Origin: a virus | Strand: one strand, 5' to 3' | Virus record (IMG/VR): IMGVR_UViG_3300049855_000197 | Span: 1 to 36,983 of that record | DNA length: 36,983 nt | Shown here: in pieces, positions 1 to 36,983 of the stretch | Layout of the letters: each line of letters begins with the position of its first letter | Position numbering within the stretch: position 1 is the stretch's first letter | Made by a program: the position numbers and the translations under genes | The notes under the pieces: generated by a model | What the model saw: the letters and a program-made list of their open reading frames with translations, nothing else | Databases searched by the model: none | Told to the model about the DNA's origin: nothing

Positions 1-127
1 ATTTCCCCCATTTGAGGGATGCGCTGTTCAGACAAACGAGCGACACCATCAGAAATGGAGAGGAAAGAGCCGGGAACGGTTCCGGGAGTGTTACCAGCAT
101 CAAGCAAAGAGCCTTCCGCCATTGTTT
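1..127. repeat. 127-bp terminal direct repeat, left copy
   Basis: This stretch is identical base for base to 36857-36983. The coat reading frame crosses it without interruption, so it marks the join of a circular (or circularly permuted) genome and is not a duplicated gene piece. An overlap of exactly 127 bases is what a de Bruijn assembler leaves on a circular contig at k=127, so it is probably an assembly overlap and not a physical terminal repeat. Confidence 0.95.
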
Positions 128-494
128 GAGCGATGACCGATTCAGCCTTTGCAACGAGTGCGTTAGCCATAGGGCGCAAGACGCGTTCGGCCAACTTCTC
201 AGGGTTCAAGGAAAGTTGCTTTTCCAAGTCAGTCCACAACGTCGAAACGTTATAAGGAAGGACCGTCATGGTCACGGAGTCTTCAATGATAGCTTCCGGA
301 GTCGCTACGCTGGACTGCACCACAGAGAACCGGGCAGGGCGACGAACTCGGATTGAGGTACCGGGCTGATAACCTGATTGTTTAAATTCAGGCTCCCAAC
401 CACGGTCTACAGTGTTGACCAACATTCCTTCAGTGTGAAACTCCGCAACCGCTTCTTTGGCTGCGAGGTCGGTTGTAATAATTGTATTTGCCAT
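1..494 (-). CDS. Major capsid (coat) protein, N-terminal part, P22 gp5-like
   Basis: This is the 5' part of the coat gene, which is cut by the window edge. The ATG is at 494 on the minus strand and the frame is open to position 1. Because 1-127 duplicates 36857-36983, it continues in frame at 36856 and ends at 36133, giving a 405-aa protein. The N-terminus reads MANTIITTDLAAKEAVAEF, followed by a basic segment near residue 50 (RVRRPARF), as in P22-type coat proteins that build the T=7 procapsid on a scaffold. It lies directly downstream of the scaffold gene (16-nt gap) with an AAAGG-type ribosome site. Family assignment rests on length, start and neighbours (portal, scaffold, gp4, gp10); I could not run a profile search. 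Confidence 0.85.
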   Translation of the reverse strand, partial: MANTIITTDLAAKEAVAEFHTEGMLVNTVDRGWEPEFKQSGYQPGTSIRVRRPARFSVVQSSVATPEAIIEDSVTMTVLPYNVSTLWTDLEKQLSLNPEKLAERVLRPMANALVAKAESVIAQTMAEGSLLDAGNTPGTVPGSFLSISDGVARLSEQRIPQMGE

Positions 495-509
495 TTCTAT
501 ACCTTTGGT

Positions 510-1325
510 TTACCGCTGAGGGAGCCTACGGGTAGCCGCTAAATAATCCACTTCTGAGGATTGCGGGCTATACGGACTCTTAGGCGGTGGTGTGTTTCCC
601 CCGGTCACCGGATCGAGATTGGGGGCTTGTTTAGCGGGTATTTTTGACGGTCCTGCTGTTACCGTGGTCAGTCGTGCTTCCGTTCTTCCTAGTTCCCTAA
701 TCCCCTGCTCGTATGGCATCCGATTCAAAGCAATGATTTTATCAGGGTTAGCTGTTAAAAACTTCGCTAGTGCTATCGGGTCATCTGATTCCTTCAACAT
801 AAGCTGAAGGTCTGGACGTAACGCCGGAGCGTTCATTAATGCCTCTTGAAAAGACGGGTCTTTTGCTGTTTCAGCATAAACCTTCTCCTCCCAAGTGCTT
901 TCCGCTTTTACCACTCGTTCGTGATGTTGGCGGGCCTGCGCTTGCTGGCTGTTGACGTGGTCTCGCTTCTGCAATTCTTGCTGCACGGTGTGAGCAACAA
1001 CTGCTGCGTTATAACTGGCCCAATCTGGATAGTCTTCCTCTTTCGGGGCTGACTGAGCGGATTGTGCTTGCTGGGGTTGTGGTTGAACTGGTGCCTGGGC
1101 TAACTGGGCTTTAAGGGCTCGGTTTTGCTCTAACACTTCATCCAAACGCCATTTAGGTATCTGGGGGTGCGGTACGTTCTGAGGTTGTTTATCCTGTACA
1201 ACCGGCTCCGGTTTTGGTGTTTCCTCTACGGGTGGAACTACGGGCTCCTCTATAACAGGGGTCGAAACCTGTGCCTCTACTGGGAAAACGTCCTCTATCG
1301 GAAGATTATCTGCGTTTGCTGACAT
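510..1325 (-). CDS. Scaffolding protein (P22 gp8-like role)
   Basis: The product is a 271-aa, strongly hydrophilic protein between the portal and coat genes, the position of the P22 scaffold. Residues 1-60 are acidic and proline/valine/glutamate-rich. Residues 60-100 are glutamine/alanine-rich, and residues 100-150 have helical, coiled-coil character with many Gln, His and Arg. The C-terminus ends in a basic stretch (AATRRLPQR), like the coat-binding helix-turn-helix tail of P22 scaffold. Scaffolds guide procapsid assembly and leave before packaging. The ATG at 1325 follows a GGAGG site spaced 6 nt. Assignment is by composition and gene order; sequence similarity is unlikely to be detectable directly. 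Confidence 0.78.
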   Translation of the reverse strand: MSANADNLPIEDVFPVEAQVSTPVIEEPVVPPVEETPKPEPVVQDKQPQNVPHPQIPKWRLDEVLEQNRALKAQLAQAPVQPQPQQAQSAQSAPKEEDYPDWASYNAAVVAHTVQQELQKRDHVNSQQAQARQHHERVVKAESTWEEKVYAETAKDPSFQEALMNAPALRPDLQLMLKESDDPIALAKFLTANPDKIIALNRMPYEQGIRELGRTEARLTTVTAGPSKIPAKQAPNLDPVTGGNTPPPKSPYSPQSSEVDYLAATRRLPQR

Positions 1326-1353
1326 GGTCTGCCTCCACGGTAAACATCACGTT

Positions 1354-3747
1354 TTACGCCTGTGAAGAGGGCGAATACCCGGTGGCCCCGGTTGGCTTTC
1401 CCTCTGCGGGAACTTTTGAGGCGTCGAGCTTTTTATTCTCGAATGCCATTCTCTCTTTGTCTTGGTCCTTGCCGTGATAATGACTATCGGCGGCTAGAAC
1501 AAAGTTTGCAATTTCTTTATCTTGCCCATGCTTGGTGTTCTTTTCGTCTTGAACGGCTTTGTGTCTATCTACTTCCACCTCATGCACTAGCTTTGCTTTA
1601 TCGATCATCTGGTCATGCTGTATACTGTCGGATTTCAAAAGCATCTCGCCTTGAATCTTTCCAATCTGAGCCTGTGCAATCATTCTCTGAGTGTCGGCGT
1701 TGAACTTCTCGATTCGGAGCTTTTCAGCCTCTAATTCCTTTTGCGCCTTGATACTCATGTTCTCGATTTTAGTCGATGCTTCGGCCTGGTGGGCGCGGTC
1801 GAGTTCGGGCTTAATCTTTTGCAATTCTTGCTGCATGGCTTGCGCTTGCTGTTGGGCCTGCTGCATAGCTTGTTGAATCTCTGGAGGGATTTGCTGTTGC
1901 TTGTCCTTATTATCCCCAAAGTCCACGCCTGGGAACTGAGTCGCACGAATAAGCCTAGCGATATCCGCCATTTTCTGTGCGTTCTTCCAATCTTGCAAGG
2001 CGATATATTCAGGGGCTAAACCAGATGATAACTGAGGGTTATTCTGGAAAAGCATCTCCATCCCTCGAAGCTGGTCCTCTCGCTTGGTGTCTGCGCTTGG
2101 ACTCATCTTGCAAATCAGGTCATACTTACCTTGATTTAGGTCAAAGTACCCGCTTGGATTCGGGTCGCCTTCTTCTAGTGAAGCAGCCCAGATAACCTCT
2201 TCTTTGTCATCTTCCCCAACAATACGGATTTGGGTAGCTACATCATAAACCTTTGGAAGTATTTCGTCGGTAGCTTGGAAGCAACATTCAGCGGCTTTGG
2301 CTAGGTTCGCGCCCCAATCATAATTCCCTGTGTCGGCTTGACGCTCTCTAGCGTTAATGGCAACGCCTGACTTCTCATTAGATTGCGCGCCTAGTGAAGT
2401 CTCCCACATTCCGAGAACGTCTCTAATACCCTGCAAGGTCATTTGACGCAGGCCAATGAAAGCCGGGTCAGATTGGATAGGCTGCTCACGTGAAGGCTTA
2501 TCAATCGATCCACCCTTACCGTCTCGGCTCTTATAAGGAACAATCCCGGTATAGGTAGCGAGATTGTTGTAGATATTCATGTACTTAGGGTCCATGCCCT
2601 CAATTGGCATGAATGTTTGAGCCTTCGGGGCCATACCTGCACGCTCTACAAGTGCAGAAAACGCGTAGTTATGCGCCTTTTGAACGTCAATTGCCGGTTC
2701 ACATAAACCGTAATATTTGCGCTCTCCATTGACTGTAACAGTACGCCCAGTGGCTAGGAAGTTGGGGATGAAATATCCCGGCCATTTTTCCTTCTTGAGA
2801 ACTCGCTTTGCTCCTAACTTAACCCACCAGATTTGACATTTGGTAGTCTTGCGCTTGATTGGTTCGCCGTCCTCATCCTTGGCTATGAAGTCTTCAGCTT
2901 TTAGCCCAGTATGCTTAGAAACCTCTGCCATCTTCTCTTTGAAGTCCGACATGTAATAGGTCGCACCTGGGCGGACCTTTGCAAACTGCATTAATGCGCC
3001 GGCTTGTGGGTCTTCAGTACATTTTACTAGGGTGTCTGGTTCGTCTTTTTTAAAGAAGTACTCAGTAACCTTTGGCCCTTCGGTCTTGTCTCCCCAAAGT
3101 AAGGAAACATTATCACCGGATAGAAATTCGTCTGGGTCATCGTCTGGAAACTCAGCTTTGAAAGCCTCTTTAGTGTACGGTTGGAAATACATCGAATCGG
3201 TAACGTCTGAGAAATTAGACTTACGATTAGTCCCGTCACCATGTAACATTCTGGTTGGGTCGGCTTCCAGGTACTCAATCTCTTTATTGAATGACATGGG
3301 GTCAGCGTACTTGGTGATGAACCGCCAACAACCTAGCCCGCCATTAATCAGGTCATCAATTGCCCGGTCCATGGCGTTTTTTAGTCCGCCAATCTGTTGT
3401 ATGCCTCGGTGTAATCCTTGTCTAACCTCGGCTAGTTTAGGGTCGGTCCCTGAGTCTTTAGGCTTGACCTGTGCGCCAAAGTCGGCTTGTTTAAGGTCAT
3501 TGGCTACCTGATTAGCAAAAGGGCCCAGGAGGTTCTCTGTGAGGGTTAAACGAGGTGGGTTAGAGGCTTGCCGGTCATCCCGTTCCTCTTGTTCCCATTG
3601 GGCATGGTCACCGTGATTTCTAACAAATGTCGTAATCCGTTGAAACCGCTTGTGATGAGGGCCCCAATAAGCCGTGGCTTTAGCCTGGAACTTCTCGGCT
3701 CGTTCGATAATCTCTTGGTCGAAATCTTCGGGTTTCATGTCTTCCAT
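1354..3747 (-). CDS. Portal protein (P22 gp1-like)
   Basis: The product is 797 aa, in the size range of P22-family portals (about 725 aa), which form the dodecameric vertex ring through which DNA is packaged and ejected. The N-terminal part has the portal-like features QASNPPRLTLTENLLGPFAN, a conserved Asn/Asp-rich core, and a long C-terminal Gln/Ala/Lys coiled coil (about residues 600-740), which would form the barrel. I chose the start at 3747 because TAATG couples it to the terminase stop; an ATG three codons later (3738) is also possible. The longer frame back to 3825 lies within terL and is unlikely. It is preceded by the terminases and followed by the scaffold. Confidence 0.9.
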   Translation of the reverse strand: MEDMKPEDFDQEIIERAEKFQAKATAYWGPHHKRFQRITTFVRNHGDHAQWEQEERDDRQASNPPRLTLTENLLGPFANQVANDLKQADFGAQVKPKDSGTDPKLAEVRQGLHRGIQQIGGLKNAMDRAIDDLINGGLGCWRFITKYADPMSFNKEIEYLEADPTRMLHGDGTNRKSNFSDVTDSMYFQPYTKEAFKAEFPDDDPDEFLSGDNVSLLWGDKTEGPKVTEYFFKKDEPDTLVKCTEDPQAGALMQFAKVRPGATYYMSDFKEKMAEVSKHTGLKAEDFIAKDEDGEPIKRKTTKCQIWWVKLGAKRVLKKEKWPGYFIPNFLATGRTVTVNGERKYYGLCEPAIDVQKAHNYAFSALVERAGMAPKAQTFMPIEGMDPKYMNIYNNLATYTGIVPYKSRDGKGGSIDKPSREQPIQSDPAFIGLRQMTLQGIRDVLGMWETSLGAQSNEKSGVAINARERQADTGNYDWGANLAKAAECCFQATDEILPKVYDVATQIRIVGEDDKEEVIWAASLEEGDPNPSGYFDLNQGKYDLICKMSPSADTKREDQLRGMEMLFQNNPQLSSGLAPEYIALQDWKNAQKMADIARLIRATQFPGVDFGDNKDKQQQIPPEIQQAMQQAQQQAQAMQQELQKIKPELDRAHQAEASTKIENMSIKAQKELEAEKLRIEKFNADTQRMIAQAQIGKIQGEMLLKSDSIQHDQMIDKAKLVHEVEVDRHKAVQDEKNTKHGQDKEIANFVLAADSHYHGKDQDKERMAFENKKLDASKVPAEGKPTGATGYSPSSQA

Positions 3748-5204
3748 TAGGCACCAAACCCGGAGCGAGAAACATGAAATTGAAACGCTTCGACGTGTAC
3801 AGAAGAATCGACAGGCATTGCCCAAGTAAGTGCAAGGGCGTCTGCATAATCAGGAGAGGCTAATCCACGCTTCTTCATGTGTTCTTTCTTTTCAAGCTGG
3901 ATTTGCTCTTTGGCAGAGAAGTAATAGAGCGGGCTGAGCAGGTCGGAGCGGGTTTCTTTGTGGTCTGGTATCTCAAGACCTGCGCGCATTGCGTCCCGCA
4001 TCAATCCCCACATCTCAGCCCGCTTGTTAGCCCAGCGAGTTTTATCCATCGGCTCACTACCGAAATTGATTCCAATAACCTTTTCACCTGCTAAAGCACG
4101 GCAACGGTCTACAATTCCACCGCCTACGCCTCCATCGTCGATGAATACCATTTCTGGTTCATTCTCGTCCATCGCTTTGATGATTTGTGAGGCAGATTGC
4201 ATAGTATCTAATCCAGACCAGGATTTGACTATTTCACACTTTCGGCCTTGGCGCATGTAAATAACGTTCTTATCATCGCCATAACGGGCAACGTCAACGC
4301 CAAATATCTTAGGGAAGGATTGATAGTCCTCTGCTTTATACTTCAAGCAACGGTCAACGTCATCCGGTCCAATGAACTCAAACAGAGACGAACGAGGAGG
4401 CAAACCACGAACACGGACACGGACAAAGTCACTGTCTTCGCCTTCATCGTCTACCCATTGCTGAATCTGTTTCTTATTAGTGATGCGGACTGTTCTAGAA
4501 TCTACCGAACGAGTTTCCCAGCGGTGGCGATATCTTCCCCAACATTCAGCCAATCGGCCTGTATTTCTGGTTAAGTTTCCGTAGACGCACCATATAATTT
4601 CCGTATCCGCATCAGTTAGCGCGCCTTCCATAACCTCCCAAATTGGGTCAGGGATAGCGGAAGCCTCATCAAATATCGCGAGAATGCGTTTGCCTCTATT
4701 GTGTAGACCTGCGAAAGCTTCGGTATTCTCAAGGCTCCAAGGGATTTGGTCAATCCTCCAGGTCTTTTCGTGTGCTTTCTCGGCTGAATAAATAGCGGTG
4801 GCAGTGAATACAAACCAATCCTTGACGATGCAAAGGCGATACCATTTGGCTAACTCTGCCCAAGTCTTAGTCTTTAACTGGTTCTCAGTGTTAGCAGTAA
4901 CGACTCCGCGGGTATCCTCACAAGTCGACAAAGCCCACATAATCAGCCATGAAACCAAAGCGGATTTACCAACCCCATGGCCTGAGCCTGTAGCCTCTTG
5001 GATAACCTGTGAATGGGTAATTTTACCGGCTTTTAGCTTTTCACCGATGCTTTTTAGGTGTTCGCGCTGCCATTCTTCCGGGCCTTCTGCAAATGAGGAT
5101 AGCTCGCCTTTGCCCCATTCAAAAGCATAAAGGACGAATCCTAGCGGATTGTGCGTAAACTTCGCTATATCCTCTATTAGAGAATCTCTATCCTGCGGAA
5201 GCAC
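3747..5204 (-). CDS. terL: Terminase large subunit
   Basis: This is the 485-aa packaging motor, an ATPase plus nuclease that docks on the portal. Visible motifs are a Walker A GSGHGVGKSA (73-82), a Walker B ILAIFDE (174-180) with its catalytic Glu, a coupling-type motif GNLTRN (209-214), the RNase H-fold nuclease segment FGVDVARYGDD (301-311) with the first acidic residue D304, a second acidic site at IDDGG (355-359), and a C-terminal ASPDYADAL (449-457) supplying the last acidic residue. It overlaps terS by 17 nt and the portal start by one base (TAATG). Length and motif order are complete. The packaging strategy (headful or cos) cannot be read from this sequence alone. Confidence 0.96.
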   Translation of the reverse strand: MLPQDRDSLIEDIAKFTHNPLGFVLYAFEWGKGELSSFAEGPEEWQREHLKSIGEKLKAGKITHSQVIQEATGSGHGVGKSALVSWLIMWALSTCEDTRGVVTANTENQLKTKTWAELAKWYRLCIVKDWFVFTATAIYSAEKAHEKTWRIDQIPWSLENTEAFAGLHNRGKRILAIFDEASAIPDPIWEVMEGALTDADTEIIWCVYGNLTRNTGRLAECWGRYRHRWETRSVDSRTVRITNKKQIQQWVDDEGEDSDFVRVRVRGLPPRSSLFEFIGPDDVDRCLKYKAEDYQSFPKIFGVDVARYGDDKNVIYMRQGRKCEIVKSWSGLDTMQSASQIIKAMDENEPEMVFIDDGGVGGGIVDRCRALAGEKVIGINFGSEPMDKTRWANKRAEMWGLMRDAMRAGLEIPDHKETRSDLLSPLYYFSAKEQIQLEKKEHMKKRGLASPDYADALALTWAMPVDSSVHVEAFQFHVSRSGFGA

Positions 5205-5685
5205 GTTCCCTTGCCTCTTTCAGTTTGTCAGAAATGGAAAGAATCGTGACTTCTTGTTTATCTGGAGCGTTTAACCCTTGGAGTTTTGCGAGTTTCTCAG
5301 CGGCTTGGATTCTTACGGCATGGTCTTCTTGTTCCATTATCAGAATGGGTTGACCAGCGCTATCCTTGCCAAAAATAGGTTTGTTTGCCGTTCTGGCAGC
5401 GTTAACGTAAGTATTACGGATTAGAATCAAGTCTTCGTCTTTGTGGTCCTGAAATGCCTCTAAAATTGTCTTTATGTCAACATTAGTAAGCAGTCTAGAA
5501 GCACAAACCGCAGCCACATGGTCACTTGCTAACTCGTTGTATGATTGGCGGTAAGCCTCTGCGCCATTGCCTTCTCTGAGGAAATGGAGGATGAATTTTT
5601 GTTGATTTAGGTTGAGTCTATGGAAGGCAGGGATAGCCTTTTCGCTTTCCAGTAGTGATAGTTCCTCTGGGATTTGATCGCTCAC
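5188..5685 (-). CDS. terS: Terminase small subunit
   Basis: This 165-aa protein is predicted to recognise the packaging site and regulate the large subunit. The N-terminal third (LNLNQQKFILHFLREGNGAE) is the helix-turn-helix typical of small terminases of the Terminase_2 type. The middle is a helical oligomerisation segment with AEKLAKLQGL near residue 130, and the C-terminus is a charged tail (SDKLKEARERASAG). The start is GTG at 5685 and shares GTGA with the stop of the upstream 46-aa gene; the end overlaps terL by 17 nt. The position immediately before terL supports the call. Confidence 0.88.
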   Translation of the reverse strand: MSDQIPEELSLLESEKAIPAFHRLNLNQQKFILHFLREGNGAEAYRQSYNELASDHVAAVCASRLLTNVDIKTILEAFQDHKDEDLILIRNTYVNAARTANKPIFGKDSAGQPILIMEQEDHAVRIQAAEKLAKLQGLNAPDKQEVTILSISDKLKEARERASAG

Positions 5686-5822
5686 CTAGACACCATACGA
5701 ACGAGGATTTTAGTAGGCTTTTTGCCTTTGTTCTTTGGCTTGGCTAGGGTGCGCGCTAGAGCGTCCTCTTTGGATTCATTAGGTTTGATACGGACGACTA
5801 AGGGACGATTGGATTTTCCCAT
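5682..5822 (-). CDS. Small basic protein, first gene of the virion operon
   Basis: The product is 46 aa and rich in Lys and Arg (starts MGKSNRPLVVRIKPNESKED, ends in a KNKGKKPTKILVR-type segment). The frame ends in TGA overlapping the GTG of terS (GTGA), which argues for real coupled translation. There is no Shine-Dalgarno sequence before the ATG at 5822. An extended -10 element TGGTATCAT (5830-5838, minus strand) lies only 7 nt upstream of the ATG, so the mRNA may be leaderless. Function unknown; a small basic protein encoded before terS could be a nucleic-acid-binding or regulatory protein. Confidence 0.6.
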   Translation of the reverse strand: MGKSNRPLVVRIKPNESKEDALARTLAKPKNKGKKPTKILVRMVSR

Positions 5823-5912
5823 TACCCAAATGATACCAGTTTAATGGGTTTATCATGTTAGATTTGGTATAAACCCCGTGTTTTCGTGGTAACTTTTGGT
5901 TATATTTGGTAA
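5823..5912. promoter_or_regulatory. Divergent control region between virion operon and HTH gene
   Basis: This 90-bp gap separates the leftward virion operon from the rightward HTH gene. It contains a perfect 8-bp inverted repeat GGGTTTAT/ATAAACCC (5846-5853 and 5869-5876), the motif TTTGGT three times on the plus strand (5863, 5895, 5905) and a related ATTTGGGT on the minus strand (near 5826). A TATATT -10-like box at 5901-5906 points right and an extended -10 TGGTATCAT at 5830-5838 points left. The layout is like an operator region read by the adjacent HTH protein. Promoter boxes are inferred by eye; -35 elements are poor. Confidence 0.55.
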
Positions 5913-6104
5913 ATGGATAAATCAGAATGGGGTAAAACCCTTAGAGCGTTGAGACTGAAAAAGGGTTTAAGTGTGGCTGCTGCGGCTGATTTGCATAAGG
6001 TAGCGGATTCAACTTGGCAGAATTGGGAGGCTGGGAAGACTAAGCCTCACGAGTATCTAATAGTCCCTTTATTGGCTAAATGGCCTGAAATGGCAGCCAA
6101 ATGA
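5913..6104 (+). CDS. HTH (XRE/Cro-C1 type) regulator
   Basis: The product is 63 aa. The core LRALRLKKGLSVAAAADLHK followed by VADSTWQNWEAGKTKPH is a single XRE-type helix-turn-helix with its recognition helix around residues 32-42, at the size of a Cro-like or stand-alone DNA-binding domain. There is no Shine-Dalgarno sequence, and a TATATT box ends 6 nt before the ATG, so the transcript could begin at the start codon, as for lambda cI from PRM. It is followed by two coupled small genes (ATGA at 6101). It probably acts on the repeated TTTGGT elements just upstream. Without an integrase in the window, a repressor role in lysogeny is not established. Confidence 0.8.
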   Translation: MDKSEWGKTLRALRLKKGLSVAAAADLHKVADSTWQNWEAGKTKPHEYLIVPLLAKWPEMAAK

Positions 6105-6319
6105 ATTTGGTTCAGGGACAGTACAGCCAAATTCATAACACTACGATTGAAAATAATTGGGTAACTAATGTAAGCCCAATTGATGAGTTTTGCCATGATT
6201 TAGCGGTTCATCTTATAGAAAATCTTCCGCTTACTAAAGTTGTCCGAATGCTTGAAAAGGCTGAGATATACGGTAATCGCTTGAATGTTTACTATAGGTT
6301 GGAGAAATACGGGGCTTAA
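6101..6319 (+). CDS. Hypothetical protein, 72 aa, coupled to HTH gene
   Basis: The ATG overlaps the HTH stop (ATGA) and the TAA overlaps the next start (TAATG), so the three rightward genes form one unit. The protein has a polar N-terminus (MNLVQGQYSQIHNTTIENNW) and a helical C-terminus with a leucine pattern (LAVHLIENLPLTKVVRMLEK). No family is recognised. The location next to a regulator suggests a regulatory partner or early host-takeover protein, but this is only inferred from position. Confidence 0.65.
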   Translation: MNLVQGQYSQIHNTTIENNWVTNVSPIDEFCHDLAVHLIENLPLTKVVRMLEKAEIYGNRLNVYYRLEKYGA

Positions 6320-6510
6320 TGATGGTCTACGTAGATTCGGCCCTAGAATCAGATTTACCGGTTGAACTATCGGATCACATGGCTAGGACCTGGTGCCTGG
6401 ATACCCCATTTGAGCCTAATTTGATTGTTATCTCAGAGAATGGGGATATAACTAAGCTGGATGGACATGGGAATTGGTTCTTGGGAAGGCATCGTAGCCT
6501 GAAAGCTTAA
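6319..6510 (+). CDS. Hypothetical protein, 63 aa
   Basis: This is the last gene of the HTH unit, starting at TAATGATG; either of two adjacent ATGs (6319 or 6322) could be used. The protein is acidic with several Trp and His residues and a segment ENGDITKLDGHGNWFLGRH that resembles a small beta sheet. It is unrecognised. Its stop codon overlaps tail to tail with the convergent gene at 6507-6770, sharing the palindrome TTAA, and no terminator is visible between the two operons. Confidence 0.6.
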   Translation: MMVYVDSALESDLPVELSDHMARTWCLDTPFEPNLIVISENGDITKLDGHGNWFLGRHRSLKA

Positions 6511-6770
6511 CTATTGCTTGGTAATTCCAAATTAGGTTTAATCGTGTTTAAAGGTCTATCTGTTCTAGGTGCAGCCATAGCATAAAGGGCATCCGCTGAT
6601 ATTTTTAGCTCTTGCGTTAGCTTCTCAACCTGCTTAAGTAGTGATTGGTTCTCGTTTTCAAGCAAATCAGCCTTTTCTCGCTGGATTCTTGCATAATTGC
6701 CTAATATTTCCCCGGCTGTCATAGCTTCGGGGATTCTTGGTGAGTCGCTTCCGCATAGTGGGCATTGCAT
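6507..6770 (-). CDS. Zinc-finger/coiled-coil small protein
   Basis: The product is 87 aa. It opens with a CPLC pair (MQCPLCGSDSP), half of a zinc ribbon, and continues with a clear coiled coil (about residues 25-65: REKADLLENENQSLLKQVEK). The C-terminal 20 residues are polar. It is the last gene of the leftward unit that starts at 9524. A second Cys pair is missing, so a metal site would need a dimer. Function unknown; small CxxC-coiled-coil proteins are common in phage accessory regions. Confidence 0.6.
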   Translation of the reverse strand: MQCPLCGSDSPRIPEAMTAGEILGNYARIQREKADLLENENQSLLKQVEKLTQELKISADALYAMAAPRTDRPLNTIKPNLELPSNS

Positions 6771-6783
6771 GGGTTAAGTATAG

Positions 6784-6987
6784 CTATTTAATCATCGGGT
6801 CTAAAATATGTATAAATGGGCTGGTAATCCGCTTACCCCCGCAATCCTTGGGTATTGAGTCGATATACATAGTATCATCTTCAACTACCAGATTTCGGTC
6901 ATAGCAGGTCTTTTCCTCTTCCTCTATGTCCACTAGGCCAAAGTTGCAGGCGGTTAGCAGTAGTGATGCGAGTAGTAAATATTTCAT
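6784..6987 (-). CDS. Small lipoprotein
   Basis: The 67-aa product has a textbook lipoprotein signal: MKYLLLASLLLTAC, with lipidated Cys at residue 14 after LLTA. The mature part (54 residues) is acidic, starting with NFGLVDIEEEEK, and has two further Cys residues (28 and 49) that could form a disulfide. It follows an AAAGGATCG ribosome site. Two roles fit small phage lipoproteins: an outer-membrane spanin subunit, or a receptor-blocking/superinfection-exclusion protein. It is not Pro-rich like Rz1 and is not nested in a candidate inner spanin gene, so I lean to the second. Confidence 0.75.
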   Translation of the reverse strand: MKYLLLASLLLTACNFGLVDIEEEEKTCYDRNLVVEDDTMYIDSIPKDCGGKRITSPFIHILDPMIK

Positions 6988-7019
6988 TTCGATCCTTTCA
7001 GTGTTTAAATAAGCCAGGT

Positions 7020-7034
7020 ACCGCCGGGCGCGGT
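7020..7034. other. Small hairpin between micropeptide and lipoprotein genes
   Basis: The arms ACCGC (7020-7024) and GCGGT (7030-7034) form a 5-bp GC-rich stem with a 5-nt loop in the 59-nt gap downstream of the 18-aa reading frame. No run of T follows on the minus strand, so it is not a standard terminator; it may be an mRNA-stabilising or processing hairpin. Confidence 0.35.
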
Positions 7035-7046
7035 TGCTAAATCAGA

Positions 7047-7103
7047 TTAGCACATTCCGCCTTTTTTGCTTCCTTTGCCGCCTTTCTTGGTTGCTTTTGC
7101 CAT
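7047..7103 (-). CDS. 18-aa basic micropeptide with consensus RBS
   Basis: The frame encodes MAKATKKGGKGSKKGGMC, a Lys/Gly peptide ending in Cys, then TAA. What marks it as translated is the ribosome site: AAGGAGGTGA at 7108-7117 (minus strand), a full match to the 16S rRNA tail, 7 nt before the ATG. It is the best site in the whole window and has no other gene to serve, because the lipoprotein has its own weaker site. The peptide is intergenic, between the 223-aa gene and the lipoprotein gene. Function unknown; a cationic peptide this small could bind nucleic acid or act on the membrane. Confidence 0.62.
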   Translation of the reverse strand: MAKATKKGGKGSKKGGMC

Positions 7104-7107
7104 GATT

Positions 7108-7117
7108 TCACCTCCTT
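7108..7117 (-). promoter_or_regulatory. Consensus Shine-Dalgarno for the 18-aa peptide
   Basis: AAGGAGGTGA on the minus strand is fully complementary to the 16S 3' end and sits 7 nt (from GGAGG) before the ATG at 7103. Its strength is far above most genes of this operon and is the main evidence for the micropeptide. Confidence 0.7.
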
Positions 7118-7129
7118 TCCGTGGTTGTT

Positions 7130-7801
7130 TCATTTGTCGTTACCTCCTTGGGTTGCCTTCTCTATGGCCTCAATGGCCTGGCGCAATGATTCATATTTCG
7201 GATTTTTGAATGTTAGCTCAGGACCCATATGTTCGCGACCAACATCATACCAGTCCAGCACGGCTTTAGCTGCCTCTAGTAGTCTGTCGGTGGGTAGTGT
7301 GGTATCCTCCGGCAAAATAGGCAGCCTAGCCATTACATGGCCCATTGATCCGCATCCCATGGCATCGCAATTATGATTGTCGCCGTCCAATACATACGGG
7401 TCACCCATAATCACCACAATTTTATAATCGGTATAGGCTTCGATTTTTTTGAATCCTTTGGGTGTCCTTCTGGAGTCGTCATCATGAAAAGGTTCAGCCG
7501 GTTTGCTTGCCTCTTCCGTATCCCTAACACCATTAGCATAACCGGCAGCCCATGCAGCATCAATAATTTTCTCGCCATCCTCCCTTTGTGGCTTGGCCTG
7601 TGGGGTGGTGAGGGCTTCGATAACACTTCGTAAACCGGATAAAACAGCATAATACAGCCTTTTTTCTTCGCTTGTATCCGGTTCATTATTAAACTCTTTG
7701 CCAGGTTTAAACGGTTCTCCCGGACCCATTTCTTTTTTAGTCAATGATTCCACCGCATCGACTAATTCCATGACCATTTTCTCTGCTGTTGCCTTATCCA
7801 T
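7130..7801 (-). CDS. Hypothetical protein, 223 aa
   Basis: The N-terminus MDKATAEKMVMELVDAVESL resembles the start of the neighbouring 104-aa protein (MSMDNETAEKLLYLFERAI), suggesting a shared N-terminal module. The middle is charged and polar (EEASKPAEPFHDDDS); residues 120-160 contain a short beta-rich segment with DGDNHNCDAMGCGSMGH, a possible metal site. The C-terminus has helices with LLEAAKAVLDWYD and LRQAIEAIEKA, like small phage proteins that count residues per read-out window in acyl chains of unknown use. It overlaps the next gene upstream by 8 nt. No family name can be given. Confidence 0.65.
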   Translation of the reverse strand: MDKATAEKMVMELVDAVESLTKKEMGPGEPFKPGKEFNNEPDTSEEKRLYYAVLSGLRSVIEALTTPQAKPQREDGEKIIDAAWAAGYANGVRDTEEASKPAEPFHDDDSRRTPKGFKKIEAYTDYKIVVIMGDPYVLDGDNHNCDAMGCGSMGHVMARLPILPEDTTLPTDRLLEAAKAVLDWYDVGREHMGPELTFKNPKYESLRQAIEAIEKATQGGNDK

Positions 7802-7997
7802 TGCTGGGCTTCTTTCGCATCTCCAGTTTATTCACGCTCACATCACAAACCCAATCGATAGAGATCTCCATATCCGCAATTAAATTTTTACTAACGCACC
7901 AAGCCTCTAAGCGCTCTCTCAAAATGGCATCAAAATTGGCTTTTAATGTTTCCGTTTGCTTTTCCCATTCGGCTTCAAACTCATCTCGAATGCTCAT
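7794..7997 (-). CDS. Hypothetical protein, 67 aa
   Basis: I chose the ATG at 7997, which overlaps the upstream stop (ATGA) and follows AAAGGAG, over an ATG 25 codons earlier. The start MSIRDEFEAEWEKQTETLKA is an amphipathic helix; a short beta segment follows (ADMEISIDWVCDVSV) and the end is basic. The ribosome site and start lie in a 41-bp sequence repeated at 8633-8673. The fold is unknown; the protein belongs to the small-protein array of the 9524-6507 operon. Confidence 0.65.
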   Translation of the reverse strand: MSIRDEFEAEWEKQTETLKANFDAILRERLEAWCVSKNLIADMEISIDWVCDVSVNKLEMRKKPSNG

Positions 7998-8033
7998 ACC
8001 TGTTCTCCTTTGGTTGGTTCCACGGGTGGAGGG
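7993..8033. repeat. 41-bp direct repeat at a gene boundary, copy 1
   Basis: This stretch is identical to 8633-8673. On the minus strand it encodes the last residues PPPVEPTKGEQV of one gene, its TGA, the AAAGGAG ribosome site and the ATG of the next gene, so it is a duplicated stop/RBS/start junction. Confidence 0.9.
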
Positions 8034-8308
8034 GTGGGGGCAAACCATTTGTATGGGTAGGCAGGTGGGCATATTCCATCAGGACCGTGGGCGGCTTGAA
8101 CTTGCCTACAGTTGACACATACTGATGTATTTCGTTCATAATATGTGGGGCCTATTATTGGTTTATATTCATTATTTGTTAGGCCCTTCATTATTTCGTT
8201 TCTTAAAAGCTCTTCTTTTTCTGCATGTCCTTTCTCTACCATTCCAGCACAAATAGCGCGCTCAAATAGGTATAAAAGCTTCTCTGCTGTTTCGTTATCC
8301 ATGCTCAT
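7994..8308 (-). CDS. Hypothetical protein with zinc-binding Cys pair, 104 aa
   Basis: The start at 8308 overlaps the upstream TGA (ATGA); the frame is open for four more codons upstream. The N-terminal helix (DNETAEKLLYLFERAI) is similar to that of the 223-aa protein in the same operon. A later segment has SVCVNCRQVQAAHGPDGICP, with CxxC, His and Cys as a plausible zinc knuckle. It ends in PPPVEPTKGEQV, the same C-terminal tail as the Lar-like protein at 8634-8936. Function unknown. Confidence 0.65.
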   Translation of the reverse strand: MSMDNETAEKLLYLFERAICAGMVEKGHAEKEELLRNEIMKGLTNNEYKPIIGPTYYERNTSVCVNCRQVQAAHGPDGICPPAYPYKWFAPTPPPVEPTKGEQV

Positions 8309-8637
8309 CGGTCTGCCCACTTCTTGGCGTAATTTTCCACCGCCTTTTTGTTTGCATCCTCGTCTATCAGAATTTTATTACAACAGTCTTTGCAATATTT
8401 ATAACCAATATGCCAGGGCCCGGTAGACATTATTTCTACTAAGTTATGCGCACCGCCATTCATACACTCGGCTTTATGTCCATTAAAGTCCCAGTGAATC
8501 GCTACTTGTAAAGCAAATAACTTTCCGCAGTTGTGGCATTCCTGCTCGTAGGTTTCGCTTTCGTCAGTAGCAAAACCGTCATCCTGGCAAACTTCAAGCT
8601 CCGCTTCACAATACGGGCATTCTACATTATTACTCAT
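8305..8637 (-). CDS. Zinc-ribbon protein, 110 aa
   Basis: The N-terminus is a complete zinc ribbon: CPYC at residues 7-10 and CHNC at about residues 34-37, flanked by short beta strands. A second metal-type cluster follows, with His residues and YCKDCC (about residues 81-86). The ATG at 8637 overlaps the upstream TGA (ATGA) and uses the repeated AAAGGAG site. Related zinc-ribbon proteins are common in phage early regions. The partner and role are unknown. Confidence 0.68.
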   Translation of the reverse strand: MSNNVECPYCEAELEVCQDDGFATDESETYEQECHNCGKLFALQVAIHWDFNGHKAECMNGGAHNLVEIMSTGPWHIGYKYCKDCCNKILIDEDANKKAVENYAKKWADR

Positions 8638-8673
8638 ACCTGTTCTCCTTTGGTTGGTTCCACGGGTGGAGGG
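8633..8673. repeat. 41-bp direct repeat at a gene boundary, copy 2
   Basis: This is the second exact copy of 7993-8033, 640 bp away, again covering tail codons, stop, ribosome site and the next ATG. Confidence 0.9.
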
Positions 8674-8936
8674 ACAATGCCTATTGAGTGGCAGATAAAA
8701 TTAGACTCCAACTCCTTCACCCTGGCCCTTAGTGCCTCAACCTCATCGCATAGGACTCGCTTATTCCAAAATGCTACGGCTTTTTTCTCATATAGGGTAC
8801 GAGGCCCTGTAACTGTGCATTTTGTGCACTCGACCTGAAATGGAGTATTTGGACCTCCAACGCTATCGATTACACACTCACCACCACAGAAAGGGCATGG
8901 TAGTATCACCTCAATGCCTAATGGTTGGTTGCTCAT
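8634..8936 (-). CDS. Lar-like restriction-alleviation zinc protein
   Basis: The product is 100 aa from the ATG at 8936, which overlaps the upstream stop (ATGA); the longer frame to 9008 would run into the preceding gene. It has the Lar layout: LPCPFCGG near residues 12-19, CTKCTVTGP near residues 36-44, and AVAFWNKR near residues 51-58. Lar proteins of lambdoid phages and Rac modulate type I restriction, favouring modification. A helical extension and the tail PPPVEPTKGEQV follow the domain. The family match is by motif pattern only. Confidence 0.7.
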   Translation of the reverse strand: MSNQPLGIEVILPCPFCGGECVIDSVGGPNTPFQVECTKCTVTGPRTLYEKKAVAFWNKRVLCDEVEALRARVKELESNFICHSIGIVPPPVEPTKGEQV

Positions 8937-9214
8937 GGCTTGGCCTCTCTGGCTTTTATCATGGCATCGGCGAATTTGTAAGCCGATATAGCGTCCTGCT
9001 CTATCCATTTAGTCTGCATGGCCTCGACTTCCTCCGGTGTGCCCTGTATTGATCTTTCGTCTGGAGTGGCTATAATACCCTGCAAAGCCTTAGCAGCAAA
9101 ATAATCCCTAACGGTTAGCCCGCCAGTTATTTCAACGATTGGGAATCCCGCTTCGCTTGCACCTTGGTCTATTCCCTGCGGAAACGCTGGCCCGCCTGTT
9201 TTAATCTCGCTCAT
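8933..9214 (-). CDS. Conserved phage hypothetical (GGPAFP family), 93 aa
   Basis: I chose the ATG at 9214 because GAGGTGA lies 5 nt upstream and because the family starts here (MSEIKTGGPAFPQGI). The pattern GGPAFP, then LTVRDYFAAKALQGII, then AYKFADAMIKARE is widespread in phages of enterobacteria and other proteobacteria, with no known function. The second half is helical. It is the second gene of the unit driven from 9571-9599. Confidence 0.75.
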   Translation of the reverse strand: MSEIKTGGPAFPQGIDQGASEAGFPIVEITGGLTVRDYFAAKALQGIIATPDERSIQGTPEEVEAMQTKWIEQDAISAYKFADAMIKAREAKP

Positions 9215-9263
9215 TCTTTCACCTCTTCCTTTGGTAGTGGTGGGGCATTGCTGCCCCGGTGGG

Positions 9264-9524
9264 TTATGCAAATATGCTGATATATTTAGCGTTTTCGCCT
9301 AATGTAGCGCATGCCGTTAAAATATCATTGATTTTATCCTGATTTATTTTGATTTCTGGGTTTTTTGGGAATTTCTTGATGTCTGCGCTATTTCCAAAAT
9401 CGTAGCCAGAAAAGCCTTCAAATTTAACCATGTTATAGCCTATTTTTTTAGCCTGTAGAATTACGGCTGATTCGGAGATGTTTAGGTCTGAGGTGTCGAT
9501 TTTGGTGTATTTTACAGTGTTCAT
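9264..9524 (-). CDS. Hypothetical protein, 86 aa, first gene of leftward operon
   Basis: The product begins MNTVKYTKIDTSDLNISESA and alternates short charged strands and helices, with few Cys and no membrane segment. It is the promoter-proximal gene behind the strong promoter at 9571-9599, and its leader carries GGAACAAGGAACAA, also seen before the gene at 18524. It is probably an early protein by position. The composition is Lys/Asn/Ile-rich, lower in GC than its neighbours. Confidence 0.65.
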   Translation of the reverse strand: MNTVKYTKIDTSDLNISESAVILQAKKIGYNMVKFEGFSGYDFGNSADIKKFPKNPEIKINQDKINDILTACATLGENAKYISIFA

Positions 9525-9570
9525 CTTGTTGTTCCTTGTTCCTGTCGGCTTAACTGCCTGACCTGTCTAT

Positions 9571-9599
9571 AATATATCTCATTGGTATTAGGTTGTCAA
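9571..9599 (-). promoter_or_regulatory. Sigma70 promoter for the 9524-6507 operon
   Basis: On the minus strand, -35 TTGACA (9594-9599), a 17-nt spacer and -10 TATATT (9571-9576) lie about 47 nt upstream of the ATG at 9524. A TTTGCGGAAA element (9627-9636), shared with the divergent region near 12740, lies upstream of the -35. Confidence 0.82.
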
Positions 9600-9656
9600 A
9601 CAATTATTGAATAAAGGTGAAAATAGTTTCCGCAAAAGGTAAGTTTGGTAATTCAG

Positions 9657-10202
9657 TCAAATTTTGCCATTTATTGCTTTATAATGTTTGATTTTAGACT
9701 GCATCCAATCGCGGGATGGCCTGAATTTATCCTTCGATTTAGCTTTTAATTCTTCAGACTCTCCCGATCCATAATAGGCGTCTATATAAGCCGCCATTTT
9801 CTCAGGCTCTCCACCTCTAAACCCATTGCATTTTTTGCATTGGATATGCACGTTTTTTTCATCCCACCTAGTCGCTAAATCCTGCCTGGGTACATAATGG
9901 CCAGCGTCCATTTCCCGCCAATGTTTGGTTAACCCGCAAGTTACGCATTTGCCAATCCCGTATTCGCTTGAGTCCCGCTCTCGTATAAATATTGAAAATA
10001 CTCTGTCCAGCTCTTTTTTCAATTTCGATAATGTAACCGGAATGTTACCTTTTGGAATTTTGATTGATGGTTTAAACGGCTTAGCTTTACGCATGGATTT
10101 TTCCGCGTGTTGCCGTATCATCCGCGATACTATGGTTGGAACTCCAGCGGTTTTATCATCCCAAGCCAAAGCATCTAGCCACTGCTCCGAATTTGTTTTC
10201 AT
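9657..10202 (-). CDS. ninG: NinG-like recombination endonuclease (Rap)
   Basis: The product is 181 aa. NinG/Rap of lambda is a Holliday-junction and D-loop nuclease that aids phage recombination. Here the metal and catalytic motifs are visible: CVTCGLTKHW at residues 86-95, MDAGHYVPRQ at 98-107, and NVHIQCKKCNGFRGG at 117-131, matching the family's Cys-His-Cys cluster. The basic N-terminal half (residues 30-60, Lys-rich) likely binds DNA. It is coupled to the 52-aa gene upstream (ATGA) and ends the operon that begins at 12665. Confidence 0.88.
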   Translation of the reverse strand: MKTNSEQWLDALAWDDKTAGVPTIVSRMIRQHAEKSMRKAKPFKPSIKIPKGNIPVTLSKLKKELDRVFSIFIRERDSSEYGIGKCVTCGLTKHWREMDAGHYVPRQDLATRWDEKNVHIQCKKCNGFRGGEPEKMAAYIDAYYGSGESEELKAKSKDKFRPSRDWMQSKIKHYKAINGKI

Positions 10203-10357
10203 CTCATCCTCTCAATCACATATTCAACCGCCTTTTGCCTATGTCCTGGACCTACAAACTTTTTACCGCCCTTTTCCTTATGGGTTACATGGGTAAAGCT
10301 TGGGCCAATGTGTACATGGTAGCCTGCTTCTGTGATTACTTCAATGACTCCAGTCAT
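10199..10357 (-). CDS. Hypothetical protein, 52 aa
   Basis: Although short, this frame is tied into the operon at both ends: its ATG overlaps the stop of the upstream 49-aa gene (ATGA) and its TGA overlaps the ninG start (ATGA). The protein is basic and His-rich (THVTHKEKGGKKFVGPGHR) after a short beta segment (MTGVIEVITEAGYHVHIGP). Unrecognised. Confidence 0.65.
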   Translation of the reverse strand: MTGVIEVITEAGYHVHIGPSFTHVTHKEKGGKKFVGPGHRQKAVEYVIERMR

Positions 10358-10503
10358 GGGTTTAACTTCTTATAAATTATGCGCCCTTTTAGTTGGTCAT
10401 TTAGATATTGCACCAAATCACGCGCTTCACCTTCTGAAAATGTTTTTTCATTTAGAATCGTTTTGATTATGCACTTAATCATATTTAGTCTAGCGTTTTT
10501 CAT
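10354..10503 (-). CDS. Hypothetical protein, 49 aa
   Basis: The frame starts at 10503 in an ATGA overlap with the upstream gene and ends in an ATGA overlap with the downstream gene. The predicted product is mostly helical and amphipathic (MKNARLNMIKCIIKTILNEK, then GEARDLVQYLNDQLKGR). Function unknown; it may be a small protein-binding or DNA-binding helix pair. Confidence 0.62.
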   Translation of the reverse strand: MKNARLNMIKCIIKTILNEKTFSEGEARDLVQYLNDQLKGRIIYKKLNP

Positions 10504-10697
10504 GGGTTCCATCCTTTTGGCGGGTCGCCTATAGTTAATGGTGGTTTATACTCCATTCCCGATATATCGGACGTCAATAAATTACAGTGACGCTCTACAC
10601 AAGCATATTCAACTATATCCATTATCAAATGAGCCTTGTCACTCTCAAGCAAATTTTTATCCGCTATTATTTCCATCACTTTTTCTTTTATGTTCAC
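10500..10697 (-). CDS. Hypothetical protein, 65 aa, GTG start
   Basis: The start is GTG at 10697, overlapping the endolysin stop (GTGA). The N-terminal half is helical (MNIKEKVMEIIADKNLLESD), followed by a His/Cys region (EYACVERHC) and a Pro-rich tail (YKPPLTIGDPPKGWNP). Unrecognised. It sits directly after the peptidase gene in the lysis/recombination operon. Confidence 0.6.
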   Translation of the reverse strand: MNIKEKVMEIIADKNLLESDKAHLIMDIVEYACVERHCNLLTSDISGMEYKPPLTIGDPPKGWNP

Positions 10698-11137
10698 GGT
10701 TTAATCCATTGTATTCGGTTTGGGACATTAGCTGTTGAGATATGGACCCAATTTACATTATTTTCAACCTGGTTTATGAACATGATATCGAGGTGTTCTT
10801 GGTTCGCTTTTATGTCTGCCCTAACTTTTTCCGCGCTCATACCGTATACATCAAAGTCTATAGCCTGGCCTCTTTTATGGGCGGATAGCTTAGCCCCAAC
10901 CGTAGAATCTGGGTGCCTAAACCCTCGGCTTTTGAACGCGTTAACAGCTCCCCTATGCCAGTTGTTAATTGTAATAGGCACTTTATAGCGGTCCCTTAGA
11001 CGGTCCATGGTTGATAGTAAAGTTGTATCGAATAAGCTCCAAGCTGATTCACCTAGTGCCTCATATGTTTCGGGGTCTACCAACTCCTGAATCTGAAAAT
11101 ATATGCACTTATAAAATCTGTTGTATGGTTTAAGCAT
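10694..11137 (-). CDS. Endolysin candidate, M15-type (D-Ala-D-Ala or L-Ala-D-Glu) peptidase
   Basis: The product is 147 aa from ATG 11137; an ATG at 11146 lies directly against the GAGGA site, so 11137 is preferred. The M15-family zinc pattern is visible as SAHKRGQAID (residues 85-94, SxHxxGxAxD with His87 and Asp94) and WVH (130-132). These enzymes cut peptidoglycan peptide bridges. There is no signal peptide, so release would need a holin; the two-TM protein at 11807-12010 in the same operon is the best candidate. I see no catalytic residue missing. Confidence 0.82.
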   Translation of the reverse strand: MLKPYNRFYKCIYFQIQELVDPETYEALGESAWSLFDTTLLSTMDRLRDRYKVPITINNWHRGAVNAFKSRGFRHPDSTVGAKLSAHKRGQAIDFDVYGMSAEKVRADIKANQEHLDIMFINQVENNVNWVHISTANVPNRIQWIKP

Positions 11138-11342
11138 AAAATCCATTCCTCAAAGGTTTCCCGCTATCTACGTTATTTGTCGTGCCTACGATTACCGGTT
11201 TTGGGTTTAAAATCTTCACCGCTTCCATTAAATCCCGAACATCCAATGCCAGATGGTCGATTATATTCCCGCTATGCCCTAGCGACTCCCCAAGCTCTGC
11301 GCCTGCTATAAGTTCCAAAAGCCTCGACTCGTTCACTCTCAT
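11130..11342 (-). CDS. Hypothetical protein, 70 aa
   Basis: It starts at ATG 11342 in an ATGA overlap with the upstream gene and overlaps the endolysin start by several bases. The N-terminal two-thirds is helical (MRVNESRLLELIAGAELG, then DVRDLMEAVKIL), and the end is a Pro/Val strand (NPKPVIVGTTNNVDSG). It is soluble and acidic. No family is recognised. Confidence 0.62.
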   Translation of the reverse strand: MRVNESRLLELIAGAELGESLGHSGNIIDHLALDVRDLMEAVKILNPKPVIVGTTNNVDSGKPLRNGFYA

Positions 11343-11551
11343 TTTGTCGCCTGCATTTTTAATGATTTCCTGATTTCCAAAACTTTAGCTTTAATCTCAG
11401 CCTCTTTTTGCTTTTCTGGGTTTACCCGTTTCACCCTTATCGGGCACCCCATTCTACGCCTTCGCTTTTCCTGTGACTCTCGGCCAATCCTTCGCTCTTC
11501 CTCTGGGTGGGCTAATCGCCATCGTTTAGCTGCTGCATAACTACCCGCCAA
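11339..11551 (-). CDS. Small basic protein, 70 aa, TTG start
   Basis: The frame has no ATG before residue 34. The TTG at 11551 is supported by an AAAGGAG site 7-8 nt upstream, inside the end of the upstream gene. The product is highly basic with a single long helix (RRWRLAHPEEERRIGRES-like segments, then KQKEAEIKAKVLEIRKSL). It is probably nucleic-acid binding. It overlaps its upstream and downstream genes. Confidence 0.6.
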   Translation of the reverse strand: MAGSYAAAKRWRLAHPEEERRIGRESQEKRRRRMGCPIRVKRVNPEKQKEAEIKAKVLEIRKSLKMQATK

Positions 11552-11810
11552 AAGGTTTCTCCTTTCTATTTCTTATTCTATCCAGCCTGTTTATAAACCG
11601 CTTGCGGTCCTTGTCGCTCTCGATAATGGCATTTTCTACGTAGCGTTTGGCTGGCCACAAATGAGCATCATCACCGTTACCTGTTCTCATTTTTAGCCGT
11701 GTCTGGTTAAGCCCGGCGATGTGGGTTCGGTCTGGGTTTCCCTTGGGCTTGACTGTGGCTGTGGGCTTGTCTAGGTCTGCAACAATGGCGTTGTAATCAG
11801 TGCCGGTCAT
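11541..11810 (-). CDS. Hypothetical protein, 89 aa
   Basis: The start at 11810 is an ATGA overlap with the membrane-protein gene. The protein is hydrophilic and basic in its C-terminal half (ESDKDRKRFINRLDRIRNRK), with a Thr/Lys/Pro-rich middle (KPTATVKPKGNPDRTH). There is no transmembrane segment. Unrecognised. Confidence 0.6.
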   Translation of the reverse strand: MTGTDYNAIVADLDKPTATVKPKGNPDRTHIAGLNQTRLKMRTGNGDDAHLWPAKRYVENAIIESDKDRKRFINRLDRIRNRKEKPFGG

Positions 11811-12010
11811 GGCAGCCTCTTAAAAGCTTTAACGGTGATTAAAATAAAAGGGTAAATAGGTATTAGCATCCAAACCAAAAACTGTTTTTTTGTTAAATTT
11901 GCGCCATATTTAGGATCAAATTCTACAGCGCTATTTAACGCTAAAGTGAATAAGCAAAGCACCCATTGAATAAACATTATGCACGCAATTGATAACAATA
12001 GCTCTTTCAT
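11807..12010 (-). CDS. Two-TM small membrane protein, holin candidate
   Basis: The 67-aa product has two hydrophobic segments (residues about 4-26, LLLSIACIMFIQWVLCLFTL, and about 44-61, QFLVWMLIPIYPFILITV), with a short charged loop between and a basic tail (KAFKRLP). Size and two-TM layout fit a class II holin, which would release the M15 endolysin encoded four genes downstream. Other small phage membrane proteins look alike, so the call rests on topology and operon membership. Coupled by ATGA on both sides. Confidence 0.55.
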   Translation of the reverse strand: MKELLLSIACIMFIQWVLCLFTLALNSAVEFDPKYGANLTKKQFLVWMLIPIYPFILITVKAFKRLP

Positions 12011-12489
12011 TTCATCCCCTCGTATATCTCGTTTAGTGGTCTGGTTAGGTCAATGATTTTTTTGCATTTCGTTTTATCGTGTATCTGTCCATCTACATCC
12101 AATATCTCCCCATTTTTCCAAGCAAAGCATTTCCTAATGCTGCCAAAGGTATAGAATAAATCCCCCGCCTTAATCTCGTTATCTGCCTTGATGCGCTGGG
12201 CCTCCTCACCTAAACGTATAGCTTCGGAGAGGGGTATACAATACTGCGATTTGCAGTCTGAACCATAGCTTATGGGCCTTGGGATTATAGGTGACATTAT
12301 GTCTATCATTTTCTCGTTCATATCATTCTCCTTGGGTTTGATTGGTTTACGGTATCGGTATTCCGAGCATAAATTTTCTTTTGGATCATCGCGCTTATAC
12401 CATGTACCTATATAATAAAACTCAACATCTGGCCCTGGCTCAGTAGCCTTTTCGTACCATTCCCCGTAGTCAATGCCATCCTGTATCAT
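12007..12489 (-). CDS. Hypothetical protein, 160 aa, with internal start
   Basis: The protein seems to have two parts. Residues 1-56 form a small aromatic-rich module (EFYYIGTWYKRDDP, then SEYRYRKPIK). A second part starts at Met57 (12321) with its own AAGGAG site 6 nt upstream (MNEKMIDIMSPI); it contains EEAQRIKADNEIKAGDLFYT and a small beta-rich end. The full-length start at 12489 also has a good GGAGG site and is coupled to the RHH gene (ATGA). So either one fused protein or two products in the same frame. Function unknown. Confidence 0.62.
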   Translation of the reverse strand: MIQDGIDYGEWYEKATEPGPDVEFYYIGTWYKRDDPKENLCSEYRYRKPIKPKENDMNEKMIDIMSPIIPRPISYGSDCKSQYCIPLSEAIRLGEEAQRIKADNEIKAGDLFYTFGSIRKCFAWKNGEILDVDGQIHDKTKCKKIIDLTRPLNEIYEGMK

Positions 12490-12665
12490 TTATGTTCCTC
12501 CCTCTCTAATGTTTCTTTTGCTGCTCGATTAATAAAACTACTGCGCTTGCCTTCTGGGTAGGCAGCTTCCAGGCTCTCAATCACCTCTGAGTCAAATGAG
12601 AATGCCCGCCTAACCTTTTTAACTTCCTTGAATGGTGGCCCGCGCTTTTTATGCTTTTTGTTCAT
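12486..12665 (-). CDS. Ribbon-helix-helix (Arc/CopG-type) regulator
   Basis: The product is 59 aa from ATG 12665; a longer frame to 12743 would put the promoter inside the gene. After a basic N-terminal arm (MNKKHKKRGPP), the pattern fits RHH: a beta strand (RAFSF), helix A (SEVIESLEAAYP) and helix B after a turn (SSFINRAAKETLEREE). RHH proteins bind DNA as dimers and often repress their own promoter. Here a 24-bp palindrome covers the -10 box, and the -10 ends 7 nt before the ATG, predicting a leaderless mRNA. It is the first gene of the long leftward operon. Confidence 0.72.
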   Translation of the reverse strand: MNKKHKKRGPPFKEVKKVRRAFSFDSEVIESLEAAYPEGKRSSFINRAAKETLEREEHK

Positions 12666-12670
12666 AAGGA

Positions 12671-12701
12671 TTAAAATAGCATCGCCTATTTTAAATGTCA
12701 A
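12671..12701 (-). promoter_or_regulatory. Promoter of the RHH operon with palindromic operator
   Basis: The minus strand has -35 TTGACA (12696-12701), a 17-nt spacer and -10 TATTTT (12673-12678). A perfect 9-bp inverted repeat, TTAAAATAG/CTATTTTAA with a 6-nt gap (12671-12694), overlaps the -10 and spacer. Repressor binding there would block the polymerase. The expected transcription start is at or next to the A of the ATG (12665). Confidence 0.78.
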
Positions 12702-12705
12702 CCCA

Positions 12706-12756
12706 TTTCGCAAATATATTTTGTGGCCTGTCAATTTCCGCAAATGGTTGTATATT
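12706..12756 (+). promoter_or_regulatory. Divergent promoter and TTTSCGCAAA-type elements
   Basis: TTTCGCAAA (12706-12714) and TTTCCGCAAA (12735-12744) lie between the leftward RHH promoter and a rightward promoter-like pair: CTGTCA (12728-12733), a 17-nt spacer and TATATT (12751-12756). The second element is followed, on the minus strand, by another TTGACA (12729-12734), so the block looks like a decayed duplication. The same TTTCCGCAAA occurs at 9627-9636 before the other leftward promoter. Confidence 0.5.
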
Positions 12757-12762
12757 TTGGAT

Positions 12763-12920
12763 TCTCGCTTCCCTTTCTATTGAAAAGTTGAATGGTTAAG
12801 AGTGAGAGCAGAAGCTGAGTAGTCCGGACGGCAATCAGGATAATGCTTGGCTTCCGAATCTGGCCCCAGGCTAGACCTGGCAGTAGGATTCACCGGGGCC
12901 TAAATGGCCCCTTTCTTTTT
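12763..12920 (+). ncRNA. Candidate phage small RNA with terminator
   Basis: There is no open frame here. A promoter-like pair (12728-12756) would start a transcript near 12763, and a strong intrinsic terminator ends it at about 12920. Internal pairings visible by eye are GAAGC/GCTTC (12811-12815 with 12850-12854) and CCAGG/CCTGG around 12867-12880, so the RNA of about 158 nt would be well folded. No known RNA family is recognised. It lies between the RHH regulator and the replication operon, where antisense or regulatory RNAs are common in temperate phages. Confidence 0.5.
12895..12920 (+). terminator. Rho-independent terminator of the small RNA
   Basis: GGGGCC (12895-12900), a 5-nt loop and GGCCCC (12906-12911) are followed by a T-rich tract TTTCTTTTT. 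The stem is GC-only and the tail lies on the plus strand, so it terminates rightward transcription. Confidence 0.85.
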
Positions 12921-12981
12921 CCTGCAACTATAGATTTCCATATCGTCACCAAACCGGCTTTCCTGCTAATAAAAATATTTG

Positions 12982-13010
12982 TTGACTTTTACCCGTGGAG
13001 GTTGTAGATT
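12982..13010 (+). promoter_or_regulatory. Sigma70-type promoter of the replication operon
   Basis: TTGACT (12982-12987), a 17-nt spacer and TAGATT (13005-13010) predict a start near 13017-13018, exactly where the first arm of the long leader stem begins. The HNH gene starts 120 nt further on. Confidence 0.7.
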
Positions 13011-13017
13011 GTATTCC

Positions 13018-13137
13018 AGCGAAGAGGTTATTTCATGTTTAAATATTTTCTCAAAACGAACGCATCCAGGCAAAACATGGGATCCTCTTCGCTCGTCGAT
13101 CCTCCAGCTTGCGGTGCGTTCTTTTTGGGAAAAGTAA
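13018..13137 (+). promoter_or_regulatory. Structured leader upstream of the replication operon
   Basis: Two alternative folds are visible. Fold A pairs AGCGAAGAGG (13018-13027) with CCTCTTCGCT (13084-13093), a perfect 10-bp stem, with an inner stem CATGTTT/AAACATG (13034-13040, 13073-13079). Fold B pairs GAACGCA (13058-13064) with TGCGTTC (13115-13121), enclosing GGATC/GATCC, and is followed by TTTTT (13122-13126). A and B cannot form together as nested stems, and B is terminator-like. This is the layout of an attenuator. No known riboswitch is recognised. Confidence 0.5.
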
Positions 13138-13587
13138 ATGGCTAAAAATTCGTATTCTGAAAAGTTAAAAGACCCGCGCTGGCAAAAAAAACGGCTTGAA
13201 ATATTAAGCCGCGATAATTTTTCTTGCCTAATATGCGGGGATTCCGAATCAACTCTTCACGTTCACCATAGATACTATATCAATGGGCGGGAACCATGGG
13301 ATTATAATGATAATCTTTTAGCAACGCTTTGCGATTCTTGCCACAGTTCTGAGCACAGCCTAGAAGATATATCAAGCGACCTTATTAAAATGTTAAAATG
13401 CTTAGGATTTTTCAATTCTGATATATCTGGGCTTTGCATCTTGTTTCATTGCATGGAAATTAAATATCCTCCTCATGTTTTTATTGCGGCTTTAGATAAA
13501 ATCTTAACCTCAGAAAAAGGCATGAAAGATTTTATGGATGGTTATTTTAAAATTATTGCCATTGAAAACAAAGAAAAGGATAGCTAA
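13138..13587 (+). CDS. HNH endonuclease
   Basis: The product is 149 aa. It has a classic zinc-supported HNH core: CLICG (30-34), LHVHHR (40-45) with the catalytic His pair, the conserved Asn in DYNDNLLATLC (55-65), then CDSCHSSEH (65-73). HNH proteins nick or cut DNA; here the gene opens the replication operon and is coupled to the initiator gene by TAATG. It could be a free-standing homing-type nuclease or one with a role in replication or packaging. Ahead of the core is a basic helix (KDPRWQKKRLEIL). The ATG at 13138 follows GGGAAAAG. Confidence 0.88.
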   Translation: MAKNSYSEKLKDPRWQKKRLEILSRDNFSCLICGDSESTLHVHHRYYINGREPWDYNDNLLATLCDSCHSSEHSLEDISSDLIKMLKCLGFFNSDISGLCILFHCMEIKYPPHVFIAALDKILTSEKGMKDFMDGYFKIIAIENKEKDS

Positions 13588-14363
13588 TGGCTAAGAGATT
13601 CACGGATTCGGATAAATGGAAAAAACAGTGGTTTAGATGCCTTCCTCCTACCTGGAAATGTTTCTGGATTTATGTTTGCGACAACTGCGACCACGCCGGA
13701 ATATGGGATGTTGATTTAGACCTTGCGTCTTTCCAAATAGGAGCAAAGCTAGAATCTTCCAAAGTTTCCGAAATTCTAGGTAAACAAATTCTTGAAATCT
13801 CCAACGGGAAAAAGTGGTTTATTATCGATTTTATAGACTTCCAATATGGAGAGCTCAAGTCAAATAATAACGCTCATGCTTCGGTAATAAACATTCTTAC
13901 CCGTTTTGGATTGTGGGATTTTTATGTTAACCGCAATAATTTAGCCCCTTGTGAGCCCCTCAATAGCCCCTTGGTAGGGGCCCTGGATATGGATATGGAT
14001 AAAGAAATGGATAAGGATATGAAGGGGGATGCAAGGGGGAAACAAAAAATATTTGAGCGTATAGATGTTTGGTTTGAGAATCTAGAATTTACAATGGCCT
14101 GGGATGCATGGGAGGAAATGCGGAAAGCGTCAAAATCTAAACCAACAGAATACGCCAAGAACCTGGCTTTTACCAAGCTCAAGGGCTTGGCAGGTGATGA
14201 CCTGGGATTGGCTATCCAAATCGTTAACGCGGCTACCGAATCGAACTGGAAAACATTTTATCAACTCAAAGGGAACCAAAATGGAAAAACGTGTGAATCA
14301 GGAACCGACACACATAGACATAAAAAAAGATCTGGAGAGTTTTCTGAAAGCCTCTCCCTTTGA
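13587..14363 (+). CDS. Replication initiator (replisome organiser-like)
   Basis: The product is 258 aa. The N-terminal part (MAKRFTDSDKWKKQWFRCLP, then CDNCDHAGIWDVDLDLASFQ) matches phage initiators whose winged-helix domain binds the origin. The C-terminal part (AWDAWEEMRKASKSKPTEYA, then LAIQIVNAATESNWKTFY) resembles the end of lambda O-type proteins, which contacts the helicase loader. Between them, around residues 118-156, the DNA contains 11-bp-phased repeats (see the origin entry), as in lambda, where the origin lies inside gene O. The last 80 bases overlap the loader gene, and the tail they encode is low-complexity. Confidence 0.8.
   Translation: MAKRFTDSDKWKKQWFRCLPPTWKCFWIYVCDNCDHAGIWDVDLDLASFQIGAKLESSKVSEILGKQILEISNGKKWFIIDFIDFQYGELKSNNNAHASVINILTRFGLWDFYVNRNNLAPCEPLNSPLVGALDMDMDKEMDKDMKGDARGKQKIFERIDVWFENLEFTMAWDAWEEMRKASKSKPTEYAKNLAFTKLKGLAGDDLGLAIQIVNAATESNWKTFYQLKGNQNGKTCESGTDTHRHKKRSGEFSESLSL
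13943..14055. other. Candidate replication origin inside the initiator gene
   Basis: AGCCCCT starts at 13943, 13954 and 13965, and the inverted form AGGGGCC at 13976: four elements exactly 11 bp apart. GGATAT/GGATAA units fill 13985-14020. AAGGGGGA then occurs at 14022 and 14033, again 11 bp apart, followed by the AT-rich stretch AAACAAAAAATATTT. Because 11 is not a multiple of three, the copies lie in different frames, so selection on protein cannot explain them. The position, between the two domains of the initiator, matches lambda-type origins. Confidence 0.68.
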
Positions 14364-14991
14364 TCATGAATATGAGAGAAAACGATTAAAACGCTTAGAC
14401 GAGGAAGAAGAAGACAGAAAAAGGCGCGAAGCTAGAGAGTTAGCCAATTTAAAGGAAAGCCTATGGAGAAACTCAAATGTACCGGAAAGGCATAGGAGTT
14501 TCACCCTGCCCGATTCTGGGGCCTGGCTAGAGTCTTTTAAGTTTGTGAGTGGGCAAATGGGTTCCGGGACTCTTTTCCTTGTCCTAGGGCCTCGTGGGAC
14601 GGGTAAAACGCAAATCGCCACCGCATTGATAAAACAAGCTTGCTTTGAGGGTAAAAAATCGAAGTATTACAAGGCAATTGATATTTTTATCGCTTTGAGG
14701 GGGTCTTTTAGGAAAGACGGCGATTCAGAAATTGAGGTAATTGAGAGGTTTTTGAAACCGGATATTTTGGTAATCGATGCAATGGAAGAAAGAGGTGAAA
14801 CCCCATTTGAGGACCGGCTTTTGAATCACATCATTGATAAACGGTATGATAATCTATCCGATACGATTCTAATCACTAACCAAACAGCCGAAAAGTTCGC
14901 TGAATCTGTAGGGCCTTCGATTGTATCGAGAATCCATGAGACGGGTGATAAAATCGTCTGCGATTGGCCAAGCTTTAGGACTAAGAAATAA
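14281..14991 (+). CDS. Helicase loader, DnaC-like AAA+ ATPase
   Basis: The product is 236 aa from ATG 14281, preceded by AAAGGGAACC; it overlaps the initiator gene by 83 nt in another frame. The frame is open further upstream (an ATG lies at 14104), but that start has no better support. The charged N-terminal coiled coil (residues 35-60) would bind the helicase. AAA+ motifs are Walker A GPRGTGKT (103-110), Walker B ILVIDAMEE (162-170, with the second acid present), sensor-1 Asn200 in ILITN, and an arginine finger candidate in SRIHE (Arg217). It would load host DnaB onto the origin with the initiator. Confidence 0.85.
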   Translation: MEKRVNQEPTHIDIKKDLESFLKASPFDHEYERKRLKRLDEEEEDRKRREARELANLKESLWRNSNVPERHRSFTLPDSGAWLESFKFVSGQMGSGTLFLVLGPRGTGKTQIATALIKQACFEGKKSKYYKAIDIFIALRGSFRKDGDSEIEVIERFLKPDILVIDAMEERGETPFEDRLLNHIIDKRYDNLSDTILITNQTAEKFAESVGPSIVSRIHETGDKIVCDWPSFRTKK

Positions 14992-14992
14992 A

Positions 14993-15184
14993 ATGGACCC
15001 ACTACCATACCCACCCTTATTTGCTCCTAAACCGTGCGAATGTGGGTTAATCCCTGAAGTGGTGGAGATGCCAAACTATGGGCCGGATGAGCAATGGCAA
15101 GTCCACTGCAAATGGGGTCACCCTAGGGTATATGGTAGGACGATGTTTGAGGCTATTGAGAAATATAACGAGAGGCGCAAATGA
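14993..15184 (+). CDS. Small zinc protein, Lar-like, 63 aa
   Basis: The ATG at 14993 lies 1 nt after the loader stop. The protein reads MDPLPYPPLFAPKPCECGLI, then a second metal half (WQVHCKWGHP) and AIEKYNERR, giving the C-x-C/C...H and N-x-R ending similar to Lar-type single-domain proteins. It precedes the methyltransferase (overlap of 4 nt, ATGA), so a shared anti-restriction role is plausible. The Cys spacing is unusual (CEC), so the family match is tentative. Confidence 0.6.
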   Translation: MDPLPYPPLFAPKPCECGLIPEVVEMPNYGPDEQWQVHCKWGHPRVYGRTMFEAIEKYNERRK

Positions 15185-15837
15185 TACCTTATTACCAAGA
15201 TGACGCAGTAACGATTTACCATGGAGATTGCCGGGAAATATTGCCGACATTGCAAAAAGTGGATTTAGTGGTTACTGACCCTCCTTATGGGATTGGGGCT
15301 GATAAAAACCTTAGAGCGAACAAGCAACACGGGAAAGCCTGTGCGCCATCTAAAGATTATGGAATTGGAAAATGGGACAATAAAACCCCAGACAAGGAAA
15401 TATTTTTAAATATTATTGCATTATCTAAATTTCAAATAATATGGGGTGGAAATTATTTTTCGTTAAGTCCCTCTCCATGCTGGTTAGTTTGGGATAAAGA
15501 TAATGGAGACAATAATTATGCTGATTGTGAATTAGCTTGGACGAATCTCGAAGCGGCTGTTAGAAAGTTTAGATATAGATGGATGGGAATGCTTCAGGAA
15601 CAAGCGGGAGAAAAAAAAGAAATTCGAGAGCATCCAACACAAAAACCGGTTCCAGTCATGAAATGGGCGATCACATTGGCTCCAGAGTCGAAAACCATCC
15701 TAGACCCATTTATGGGGTCTGGAACAACCTTACGCGCTGCCAAGGATCTAGGCCGTAAAGCCATAGGCATAGAGCTAGAGGAGAAATATTGCGAGATAGC
15801 AGCTAAAAGGATGATGCAGGAGGTTTTAGCTTTATGA
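15181..15837 (+). CDS. DNA methyltransferase (beta-type, amino group of A or C)
   Basis: The product is 218 aa. Motif IV, DPPYG, is at residues 33-37, preceding motif I DPFMGSGTT at 175-183, the order of beta-class enzymes that methylate N6 of adenine or N4 of cytosine. The typical HPTQKP segment lies between them. The variable middle (residues 45-140) would be the target-recognition domain. It lacks a partner endonuclease gene, so it is an orphan enzyme, probably for protection from restriction or for regulation. DPPYG alone does not settle A versus C. It overlaps both neighbours by ATGA. Confidence 0.92.
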   Translation: MIPYYQDDAVTIYHGDCREILPTLQKVDLVVTDPPYGIGADKNLRANKQHGKACAPSKDYGIGKWDNKTPDKEIFLNIIALSKFQIIWGGNYFSLSPSPCWLVWDKDNGDNNYADCELAWTNLEAAVRKFRYRWMGMLQEQAGEKKEIREHPTQKPVPVMKWAITLAPESKTILDPFMGSGTTLRAAKDLGRKAIGIELEEKYCEIAAKRMMQEVLAL

Positions 15838-16070
15838 TAAACACAACCAAAGGAACAACCATGATTGATATACTAGCGTTACTGAAACGGATTGAAACTA
15901 AAGGAGTTATTTATGATTTAAGTTGTTGCCCGGAATGCGAAGGCGAAGCTTATGAATATGGGGAAAATTTTAAGTTTAATAAGGCTCACCATAATGATGG
16001 GTGCCCATTAAAATCCGCTATTGATTCTTTGGAGTCTGGGCGGTTGGTGGTGGTGGAGAAACCAGAATGA
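15834..16070 (+). CDS. Hypothetical Cys-rich small protein, 78 aa
   Basis: The frame opens at 15834 in ATGA with the methyltransferase stop, but a second ATG at 15861 has a better site (AAAGGAACAACC) and is a likely alternative (69 aa). The core YDLSCCPECEGEAYEYGENF has a CCxxC cluster and a later Cys near residue 58, a zinc-ribbon-like arrangement. The C-terminus is a short helix. Unrecognised. It ends in an ATGA overlap with the next gene. Confidence 0.62.
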   Translation: MINTTKGTTMIDILALLKRIETKGVIYDLSCCPECEGEAYEYGENFKFNKAHHNDGCPLKSAIDSLESGRLVVVEKPE

Positions 16071-16201
16071 ACTCTAAATATGTATTCCCAACTGCGTTAA
16101 TCGTCCTAGATATTTGTGCCGCGTTGGGATATTGGGGCGATTGGCGCAAAATGATATACTGGACAGCGGCGGCAATTTTAACGGCGGCGGTAACCTACTG
16201 A
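16067..16201 (+). CDS. Small two-TM membrane protein, 44 aa
   Basis: The frame is tied to its neighbours by ATGA (16067) and TGATG (16199-16203). Two hydrophobic segments flank a short polar turn: residues 4-22 (KYVFPTALIVLDICAALGYW) and 29-44 (MIYWTAAAILTAAVTY), the second rich in Ala and Thr. Similar two-TM proteins with the W-G-D-W-R turn are seen in other phage genomes. Function unknown; a membrane-lesion or exclusion role would be a guess. Confidence 0.7.
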   Translation: MNSKYVFPTALIVLDICAALGYWGDWRKMIYWTAAAILTAAVTY

Positions 16202-16353
16202 TGAGGCTAATCTATTGCCACAAATGCAAAGCCCTAGTCGGTGAGTTAGCCAAAGGCACCAAGGTAGACCGTGGGCTAATCTATACCTGCGCTACCTGCC
16301 AGCGTGTAGATTTACCGCCTGGGTTTGATGAGGTGTTTAAAGGGTTTAGGTAA
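16201..16353 (+). CDS. Zinc-ribbon protein, 50 aa
   Basis: ATG 16201 shares TGATG with the stop before it. The short protein has two Cys pairs (CHKC at residues 6-9 and CATC at 29-32) around a Lys-rich loop, a compact zinc ribbon. It is the last gene before the non-coding stretch where the rightward replication operon meets the leftward SSB operon. No enzyme activity can be assigned. Confidence 0.65.
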   Translation: MRLIYCHKCKALVGELAKGTKVDRGLIYTCATCQRVDLPPGFDEVFKGFR

Positions 16354-16580
16354 TTTACAGCCCCTCGGATTCTAACCGTGGTCACCCGGTACCAGGTGGG
16401 TCAAACATCCCCAGTTTCAGGCTGGGTTTATTACCGACTGTAAAAATTTCAATTTGACATGGCCGGGCTTGATACCGGCTTATGGGCTTTTACGCAATTC
16501 CCAAGGGCGCCGGTTTCTCCGGAGAGGTTTTCAAAAGGTCCTTCACCCTGCACGTCCTTCCGTGCTGCATGTCAAAATAA
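16354..16580. other. Non-coding structured region between convergent operons
   Basis: No gene is seen in this 227-nt stretch. Several inverted repeats are visible: TTTACAG/CTGTAAA (16354-16360, 16438-16444) and GGTAAT/ATTACC (16349-16354, 16430-16435), which cannot nest together; CCCAG/CTGGG (16410-16414, 16422-16426); and TTTGACATG/CATGTCAAA (16453-16461, 16568-16576) flanking GCCGG/CCGGC and GCACG/CGTGC hairpins. A stem at 16410-16426 followed by TTTA could terminate rightward transcription weakly. It may encode a small RNA. It is not a canonical tRNA. Confidence 0.5.
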
Positions 16581-16582
16581 AT

Positions 16583-16637
16583 CCCCCTAACTTCCGCGAT
16601 GTGGGAACAAATCACACCTTTAATCGGAAGTTGGGGG
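16583..16637 (-). terminator. Terminator-like hairpin after the SSB gene
   Basis: Arms of 14 and 13 nt (16583-16596 and 16625-16637) pair with one bulged base; on the minus strand the stem ends in GGGGG followed by ATTTATTTT. It lies 7 nt beyond the stop of the SSB-like gene. The loop is long (28 nt), which is unusual for an intrinsic terminator. Confidence 0.7.
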
Positions 16638-16643
16638 ACGGGT

Positions 16644-16949
16644 CTAAAATGGCAATTCGTTCGGGTCCGCTTCAGGAGGCTTAGAACTAGCCCCATAAGT
16701 TGGGTTAGGGTTTTGATACCCCTGGCTATGTTGGGCTGGATAAGTACCGCTCACGTCATAAACCGCGCTTTTCACCTTGAAACTCAAGCTAGTAAATTCT
16801 TTACCATTACCCGATTTTTTATTCCATGCTCCAATCTCATAGGTCACCCCATTAATCAAAGCTGTCCCTTTAAAATCTGGGTGAGTATCCTTTTCTTTCC
16901 GGTCGTTTGGAAATAGGCTTCCGCTCATTTCCCGTTGTACAAATGCCAT
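16644..16949 (-). CDS. SSB-like protein (DUF736-type fold)
   Basis: The product is 101 aa. The core SGSLFPNDRKEKDTHPDFKG, then ALINGVTYEIGAWNK and EFTSLSFKVK, matches the DUF736/small ssDNA-binding type with an OB-fold strand order. The C-terminus ends in ADPNELPF, an acidic tip like the bacterial SSB tail that recruits host repair proteins. It follows the Erf homologue (stop and start overlap), so it is likely its partner in single-strand annealing recombination. It is the last gene before the hairpin terminator. Confidence 0.75.
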   Translation of the reverse strand: MAFVQREMSGSLFPNDRKEKDTHPDFKGTALINGVTYEIGAWNKKSGNGKEFTSLSFKVKSAVYDVSGTYPAQHSQGYQNPNPTYGASSKPPEADPNELPF

Positions 16950-17746
16950 TATTTCACCACCTTAATTTCGATTTCCTCGATTACTGGTCCTTTAGCTGAT
17001 GGCTGGCAATGGACAATTACCAATTCACCGGATTTTTTAACGTCTGCCGCTACTTGATAGACAGTGTGACTAAAAGATTTTATTTCCCCATGGTTTGCCG
17101 TTTGGATTGCGTATAAAACCCATTGCGGTTTTCCGTCCGGTAGTAAAGGGCCTTTTTGGGCTATTTTGCCGCCCATGATATAATCCTCAAAACTTCCAAT
17201 GTCCTTTTGTCCTTCCACCGGCTCAACCTTGGCGGTTTCCGTGGCCTTGGCGGTACTTTTAGCGTCTTGCTCGGCTAAGTGTTGGGCCATGGGTATTCCG
17301 TGGCTAAAGGGGCCTTTCTGTTGGGCTAGGCTTTTAGGTTTTTCCGTGGTCCCGCTTGCCGCTGCTCCATCATCATCCTCTGGGGCAATACCTAATACGG
17401 CGCACATTTGATATCTGCGCCCGTATGTAATCGCGCTACCTATCGCCTGGGGGGTCGAGTCCTTAGCGGTTAGGGTTAGGGATGAATCCAGAGATTCCCC
17501 CGATGTATGGTATAATGTGCCGGTCACGGTTACAATACTTCCCGAGGTGCTTGGCATTTGGACAAAAGCCAGGCCATTAGCCAGCATTAAAGGGCGGCAT
17601 GACTCCCAGACTCCAGCCAAATCAGCGTATTTGGATTTAAAATATGGGTTATCGGTTTCCTTCTTCGGTGGGACCAATGCGCCCTGAAAAGCCACTAGGG
17701 CGGATATAATGTTTTTGATTGGCTTTTGATTCTGTTCCTGTTCCAT
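16949..17746 (-). CDS. erf: Erf-type single-strand annealing recombinase
   Basis: The product is 265 aa, the usual length of the ERF family, which anneals complementary strands and circularises phage DNA in P22. The hallmark is GSAITYGRRY at residues 103-112, followed by the acidic loop APEDDDG at 121-127. The N-terminal half (PYFKSKYADLAGVWE near 34-48) is also family-typical. A low-complexity linker (residues 128-185) precedes a small C-terminal domain. Overlaps the SSB-like gene by one base. A weak promoter-like pair lies upstream (near 17748-17800). Confidence 0.92.
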   Translation of the reverse strand: MEQEQNQKPIKNIISALVAFQGALVPPKKETDNPYFKSKYADLAGVWESCRPLMLANGLAFVQMPSTSGSIVTVTGTLYHTSGESLDSSLTLTAKDSTPQAIGSAITYGRRYQMCAVLGIAPEDDDGAAASGTTEKPKSLAQQKGPFSHGIPMAQHLAEQDAKSTAKATETAKVEPVEGQKDIGSFEDYIMGGKIAQKGPLLPDGKPQWVLYAIQTANHGEIKSFSHTVYQVAADVKKSGELVIVHCQPSAKGPVIEEIEIKVVK

Positions 17747-17799
17747 CTTTTTCCTCTTTCGCTTTGTTTAAAAATTTCTCTGGTATCACGTCAAACTGT

Positions 17800-17818
17800 G
17801 GCCCGATTAGTTCGGGCC
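17800..17818. other. 7-bp GC hairpin directly after a stop codon
   Basis: GGCCCGA (17800-17806) and TCGGGCC (17812-17818) form a perfect stem with a 5-nt loop, immediately following the TGA of the gene at 17819-18094 and upstream of erf. There is no T tract, so it may stabilise the upstream mRNA or pause polymerase but is not a standard terminator. Confidence 0.5.
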
Positions 17819-18094
17819 TCAAAATGGTTCCTCATGGGTTATTTTTTTCGGTACATCAAATTCCTGCCGGTTGTCTAGATAGGCGTTTTTTATTATTCGC
17901 TTGCCGCGTATTTTGTTTACATAGTCTTTCACTGCTAATTCTGGCGTTTCGCCGTTTCCGTAGGCACTAGCAAGCATTGCGCCCTCTTTAACTTCAATAT
18001 GTTTAAAACTGGCTGAAAATCTCCGATTCTGATTCGGATAATATGTGATTTCCATTTGTAAATTCAAAATGTCCGCATAGTCATAAATGTTCAA
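17819..18094 (-). CDS. Conserved phage hypothetical, 91 aa, TTG start
   Basis: The TTG at 18094 is supported by a GAGGGAGAA ribosome site and by its overlap with the upstream stop (TTGA). The protein has a YYPNQNRRFSASF segment and a mixed second half (SAYGNGETPELAVKDYVNK, then IRGKRIIKNA and a VPK ending), a layout seen in other phage genomes close to erf or SSB genes. Function unknown. It belongs to the operon starting at 18524. Confidence 0.65.
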   Translation of the reverse strand: MNIYDYADILNLQMEITYYPNQNRRFSASFKHIEVKEGAMLASAYGNGETPELAVKDYVNKIRGKRIIKNAYLDNRQEFDVPKKITHEEPF

Positions 18095-18267
18095 TTCTCC
18101 CTCACTTCCCTAATTTTAGCCCATATCCCATTATACCGCTCTATCCACTCCTGCAAATCGGGGTGCCTGTCATCCATTGAGTCAAGATAATTTTTAACCC
18201 GCTCCTCCTCCTGCATGAGTAAATAGAGAGGGTCCACGCGGACCCCGTTGATTTCCCATGTGGCCAT
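18091..18267 (-). CDS. Hypothetical protein, 58 aa
   Basis: I chose the ATG at 18267, which sits in TAATG with the upstream stop and has GGGGTGAAA before it. The product (MATWEINGVRVDPLYLLMQE) is a short strand followed by a charged coiled helix (EEERVKNYLDSMDDRHPDLQ, then WIERYNGIWAKIREV). Acidic and probably helical. Unrecognised. Confidence 0.62.
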   Translation of the reverse strand: MATWEINGVRVDPLYLLMQEEERVKNYLDSMDDRHPDLQEWIERYNGIWAKIREVREN

Positions 18268-18524
18268 TATTTCACCCCTGCGCAAAATCGGTATGCCTCA
18301 GAATACCATTCTTCTTCAATCATATTCATGCCAGCCAAGCGGGCGATAATTTCATCCTCCTCGATGTCGTTTTCCTTATATCCAACGCACCAAAACTCTA
18401 CTTCATGGGTCAAGCCTTCGCCCTCTGGGGTTTCGGCTAATGACCAAAGTTCATCGGAAACGAAATCCTCTAGGTCCATCTCTCTCTCGTGTCTGGCTAG
18501 GTCTCTGATTACTGGGTCTAACAT
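18267..18524 (-). CDS. Acidic hypothetical protein, 85 aa
   Basis: First gene of the erf operon, behind the promoter at 18569-18597. The protein is rich in Glu and Asp (REMDLEDFVSDELWSLAE, NDIEEDEIIARLAG) with few basic residues, the composition of DNA-mimic proteins, but length and family do not allow a call. The leader before it contains a hairpin (GGGT/ACCC) and the GGAACAAGGAACAA sequence also found before the gene at 9524. Confidence 0.62.
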   Translation of the reverse strand: MLDPVIRDLARHEREMDLEDFVSDELWSLAETPEGEGLTHEVEFWCVGYKENDIEEDEIIARLAGMNMIEEEWYSEAYRFCAGVK

Positions 18525-18568
18525 CTTTTGTTCCTTGTTCCCACCGGGTCAACCAACCCGATAAGCTA

Positions 18569-18597
18569 AGTATAATTCAGTGAGATTAGAATGTCAA
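18569..18597 (-). promoter_or_regulatory. Sigma70 promoter of the erf operon
   Basis: The minus strand has TTGACA (18592-18597), a 17-nt spacer and TATACT (18569-18574). The -35 box contains the TGA stop of the gene upstream (18594-18596). Leader length to the ATG at 18524 is about 38 nt. Confidence 0.82.
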
Positions 18598-18902
18598 ACT
18601 ATTTTCTTCTTTTTCCAAATTATTTTTTTAACTGCCTTTTTTTGCTTAATTCCAGGCTTTTTAGCTCCATTTGCAACCGTGGTGCCTTTTGGCCTGCCTG
18701 TCCTTTTTTTCGCTGGAGGGACAATAATTTGCGCGTCCGGGTCGAAAACATCTTTATACCCAAATTTTACTGGCCTGGGGTGAACTTGACCCATTAGCAA
18801 CCTATAAGCCAGTGTTCGTCTTGTTATCCCCTGCATATTGCAAAATAGGTCTGAGTCAATAAAATCAGATAGGTCAATCGGTTTTCTCAGTCTCAAAGCC
18901 AC
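18594..18902 (-). CDS. Basic DNA-binding protein with AT-hook-like motif, 102 aa
   Basis: GTG start at 18902 in TAGTG with the upstream stop, after AGGGGG. The N-terminal half has a possible HTH (LFCNMQGITRRTLAYRLLMG). The C-terminal 45 residues are very basic and include KRTGRPKGT, an AT-hook-type GRP core, and end in KKIIWKKKKIV. This suggests DNA binding, possibly as a regulator or a nucleoid-type protein. The stop is inside the -35 box of the next promoter. Confidence 0.62.
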   Translation of the reverse strand: MALRLRKPIDLSDFIDSDLFCNMQGITRRTLAYRLLMGQVHPRPVKFGYKDVFDPDAQIIVPPAKKRTGRPKGTTVANGAKKPGIKQKKAVKKIIWKKKKIV

Positions 18903-19267
18903 TAAATACCCCCTGTTAACTTTTCAATCTCATCCTGCAAATCTTTTTCGCGCTGTCTACGGTCGATAAAAGCCCTCTCCAACTCCTTTACCCGTGCCTC
19001 GTAAATAGTACGGGTAGTGATATCCCTAGCCTCTGCAATCACATTGATAGCTTGGTCCGATATGGCCTGGGCTTCGATTTTGTCTTTGTAGTATCTGTCT
19101 AGCGTGATGTTCAGTTCATTAATAAGCAATGCGGAATCTTCAATGCTGCACATAGCTTCTTCCAGTAGCATAGCCGTTCCGGCATGGTCTATTGCCTCTT
19201 TAATCAATAACACTACTATAATCAGTACGCATAGTAACGCCAACCCGTTCAATAGGTATTCATTCAT
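18902..19267 (-). CDS. N-terminal TM and coiled-coil protein, 121 aa (inner-spanin-like topology)
   Basis: A hydrophobic segment (about residues 8-23, GLALLCVLIIVVLLIK) is followed by long charged helices with a heptad pattern (IYEARVKELERAFIDRRQ, then EKDLQDEIEKLTGG). This N-in, coiled-coil-out topology is that of inner spanins, but it lacks an overlapping or neighbouring Rz1-like lipoprotein; the only lipoprotein in the window is at 6784-6987. It may equally be an early membrane protein. Overlaps the upstream 51-aa gene by 8 nt. Confidence 0.55.
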   Translation of the reverse strand: MNEYLLNGLALLCVLIIVVLLIKEAIDHAGTAMLLEEAMCSIEDSALLINELNITLDRYYKDKIEAQAISDQAINVIAEARDITTRTIYEARVKELERAFIDRRQREKDLQDEIEKLTGGI

Positions 19268-19415
19268 GGTCTAACTCCTTACTTTTCATTTTCTCCCAAT
19301 CCTTGTAAATCCGTTTTCGCTCTCTATAGTCCTCTGTATACTCCATGACGCTAATAAATAAAATATACCCCGTCACCAGCATGATAAAGCCGGTTAGAAA
19401 ATCACCTGGAGTCAT
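19260..19415 (-). CDS. Single-TM small protein, 51 aa
   Basis: ATG at 19415 in an ATGA overlap with the upstream gene. One membrane segment (residues about 6-25, LTGFIMLVTGYILFISVMEY) precedes a charged cytoplasmic-type tail (DYRERKRIYKDWEKMKSKE). The following gene also starts with a TM segment, so the two may form a membrane complex. Function unknown. Confidence 0.6.
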   Translation of the reverse strand: MTPGDFLTGFIMLVTGYILFISVMEYTEDYRERKRIYKDWEKMKSKELDHE

Positions 19416-19744
19416 AACATAGCCTCCCGCTTCCTTTGTTCATTTGATTTAATCCCACGGCTCCGGACCTCGCGGAACTCGAAAAAATTCTTAAATACCG
19501 GAAATCTTTCTACTAGTCTACGAGCCATTATTGGGACAAAATCGGAATTTATTAAAAATGATTCTCCAGCCCCTATCATATCCATATCCCAACGCATTGA
19601 TTCAACAATCCTACGCGCTGAATATTTAGTATGGCCAACGGAAATCAAGTCGAACGATTTTTTCTCAAAAGTTCGGTATATATGCGGGTTACAGTCGTTC
19701 CATTTATTCCATCGGTCCATTACTGATTCTGGGTAATCGGTCAT
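19412..19744 (-). CDS. Conserved phage protein of unknown function, 110 aa
   Basis: I chose the ATG at 19744, which overlaps the upstream stop (ATGA). The pattern WNKWNDCNPHIYRTFEKKSF, SAxRIVESMRW, then FLINSDFVPIMARRLVERFP and FFEFREVRSRG is that of a family common in phages, where the last part reads ...INNxxxxxYARxxxxxxPxxxxFFxxR. Its function is not known to me. Basic C-terminus. It belongs to the operon of the promoter at 19925-19953. Confidence 0.72.
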   Translation of the reverse strand: MTDYPESVMDRWNKWNDCNPHIYRTFEKKSFDLISVGHTKYSARRIVESMRWDMDMIGAGESFLINSDFVPIMARRLVERFPVFKNFFEFREVRSRGIKSNEQRKREAML

Positions 19745-19905
19745 TTTATTTCCCCCGGCCAATAATAAGCTACCGGGTAATCGTATTTTTTAACATCTAA
19801 TTCAACCCCATAACGGTTAATTCCACCATTTAACCGGTTATAGAATTCGATGTCTACTATTTTACCCTTCCCGTCTTTAGTCTCTACCGCGCTACCTATT
19901 TTCAT
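19741..19905 (-). CDS. Small beta-rich protein, 54 aa
   Basis: ATG 19905 has the AGGAGG-type site GCAGGAGGAACAAG immediately upstream, so I did not use an earlier in-frame ATG. The sequence (MKIGSAVETKDGKGKIVDIE, then NRYGVELDVKKYDYPVAYYW) reads as a single small barrel, SH3-like or KOW-like by the G-x-V-x-x...G-x-I-x-D pattern. It is the first gene behind the promoter and probably early. Function unknown. Confidence 0.7.
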   Translation of the reverse strand: MKIGSAVETKDGKGKIVDIEFYNRLNGGINRYGVELDVKKYDYPVAYYWPGEIK

Positions 19906-19924
19906 CTTGTTCCTCCTGCTCTCT

Positions 19925-19953
19925 ATATTAATTTCATGGCATCCATTTGTCAA
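19925..19953 (-). promoter_or_regulatory. Sigma70 promoter of the leftward early operon
   Basis: TTGACA (19948-19953), a 17-nt spacer and TAATAT (19925-19930) on the minus strand; the leader to the ATG at 19905 is about 13 nt and includes the AGGAGG site. Just downstream of the virion-operon terminator, so it is not simply read-through. Confidence 0.82.
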
Positions 19954-19970
19954 GGTAATATTTATGGATA

Positions 19971-19998
19971 ATAAAAAAGCCGCTCTATTTGGCGGCTT
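19971..19998 (-). terminator. Terminator of the long virion operon
   Basis: AAGCCGC (19977-19983) and GCGGCTT (19992-19998) form a 7-bp stem with an 8-nt loop; on the minus strand the stem is followed by TTTTTT. It lies 26 nt after the stop of the last virion-operon gene (20024). Confidence 0.9.
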
Positions 19999-20023
19999 GA
20001 TTTTGCTTCATTTTGTGAGCAGA

Positions 20024-20377
20024 TTAGAGTTCGTCGGTCTCCGTTGCGCTATCCTGTTTGTATTTTGCTGCATCCATGCGGCCCCATGAAATAAGGGTTT
20101 CCCGCAGCAACTTGATAGTCATGTGGTCGTTTTCCATACGTTTGCAAATGGCCTTAAAATCACCTTTGAAATGGTCCATATCCCGGCAAATCTCAGCCAC
20201 CTGGATAAGCAAGGCTTGGTTGCTCTCTGCTAATTTGGTGAGGCTGGCTAGGATATCAGGTGGTATGGGTGTCATCTCTGGTTTAGACGACTGCCCACGG
20301 CTAACGGTAACCACGGTCGCGGCTGTAGCCACAAATCCCCCAACTATCGTAAACGCATCTTTCCAGCTATCGATCAC
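20024..20377 (-). CDS. N-terminal TM protein at end of virion operon, 117 aa
   Basis: GTG start at 20377, preceded by AAGGG. Residues about 9-26 are hydrophobic (FTIVGGFVATAATVVTVS), giving an N-terminal membrane anchor or signal. The rest is a helical soluble domain with a coiled-coil-like middle (LASLTKLAESNQALLIQVAEIC) and a basic MTIKLLRETLISWGRM segment. It could be a lysis helper or a late membrane protein. It is the last gene before the terminator at 19971. Confidence 0.55.
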   Translation of the reverse strand: MIDSWKDAFTIVGGFVATAATVVTVSRGQSSKPEMTPIPPDILASLTKLAESNQALLIQVAEICRDMDHFKGDFKAICKRMENDHMTIKLLRETLISWGRMDAAKYKQDSATETDEL

Positions 20378-20424
20378 CTTTGGCCCTTGCTGTATATGGG
20401 TTTAAGGTTGTGGGTGGTCATGGG

Positions 20425-21906
20425 TTATTGCCTATACGAGAATGATGTTTGGTTCCCAACCCCTTTAGTTCCTGACGAAGTAAAGAAAAATGTGCCACCG
20501 GTTAATGTTGGATAAAACCCCAAATAAATGGTTGATGAAACAATTTGCGCTATACCAGGGTAATTAGAACTATTATCTACAACCAAATATGTCGATACGA
20601 TTGGATTTTTTGAAGATCCGCAACTTGAAGGCAGCCCAGTCAATGTTGCTGTATTCGCATTGCTTGTAGCACCAAGCCCACTGGGCAAAACCAATGAAAC
20701 TATTTTATCTTTTCTGGAATACGAAGCCGTTCCTGTCGGGCTTGTCGTGCAACCTGTTAAGGTTAAAATAAACGTGCCTTCGTCATATAATTCCTGGATA
20801 TGCCAATTGCTTCCATCACAAATAATCTTTATTCTGCCAACGCCTGTATTGCTCGCTAATACCTGAGTGGTTGACCCGCCTATAGTCTCACTCGCGTTAC
20901 CGTCAATGGTAACCGTATTCCCGCCACCTGTTGCCGCTGCGCTTACATCCGTTTTGTAAATGGTGTAAGTCAAGCCGGTGTTTCCGCTTGCTGCCGGTAG
21001 CGTCAAAGTGAAGCTCCCACCGCTTGCACTAGCAAATATGGTACTGTGGGCACTGGTCAATGTGGTATTGCTGGTTAATGAGGTGGTCTTGTCCACAAAT
21101 GAAGCCCCAAGGGTTAGCCCCCCCGTGGCTGTGGTTACTCCGGTAACGCCTAGGGTTCCGCCCACCGTAGTATTACCGCTAATAGAGGCTGTACCTGCGT
21201 TCGAGAAATTTCCCGTTGCTGCCGTGATGTTGAATTTGTTGGTGTTTATTGCAAAATCGCCTACCGCGCTTAGGTTGCTACCTATTGATGCTGTACCAGC
21301 TACAGTAGCGGATCCACCCATAGCGAAAACGCCAGACGTTGAGAGTGTTACCCATCCCACTCCACCAGTTGCAAAAGTGAGATCCCTATATGTCCCTGTT
21401 CCTGTAGCTATCACGTTAAGGTACGCGGTACCAGTGTTATGGACTAATTGGATATATTCTGTATTGGCCTCTCCTGGGGTTCCGACTCCATAAGCGTTTA
21501 GAGACCCATTATAAACAAGCTCTCCTCCTGTATCGAGGTAGCTCGCAGATATTTCTCCAAATACATTAACTCTATGGTTAGCATAATCGGATAAAGTCCC
21601 ATAAGGCGAAGTGAAAAGCGCGTTTGCAGAGTTGGTTTGTAGTCCGCTAGATCCTATGATAAATAGCGAAGTACCAGCTGAGTTTTCAATTACAAATAAA
21701 TTCGCGCTCTGAGATGCCGCCCCCCTCACAACTAATGGAATATAAGCGGCATCTGTAGGCTGTATCCGGTTTCTGGTCGATGAGTCAGGGGTAAGCGTTA
21801 AATATTCTAAAAGTATCGTTTTTATTTTTTTCCAATTTTTCCAACAGGTTAAAATATTTTTGTCTTGACCTGGATTCGGAATATCTTGTATATCATCTAT
21901 TGCCAT
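20425..21906 (-). CDS. Tail fibre/receptor-binding-type protein
   Basis: The product is 493 aa. After a short N-terminal part (MAIDDIQDIPNPGQDKNIL) the sequence becomes Ser/Thr/Gly/Ala-rich with repeating short strands (ASIGSNLSAVGDFAI, GTASISGNTTVGGTLGV), typical of a trimeric beta-helical fibre shaft. The C-terminus ends in a compact Gly/Phe/Thr-rich domain (GTFFFTSSGTKGVG). Last large gene of the fibre block and placed where host-range proteins lie. It overlaps the 64-aa gene by 10 nt. Sugar-binding or enzymatic ability cannot be judged. Confidence 0.72.
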   Translation of the reverse strand: MAIDDIQDIPNPGQDKNILTCWKNWKKIKTILLEYLTLTPDSSTRNRIQPTDAAYIPLVVRGAASQSANLFVIENSAGTSLFIIGSSGLQTNSANALFTSPYGTLSDYANHRVNVFGEISASYLDTGGELVYNGSLNAYGVGTPGEANTEYIQLVHNTGTAYLNVIATGTGTYRDLTFATGGVGWVTLSTSGVFAMGGSATVAGTASIGSNLSAVGDFAINTNKFNITAATGNFSNAGTASISGNTTVGGTLGVTGVTTATGGLTLGASFVDKTTSLTSNTTLTSAHSTIFASASGGSFTLTLPAASGNTGLTYTIYKTDVSAAATGGGNTVTIDGNASETIGGSTTQVLASNTGVGRIKIICDGSNWHIQELYDEGTFILTLTGCTTSPTGTASYSRKDKIVSLVLPSGLGATSNANTATLTGLPSSCGSSKNPIVSTYLVVDNSSNYPGIAQIVSSTIYLGFYPTLTGGTFFFTSSGTKGVGNQTSFSYRQ

Positions 21907-22091
21907 TTAAACCACCCAATGAAGAATAAGGTAAACCCGTACATTCCAAATGTAGGGGATATCCAGTTGGCTACATGGGTGACCGTTGAAGGTGGGGGAG
22001 GCTCAGAAGAATATAACCCCATGGTTACAATCTTAGTCTCACCCGATGCCTCACCGGAAAACCCATCGGTTATTAGCCAACTAGCCGACAT
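21897..22091 (-). CDS. Small protein between fibre genes, 64 aa
   Basis: ATG 22091 lies in TAATG with the upstream stop, and the end overlaps the next start by 10 nt, so it is part of the operon. The product has an N-terminal polar half (MSASWLITDGFSGEASGETK) and a C-terminal hydrophobic segment (about 45-60, SPTFGMYGFTLFFIGWF). A competing rightward frame over the same bases lacks any coupling. It may be a fibre-assembly or membrane peptide; unknown. Confidence 0.6.
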   Translation of the reverse strand: MSASWLITDGFSGEASGETKIVTMGLYSSEPPPPSTVTHVANWISPTFGMYGFTLFFIGWFKWQ

Positions 22092-23584
22092 TAGGTAGCC
22101 CTAGTGATAGAAGTTGGGGAACTAGCAGAATCAAGCGTTAGGGTCATAGCCGAAGTTGTGCCGTCCAATTTCTTAACTGTCATCGTAGTGGAAGAAATCG
22201 ACCGCTCGGTTAAAAACTGCTGAATCTGGAATAGCGCTTGGGAGAGCGTAGGGGCTGCTCCGTCCGCTGCATAGGATTCTGTCAAGGCAGTAGCCAAAAG
22301 GTCAGCTACGCCTGTAGCTGAAAGCCTGTAGCCAGTTTTGTCGTTATTGGTGGTTACTGTTACGCCTGCGGTAACGGAGCCAACTGACCCAGATAGATTA
22401 CCCGTCAAATTAACCGTGGTTGCGGCATTTGCCCCAGCAATAAAAAGCCCTCCCGAAGCCCCGGCAGTCGCCGACGGCAAGAAGTCTGTTTTTACTTTTA
22501 CAGCATCTTCTACAGCTTTAACCGCTGCGATATCAGCCGAAACGCTGGCACCGGCTGGCGCGCCAAGCCTTGCAAATGCGTCCCCAGTTTGCGCCGTTCC
22601 TATAGTCCAATCAGCTAGTTTTTTGCCAATGCTTCCTACTGTGGTAAGTGCCGATGTCAAAGCGTCCCAAATGGCTTGTATTGCTGACGCTGATAAACCG
22701 TATCCAGTTTTATCATTATTGGTTGCGACCGTGATGCCTGTGGCCGCTGTAATATTTGTGGGACTAGCAACCGATCCAGGGAATGCAGCGGCTAAGAATC
22801 CTGTGGGCTGAGTATAAGATGCCATCCTGCTTGATACGGGTGCATTTATATTGTCACCGACAATCTTTCCCGCCGTGCCAGCTCCATAAGCTCCAGGTAA
22901 TGCCGTCGTCCATGGGTCACCGGCTGATCCTGCGTCAGTAAGGGCTTTACCTGTTGTGCCTGCTGTGGTATGTCCGCTTGTGGCTTCGTCCCAAACAGCG
23001 TCCGAGATTTCCGCCGCCGTGGGGGCAGTGGAAGAAATAGAGGAAGATGGGTAAATTTTAAATTCCGAAGTGCTATCTGGATTTGTTACCCAATTCTCAT
23101 TAACTGTTGCTCGGCGAGAACTACCAGTATAATCGGATATGATTCTTGACTGGCCTATTCCAGTTCCTTTATAGATATGAATTAAAGCGTTATTATAAAA
23201 ATCATCACTTGAGCTCGAACCAGTATCTAAATCAATATATGCACCCGCGCCGCCTTGGGCTGTGCCTTGTCTTAATAGGGTTCTCCATGTCGGAATATTA
23301 GCGATTAGGTCGCACCATTCCGATCCAGCAGCGTCCGCGAAAGTAAGCGTAATATTATCCGCTTCCATTTCTGTTGCTGACAAAACAACCTTGACAACCT
23401 TGCCAGATCCTAAAACCGTTGGCAGCGTAGTCACATTACTTTCGGCCCCACCATCTTTCCTGATCTTCACGTCTCCAGCCGCTAAGGTTGGATTAACCTG
23501 GAATATTTTTGTGTTGGCTTGGCTTATAAGTCCCGTGTAGAACTCATAGGCATATCCATATTGCGGGGGGTTGGGTGAGGACAT
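22091..23584 (-). CDS. Repetitive virion/tail protein, 497 aa
   Basis: Ala/Ser/Thr/Gly-rich product with internal repeats: ITVATNNDKTGYGLSA and VTVTTNNDKTGYRLSA, about 125 residues apart, and the phrase AIWDALTSALTTVGSIGKKL, which is common in phage tail-associated proteins. The N-terminal 180 residues look like a folded head (TKIFQVNPTLAAGDVKIRKD). Likely part of the distal tail or adhesion apparatus. The start and end overlap the neighbours (TAATG). Confidence 0.65.
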   Translation of the reverse strand: MSSPNPPQYGYAYEFYTGLISQANTKIFQVNPTLAAGDVKIRKDGGAESNVTTLPTVLGSGKVVKVVLSATEMEADNITLTFADAAGSEWCDLIANIPTWRTLLRQGTAQGGAGAYIDLDTGSSSSDDFYNNALIHIYKGTGIGQSRIISDYTGSSRRATVNENWVTNPDSTSEFKIYPSSSISSTAPTAAEISDAVWDEATSGHTTAGTTGKALTDAGSAGDPWTTALPGAYGAGTAGKIVGDNINAPVSSRMASYTQPTGFLAAAFPGSVASPTNITAATGITVATNNDKTGYGLSASAIQAIWDALTSALTTVGSIGKKLADWTIGTAQTGDAFARLGAPAGASVSADIAAVKAVEDAVKVKTDFLPSATAGASGGLFIAGANAATTVNLTGNLSGSVGSVTAGVTVTTNNDKTGYRLSATGVADLLATALTESYAADGAAPTLSQALFQIQQFLTERSISSTTMTVKKLDGTTSAMTLTLDSASSPTSITRAT

Positions 23585-24660
23585 TAAATTGCTCCTGTGG
23601 CGTGTTTGTACCGAATTGCGCTAAGTGCGGAACCAGGTTGATATTGATACGTCCAAATTTCATTAGAGTCATTGAACATTACGAATTGATCTTGGAATTG
23701 ATCGTAAGTCAAATAAACAAATCGGTTCGTGGTTGGAGTTGTCGCGGGACTTAAACTTGTCCACGCATTCGTTCTAGGATTATAAATCCATGTGTCTGAT
23801 AACCGGCTTGCACTGTCGTCTGTTGGTGCCCCTCCGTGTAACATAAAAACATCATGCGCTGAATCATAAGCCCACCCATGATAAGCCCTTGCGCTCGGAG
23901 CTGTACCAGTTGGGAATAGTTGCCCCCATCGTTTCCGCCCAACATCTAAACGCCACAATTCATTTCCGCCCGCTTCATACGTTCCGCCACCAAATAACAG
24001 GATATTTTTTCGGGCTGAGTCATAGGCTAAAACCTGGCCGCCGCGTCCGTTTGGTCCAACCTCCAACTTTTCGTATTCTCCAGATGATGTATTCATGATC
24101 CACCAATACCTAGTACTAGTACCGTCTGGAGCGGACCCAACTACAGCTTTGTCATGAAAAGGGGAATACCCAAGGGAAACAAGGAGCGAAACCGCTCCCT
24201 GTCCTGGTTTTGTGCTTGGGCTTTTTGCAGACCAAGTTAAAGAGGCAATATCATAGTGCCACGTATCAAAAAGAGGGTTACTTAGACCCTGAACATTAGC
24301 GTTTAATCCACCAAAGGAATATAGTTTTCCGTTACCGTAACAAAAATTAGGATGCCGATCACATGGAGTTGGGTCTGTCGAATTTGCTGCCGTGGGCTCA
24401 CTAGTTCCCGTCCCCGCGTTCTTAACCCAATTAACGAGTTTTTTTTGTGTTATGGTATTTGTAACATAATCGTACTCATACAGGCAATTGGAGTAAATAC
24501 CGTCTAGGTATGACTCCCCATTGTAGCCCTCCCAAAGATGATGCACCTTTCGCGTAGCGTCATAATGCATAGAGCCCCATCGCCTATTACTAAACGTCCC
24601 AGATTTGCCGGGTAACATCGAGATAGTTGGGGTTGACCGTTTAACCCAATTGTTAGCCAT
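23584..24660 (-). CDS. Kelch-type beta-propeller virion protein, 358 aa
   Basis: Repeated kelch-like blades are visible, with the double-Gly and aromatic pattern: GNGKLYSFGGLNANV, KNILLFGGGTYEAGGNELWRLD, HDVFMLHGGAPTDDSASRLSDTW, QDQFVMFNDSNEIWTY, each followed by a W or Y about 8-15 residues later. Five or six blades would fill the length. It lies inside the fibre block and probably mediates adhesion or binds glycans. Kelch proteins are rare in phage tails. The domain call is from the blade pattern; the function is inferred. Confidence 0.72.
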   Translation of the reverse strand: MANNWVKRSTPTISMLPGKSGTFSNRRWGSMHYDATRKVHHLWEGYNGESYLDGIYSNCLYEYDYVTNTITQKKLVNWVKNAGTGTSEPTAANSTDPTPCDRHPNFCYGNGKLYSFGGLNANVQGLSNPLFDTWHYDIASLTWSAKSPSTKPGQGAVSLLVSLGYSPFHDKAVVGSAPDGTSTRYWWIMNTSSGEYEKLEVGPNGRGGQVLAYDSARKNILLFGGGTYEAGGNELWRLDVGRKRWGQLFPTGTAPSARAYHGWAYDSAHDVFMLHGGAPTDDSASRLSDTWIYNPRTNAWTSLSPATTPTTNRFVYLTYDQFQDQFVMFNDSNEIWTYQYQPGSALSAIRYKHATGAI

Positions 24661-25685
24661 TAGTGAGCCCCCCGGCCTATTCCAAAAAACATGACTCCAC
24701 TCACTTGCATTGTCATTGCGGCGATGTCATCGCCTGCGGGAGGTGCAGAGCCGTATTCCCAAGATCCAATGGTAGGCGTTGCATCTCTAGCTGTACCAGT
24801 GCAATCGGTAGGCGCGTTCGTAGCGTCATAAAAACCATTATTAATAAGTGATGTTGATGCAATCGGCTGTAAATCACAACCCGTATTGGTTGCGGTTACC
24901 CATGGGGTCGCGCTCGAATATGTTACGCTATACTGGTTCCCTGTAGACCCAGGCAAACCTGACGCGAGATTCGTCGCGTTGTATTTTGAATTAGTTGTAT
25001 CCCATCGAGTAGCGTCGGCGGCGGTGCTAAACCCAAAGCTATTAGATGACTGTAAAATACTCCCAGATGTATAAGCTTCTGTCGTGTAGGCCGTTCCTGC
25101 TGCGGTTTTATCGGATGCTCTTATAACGTCACAAGCGAGAATTTTTCCCCCTGAAACGTGCATACCATTTCCGCCAGACGAGTCAATAAATAGAGTGCAA
25201 TTTACAGAAAGGCAGGTTGAATCGCCCATCCTAAACGCTGACGATGACGCGTTCGCGCTTCTCATTAAAAGATTTTTAAATAACGTATTTGTCGGGGCTG
25301 CTGAGAACCCATTCACACATCTAGCAGGTGACCCAGAGCCCTCTATTTGTAGGCCAATTAGCTTAAACCTATTTTGCTGTATATCAAAAATTTCGTCGTA
25401 GGTAACAGAACTGCTAAAAGAAACTCCGTTTGCATTATTGAATTTTTTAGCGTTTGACCTTACCGAAACATTGTCAGACCACGAAGCCCCAGAGGCGCAA
25501 GTTAAAGTAATATCGAAGGCTCCGGTATGCCCCGTAACGAGTAGGAATTTGGCGGAACTGGTAAACGCGGAATCATTATATATTTCGCCGGTGTAATTAT
25601 CGGTAAGCGTTGCGGGGATATTGTCTTCCCATAGCTGCACCGTCGCCCTATCTCTTCCGGCGGAACCGATTGTTTCAGTAACCAC
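24660..25685 (-). CDS. Parallel beta-helix-like virion protein, 341 aa
   Basis: GTG start at 25685 in TAGTG with the upstream stop. The start MVTETIGSAGRDRATVQLWE is found in a family of phage tail proteins. The body has many short strands rich in Ser, Asn and Gly (FKNLLMRSANASSSAFRMGD, VNCTLFIDSSGGNGMHVSGG), as in right-handed beta-helices of pectate-lyase-like tailspikes. No catalytic acid set can be picked out. The C-terminal 30 residues are hydrophobic and Met/Gly-rich. Confidence 0.68.
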   Translation of the reverse strand: MVTETIGSAGRDRATVQLWEDNIPATLTDNYTGEIYNDSAFTSSAKFLLVTGHTGAFDITLTCASGASWSDNVSVRSNAKKFNNANGVSFSSSVTYDEIFDIQQNRFKLIGLQIEGSGSPARCVNGFSAAPTNTLFKNLLMRSANASSSAFRMGDSTCLSVNCTLFIDSSGGNGMHVSGGKILACDVIRASDKTAAGTAYTTEAYTSGSILQSSNSFGFSTAADATRWDTTNSKYNATNLASGLPGSTGNQYSVTYSSATPWVTATNTGCDLQPIASTSLINNGFYDATNAPTDCTGTARDATPTIGSWEYGSAPPAGDDIAAMTMQVSGVMFFGIGRGAH

Positions 25686-26191
25686 TATGGCACCTCAAAC
25701 GGGTCATCGCCCACAACGAATATAGACGGCGGAGTTTTTGGTTTTAACGTACGCGCTGAATAAATATCAAAACCGATCGGCTTCGGGATTTTAAATTTAG
25801 AGTCGCCCTCATCACTAAAGATTAATAGCTTCCCTTCTGATTTTCGGTCTTCGTATTCTTTTTCGATTTTATTCTTGTCTTTGGATTCGTGTTTTTCTTT
25901 TACGCCCAACGGCAATTTTGATAAATCAATTTTCACAGCCTTCCGTAGAGGGATAGGGTTTTTTAACACATCGAAAGGCTCGGGGGCCATAAAATCAGCT
26001 TTTGCCTTATCGATGCTCTCCACCTCTAAGGAAACTATAATATGATTCGGAGAGGCAAGGTCAAGCTTACCCCAAACGAAACCAGCCGGAGCAATCTCTA
26101 TCACATCGCCAGCATGAGACAATTTTCGGTACTGCTCAGGATTTTCTGGGCTAACGACATCAACTGTCCGTATGCAAAATTCAGCTATCAT
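25685..26191 (-). CDS. Virion-operon protein of unknown function, 168 aa
   Basis: The N-terminal half reads as a small beta domain (MIAEFCIRTVDVVSPENPEQ, then HAGDVIEIAPAGFVWGKL), similar to other phage proteins that start MIAE[FY]CIR. The middle is charged and lysine-rich (KEKHESKDKNKIEKEYEDRK), a likely flexible linker, followed by a short second domain. Placed upstream of the beta-helix gene and coupled to the cupin gene by TAATG. Role unknown; a tail/baseplate-like connector is possible. Confidence 0.6.
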   Translation of the reverse strand: MIAEFCIRTVDVVSPENPEQYRKLSHAGDVIEIAPAGFVWGKLDLASPNHIIVSLEVESIDKAKADFMAPEPFDVLKNPIPLRKAVKIDLSKLPLGVKEKHESKDKNKIEKEYEDRKSEGKLLIFSDEGDSKFKIPKPIGFDIYSARTLKPKTPPSIFVVGDDPFEVP

Positions 26192-26664
26192 TAGATATAA
26201 GGGTGTTTAGACCCGTCCCAACTTTCAGAAAATTCGCCCGTTTTAGAATCCCTAATAGCGTAGACACATTCAAGAATCGTGTCGTCGGTTAGGGCTGTAA
26301 ATTTATGGAAGTTGTTTTTCCTTATTAAAATTGCTGATGGAGCCTGAAAGATTTCTTCTTTTGATGTACCAGGATGTTTGTTCCCTTGATAATCCTCTTT
26401 CCAAACGGTCATTAAAACCTTACCGCGTATCAAATAGGTGACATGATCGTAGTTATGTTTGTGCCCTTCTACCTGCGCAAATTTTGTATCGACAACCATT
26501 TGCCTACGGTACAAGTTACCGTAAGGCCCTTCCGACAAGACCTTATCTGTGGAACAATTAAATAAGCCGGAAGTTGCCCCGACTGTTACTAAAAAATCTG
26601 CAAGCTGGCCTTTTGATTTAAGGGCCTCAAAAATATCGCCTAAAGTCATTTTTTCAATATCCAT
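26191..26664 (-). CDS. Cupin-fold protein in the virion operon, 157 aa
   Basis: ATG 26664 follows a GGAGG site spaced 8 nt and lies just past the upstream stop; a frame 5 codons longer overlaps the upstream gene. A cupin core is visible: GHKHNYDHVTYLIRGKV (67-83, with His68, His70 and His74 as metal ligands), then QAPSAILIRKNNFHKFTAL (108-124) with His120. Cupins bind metals and do many reactions, so the substrate is unknown. Its placement among tail genes suggests a tail or sugar-modification role. The cupin call is from motifs only. Confidence 0.72.
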   Translation of the reverse strand: MDIEKMTLGDIFEALKSKGQLADFLVTVGATSGLFNCSTDKVLSEGPYGNLYRRQMVVDTKFAQVEGHKHNYDHVTYLIRGKVLMTVWKEDYQGNKHPGTSKEEIFQAPSAILIRKNNFHKFTALTDDTILECVYAIRDSKTGEFSESWDGSKHPYI

Positions 26665-26666
26665 TT

Positions 26667-27089
26667 TTATTGCCTCCATTCCACTAAATACGATTCGATA
26701 TCAGACCATTTTGCAGCATGAAAGCCGTTTATCTCTAAATTATGCCGTACTCTATAGGGAACTGTGGCCCAGTTTATAGCCTTACCTTGAAGCTCTTTTG
26801 CTGCTAGAGCCTTAGTCATGTCGGATATTTGCAGGCAATGAGGCCCACATTTGGAGGTCGATATCTCTCCAAAACCTCCATCCATGGTAACGGCAATATA
26901 TACCCCGCCTTTAACGGCAATGGGTTTATCTGCGTGTGTATCCTGCGGCCTTGGGTTATTCGCTATAGTTTTGACTATAACAGGCTTGGGCGTTTCCTGG
27001 GGTTCTATTACCTCTACAGGATCCAGTTTAGCAGGCTTCTTTTTAAAGACCTTCTTTACCGCCTCTACAACCTTTTCGACGGCCTTCAC
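26667..27089 (-). CDS. Hypothetical protein, 140 aa, GTG start
   Basis: GTG at 27089 overlaps the upstream TGA (GTGA). The N-terminus is Lys-rich (MKAVEKVVEAVKKVFKKKPA), followed by a Pro/Thr-rich linker and a C-terminal domain beginning at about residue 58 (AVKGGVYIAVTMDGGFGEIS, then CGPHCLQISDMTKALAAKEL). It may be peptidoglycan- or wall-acting by position after membrane genes, but no family is recognised. Soluble, mildly basic. Confidence 0.6.
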   Translation of the reverse strand: MKAVEKVVEAVKKVFKKKPAKLDPVEVIEPQETPKPVIVKTIANNPRPQDTHADKPIAVKGGVYIAVTMDGGFGEISTSKCGPHCLQISDMTKALAAKELQGKAINWATVPYRVRHNLEINGFHAAKWSDIESYLVEWRQ

Positions 27090-27250
27090 TTCTTGTCCGC
27101 CGCGTGATATCCTTTGTAAATAAGTCCAGCACCGCCGATAATTAGGGTAATGCCTGGCTCCATTTGGCCCTGCCTAATTGCTTCAATTCCGCCAAATATA
27201 GCAGCAAGTCCAGATACTAATCCGCCTAGGGTTGTTTTCCAGTTTGACAT
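27086..27250 (-). CDS. Small membrane protein, 54 aa
   Basis: The ATG at 27250 shares TGATG with the stop of the upstream gene. The sequence (MSNWKTTLGGLVSGLAAIFG, then GQMEPGITLIIGGAGLIYKG) has two moderately hydrophobic, Gly-rich segments around a short charged turn and a basic tail. This layout resembles short phage hypotheticals close to lysis or ejection genes. Function unknown; a holin-like role in the late operon is possible because the gene before it also carries one TM segment. Confidence 0.6.
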   Translation of the reverse strand: MSNWKTTLGGLVSGLAAIFGGIEAIRQGQMEPGITLIIGGAGLIYKGYHAADKK

Positions 27251-27447
27251 CATTTCCCCCATATCTTGAAAAATAGTTCAATTGCTAAAAGCCCGCCTAC
27301 CCCTAATGTGACTTTATACTCCACTCCTTTTAGAGTCTTGTGGATATCTGTCACCCATGAGTCTAAGTTTATCAATTTTTCGGTGTGCGTTGCTTGGGCT
27401 GTTTCCACTTTGTGAACTCTTTCTAGGATTTGTAGTTCGGGTGTCAT
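27250..27447 (-). CDS. XhlA-like small protein, 65 aa (coiled coil plus TM)
   Basis: The N-terminal 40 residues form a charged coiled coil (ELQILERVHKVETAQATHTE), and residues 45-62 are a TM segment (KVTLGVGGLLAIELFFKIW). This is the layout of hemolysin XhlA-type proteins, which help holins. It lies directly after the ejection-protein gene and before another small membrane protein, so the two could act together in late membrane functions. Assignment is by topology only. Confidence 0.6.
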   Translation of the reverse strand: MTPELQILERVHKVETAQATHTEKLINLDSWVTDIHKTLKGVEYKVTLGVGGLLAIELFFKIWGK

Positions 27448-29876
27448 TATTTCCTTTTTAGTGGTGTTTTATCGACTTTAGACGGGTCTAATACGATTGC
27501 ACCATTTTTAGTTTTTACATAATCAACATTGTATTTATTTATAAACCACTGTACGGCGTTTGGATTGTCCCACATTTCGGCAGAGTTTACAATTTCTGCA
27601 GGATTAAATCCTTTCGCTATTTTCTTAAAGTCCTCTACTGATAATTCAGCTTTCCCTAATGCGTTTTCAAGCTCTCTTGCAATGTCTAAAGTTCCGTTTT
27701 GGTAGTCCTTATACATATCAAAGCCGATTCTTTCGGTTTCTTTATTAGACATATCAATAATTTTAGTATTTTTATTTGGCGTAACACTCCACGCTGAACC
27801 GCTTTTTCCTGCGTACTGCTTTGCTACTTCTGGGTCTGCAGATAATTGCATCATTCCAACATCGTTTCCAATATTCCCGCTATAACTACCATGATATAGC
27901 GTTTCCATTTTTAAATCGCCTTTCGTGGTTGGCAATAGCTTTCTTCGCTCTGGGACATTATCAAGAACCTGGGCAAACCTTGGATCTTCGGTGTATACTG
28001 GAGGGAAATTAGACTGGATATAACCCTTTGGTTTTCTTGGGCGTATCGATACATCGCTCCTATCAATAACCTGTACACCGCCCGATTGCTGAGGGTTATC
28101 ACTAAACCTAGGTTGTCGGCTTTGTCTAATCAATGCCTCTCGGTATGCCGCTTCCTCTGCTGCTTTACGTGTAGCCAATTCAGAGGGGGCCATACCTTCT
28201 AAACCAGGTAATCCGCTTCCGCCTTTTCCAGGTTCACCAACAAGCAAATCAAGAGGGTCGAATTTCTTTTTAGCTGGTGCAGCTTCTGGGCCAAAGGTCA
28301 ATTCTAACGGACGGCGGGAAAGAGACTGCGGGACTCTTCGGGGAGGTGAGGGAGGATTTAAATCCAAAGGTCGGCGCATCTCGGTTAGATATTCCGCGAT
28401 TTCCGCTTTGTCCATTTTCTCTTTTTCAAGCTTGGCTAGGTAAAACTTAGCCTCTGCCGCGCTCTTTGATTCAGACAAACCTTTTAAGGTTTTAGCGATT
28501 GAGTACATGGTCTTTGCACCAAATCCCTTAGTCGTGAACTTTGACGCACCAAACATCGCTGCACCGGCTGGCCCGTTTCCAATGGCTGTCATGGCGGAAA
28601 GCATATCACCAAGCCCAATAGGATTATTGCGGTCCGCTACAACCTTACGATATACCGCCGCGTTACGAATGGGTATCAAGTCTGAAAGGGTTTTATTTAG
28701 CTCTTTAACGCCTTCTGGTGCAGCCGCTTCGATAGCGTCCTTTAATTCTAGATAGACCTGCTGGGCTGCTTTGGATTGGAATGTCTCTTGAACCTTTGAG
28801 CTCCGACCGGCTGCGGTTTTCTCCCATGCCCCATGTGCGCCAACTGTTTGTTTAAACTGCTGCGCTTCTAATAGGTTGGCTTTCCCGCCAGCTTGCCCGC
28901 TTCGCTCTCCAGCGACATTAGCCCATTTTCTAAACTCTGAGAAAATGGGGTCTATTTGAGAAACTAAGTCTTGCCTTCCGGTCTTCTTAATTTTCGCTTT
29001 AGTAGCGTCTAGGATTGCGTCAAGGTCAACGGTTGCGCCTTCGTCTGCACCTGATTGGATAGCTTCTCTAAGCTTATCGGAAGCGTCCTTAATCTTGATA
29101 TCCGCGCCTTTGATGACATCATCAACTCCGCCCTGAATCCCATATTTTGGAATGTTCTCAATTTTAGCTCCAGAATTCCAATCTCCTGCCCGTGGCTTTA
29201 ATACGGTTTGCTGTATACGATTGGCCCCCGCCTCAAATTTACTCGCTAGATTTCCAGCCGTTGCGCGAACCGGGCTTGCTGCTACACGGAGAGCAGTTTT
29301 ACCTGCTCCGGTCTCAGCTAAAGCACCAATTGCACCAGCCCCAAATGTAGGGGTTAAAATATCAGCCCCCATACCTAAATCAGCCGCCTGCCCTTGTTGC
29401 TTTTCGTCAAATTCGTAGAACTTGTTAGCCTCGTAATTTTTAGCATCTTCGGGTTTCATGCCATTTGAAAACGACCTAGCTTGCTGCTGCAAAAGCCAGC
29501 CTGGGATTCTTTTTTTGTACTCCCTAGGCGTATTTGAAACCCCGGCCCGCTCAAAGCTGGTCTCAGATGATTGTATCGGGTTTGGACCTGTAACAAAAGG
29601 GTTAATAGTCGATCTGACTACGTTCTTTGCCGCTTGTAAGGCTACAGGGCCAAAGCCTTCTTTATCTTGTACAGCTTGGGCTACTGCATTTATCGGACCC
29701 GTAGAAAGGCTTTGCGCCACATTACCAGCGAACTTTAAAGGACCGGAAATATAACCAGGTAACCCAGAACTAGGCTGTTCTTCCTGTGGTGCTGGTTGGG
29801 GCTGCTGCGCTTCTAAGGCTTGTTCAGCCTCAAACCTTGCTCGGAATCGAAATCGCTTTTCTTTTTCAGCATCCAT
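27447..29876 (-). CDS. Ejection-type virion protein with C-terminal ADP-ribosyltransferase-like domain
   Basis: The product is 809 aa from the TAATG-coupled ATG 29876 (a 7-codon-longer start is possible). Residues 1-500 are Ala/Lys/Gln-rich and helical with a putative membrane-active middle, as in P22 gp16-type ejection proteins that enter the cell with the DNA. Residues about 655-809 look like a separate domain: LYHGS (660-664), LSADPEVAKQYAG near 678-690, and an NGAIVLDPSKV block at 791-801, the pattern of ART-fold proteins. The catalytic Glu is not certain. It may modify a host target on entry, as T4 Alt does. Confidence 0.62.
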   Translation of the reverse strand: MDAEKEKRFRFRARFEAEQALEAQQPQPAPQEEQPSSGLPGYISGPLKFAGNVAQSLSTGPINAVAQAVQDKEGFGPVALQAAKNVVRSTINPFVTGPNPIQSSETSFERAGVSNTPREYKKRIPGWLLQQQARSFSNGMKPEDAKNYEANKFYEFDEKQQGQAADLGMGADILTPTFGAGAIGALAETGAGKTALRVAASPVRATAGNLASKFEAGANRIQQTVLKPRAGDWNSGAKIENIPKYGIQGGVDDVIKGADIKIKDASDKLREAIQSGADEGATVDLDAILDATKAKIKKTGRQDLVSQIDPIFSEFRKWANVAGERSGQAGGKANLLEAQQFKQTVGAHGAWEKTAAGRSSKVQETFQSKAAQQVYLELKDAIEAAAPEGVKELNKTLSDLIPIRNAAVYRKVVADRNNPIGLGDMLSAMTAIGNGPAGAAMFGASKFTTKGFGAKTMYSIAKTLKGLSESKSAAEAKFYLAKLEKEKMDKAEIAEYLTEMRRPLDLNPPSPPRRVPQSLSRRPLELTFGPEAAPAKKKFDPLDLLVGEPGKGGSGLPGLEGMAPSELATRKAAEEAAYREALIRQSRQPRFSDNPQQSGGVQVIDRSDVSIRPRKPKGYIQSNFPPVYTEDPRFAQVLDNVPERRKLLPTTKGDLKMETLYHGSYSGNIGNDVGMMQLSADPEVAKQYAGKSGSAWSVTPNKNTKIIDMSNKETERIGFDMYKDYQNGTLDIARELENALGKAELSVEDFKKIAKGFNPAEIVNSAEMWDNPNAVQWFINKYNVDYVKTKNGAIVLDPSKVDKTPLKRK

Positions 29877-30952
29877 TATTTTTGCGCCTTTTTCCAAGCT
29901 TGGTATTCATCTTCTTCTTCTGGCTTGGTAAATGTCTGGGCTTTTTGTTCTGTTTTTGGCGCAATACTTCCACGAATACGGGTTCTAATTGCTCCTCCCG
30001 GGTCCATACCTTCGGCCACAAAAGCGGCTTCTTTGGATAGGTCATTGAGGATTAAATTTGCCTCTTCTGCGTTACTAAAGGCAGCATCTCGTAGGCTAGA
30101 AATTAAACGCTGAAAGCGGGCTTCTTCATCGGCATTCACTGCGCCACCAGAGCGCAAGCGGCCAACCTTATCTGAAATTTGGTCCGCTATCTTTATCAGA
30201 TACCTATTAGTCCCAGTTTTTAGACCTGTAGTCGATCCAGCGAAATCCTTAGTAAATGCATCCGACATAGATTTGATATCATCCTGCAAGGTAGATGCTA
30301 TAGAAAGGGTCTTCGCTGCATCTCCAGAAAGTCCCTTTGGTGGTGCTGGTGGTTTAGCCCCGGCTGTTGGCTTCGCTGGAGCCGTCCACAATTCAACGGG
30401 GTTTCCAGACTCATCTCTGCCTTTGGAGTCCACCTTTACCATAGTGTTATTTCTAGCCCTTACGAATTTCTCGCCTTTCCATACTGGAGCCGTTGAGGCT
30501 GCAATTGGAGATTGATTTTGGGGTTGTGCTATCGCAGGTTCTGGAACTGGAGGGGATTTAAACTCTCCGGTAGTGCTATTGAATATTCGGCCATCTGTTG
30601 AGCCGTGCCATTGAGGCATATTGTTTTTTGCTGGTGTCTCCGTCATAGGTATGCCACCCATAAACTCGGCCATCTCTTGCCCATAGCCAGCCCTAGCCAT
30701 GTGGTCAAATATCTCTCTCTGGCCTTCGGGGGTGTGTCCGTACTCTCCAGAAGATGCCATTAACCCACTGAGATTCTGGTTAAAACTCTGTTGGCGCATG
30801 CGCTTCTGCTCTTCAAGCTTCCGCTTAGTTTCCGCGTCCATGCGCTGGGAATTTGCGTCCCTTGACTGCATGGCTCTATCATACCCCATTAACCCCTCTC
30901 GTAAAAGGCTTTTTGGGGCATTCTGGTATATGGAAGAATCAATCAATGCCAT
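29876..30952 (-). CDS. Ejection-type internal virion protein, 358 aa
   Basis: It lies between the other two ejection-type genes, where P22 has gp20/gp7. The N-terminal 120 residues contain a Gln/Met/Arg-rich helix (AQSRDANSQRMDAETKRKLE-like) and a Pro-rich linker follows (APAKPTAGAKPPAPPKGLSG). The C-terminal half is helical (LSIASTLQDDIKSMSDAFTK, then RLISSLRDAAFSNAEEANLI). No enzyme motif is visible. Coupled to the large ejection gene by TAATG. Confidence 0.62.
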   Translation of the reverse strand: MALIDSSIYQNAPKSLLREGLMGYDRAMQSRDANSQRMDAETKRKLEEQKRMRQQSFNQNLSGLMASSGEYGHTPEGQREIFDHMARAGYGQEMAEFMGGIPMTETPAKNNMPQWHGSTDGRIFNSTTGEFKSPPVPEPAIAQPQNQSPIAASTAPVWKGEKFVRARNNTMVKVDSKGRDESGNPVELWTAPAKPTAGAKPPAPPKGLSGDAAKTLSIASTLQDDIKSMSDAFTKDFAGSTTGLKTGTNRYLIKIADQISDKVGRLRSGGAVNADEEARFQRLISSLRDAAFSNAEEANLILNDLSKEAAFVAEGMDPGGAIRTRIRGSIAPKTEQKAQTFTKPEEEDEYQAWKKAQK

Positions 30953-30959
30953 ATTTCAC

Positions 30960-32399
30960 CTATTTCTTTTTTGCAGTTTCGGCTATTCTGAAGCCAGTAT
31001 CTACAATATCTCCGAATAACCCTCTGCGCTGGTTGCTACGGGTTAGCGTTGCCTGACCACGAGCGTTACCCATGCCGGTGTAAATATCAGCCATATTCTG
31101 CCCGTACTGACCCGATAAATCCGCTCCAGCCATGGACGCATCGTATCCAGTATTTACAAGGCCATTCTGCATATTGTAGTTATTCGCAGCGGTATTAGAA
31201 TTCCATGTGTTCAAGTCTTGGTTGGCATTATACCCGAAGTTTCTATCACCCTCGAAAGCGCCTTGATTAAAGTTTGCGCCCTGCATTCCGTAATTAGCAC
31301 CGAACTGGCTGTTATTTATGCCAGCTGAGCGGTCACCCTCGAACGCTCCCTGCTGGAAGTTCGCCATGTTCATGGCGTTAGTGTTGCCCATCTGAGTATT
31401 ATTCATGCCCGCGCTTCTATCTCCCTCAAAGGCTCCCTGATTGAAGTTCGCTGCATTCATGCCGTATGTGTTTCTCTCTGAGTTTTGACTTGCGCCAAAG
31501 GAACGGTCACCGCTTGCTCGTGCGTAAGCGTTGTTAAGCTGGTCAGCGTTAAAGTTTCGAGTGTCTTGGAAGTCTCCATAGCCTACGTTTTGAGCGTTTT
31601 GGAACTTACTAAAAGCGTCATTGAAATTATTCTGAGCCGCATCGGTGGCCCACGACCCAATTTTATCTATAGTACCGGATGACATTAGCCCACCCTTTGC
31701 CGCTGCGCTTGCTTGTATCGCGTTAGTCCCCTTTTGGATTATCTGGTCTAGAAAAGGATTAGCAAACTTCTGGATATTCTCTGTCGTTGCGTCCTGTCTT
31801 TGGAACTGTTGAGGTATATCAAAGCTCTGGCCGTTTAACCCAAACGCACCAAGATTCGCTGTCTTTCCTGCTTCTCCGTTAAATGCTTGATAACTAGGGG
31901 CCATAATCCCACTAGACATTGGACCTTGGTAGGTATTTAATTGCGGGTTAAACTGCCCATCACTGGACATGCGGCCATCGTAACCTTGGAATTGTGGGGC
32001 TTGATATCCACTCGACATTGGACCGTTGTAGCCACCATAACTAGGGGCCATAATCCCACTAGACGATGGACCTCCGTAGGAGTTATAAGCTGGAGAGTAT
32101 ACCCCATTATTAATATTGTTTTGCAAATTCTGGTAGTTCTGGGTTGCATTCTGCTGGTAAGGCTGTAAAAATCCTTGCCCTTGTTTATAAGCGTCACCAA
32201 TCGCCCCTTGTGCTTGGTTTGCTCCTTCCATCTGCTGTCTCTCGGCATCTTTTGTCGCGTTTGCTCCTGAGACTTCATCATAAAGGTTAGTAGCACCATC
32301 AACAACATTGCCAGCGCTTCGCTTTACAGTTCTTCCCGCACTCATTACTCCAGAAGCAGCAGAGTTAATACCTGATCCAATCGTGCTAAATAATCCCAT
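30960..32399 (-). CDS. Asn/Gly/Gln-rich virion protein with internal repeats, 479 aa
   Basis: The N-terminus (MGLFSTIGSGINSAASGVMS) is followed by a Gly/Ser/Tyr-rich section (repeats of GPMSSGIMAPSY and related phrases, about residues 105-180) and a C-terminal section with NF-x-QGAFEGDR in three copies every 29 residues (about residues 345-415) plus a degenerate one. Ejection proteins of P22-like phages often carry such low-complexity segments. It begins directly after the gp10-like stop. Function is inferred from position. Confidence 0.62.
   Translation of the reverse strand: MGLFSTIGSGINSAASGVMSAGRTVKRSAGNVVDGATNLYDEVSGANATKDAERQQMEGANQAQGAIGDAYKQGQGFLQPYQQNATQNYQNLQNNINNGVYSPAYNSYGGPSSSGIMAPSYGGYNGPMSSGYQAPQFQGYDGRMSSDGQFNPQLNTYQGPMSSGIMAPSYQAFNGEAGKTANLGAFGLNGQSFDIPQQFQRQDATTENIQKFANPFLDQIIQKGTNAIQASAAAKGGLMSSGTIDKIGSWATDAAQNNFNDAFSKFQNAQNVGYGDFQDTRNFNADQLNNAYARASGDRSFGASQNSERNTYGMNAANFNQGAFEGDRSAGMNNTQMGNTNAMNMANFQQGAFEGDRSAGINNSQFGANYGMQGANFNQGAFEGDRNFGYNANQDLNTWNSNTAANNYNMQNGLVNTGYDASMAGADLSGQYGQNMADIYTGMGNARGQATLTRSNQRRGLFGDIVDTGFRIAETAKKK
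31230..31490. repeat. 87-bp tandem coding repeats (3 copies plus a degenerate one)
   Basis: Within the virion protein gene, the phrase NFxQGAFEGDR recurs every 29 codons, three times with strong DNA-level conservation, and a degenerate unit lies upstream (around GDRSFG). The tandem array is a candidate for slipped-strand copy-number change. Confidence 0.7.
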
Positions 32400-33848
32400 T
32401 TATTCCGGTCCTTGCTGGGCATCTAAATAGCAGCCCTGAAAAATGAATCTTGCTGCACCTGTGCAGGTCATCCGATAGAATCGCTTTGCTGACATCCCTA
32501 ACCGTCTAGCCTCAGCGGTTATTAATTGCCCTGTAGTTGTGGTTGTGATAGTTACTGAAGGAGTTATAGCCGTTGAGTAGCTATAACCGTTGTCATCCGT
32601 CCAATCAATCGAAATACCAGCAAATGTGGTACTAGGAGTCGAATCAAAAGCAGCCTCAAACACGAATCTGATTTTAGAGTGGAAAAGCTCATCGGAACCG
32701 TTACCAATAGGGCCAAATATGCGAGAGCATGAAATAGCCGTACCTGCATCAGTGCTTATTGTGGGCTTTATTTTATAAACTCGCCCATAATCGTCTAGAC
32801 AAACCGGGTAGTTTCCGAGATATGAATTTGCGTTGAGAGCGAATTTAGGAGAATCGAAAAGAAATTGATTATTTTCAGTTTGAGTCTCAAACCATATACC
32901 TTGGTCTATATCATAGACGTAGCTTAAGTTTGAACCAGGTGTGTAGACAGATAAGAAATCGTGCCCATTTTCGTGATATACATTTAGAATGGTCGGAGCT
33001 GAACTTATAATAACCGATTCTATATATGGTGTGCTTATTCGATTTAATTGCCCGCCGACTATCTGGTAAATACTAGATGAGACTTCACCTCCAGCACTGG
33101 CAAGAAAACCAGGAGGCATAAAAAATAGCGATTCTTTTCTCTTAGCCACAACAGGAGGGCCTATTCCGGTGTCAATTGTTGCGCCATTAATTCGCTCAAA
33201 TGGAAATGAATCGCTTCCAGTATTGTACCATAATTCAATAGACCTAGCTCCAAATAAATAAAGATTCTGGTCATGTGCTACAACCGATACAAGGTTGTCG
33301 CCCATTCCTTCGGCGGTCGCAAAAGTAAGTGGTGTCCAGTCAGACGGATCGAGAAGTGCGGACAATCTAAATTGACCAGTACTAGGAACAGCAGCCACAA
33401 AATAACCATCTATAAATGTAACGCTTGCGCAGTTTGTCGGGTAGTTAGCATCAACAATGGCGGATATAGTCCCAATACCCATTGTTAGAGTATATCCTGT
33501 TGAGCCTGTAGCGATAATTAGATTGGTACCGTCATCAGCAAATGAAATGCTTTTTACAATTCCATGAACGTAGGTTCCGCGATTGGTAGCGGTTCCCGTA
33601 TTGGATATTTCCCAGATTTTAGTATTATCCGCAACATATAATAACCCAGAACTTGAGAAGTACGCTCCATAAGGGGAACCGTCATCCGTTCCAGCATTGC
33701 CGGTTGATGAGAATAACTCAATCCCCCAACGCTTTACCAATTTGTATCCCGTTGATGTTTTCTCAGGATACATATTCACACACCGCTGGATCTGGTTCAG
33801 CGTCCTATCCTGATAGGCTGGGGCTGTGAATTGTGGTACCTCTATCAT
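32400..33848 (-). CDS. Packaged-DNA stabilisation protein (P22 gp10-like)
   Basis: The product is 482 aa, close to P22 gp10 (472 aa), which closes the portal channel after packaging. The start IEVPQFTAPAYQDRTLNQIQ and RCVNMYPEKT are family-typical, as is the beta-propeller-like series of short strands (LLYVADNTKIWEISN, NLYLFGARSIELWYNTG). It follows the gp4-like gene with an ATGA overlap, the P22 order. The identity call is strong from start pattern and gene order. Confidence 0.85.
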   Translation of the reverse strand: MIEVPQFTAPAYQDRTLNQIQRCVNMYPEKTSTGYKLVKRWGIELFSSTGNAGTDDGSPYGAYFSSSGLLYVADNTKIWEISNTGTATNRGTYVHGIVKSISFADDGTNLIIATGSTGYTLTMGIGTISAIVDANYPTNCASVTFIDGYFVAAVPSTGQFRLSALLDPSDWTPLTFATAEGMGDNLVSVVAHDQNLYLFGARSIELWYNTGSDSFPFERINGATIDTGIGPPVVAKRKESLFFMPPGFLASAGGEVSSSIYQIVGGQLNRISTPYIESVIISSAPTILNVYHENGHDFLSVYTPGSNLSYVYDIDQGIWFETQTENNQFLFDSPKFALNANSYLGNYPVCLDDYGRVYKIKPTISTDAGTAISCSRIFGPIGNGSDELFHSKIRFVFEAAFDSTPSTTFAGISIDWTDDNGYSYSTAITPSVTITTTTTGQLITAEARRLGMSAKRFYRMTCTGAARFIFQGCYLDAQQGPE

Positions 33849-34558
33849 ATATTCCAGTACGCTCTAGGGTTGTATCCGTTTGGCATTCCTGGTGCTAACG
33901 GGTCCATGTGGCCATTTTCAAACTGTATTGCAGCCTCTACAATAGCCTTCTTTGATTCCGCCGCCATTTGTACCATGATTGCAGTAACAGGATATCCGTA
34001 AACGCCAGCCAATCTAGGAGCTAGGTTCATGATGATTGCATCTTCAAAACCAGGAGGTAGTACTACCGTACCGGCTCCGGTTAAATCTGCTAATGGTTTT
34101 AAACTGTTCAATCGAAACGTGAAAGATGAAACAGGGACCGGCAATATATACAAGGTACCAAGGCTACTGGTATAGGTTGGATTATATGCCAGCTGAGCCC
34201 AATACGGGTCAATCTGGATTGTCTTCAGTATTGCGCTCTGATATTCAGCATGGGAAATCAATTGCATGTTGTGGTCAACGTTTGACGAATCTCGATATTG
34301 TGCCCCGAGAATCTTCATCGGTCTAGAGACATTAAACGAGCCGCTAGTGCCAATGGTCATTGACGCACTCCCACCTGTCCAAGTCAATGAATCCAGCGTC
34401 TCCGCGAATATTGGCCCCATCTCAGCATTCCAGCTTCCGAGCATTCTATTCAGCTCTGAAACGCCGTCTGATAATTCCTGAGTCGTCGCGCTTCCGCCAG
34501 AAGGCAGCTTGACGATACGGGTTAGAGTATCAGTTACAAGGCTGTTACCAGTAGCCAC
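33845..34558 (-). CDS. Head-completion/tail accessory factor (P22 gp4-like)
   Basis: The product is 237 aa with a GTG start at 34558, one base after the upstream stop. P22 gp4 binds below the portal ring and accepts the tail. The N-terminus (NSLVTDTLTRIVKLPSGGSA) and the central LPPGFEDAIIMNLAPRLAG, followed by helical AAESKKAIVEAA, match the family. Immediately followed by the gp10-like gene, as in P22. Longer than P22 gp4 (166 aa), so extra C-terminal residues may be present, as in other family members. Confidence 0.8.
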   Translation of the reverse strand: MATGNSLVTDTLTRIVKLPSGGSATTQELSDGVSELNRMLGSWNAEMGPIFAETLDSLTWTGGSASMTIGTSGSFNVSRPMKILGAQYRDSSNVDHNMQLISHAEYQSAILKTIQIDPYWAQLAYNPTYTSSLGTLYILPVPVSSFTFRLNSLKPLADLTGAGTVVLPPGFEDAIIMNLAPRLAGVYGYPVTAIMVQMAAESKKAIVEAAIQFENGHMDPLAPGMPNGYNPRAYWNI

Positions 34559-34888
34559 TTAGATGCCGCCACTGCAACCGAGCATGGATAAATCAGCGTC
34601 AGAAGCTGCGCCACGGATATAATAAATATGAGTAGCTCCCATAGGCGCATTAATACGGCCAACAAATCCAGCGGGTAATCTAAATCCTGTGGACGTGGTT
34701 ACCGCAAGATTGGGCTTACCGAACATGATATGGATAGGAAATGCGCTTGCTGCAATTGTTCCTACGGATAACATGATAGTGTTACCCCCAAGAGTCGCAA
34801 GGGCTGTAGAACCTGATGTACTCCCAACGGTGACATTGACCGCCGTTGTTAAACCGTTTACTTCGATTGGTGTTACTGCATGGCTCAT
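34559..34888 (-). CDS. Virion-operon small protein, decoration-like, 109 aa
   Basis: The protein is rich in Thr, Ala and Gly with short beta strands (TTAVNVTVGSTSGSTALATL, then FGKPNLAVTTSTGFRLPAGF), one Cys near the C-terminus, no membrane segment. Composition and location (coat, two small proteins, glycosyltransferase, this) suggest a capsid decoration or fibre-like protein. It is coupled to the glycosyltransferase gene by a 4-nt overlap. Unconfirmed. Confidence 0.55.
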   Translation of the reverse strand: MSHAVTPIEVNGLTTAVNVTVGSTSGSTALATLGGNTIMLSVGTIAASAFPIHIMFGKPNLAVTTSTGFRLPAGFVGRINAPMGATHIYYIRGAASDADLSMLGCSGGI

Positions 34889-35559
34889 GCGTTTGATCCT
34901 CCGGGTTGCCGGAGCATGTACTCATGGAAATTTCCACGAAACACATTGTCGGCTGAATGATGGTTTATGTTTAAATTAGGCACCAGCCAGATTTCCCCGC
35001 CGATGTCAATCCAATTTCTACTAAAAGAATAATCCTCTCCATACCACGTCCCTTTATAGGCTCCATGATTAAAAAGGTCAATAGAAGGAGCATACCCGCA
35101 ACCGTATAAAAGGTTTGGGTATGCCCAGGCGAAACGGTCTAAAGCTTTCGCTGTAACTTTTAAGAATCCAGCCGGTACGCGGTGCGCTTTAATCGCTCCG
35201 TCTTCCCGAACAATAGGGCGGTGGTCATGTGAGTCCGCCAACGCCCCCATGTATTCTTCTGGTTCTTGCTTAAATCGGTAGGTGCCCGCCACTACATCCC
35301 CATCCGTTTGGATAAGGGTGAGCAAGTCTTTAGGGTCCCAAGACAAATCATAATCCAGATAAATCATAATATCCGCTCCAGCATCAAGTGATTTGCGGGT
35401 CATGATAGACCTAGCCGCCGAAATGTACGGGTTACCTAATTCTTGCACCCAGACATTCTCAATCCCTGCTGCATCTACTAAACGCGCTGAATCTTCCAAC
35501 GCTTTTAAATAGGGTGCCATAGGACCGGAAAGACTAGGAGTAGCAAAGGCAACTTTCAT
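34885..35559 (-). CDS. GT-A-type glycosyltransferase in the virion operon
   Basis: The product is 224 aa. The N-terminal Rossmann-like part MKVAFATPSLSGPMAPYLKA leads to GNPYISAARSIMTRKSLDAG and then the metal-binding DXD in MIYLDYDLSW (about residues 85-94). The later GTYRFKQ and WYGEDYSFSRNW segments fit the acceptor side, with an ED pair at about residue 186. Such enzymes transfer a sugar; the position between capsid genes suggests glycosylation of virion protein or of DNA/host surface. The substrate is unknown. Confidence 0.8.
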   Translation of the reverse strand: MKVAFATPSLSGPMAPYLKALEDSARLVDAAGIENVWVQELGNPYISAARSIMTRKSLDAGADIMIYLDYDLSWDPKDLLTLIQTDGDVVAGTYRFKQEPEEYMGALADSHDHRPIVREDGAIKAHRVPAGFLKVTAKALDRFAWAYPNLLYGCGYAPSIDLFNHGAYKGTWYGEDYSFSRNWIDIGGEIWLVPNLNINHHSADNVFRGNFHEYMLRQPGGSNA

Positions 35560-35784
35560 TTAGGCAGATCCCTTATAGATACCCAAAGCAATCAACGTAT
35601 TCATGATTTCCTGAATCACGGCAAGCTGGGTAGCTCCGAAACTCGCGGAAACTGCGATATTGCTAGTTGCCTGGTTAGAAGATGAACGTTGAACTATGGG
35701 AGTATATCCGTAGAACCCGACCTTATCAGTTGTGGCTCCACCTACATAAAACCCATCTGGGTCAAATCCGATTTTCTGTGCCAT
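35560..35784 (-). CDS. Short head-fibre/decoration-like protein, 74 aa
   Basis: The sequence (MAQKIGFDPDGFYVGGATTD, then KVGFYGYTPIVQRSSSNQAT) carries the KVGFxGxTPVVQ phrase typical of phage head-fibre or decoration proteins, followed by a helical Ala/Ile-rich end (AVIQEIMNTLIALGIYKG). It probably decorates the capsid or carries a fibre. It precedes the glycosyltransferase gene; both are in the coat-to-gp4 interval. Confidence 0.68.
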   Translation of the reverse strand: MAQKIGFDPDGFYVGGATTDKVGFYGYTPIVQRSSSNQATSNIAVSASFGATQLAVIQEIMNTLIALGIYKGSA

Positions 35785-35818
35785 ATTTTTCTCCTTACGC
35801 CGAGGCGTAGTTTAATGT

Positions 35819-36133
35819 TTAGAAAGACGCGTCCGTTACAACGTTTGTAGGACGGAAAACAACTAAGGAATAAGTCTCGTTAGCGGTAGGGGTAACAGCG
35901 GCAGTGCTTGCGAAATTAACCGTCAAAGTATCCGTAGCGGATACCCGACAGTTTATAACGCCCAAACCAGCCTGCTCCGTAGGCTTTACGACTGTGAGGA
36001 TGATATCTCCTAATCGCAATCCAGGAACAGTCACGGTTTGGCCTGCAACTGTAGTTCCCACCGATGACCAAGTTTTGGTAGAACCAAAAGTTAGGCATAC
36101 GATTCCATTGGAATTTCCAATTAATGGGACCAT
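35819..36133 (-). CDS. Small virion protein, decoration-like, 104 aa
   Basis: The ATG at 36133 shares TAATG with the coat stop, so it is translated right after coat. The protein is beta-rich and Thr/Val-rich (GQTVTVPGLRLGDIILTVVK, then SATDTLTVNFASTAAVTPTA), like short capsid-stabilising or decoration proteins. No Cys or membrane segment. The role is inferred from its position next to coat. Confidence 0.62.
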   Translation of the reverse strand: MVPLIGNSNGIVCLTFGSTKTWSSVGTTVAGQTVTVPGLRLGDIILTVVKPTEQAGLGVINCRVSATDTLTVNFASTAAVTPTANETYSLVVFRPTNVVTDASF

Positions 36134-36983
36134 TATTCACCCCAGTTCGTTACGATCCAGTTGCCGCGTAGCACCTTGACCGCGAGTAGAATATCCATAC
36201 GCAGATACTCTTGGTGATTACCGCCATCACGCCAGAATTCCGTCTTAACGGGGATTCCGTCGAGCGTCTTCATGCTTGCCAAACCTTTGATTTCAGGCAT
36301 GACAGGTGGCAAGAATACAGCTGCTACAGCTTTGGGAGTGTAAATCAAGTTCTGGTAAGATAACGCACCAGAAGAACCGCCATTAAGCCAAGTAACTGCA
36401 ACAGAGCCAGCACCAGCACCGGAAACGTTTCTGGTCGAGCCAGTCAGAACCACCGCCTCAGTCAAGACCACAGTCAAAGCTTCGCCGCCTGTTGAGGTAG
36501 CGAGGGAAGCGAGACGGAATACTTTCAGCTTAGGCAATGTGGCCTTGGTCTGTGGGTCTACCTCGAATACATCGGCGATGGTGAATGCCATGCCAGCCGT
36601 AAACGTTTTAGAGACACCAACCGAGGTCATGGTTTGAGTAGTACCGGCAATCAAAGCAACGGAAAGTGAGGCATCAGAATTTACACCCGTTCCATTAGCA
36701 AGACGGTAGATGCTTGGAGAACCAAACATATTCACGCCAGCCATGTTTTTCAGCTTCCCAGTGATATACTGGTTGCTAATCTGGGTGGTTGGATTGCTCA
36801 AAGCTTTGGTGTTATCCATCAGCTTTGAGAGAGCGGTGTAGGAGTGGGCTCCGAAAATTTCCCCCATTTGAGGGATGCGCTGTTCAGACAAACGAGCGAC
36901 ACCATCAGAAATGGAGAGGAAAGAGCCGGGAACGGTTCCGGGAGTGTTACCAGCATCAAGCAAAGAGCCTTCCGCCATTGTTT
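36133..36983 (-). CDS. Major capsid (coat) protein, C-terminal part, P22 gp5-like
   Basis: This is the continuation of the coat gene across the circle junction; the first residues here (MAEGSLLDAGNTPG) are residues 125 onward of the whole 405-aa protein, not a start. The segment has the QRIPQMGEIFGAHSYTALSK block and a Thr/Ala-rich insertion (about residues 250-330 of the whole, with RNVSGAGAGSVAVTW), plausibly the I-domain-type insertion, then a C-terminal KVLRGNWIVTNWGE. Anyone annotating the window linearly would split it; it should be one gene. Coupled to the downstream gene by TAATG. Confidence 0.85.
   Translation of the reverse strand, partial: TMAEGSLLDAGNTPGTVPGSFLSISDGVARLSEQRIPQMGEIFGAHSYTALSKLMDNTKALSNPTTQISNQYITGKLKNMAGVNMFGSPSIYRLANGTGVNSDASLSVALIAGTTQTMTSVGVSKTFTAGMAFTIADVFEVDPQTKATLPKLKVFRLASLATSTGGEALTVVLTEAVVLTGSTRNVSGAGAGSVAVTWLNGGSSGALSYQNLIYTPKAVAAVFLPPVMPEIKGLASMKTLDGIPVKTEFWRDGGNHQEYLRMDILLAVKVLRGNWIVTNWGE
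36857..36983. repeat. 127-bp terminal direct repeat, right copy
   Basis: Exact copy of 1-127; see the left copy for its interpretation as a contig-end overlap of a circular genome. Confidence 0.95.

Follow-up and report, generated by a model that had tools for sequence, protein, structure and literature searches.

The window analyzed here, i.e. the whole stretch of DNA under study, corresponds to the entire 36,983-nt IMG/VR record IMGVR_UViG_3300049855_000197, and encodes a terminase with ~50% identity to its nearest cultured relatives. The nearest relative in IMG/VR by terminase is G001, in which this protein is 92% identical to that of the window. Comparison of the window with G001 (L140, L168, and L169) reveals structural genes with 65-82% DNA identity and unrelated early regions, which reflects module exchange between these phages. 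The region of interest is a non-coding gap containing two elements that we named A and B, with a leftward operon of small genes on one side and a rightward HNH-replication operon on the other.

The first gene of the rightward operon (13138..13587, + strand) encodes an HNH endonuclease. Its product matches PHROG HNH families (E 4e-18) and, as a sub-threshold hit, Pfam HNH (E 0.0024), and matches in both searches are confined to HNH families. It is followed by an O-like replication initiation gene (13587..14363, + strand; phrog_678, E 9.5e-06) and by a DnaC-like helicase loader ORF identified by Pfam/PHROG (14104..14991, + strand), the true start of which is possibly further in. The replication operon placed here by the preliminary description of this DNA begins with an HNH gene.

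On the other side, a small divergent gene in the ORF list (12486..12743, - strand), with a likely start at ~12665, had been named an RHH regulator. Its sequence is RHH-like by eye, but this assignment found no backing in Pfam or PHROG, where the protein has no match, and no relatives were found in IMG/VR or among the phages searched. Within 12665-12701 (- strand), a -10-like site lies ~8 nt from its likely ATG, and the corresponding mRNA could therefore be nearly leaderless. An inverted repeat between the divergent promoters was considered as an operator and rejected, its 12 matches out of 16 being equaled in 23 of 300 shuffles, which is not significant.

Element A is a well-folded RNA candidate ending with a strong terminator

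Element A (12763..12920, + strand) is predicted to form three consecutive hairpins (12763-12807, 12811-12854, and 12856-12891) followed by an intrinsic terminator, with few bases left unpaired. The + strand fold has a predicted energy of -60.2 kcal/mol and a z-score of -3.06 (1 of 200 shuffles was as good), compared with a z-score of -0.27 for the - strand. In sliding windows that were not fitted to the borders of A the folding signal is weaker, with a z-score of approximately -1.8 and a rank of 76 among 922. The terminator (12895..12920, + strand), which reads GGGGCC-TAAAT-GGCCCC-TTTCTTTTT, had been pointed out in the preliminary description and is confirmed by a strict rule, in which the stem must be perfect over 6 bp or more and include 5 or more G-C pairs, and 6 or more of the 9 positions that follow must be T. 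Only three such terminators are found in the whole 37-kb window, the mean in shuffles being 0.075 per strand.

The promoter-like pair CTGTCA-17-TATATT reported upstream of A is present at 12728..12756 (+ strand) as a weak match in a promoter-pattern scan, but the region contains four such sites versus a mean of 7.3 in shuffles. Since shuffles carry more of them, neither this match nor that at 12982-13010 is above chance. Similarly, the reported lack of an ORF holds for gene-sized ORFs, but a 51-aa ORF starting with TTG (12628-12783) and a 54-aa ORF starting with ATG (12843-13007) overlap A, the latter spanning both its terminator and the next promoter-like site.

The sequence GGCCCC occurs twice in A, at 12862-12867 and 12906-12911, and either copy can pair with GGGGCC at 12895-12900. 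The upstream copy (12862..12867, + strand), which competes for this sequence, is thus a possible antiterminator arm. In nascent A RNA in which the terminator has not yet closed, pairing with the upstream copy is predicted to be preferred (-50.0 versus -45.8 kcal/mol). Because the upstream GGCCCC could undo the terminator, we consider it at least as likely that A would be an attenuated leader as that it would be a stand-alone small RNA.

Searches for relatives of A were negative. In agreement with the statement that no known RNA family fits, no Rfam family reaches its gathering score in the window, and the matches obtained up to E 10 are at chance level; the best sub-threshold match is SraG (E 0.65), which covers the terminator part only, and the int-alpA RNA (RF02996) has no match in the window. 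Conservation of A in relatives, proposed as a check in the preliminary description, was not found by blastn in INPHARED, with two 16-base patterns in IMG/VR (the matches of the first pattern sit in unrelated contexts), or in 162 related loci searched using local blastn/nhmmer and a single-sequence covariance model. Nor is A found in G001, whose early region is unrelated to that of the window. Two candidate relatives, L080 and L162, were rejected since their matches lie inside ORFs or are mainly terminator; the match in L144 is weak. The predicted duplex between A and B is not exceptional, since 85 of 200 shuffled versions of A paired with B as well as A itself.

Element B is a probable structured leader of the HNH gene

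Element B (13018-13133), which was overlooked in the preliminary description, is a better-supported RNA element than A. It is preceded by a promoter-like pair, TTGACT-17-TAGATT (12982..13010, + strand), which is weak in the promoter-pattern scan. Close to where the transcript is predicted to begin, a segment that we named L1 (AGCGAAGAGG; 13018..13027, + strand) shows perfect 10-bp pairing with L2 (CCTCTTCGCT; 13084..13093, + strand). L2 lies in the loop of T, a long terminator-like hairpin (13046..13133, + strand; z-score -3.35, approximately -37 kcal/mol). In the core of T, GAACGCA (13058-13064) pairs with TGCGTTC (13115-13121), which is directly followed by the T-tract TTTTT (13122-13126). 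The stem is extended by pairing of UUUUCUCAAAA with UUUUGGGAAAA. The sequence GGGAAAA (13127..13133, + strand), the likely Shine-Dalgarno sequence of the HNH gene, is paired within T in the minimum free energy fold and is therefore covered. The T-tract lies ~15 nt upstream of the HNH ATG (13138), leaving no room for a separate promoter.

The two perfect helices of B, L1-L2 and the core of T, cross each other. Among 3000 shuffles, 2 contain perfect helices that cross and measure at least 9 and 7 bp, and the window has no such place besides B. According to these predictions, T and L1-L2 may coexist as a pseudoknot instead of being alternative folds, and for this reason a switch is one of two readings of B. 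No tandem repeats were seen in B by inspection or in the helix list, indicating a single unit.

A common architecture in leaders of homologous phage HNH genes

We took 39 distinct phage HNH genes with homology to 13138-13587 and compared the folding of their 130-nt leaders with that of 200 control ORFs. With gene starts in relatives picked by rule and z-scores computed from shuffles that moved two-base blocks and did not keep every dinucleotide, the mean z-score is -1.81 for HNH leaders versus -0.35 for control ORFs, and 44% of the former versus 8.5% of the latter have a z-score < -2. Reading these leaders revealed a recurring plan that begins with L1, which is frequently located in a hairpin loop, and continues with the terminator-like stem T, which has L2, the exact complement of L1, in its loop, with a T-tract, and finally with the start codon. 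The distance from the T-tract to the start codon ranges from a few bases to some tens, and the nuclease gene would therefore be read only by passing T.

We defined an L1-T(L2) leader as one in which a perfect L1-L2 helix of at least 7 bp joins the 5' end to the loop of a T-tract hairpin located within 75 nt before the HNH start. B, with its 10-bp L1-L2 helix, is such a leader and, as a sequence singleton, belongs to the class through architecture only. Scanning for L1-T(L2) followed by a T-tract gave matches before 8 of 44 HNH genes versus 9 of 1284 other ORFs (Fisher p 1.5e-8), an enrichment that does not come from an independent set because the plan was recognized by reading leaders that were later counted. 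These eight matches include the window itself and two near-duplicates; when the window, the near-duplicate L040, and the doubtful L029 (in which L1 is part of its own T stem) are left out, five matches remain and the excess is still clear. Applied with loose limits, the architecture scan returned 706 matches in 2.9 Mb, many of which occur by chance.

Some loci in this set carry known RNAs. Rfam identifies int-alpA RNA, which takes its name from its integrase/alpA neighbors, at L030:3917-3985 and L077:3917-3984, 16-17 nt upstream of homologous phage HNH genes; apparent sub-threshold relatives are seen in L008, L021-L023, and L028. This RNA thus resembles B in lying directly upstream of homologous HNH genes. 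As we read it, its extra pairing is to the 3' side, whereas that of B is to the 5' end. In a viral contig, L035:3443-3713 (- strand) matches permuted tmRNA in Rfam and adjoins an HNH locus.

L1-L2 pairing covaries in two other RNA families

No sequence homologues were found for either A or B, and covariation is seen in other families only. The first of these, A4, is an HNH-leader family of eight sequences located just upstream of HNH (L015, L038, L047, L048, L055, L057, L067, and L085) and equipped with Bacteroidetes-like promoters. Its design comprises two hairpins, H1 and H2, with mutually complementary loops of ~7 nt (kissing-loop), followed by a GCCC/GGGC terminator-like stem. H1, H2, T, and L1-L2 are all kept, and 17 of 24 pairs have changed on both sides.

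The second family, A3, was found by the architecture scan and contains 24 standalone sequences from phages with an ERF recombinase. These RNAs, which are 98-144 nt long (L086-L133, e.g. L089:7480-7579 and L129:7400-7516, both on the - strand), carry a promoter-like sequence of their own, a terminator stem T of 23 bp, and a 7-bp L1-L2 helix. This helix is paired in all 24 sequences even though six of its seven pairs change on both sides, and there are 11 different L1/L2 pairs. L1-L2 changes faster than T (mean differences of 0.39 and 0.21, respectively). Covariation of the whole structure is 0.43, versus 0.19 in shuffles. In the two loci that we inspected, the RNA is on the same strand as, and downstream of, a small Cro-like gene (L129) or near the same place (L096); an HNH gene adjoins none of the standalone loci. 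In the loci scanned (four for A3), neither A3 nor A4 reaches an Rfam gathering score. Long-range L1-L2 pairing thus covaries in two RNA families other than that of the window. The helices, the terminator, the architecture common to HNH leaders, and its covariation in these two families are results of sequence and computation.

Discussion

Several known systems share features with this locus. In Clostridioides difficile RCd22-abiF, the order is promoter, RNA, terminator, and ORF, and a limitation of read-through by the terminator has been demonstrated (PMC12373285). Type III toxin-antitoxin systems (ToxIN) show the order promoter, structured RNA, terminator, and ORF (PMC5086642). RBS-sequestering hairpins precede the phage homing endonuclease genes I-TevI, segB, and Aeh1 mobE, as reviewed in PMC2988022. 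Considering this gene order and these hairpins, A and B can be read as successive attenuating leaders. Our model, in which two terminator-bearing leader RNAs would throttle the HNH-replication operon one after the other, seems to us about evenly balanced between right and wrong. We infer its transcription starts, termination in the cell, switching, and effect on expression. In brief, A would be transcribed from near 12763 and would mostly end at the GGGGCC/GGCCCC terminator, yielding an RNA of ~155 nt. Through pairing of the upstream GGCCCC with the 5' arm of the terminator, A could act both as an attenuator and as a source of short RNA. B would be the HNH leader, in which L1, the first ten bases, would pair with L2 in the loop of T, while T would end in the T-tract and hide the HNH ribosome-binding site. 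Most transcripts would thus stop, or stay untranslated, at A and B. HNH and the overlapping replication genes would be expressed only from those transcripts that read through and open T.

The preliminary description saw in A a candidate small RNA, and a terminated, well-folded + strand RNA is indeed plausible. That this would be a stand-alone, trans-acting RNA of ~155 nt, transcribed early in infection from a promoter of its own and targeting mRNAs of the host or the phage, is doubtful in our view. The compact fold, the 5' hairpin at the predicted start site, the strong terminator, and the absence of a gene-sized ORF would all suit such a molecule; the lack of homologues, the few unpaired bases available as a seed, and the unexceptional pairing with B, the partner that was screened, speak against a trans-acting role. 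The same orphan sequence, together with a modest z-score that weakens in unfitted windows, could mean that A is not a functional RNA, but a GC-richer piece of intergenic DNA that happens to fold, with a terminator for stray upstream transcription. The strand-specific folding signal makes this unlikely, and no upstream + strand gene needs the terminator because the neighbor is divergent. By analogy with HK022, where putL consists of two stem-loops in ~70 nt just after PL (PMC9378689), A could instead be a processive antitermination element whose nascent RNA binds RNA polymerase so that terminators are passed. A immediately follows a putative early promoter, its hairpins are little separated and precede a terminator, as in put, and no N-like gene was recognized. 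Yet put is short (~70 nt), has two stem-loops, and has a known activity, A has no leftward counterpart, and the likeness is one of layout, which makes this reading quite improbable.

For B, one close parallel is that with homing endonuclease hairpins. In both cases a structured RNA directly precedes the gene of a phage endonuclease and covers its RBS (in B by prediction), and mobE encodes an HNH protein like the gene downstream of B. These hairpins are on read-through transcripts, with a late promoter as an escape (PMC2988022). B differs from them by its T-tract and by long-range pairing of the loop with the 5' end. With RCd22-AbiF and type III toxin-antitoxin systems, B shares a structured or pseudoknotted RNA, an intrinsic terminator, and a protein gene without its own promoter. 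B and HNH might by analogy form an RNA-protein module in which the pseudoknotted RNA, in excess owing to the terminator, would bind and restrain the nuclease. The order shared with ToxIN (PMC5086642) and RCd22-AbiF (PMC12373285) and the association of the architecture with HNH genes are in favor of this. However, tandem repeats are absent from B, which is a single unit, the HNH protein is neither ToxN nor AbiF, and standalone A3 RNAs have no adjoining HNH gene. We therefore regard such a module as improbable. A bolder version, a two-part module of pseudoknotted RNA and small HNH nuclease in which the variable L1-L2 "code" would bind or direct the nuclease as an antitoxin or guide, appears highly improbable.

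As for the broader meaning of the leaders, B-type RNAs probably hold HNH genes back. A few T-even phages are known to carry structured leaders in front of endonuclease genes. The terminator-plus-pseudoknot RNAs found before related phage HNH genes are a previously undescribed group. Our data suggest that this group is broad and diverse in sequence and has a single shared design, in which the loop of a terminator-like hairpin is paired with the 5' end through segments that are variable yet complementary, with no Rfam matches in the cases checked. The order promoter-RNA-terminator-nuclease raises the question of an RNA-protein pairing of the toxin-antitoxin type, and L1-T(L2) leaders represent a directly testable regulatory device.

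Follow-up and report, generated by a model that had tools for sequence, protein, structure and literature searches.

Four short DNA elements repeated every 11 bp at 13943-13982 lie inside a phage gene that we assign to a replication initiator. They were found in a 36,983-bp window, the whole stretch of viral DNA that was analyzed, which also encodes a P22-like portal and an ERF-type annealing protein. On the sequence comparisons presented below, the elements most probably form the iteron array of a theta-type replication origin situated within the phage's own initiator gene; as candidate sites, they are very probably where the initiator binds to start genome copying. The array is a real, widespread DNA-level feature, and it would represent a variant of in-gene iteron origin not previously known. 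The features concerned are listed below.

13587-14363, + strand: predicted replication initiator gene, 258 aa (ORF call; N-domain aa 1-109, linker, C-terminal part aa ~146-233)
13587-13913, + strand: N-terminal domain, predicted winged-helix-like and DNA-binding (AlphaFold2 model)
13943-13949, + strand: candidate iteron 1, AGCCCCT (direct reading and script search)
13954-13960, + strand: candidate iteron 2, AGCCCCT, 11 bp after iteron 1 (direct reading and script search)
13965-13971, + strand: candidate iteron 3, AGCCCCT, 11 bp after iteron 2 (direct reading and script search)
13976-13982, - strand: candidate iteron 4, inverted AGGGGCC with one mismatch, 11 bp after iteron 3
13983-14021, + strand: purine-rich repetitive linker (L)DMDMDKEMDKDM, ~80% purine; candidate unwinding region together with 14041-14070
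14022-14042, + strand: probable G5 element variant AAGGGGGATGCAAGGGGGAAA, AAGGGGGTGYGGGGGAAA in relatives (script search; relatives)
14281-14991, + strand: DnaC-like helicase loader gene (phrog_50, E 1.4e-32; Pfam IstB_IS21, E 3e-16)

The initiator gene and its 11-bp array

The assignment of the gene at 13587-14363 as a replication initiator relies on a weak match of its C-terminal part, and of that part only, to phrog_678 "replication initiation O-like" (E 9.5e-6) and on the overlap of its end with the start of the DnaC-like loader gene. No Pfam family was detected up to an E value of 0.1, nor any NCBIfam match, N-domain included, and a comparison of the whole initiator sequence with 50,697 phage records returned Pseudanabaena phage Pan5 as the only N-domain match. 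The AlphaFold2 model of the N-domain, obtained with 41 aligned relatives, was confident (pLDDT 89, pTM 0.80), and its elements (H21-33, E39-41, H44-51, H57-64, E68-71, E76-79) follow the winged-helix order. Foldseek gave no match to the PDB at E<=0.001; the sub-threshold fold matches were weak and mostly to winged-helix regulators. An HNH gene lies upstream of the initiator gene and a DNA methyltransferase gene (15181-15837) downstream of the loader. We also noticed a perfect G/C hairpin, GGGGCCTAAATGGCCCC, with a T-rich tail at 12895-12911, which is terminator-like and precedes the rightward replication genes.

Direct reading and a script search both bore out the start positions that a preliminary description gave for AGCCCCT (13943, 13954, and 13965). 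The inverted copy reported at 13976 has the expected position and spacing but is not an exact inverse, as AGGGGCC shares 6 of the 7 letters of AGGGGCT; a last inverted copy just 5' of the linker is common among relatives. The layout is that of a 7-bp core with an 11-bp period and mixed orientation. The array spans codons ~119-132, with the N-domain before it and the C-terminal part after it, in agreement with the location first proposed between the two parts of the protein. Apart from the AGCCCCT triple, the 36,983 bp contain no exact, evenly spaced 7-mer triple for any interval of 7 to 30 bp; AGCCCCT recurs singly at 16359 and 19568. The three direct copies fall in three frames (GCC-CCT, CCC-CTC, and AGC-CCC-TTG). 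Among 100,000 synonymous recodings of the same 51 residues, none contained a lag-11 7-mer triple and 1.0% contained any lag-11 7-mer pair. The view that the repeats are a feature of the DNA and not of the protein was thus upheld.

Conservation of spacing and turnover of motif among relatives

Of the roughly 95 loci with the N-domain, most carry short repeats 11 bp apart directly after it, followed by a K/D-rich linker. We counted exact 6-mer pairs in the 110 nucleotides after the N-domain of 55 dereplicated relatives and derived the expectation from synonymous codon resampling. This yielded 139 pairs at lag 11, against 4.2 expected, and 85 at lag 22, against 2.75 expected, while lags 8, 10, 13, 14, and 16 were at expectation. 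Lags 6, 12, 18, and 24 were also in excess, owing to the K/D codons. The density of lag-11 pairs reached 19.8/kb in the array region versus 0.43/kb in the rest of these loci (290 kb). The motif itself differs between relatives (AGCCCCT, TACCCT, AACTGTT, ATCCCC, AGACTAT), neighbors 11 bp apart have the same orientation in 39 cases and opposite orientations in 34, and successive copies occupy each of the three reading frames in turn. The position of the array, in the window as in almost every relative, is 330 to 390 bp inside the gene. The gene after the initiator was DnaC-like in 9 and DnaB-like in 8 of 38 relatives. The DNA-level comparison of relatives that had been proposed as a check thus showed phase and place to be kept while motif and protein vary. 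Because the motif changes, orientation is free, the copies run through all frames, and lag 11 is in excess, we conclude that DNA-level selection is acting on the spacing of the array.

A conserved protein lacking the repeats, which the preliminary description regarded as counterevidence, was found in part, in a single clade (L014 and ~13 other loci). Its 14 examined loci encode the N-domain without a charged linker and showed no array within the stretches searched (L014, L018, L019, L020, L037, L044, L045, L048, L063, L073, L075, L076, L079, and L080), and both features appear to have been lost in this clade. The association between charged linker and array (Fisher P of 0.02) was obtained with rules of unequal stringency, strict for the linker and lenient for the array, and we gave it no weight.

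Asn94 was present in 18/18 relatives of the AGCCCCT class and differed in nearly all of the 9 relatives of the TACCCTT class, and helix 57-64 of the N-domain likewise separated the motif classes, relatedness being uncontrolled in both comparisons. These two were the places at which the classes diverged most, and it is suggestive, kinship being ignored, that they may be the residues that read the motif. Such natural sets of initiator/iteron pairs could be used to learn how changes in the motif are coupled to changes in the recognition residues.

Searching with DNA alone, we found AGCCCCT-N4-AGCCCCT-N4-AGGGGCT in 34 IMG/VR viral contigs. Reading of the surrounding ORFs placed 18 of the matches in the linker of genes whose product starts with this type of N-domain. 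Another 7 belonged to a second initiator family (MRDYSKVSxxFWTGKTGR), where the match was inside the gene or, in one case, just upstream, and one other match (L108) was terminator-like; the remainder were unassigned, so that most matches fell at initiator genes. The same pattern gave no match in 296 sampled genomes of one bacterial phylum. The palindromic pair AGCCCCT-N4-AGGGGCT occurred once each in a 6-Mb and a 4.6-Mb bacterial genome, both times at an initiator locus.

The second family, annotated "DNA replication protein O" (MRDYxKVSPxFWxGxTG), resembles the window in having the AGGGGCT motif 11 bp apart, and its N-domain has no detectable similarity to that of the window (hhalign probability, 1.3%). 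Five isolate phages carry it (L249-L253: Acinetobacter A3926.3, Escherichia PhiR5_2, Fraca, CharmingMan, and Klebsiella ST974-OXA48phi18.2). In these five, AGGGGCT pairs 11 bp apart are located at codons ~61/65, inside the N-domain coding region, and most have another pair at ~146-154, before a QEQEQE linker; the initiator gene is followed by a DnaC-like or primase/helicase gene. The first pair encodes a conserved EGASKGL, so the protein may contribute to its conservation.

A candidate origin, its alternatives and known systems

From the array, its lattice, the conservation of phase and place, the turnover of motif, the predicted fold and the gene context, all established here, we infer steps of binding, melting, and helicase loading. 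The winged-helix N-domain would bind one short (~7-bp) element per helical turn. With elements 11 bp apart, successive protomers would be aligned along almost one face of the helix, packed laterally against each other. That orientation is free while spacing is kept suggests that contacts between protomers, or wrapping, outweigh the polarity of the elements. The initiator complex would then melt the adjacent A+T-rich, purine-asymmetric linker DNA, from 13983 to ~14070, and the C-terminal part of the initiator, together with the DnaC-like loader from the next gene, would bring in the helicase. Phase and place in relatives and the loader gene thus speak for the replication origin first proposed at the repeats, at which binding and origin function are predicted steps. 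GC skew, suggested as an origin test, tracks gene strand in the window and was uninformative.

The linker DNA has several of the properties expected of such a region. The purine share is 80 to 85% at 13991-14050, and relatives' linkers average 79% purine on one strand versus 56 to 59% in the flanking domains. The linker has a dG/bp of -1.155, against a window mean of -1.358, and is also less stable than the array. The A/T-rich stretch noted after the repeats is indeed of moderately low stability, falling within the less stable 4% of the window. The least stable 40 bp of the initiator gene lie elsewhere, in the N-domain and outside the linker. GGATAT/GGATAA units, between the iteron array and the region of the AAGGGGGA pair discussed below, encode a D-M-D-K codon linker; the period of the GGATAT units is one of protein codons, at 6/12 bp, rather than 11 bp.

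That period bears on the idea that the repeats are a by-product of a repetitive proline-rich or charged protein linker, since the stretch that follows the array, DMDMDKEMDKD, is a protein-level repeat, and the excess at lags 6, 12, 18, and 24 described above points the same way. Eleven is not a multiple of 3, however, the copies run through all three frames, and protein-preserving synonymous resampling removes the lag-11 signal; this origin of the repeats is refuted, and we regard its probability as negligible. The array might instead be an operator for the control of expression by the initiator or by some other regulator. Initiators often regulate themselves, and in viral contig L114 the array is just upstream of the initiator start codon; nevertheless, in the window and nearly all relatives it is tied to the linker, deep inside the gene and not at the promoter, and no promoter-like excess was found in the array region, which leaves an operator improbable. 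Less probable still is a role of the array at the mRNA level, where AGCCCCTTNNAAGGGGCT can pair and the resulting hairpin would serve as an attenuator or pause site. The window RNA at 13935-14050 does fold slightly better than shuffled sequences (z = -2.0), and the terminator-like contig match mentioned above would fit, but several relatives (e.g., L056 and L088) have only same-orientation copies, so that no local hairpin is possible, and a hairpin does not require an exact 11-bp spacing.

The origin inside the initiator gene can be compared with three known systems. In phage lambda, ori lies in gene O (PMC7466680, PMC5043065), and the window resembles lambda ori with O and P in that its candidate origin falls midway within the initiator gene, with the loader gene adjoining (PMC5043065, PMC7466680). 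Both show several initiator-binding repeats, binding being predicted in the window, and then an A+T-rich region whose purines lie mainly on one strand; this region is purine-asymmetric in lambda (PMC5043065), and the purine share and moderately low stability reported above agree with it. Two iterons plus the A+T-rich region are the minimal unwinding unit of lambda (PMC7466680). In contrast, lambda has four 19-bp near-perfect inverted repeats, each binding an O dimer, whereas the window has a 7-bp core per 11 bp in either orientation and lacks near-perfect inverted-repeat iterons of 18 to 19 bp. Detected likeness to lambda O is confined to the weak O-like PHROG match of the C-terminal part, and the loader at 14281-14991 beside the initiator is DnaC-like. 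"Lambda-like," as the site was first called, thus fits the layout but not the iterons.

In the RepA_N plasmid pSK41, four Rep boxes lie centrally in rep and are bound by the N-terminal winged-helix domain; the central segment serves as a linker, and a C-terminal domain makes host contacts (PMC5703833). The window shares the central array and the linker segment, and its N-domain model is winged-helix-like with predicted binding; it differs in having no RepA_N domain by Pfam (E up to 0.1), in its G+C-rich one-turn elements and in being a phage, not a plasmid. The protein of pSK41 can do without its origin-encoded linker (PMC5703833), a fact that explains how an initiator gene can carry an origin. 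Rep_3-type iteron plasmids also have arrays in helix phase (PMC5043065), a general trait of iteron origins that the window array shares, with the initiator as the presumed binder. Rep_3-type iterons are mostly direct repeats about two turns apart, against one turn, mixed orientation and a location inside the gene here; pSK639 has 22-bp repeats in an array upstream of rep (PMC5703833). Since both the 19-bp inverted-repeat iterons of lambda and the RepA_N domain are absent, the best reading is that the candidate origin of the window would operate in the manner of lambda ori or pSK41 ori but belongs to neither class.

The origins of most uncultivated phages are unknown, and the layout seen here offers a rule readable from sequence: one short element for each turn of the helix, in any orientation, between a DNA-binding domain and a purine-rich initiator linker. 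The rule narrows the place of an origin down to a few dozen bases.

A probable G-run companion element

The preliminary description placed AAGGGGGA repeats 11 bp apart at 14022 and 14033 and counted them among the 11-bp-phased repeats of the site. The positions are correct, and this is one of only two lag-11 8-mer pairs in the window; the pair is off the first lattice (14023-13976 = 47 bp, 3 bp out of register). We consider it probable that the pair represents, in variant form, an element of its own that is widespread, the G5 element AAGGGGGTGYGGGGGAAA. That it represents two more degenerate inverted iterons is rather unlikely: AAGGGGG does resemble the inverted AAGGGGC, the spacing is also 11 bp, and the pair can pair with iterons 1 and 2 in RNA, but besides the register, relatives with other iteron motifs have GGGGG-N3-GGGGGAAA at the same place with 8-bp spacing, the trailing GGGGGAAA being common to both. 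Seven relatives carry a double G5 tract, mostly arranged as GGGGGTGYGGGGGAAA, in the corresponding part of the gene, either behind the linker or close to it; altogether, G5-N2..8-G5 was found in 8/96 loci (window included) versus 0.27 expected.

A scan for AAGGGGGTGYGGGGGAAA retrieved 107 viral stretches. After dereplication, 63 same-strand ORFs contained the element; their matches covered many replication-initiation and primosomal families of PHROG, and the Pfam families DUF1376, DUF7833, DUF6291, and Lin1244_N. In 17 more stretches, the element was on the strand opposite the longer ORF, and many of these were again replication initiators. Its occurrence in different frames and in both orientations points to DNA-level selection on the G5 element. 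A reversed-pattern control, weak because the reversed pattern is nearly its own mirror image, gave 45 matches, of which 39 were the same loci and 6 were new, and background is mixed in among the matches listed for the wider pattern GGGGGTNNGGGGGAAA. In literature outside subscription journals, nothing relevant was found on the G5 string or on 11-bp phage iterons.

We tentatively envisage a two-part origin, in which a fast-changing, initiator-specific 11-bp lattice would be combined with a constant G-run module shared by unrelated initiators. The module would act in a host-general step (helicase or primase entry) or as a folded G-run structure. If confirmed, the G5 element would be an origin part shared across unrelated phage initiators, and it may be more novel than the iteron array. 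The loci with the element are the window (14022-14042, a probable variant), L006, L087, L090, L091, L095, L098, and L136-L242; there, AAGGGGGTGYGGGGGAAA follows repetitive linkers behind N-terminal families that are unrelated to each other, its orientation being either one and its frame one of several, and some sites are non-coding.
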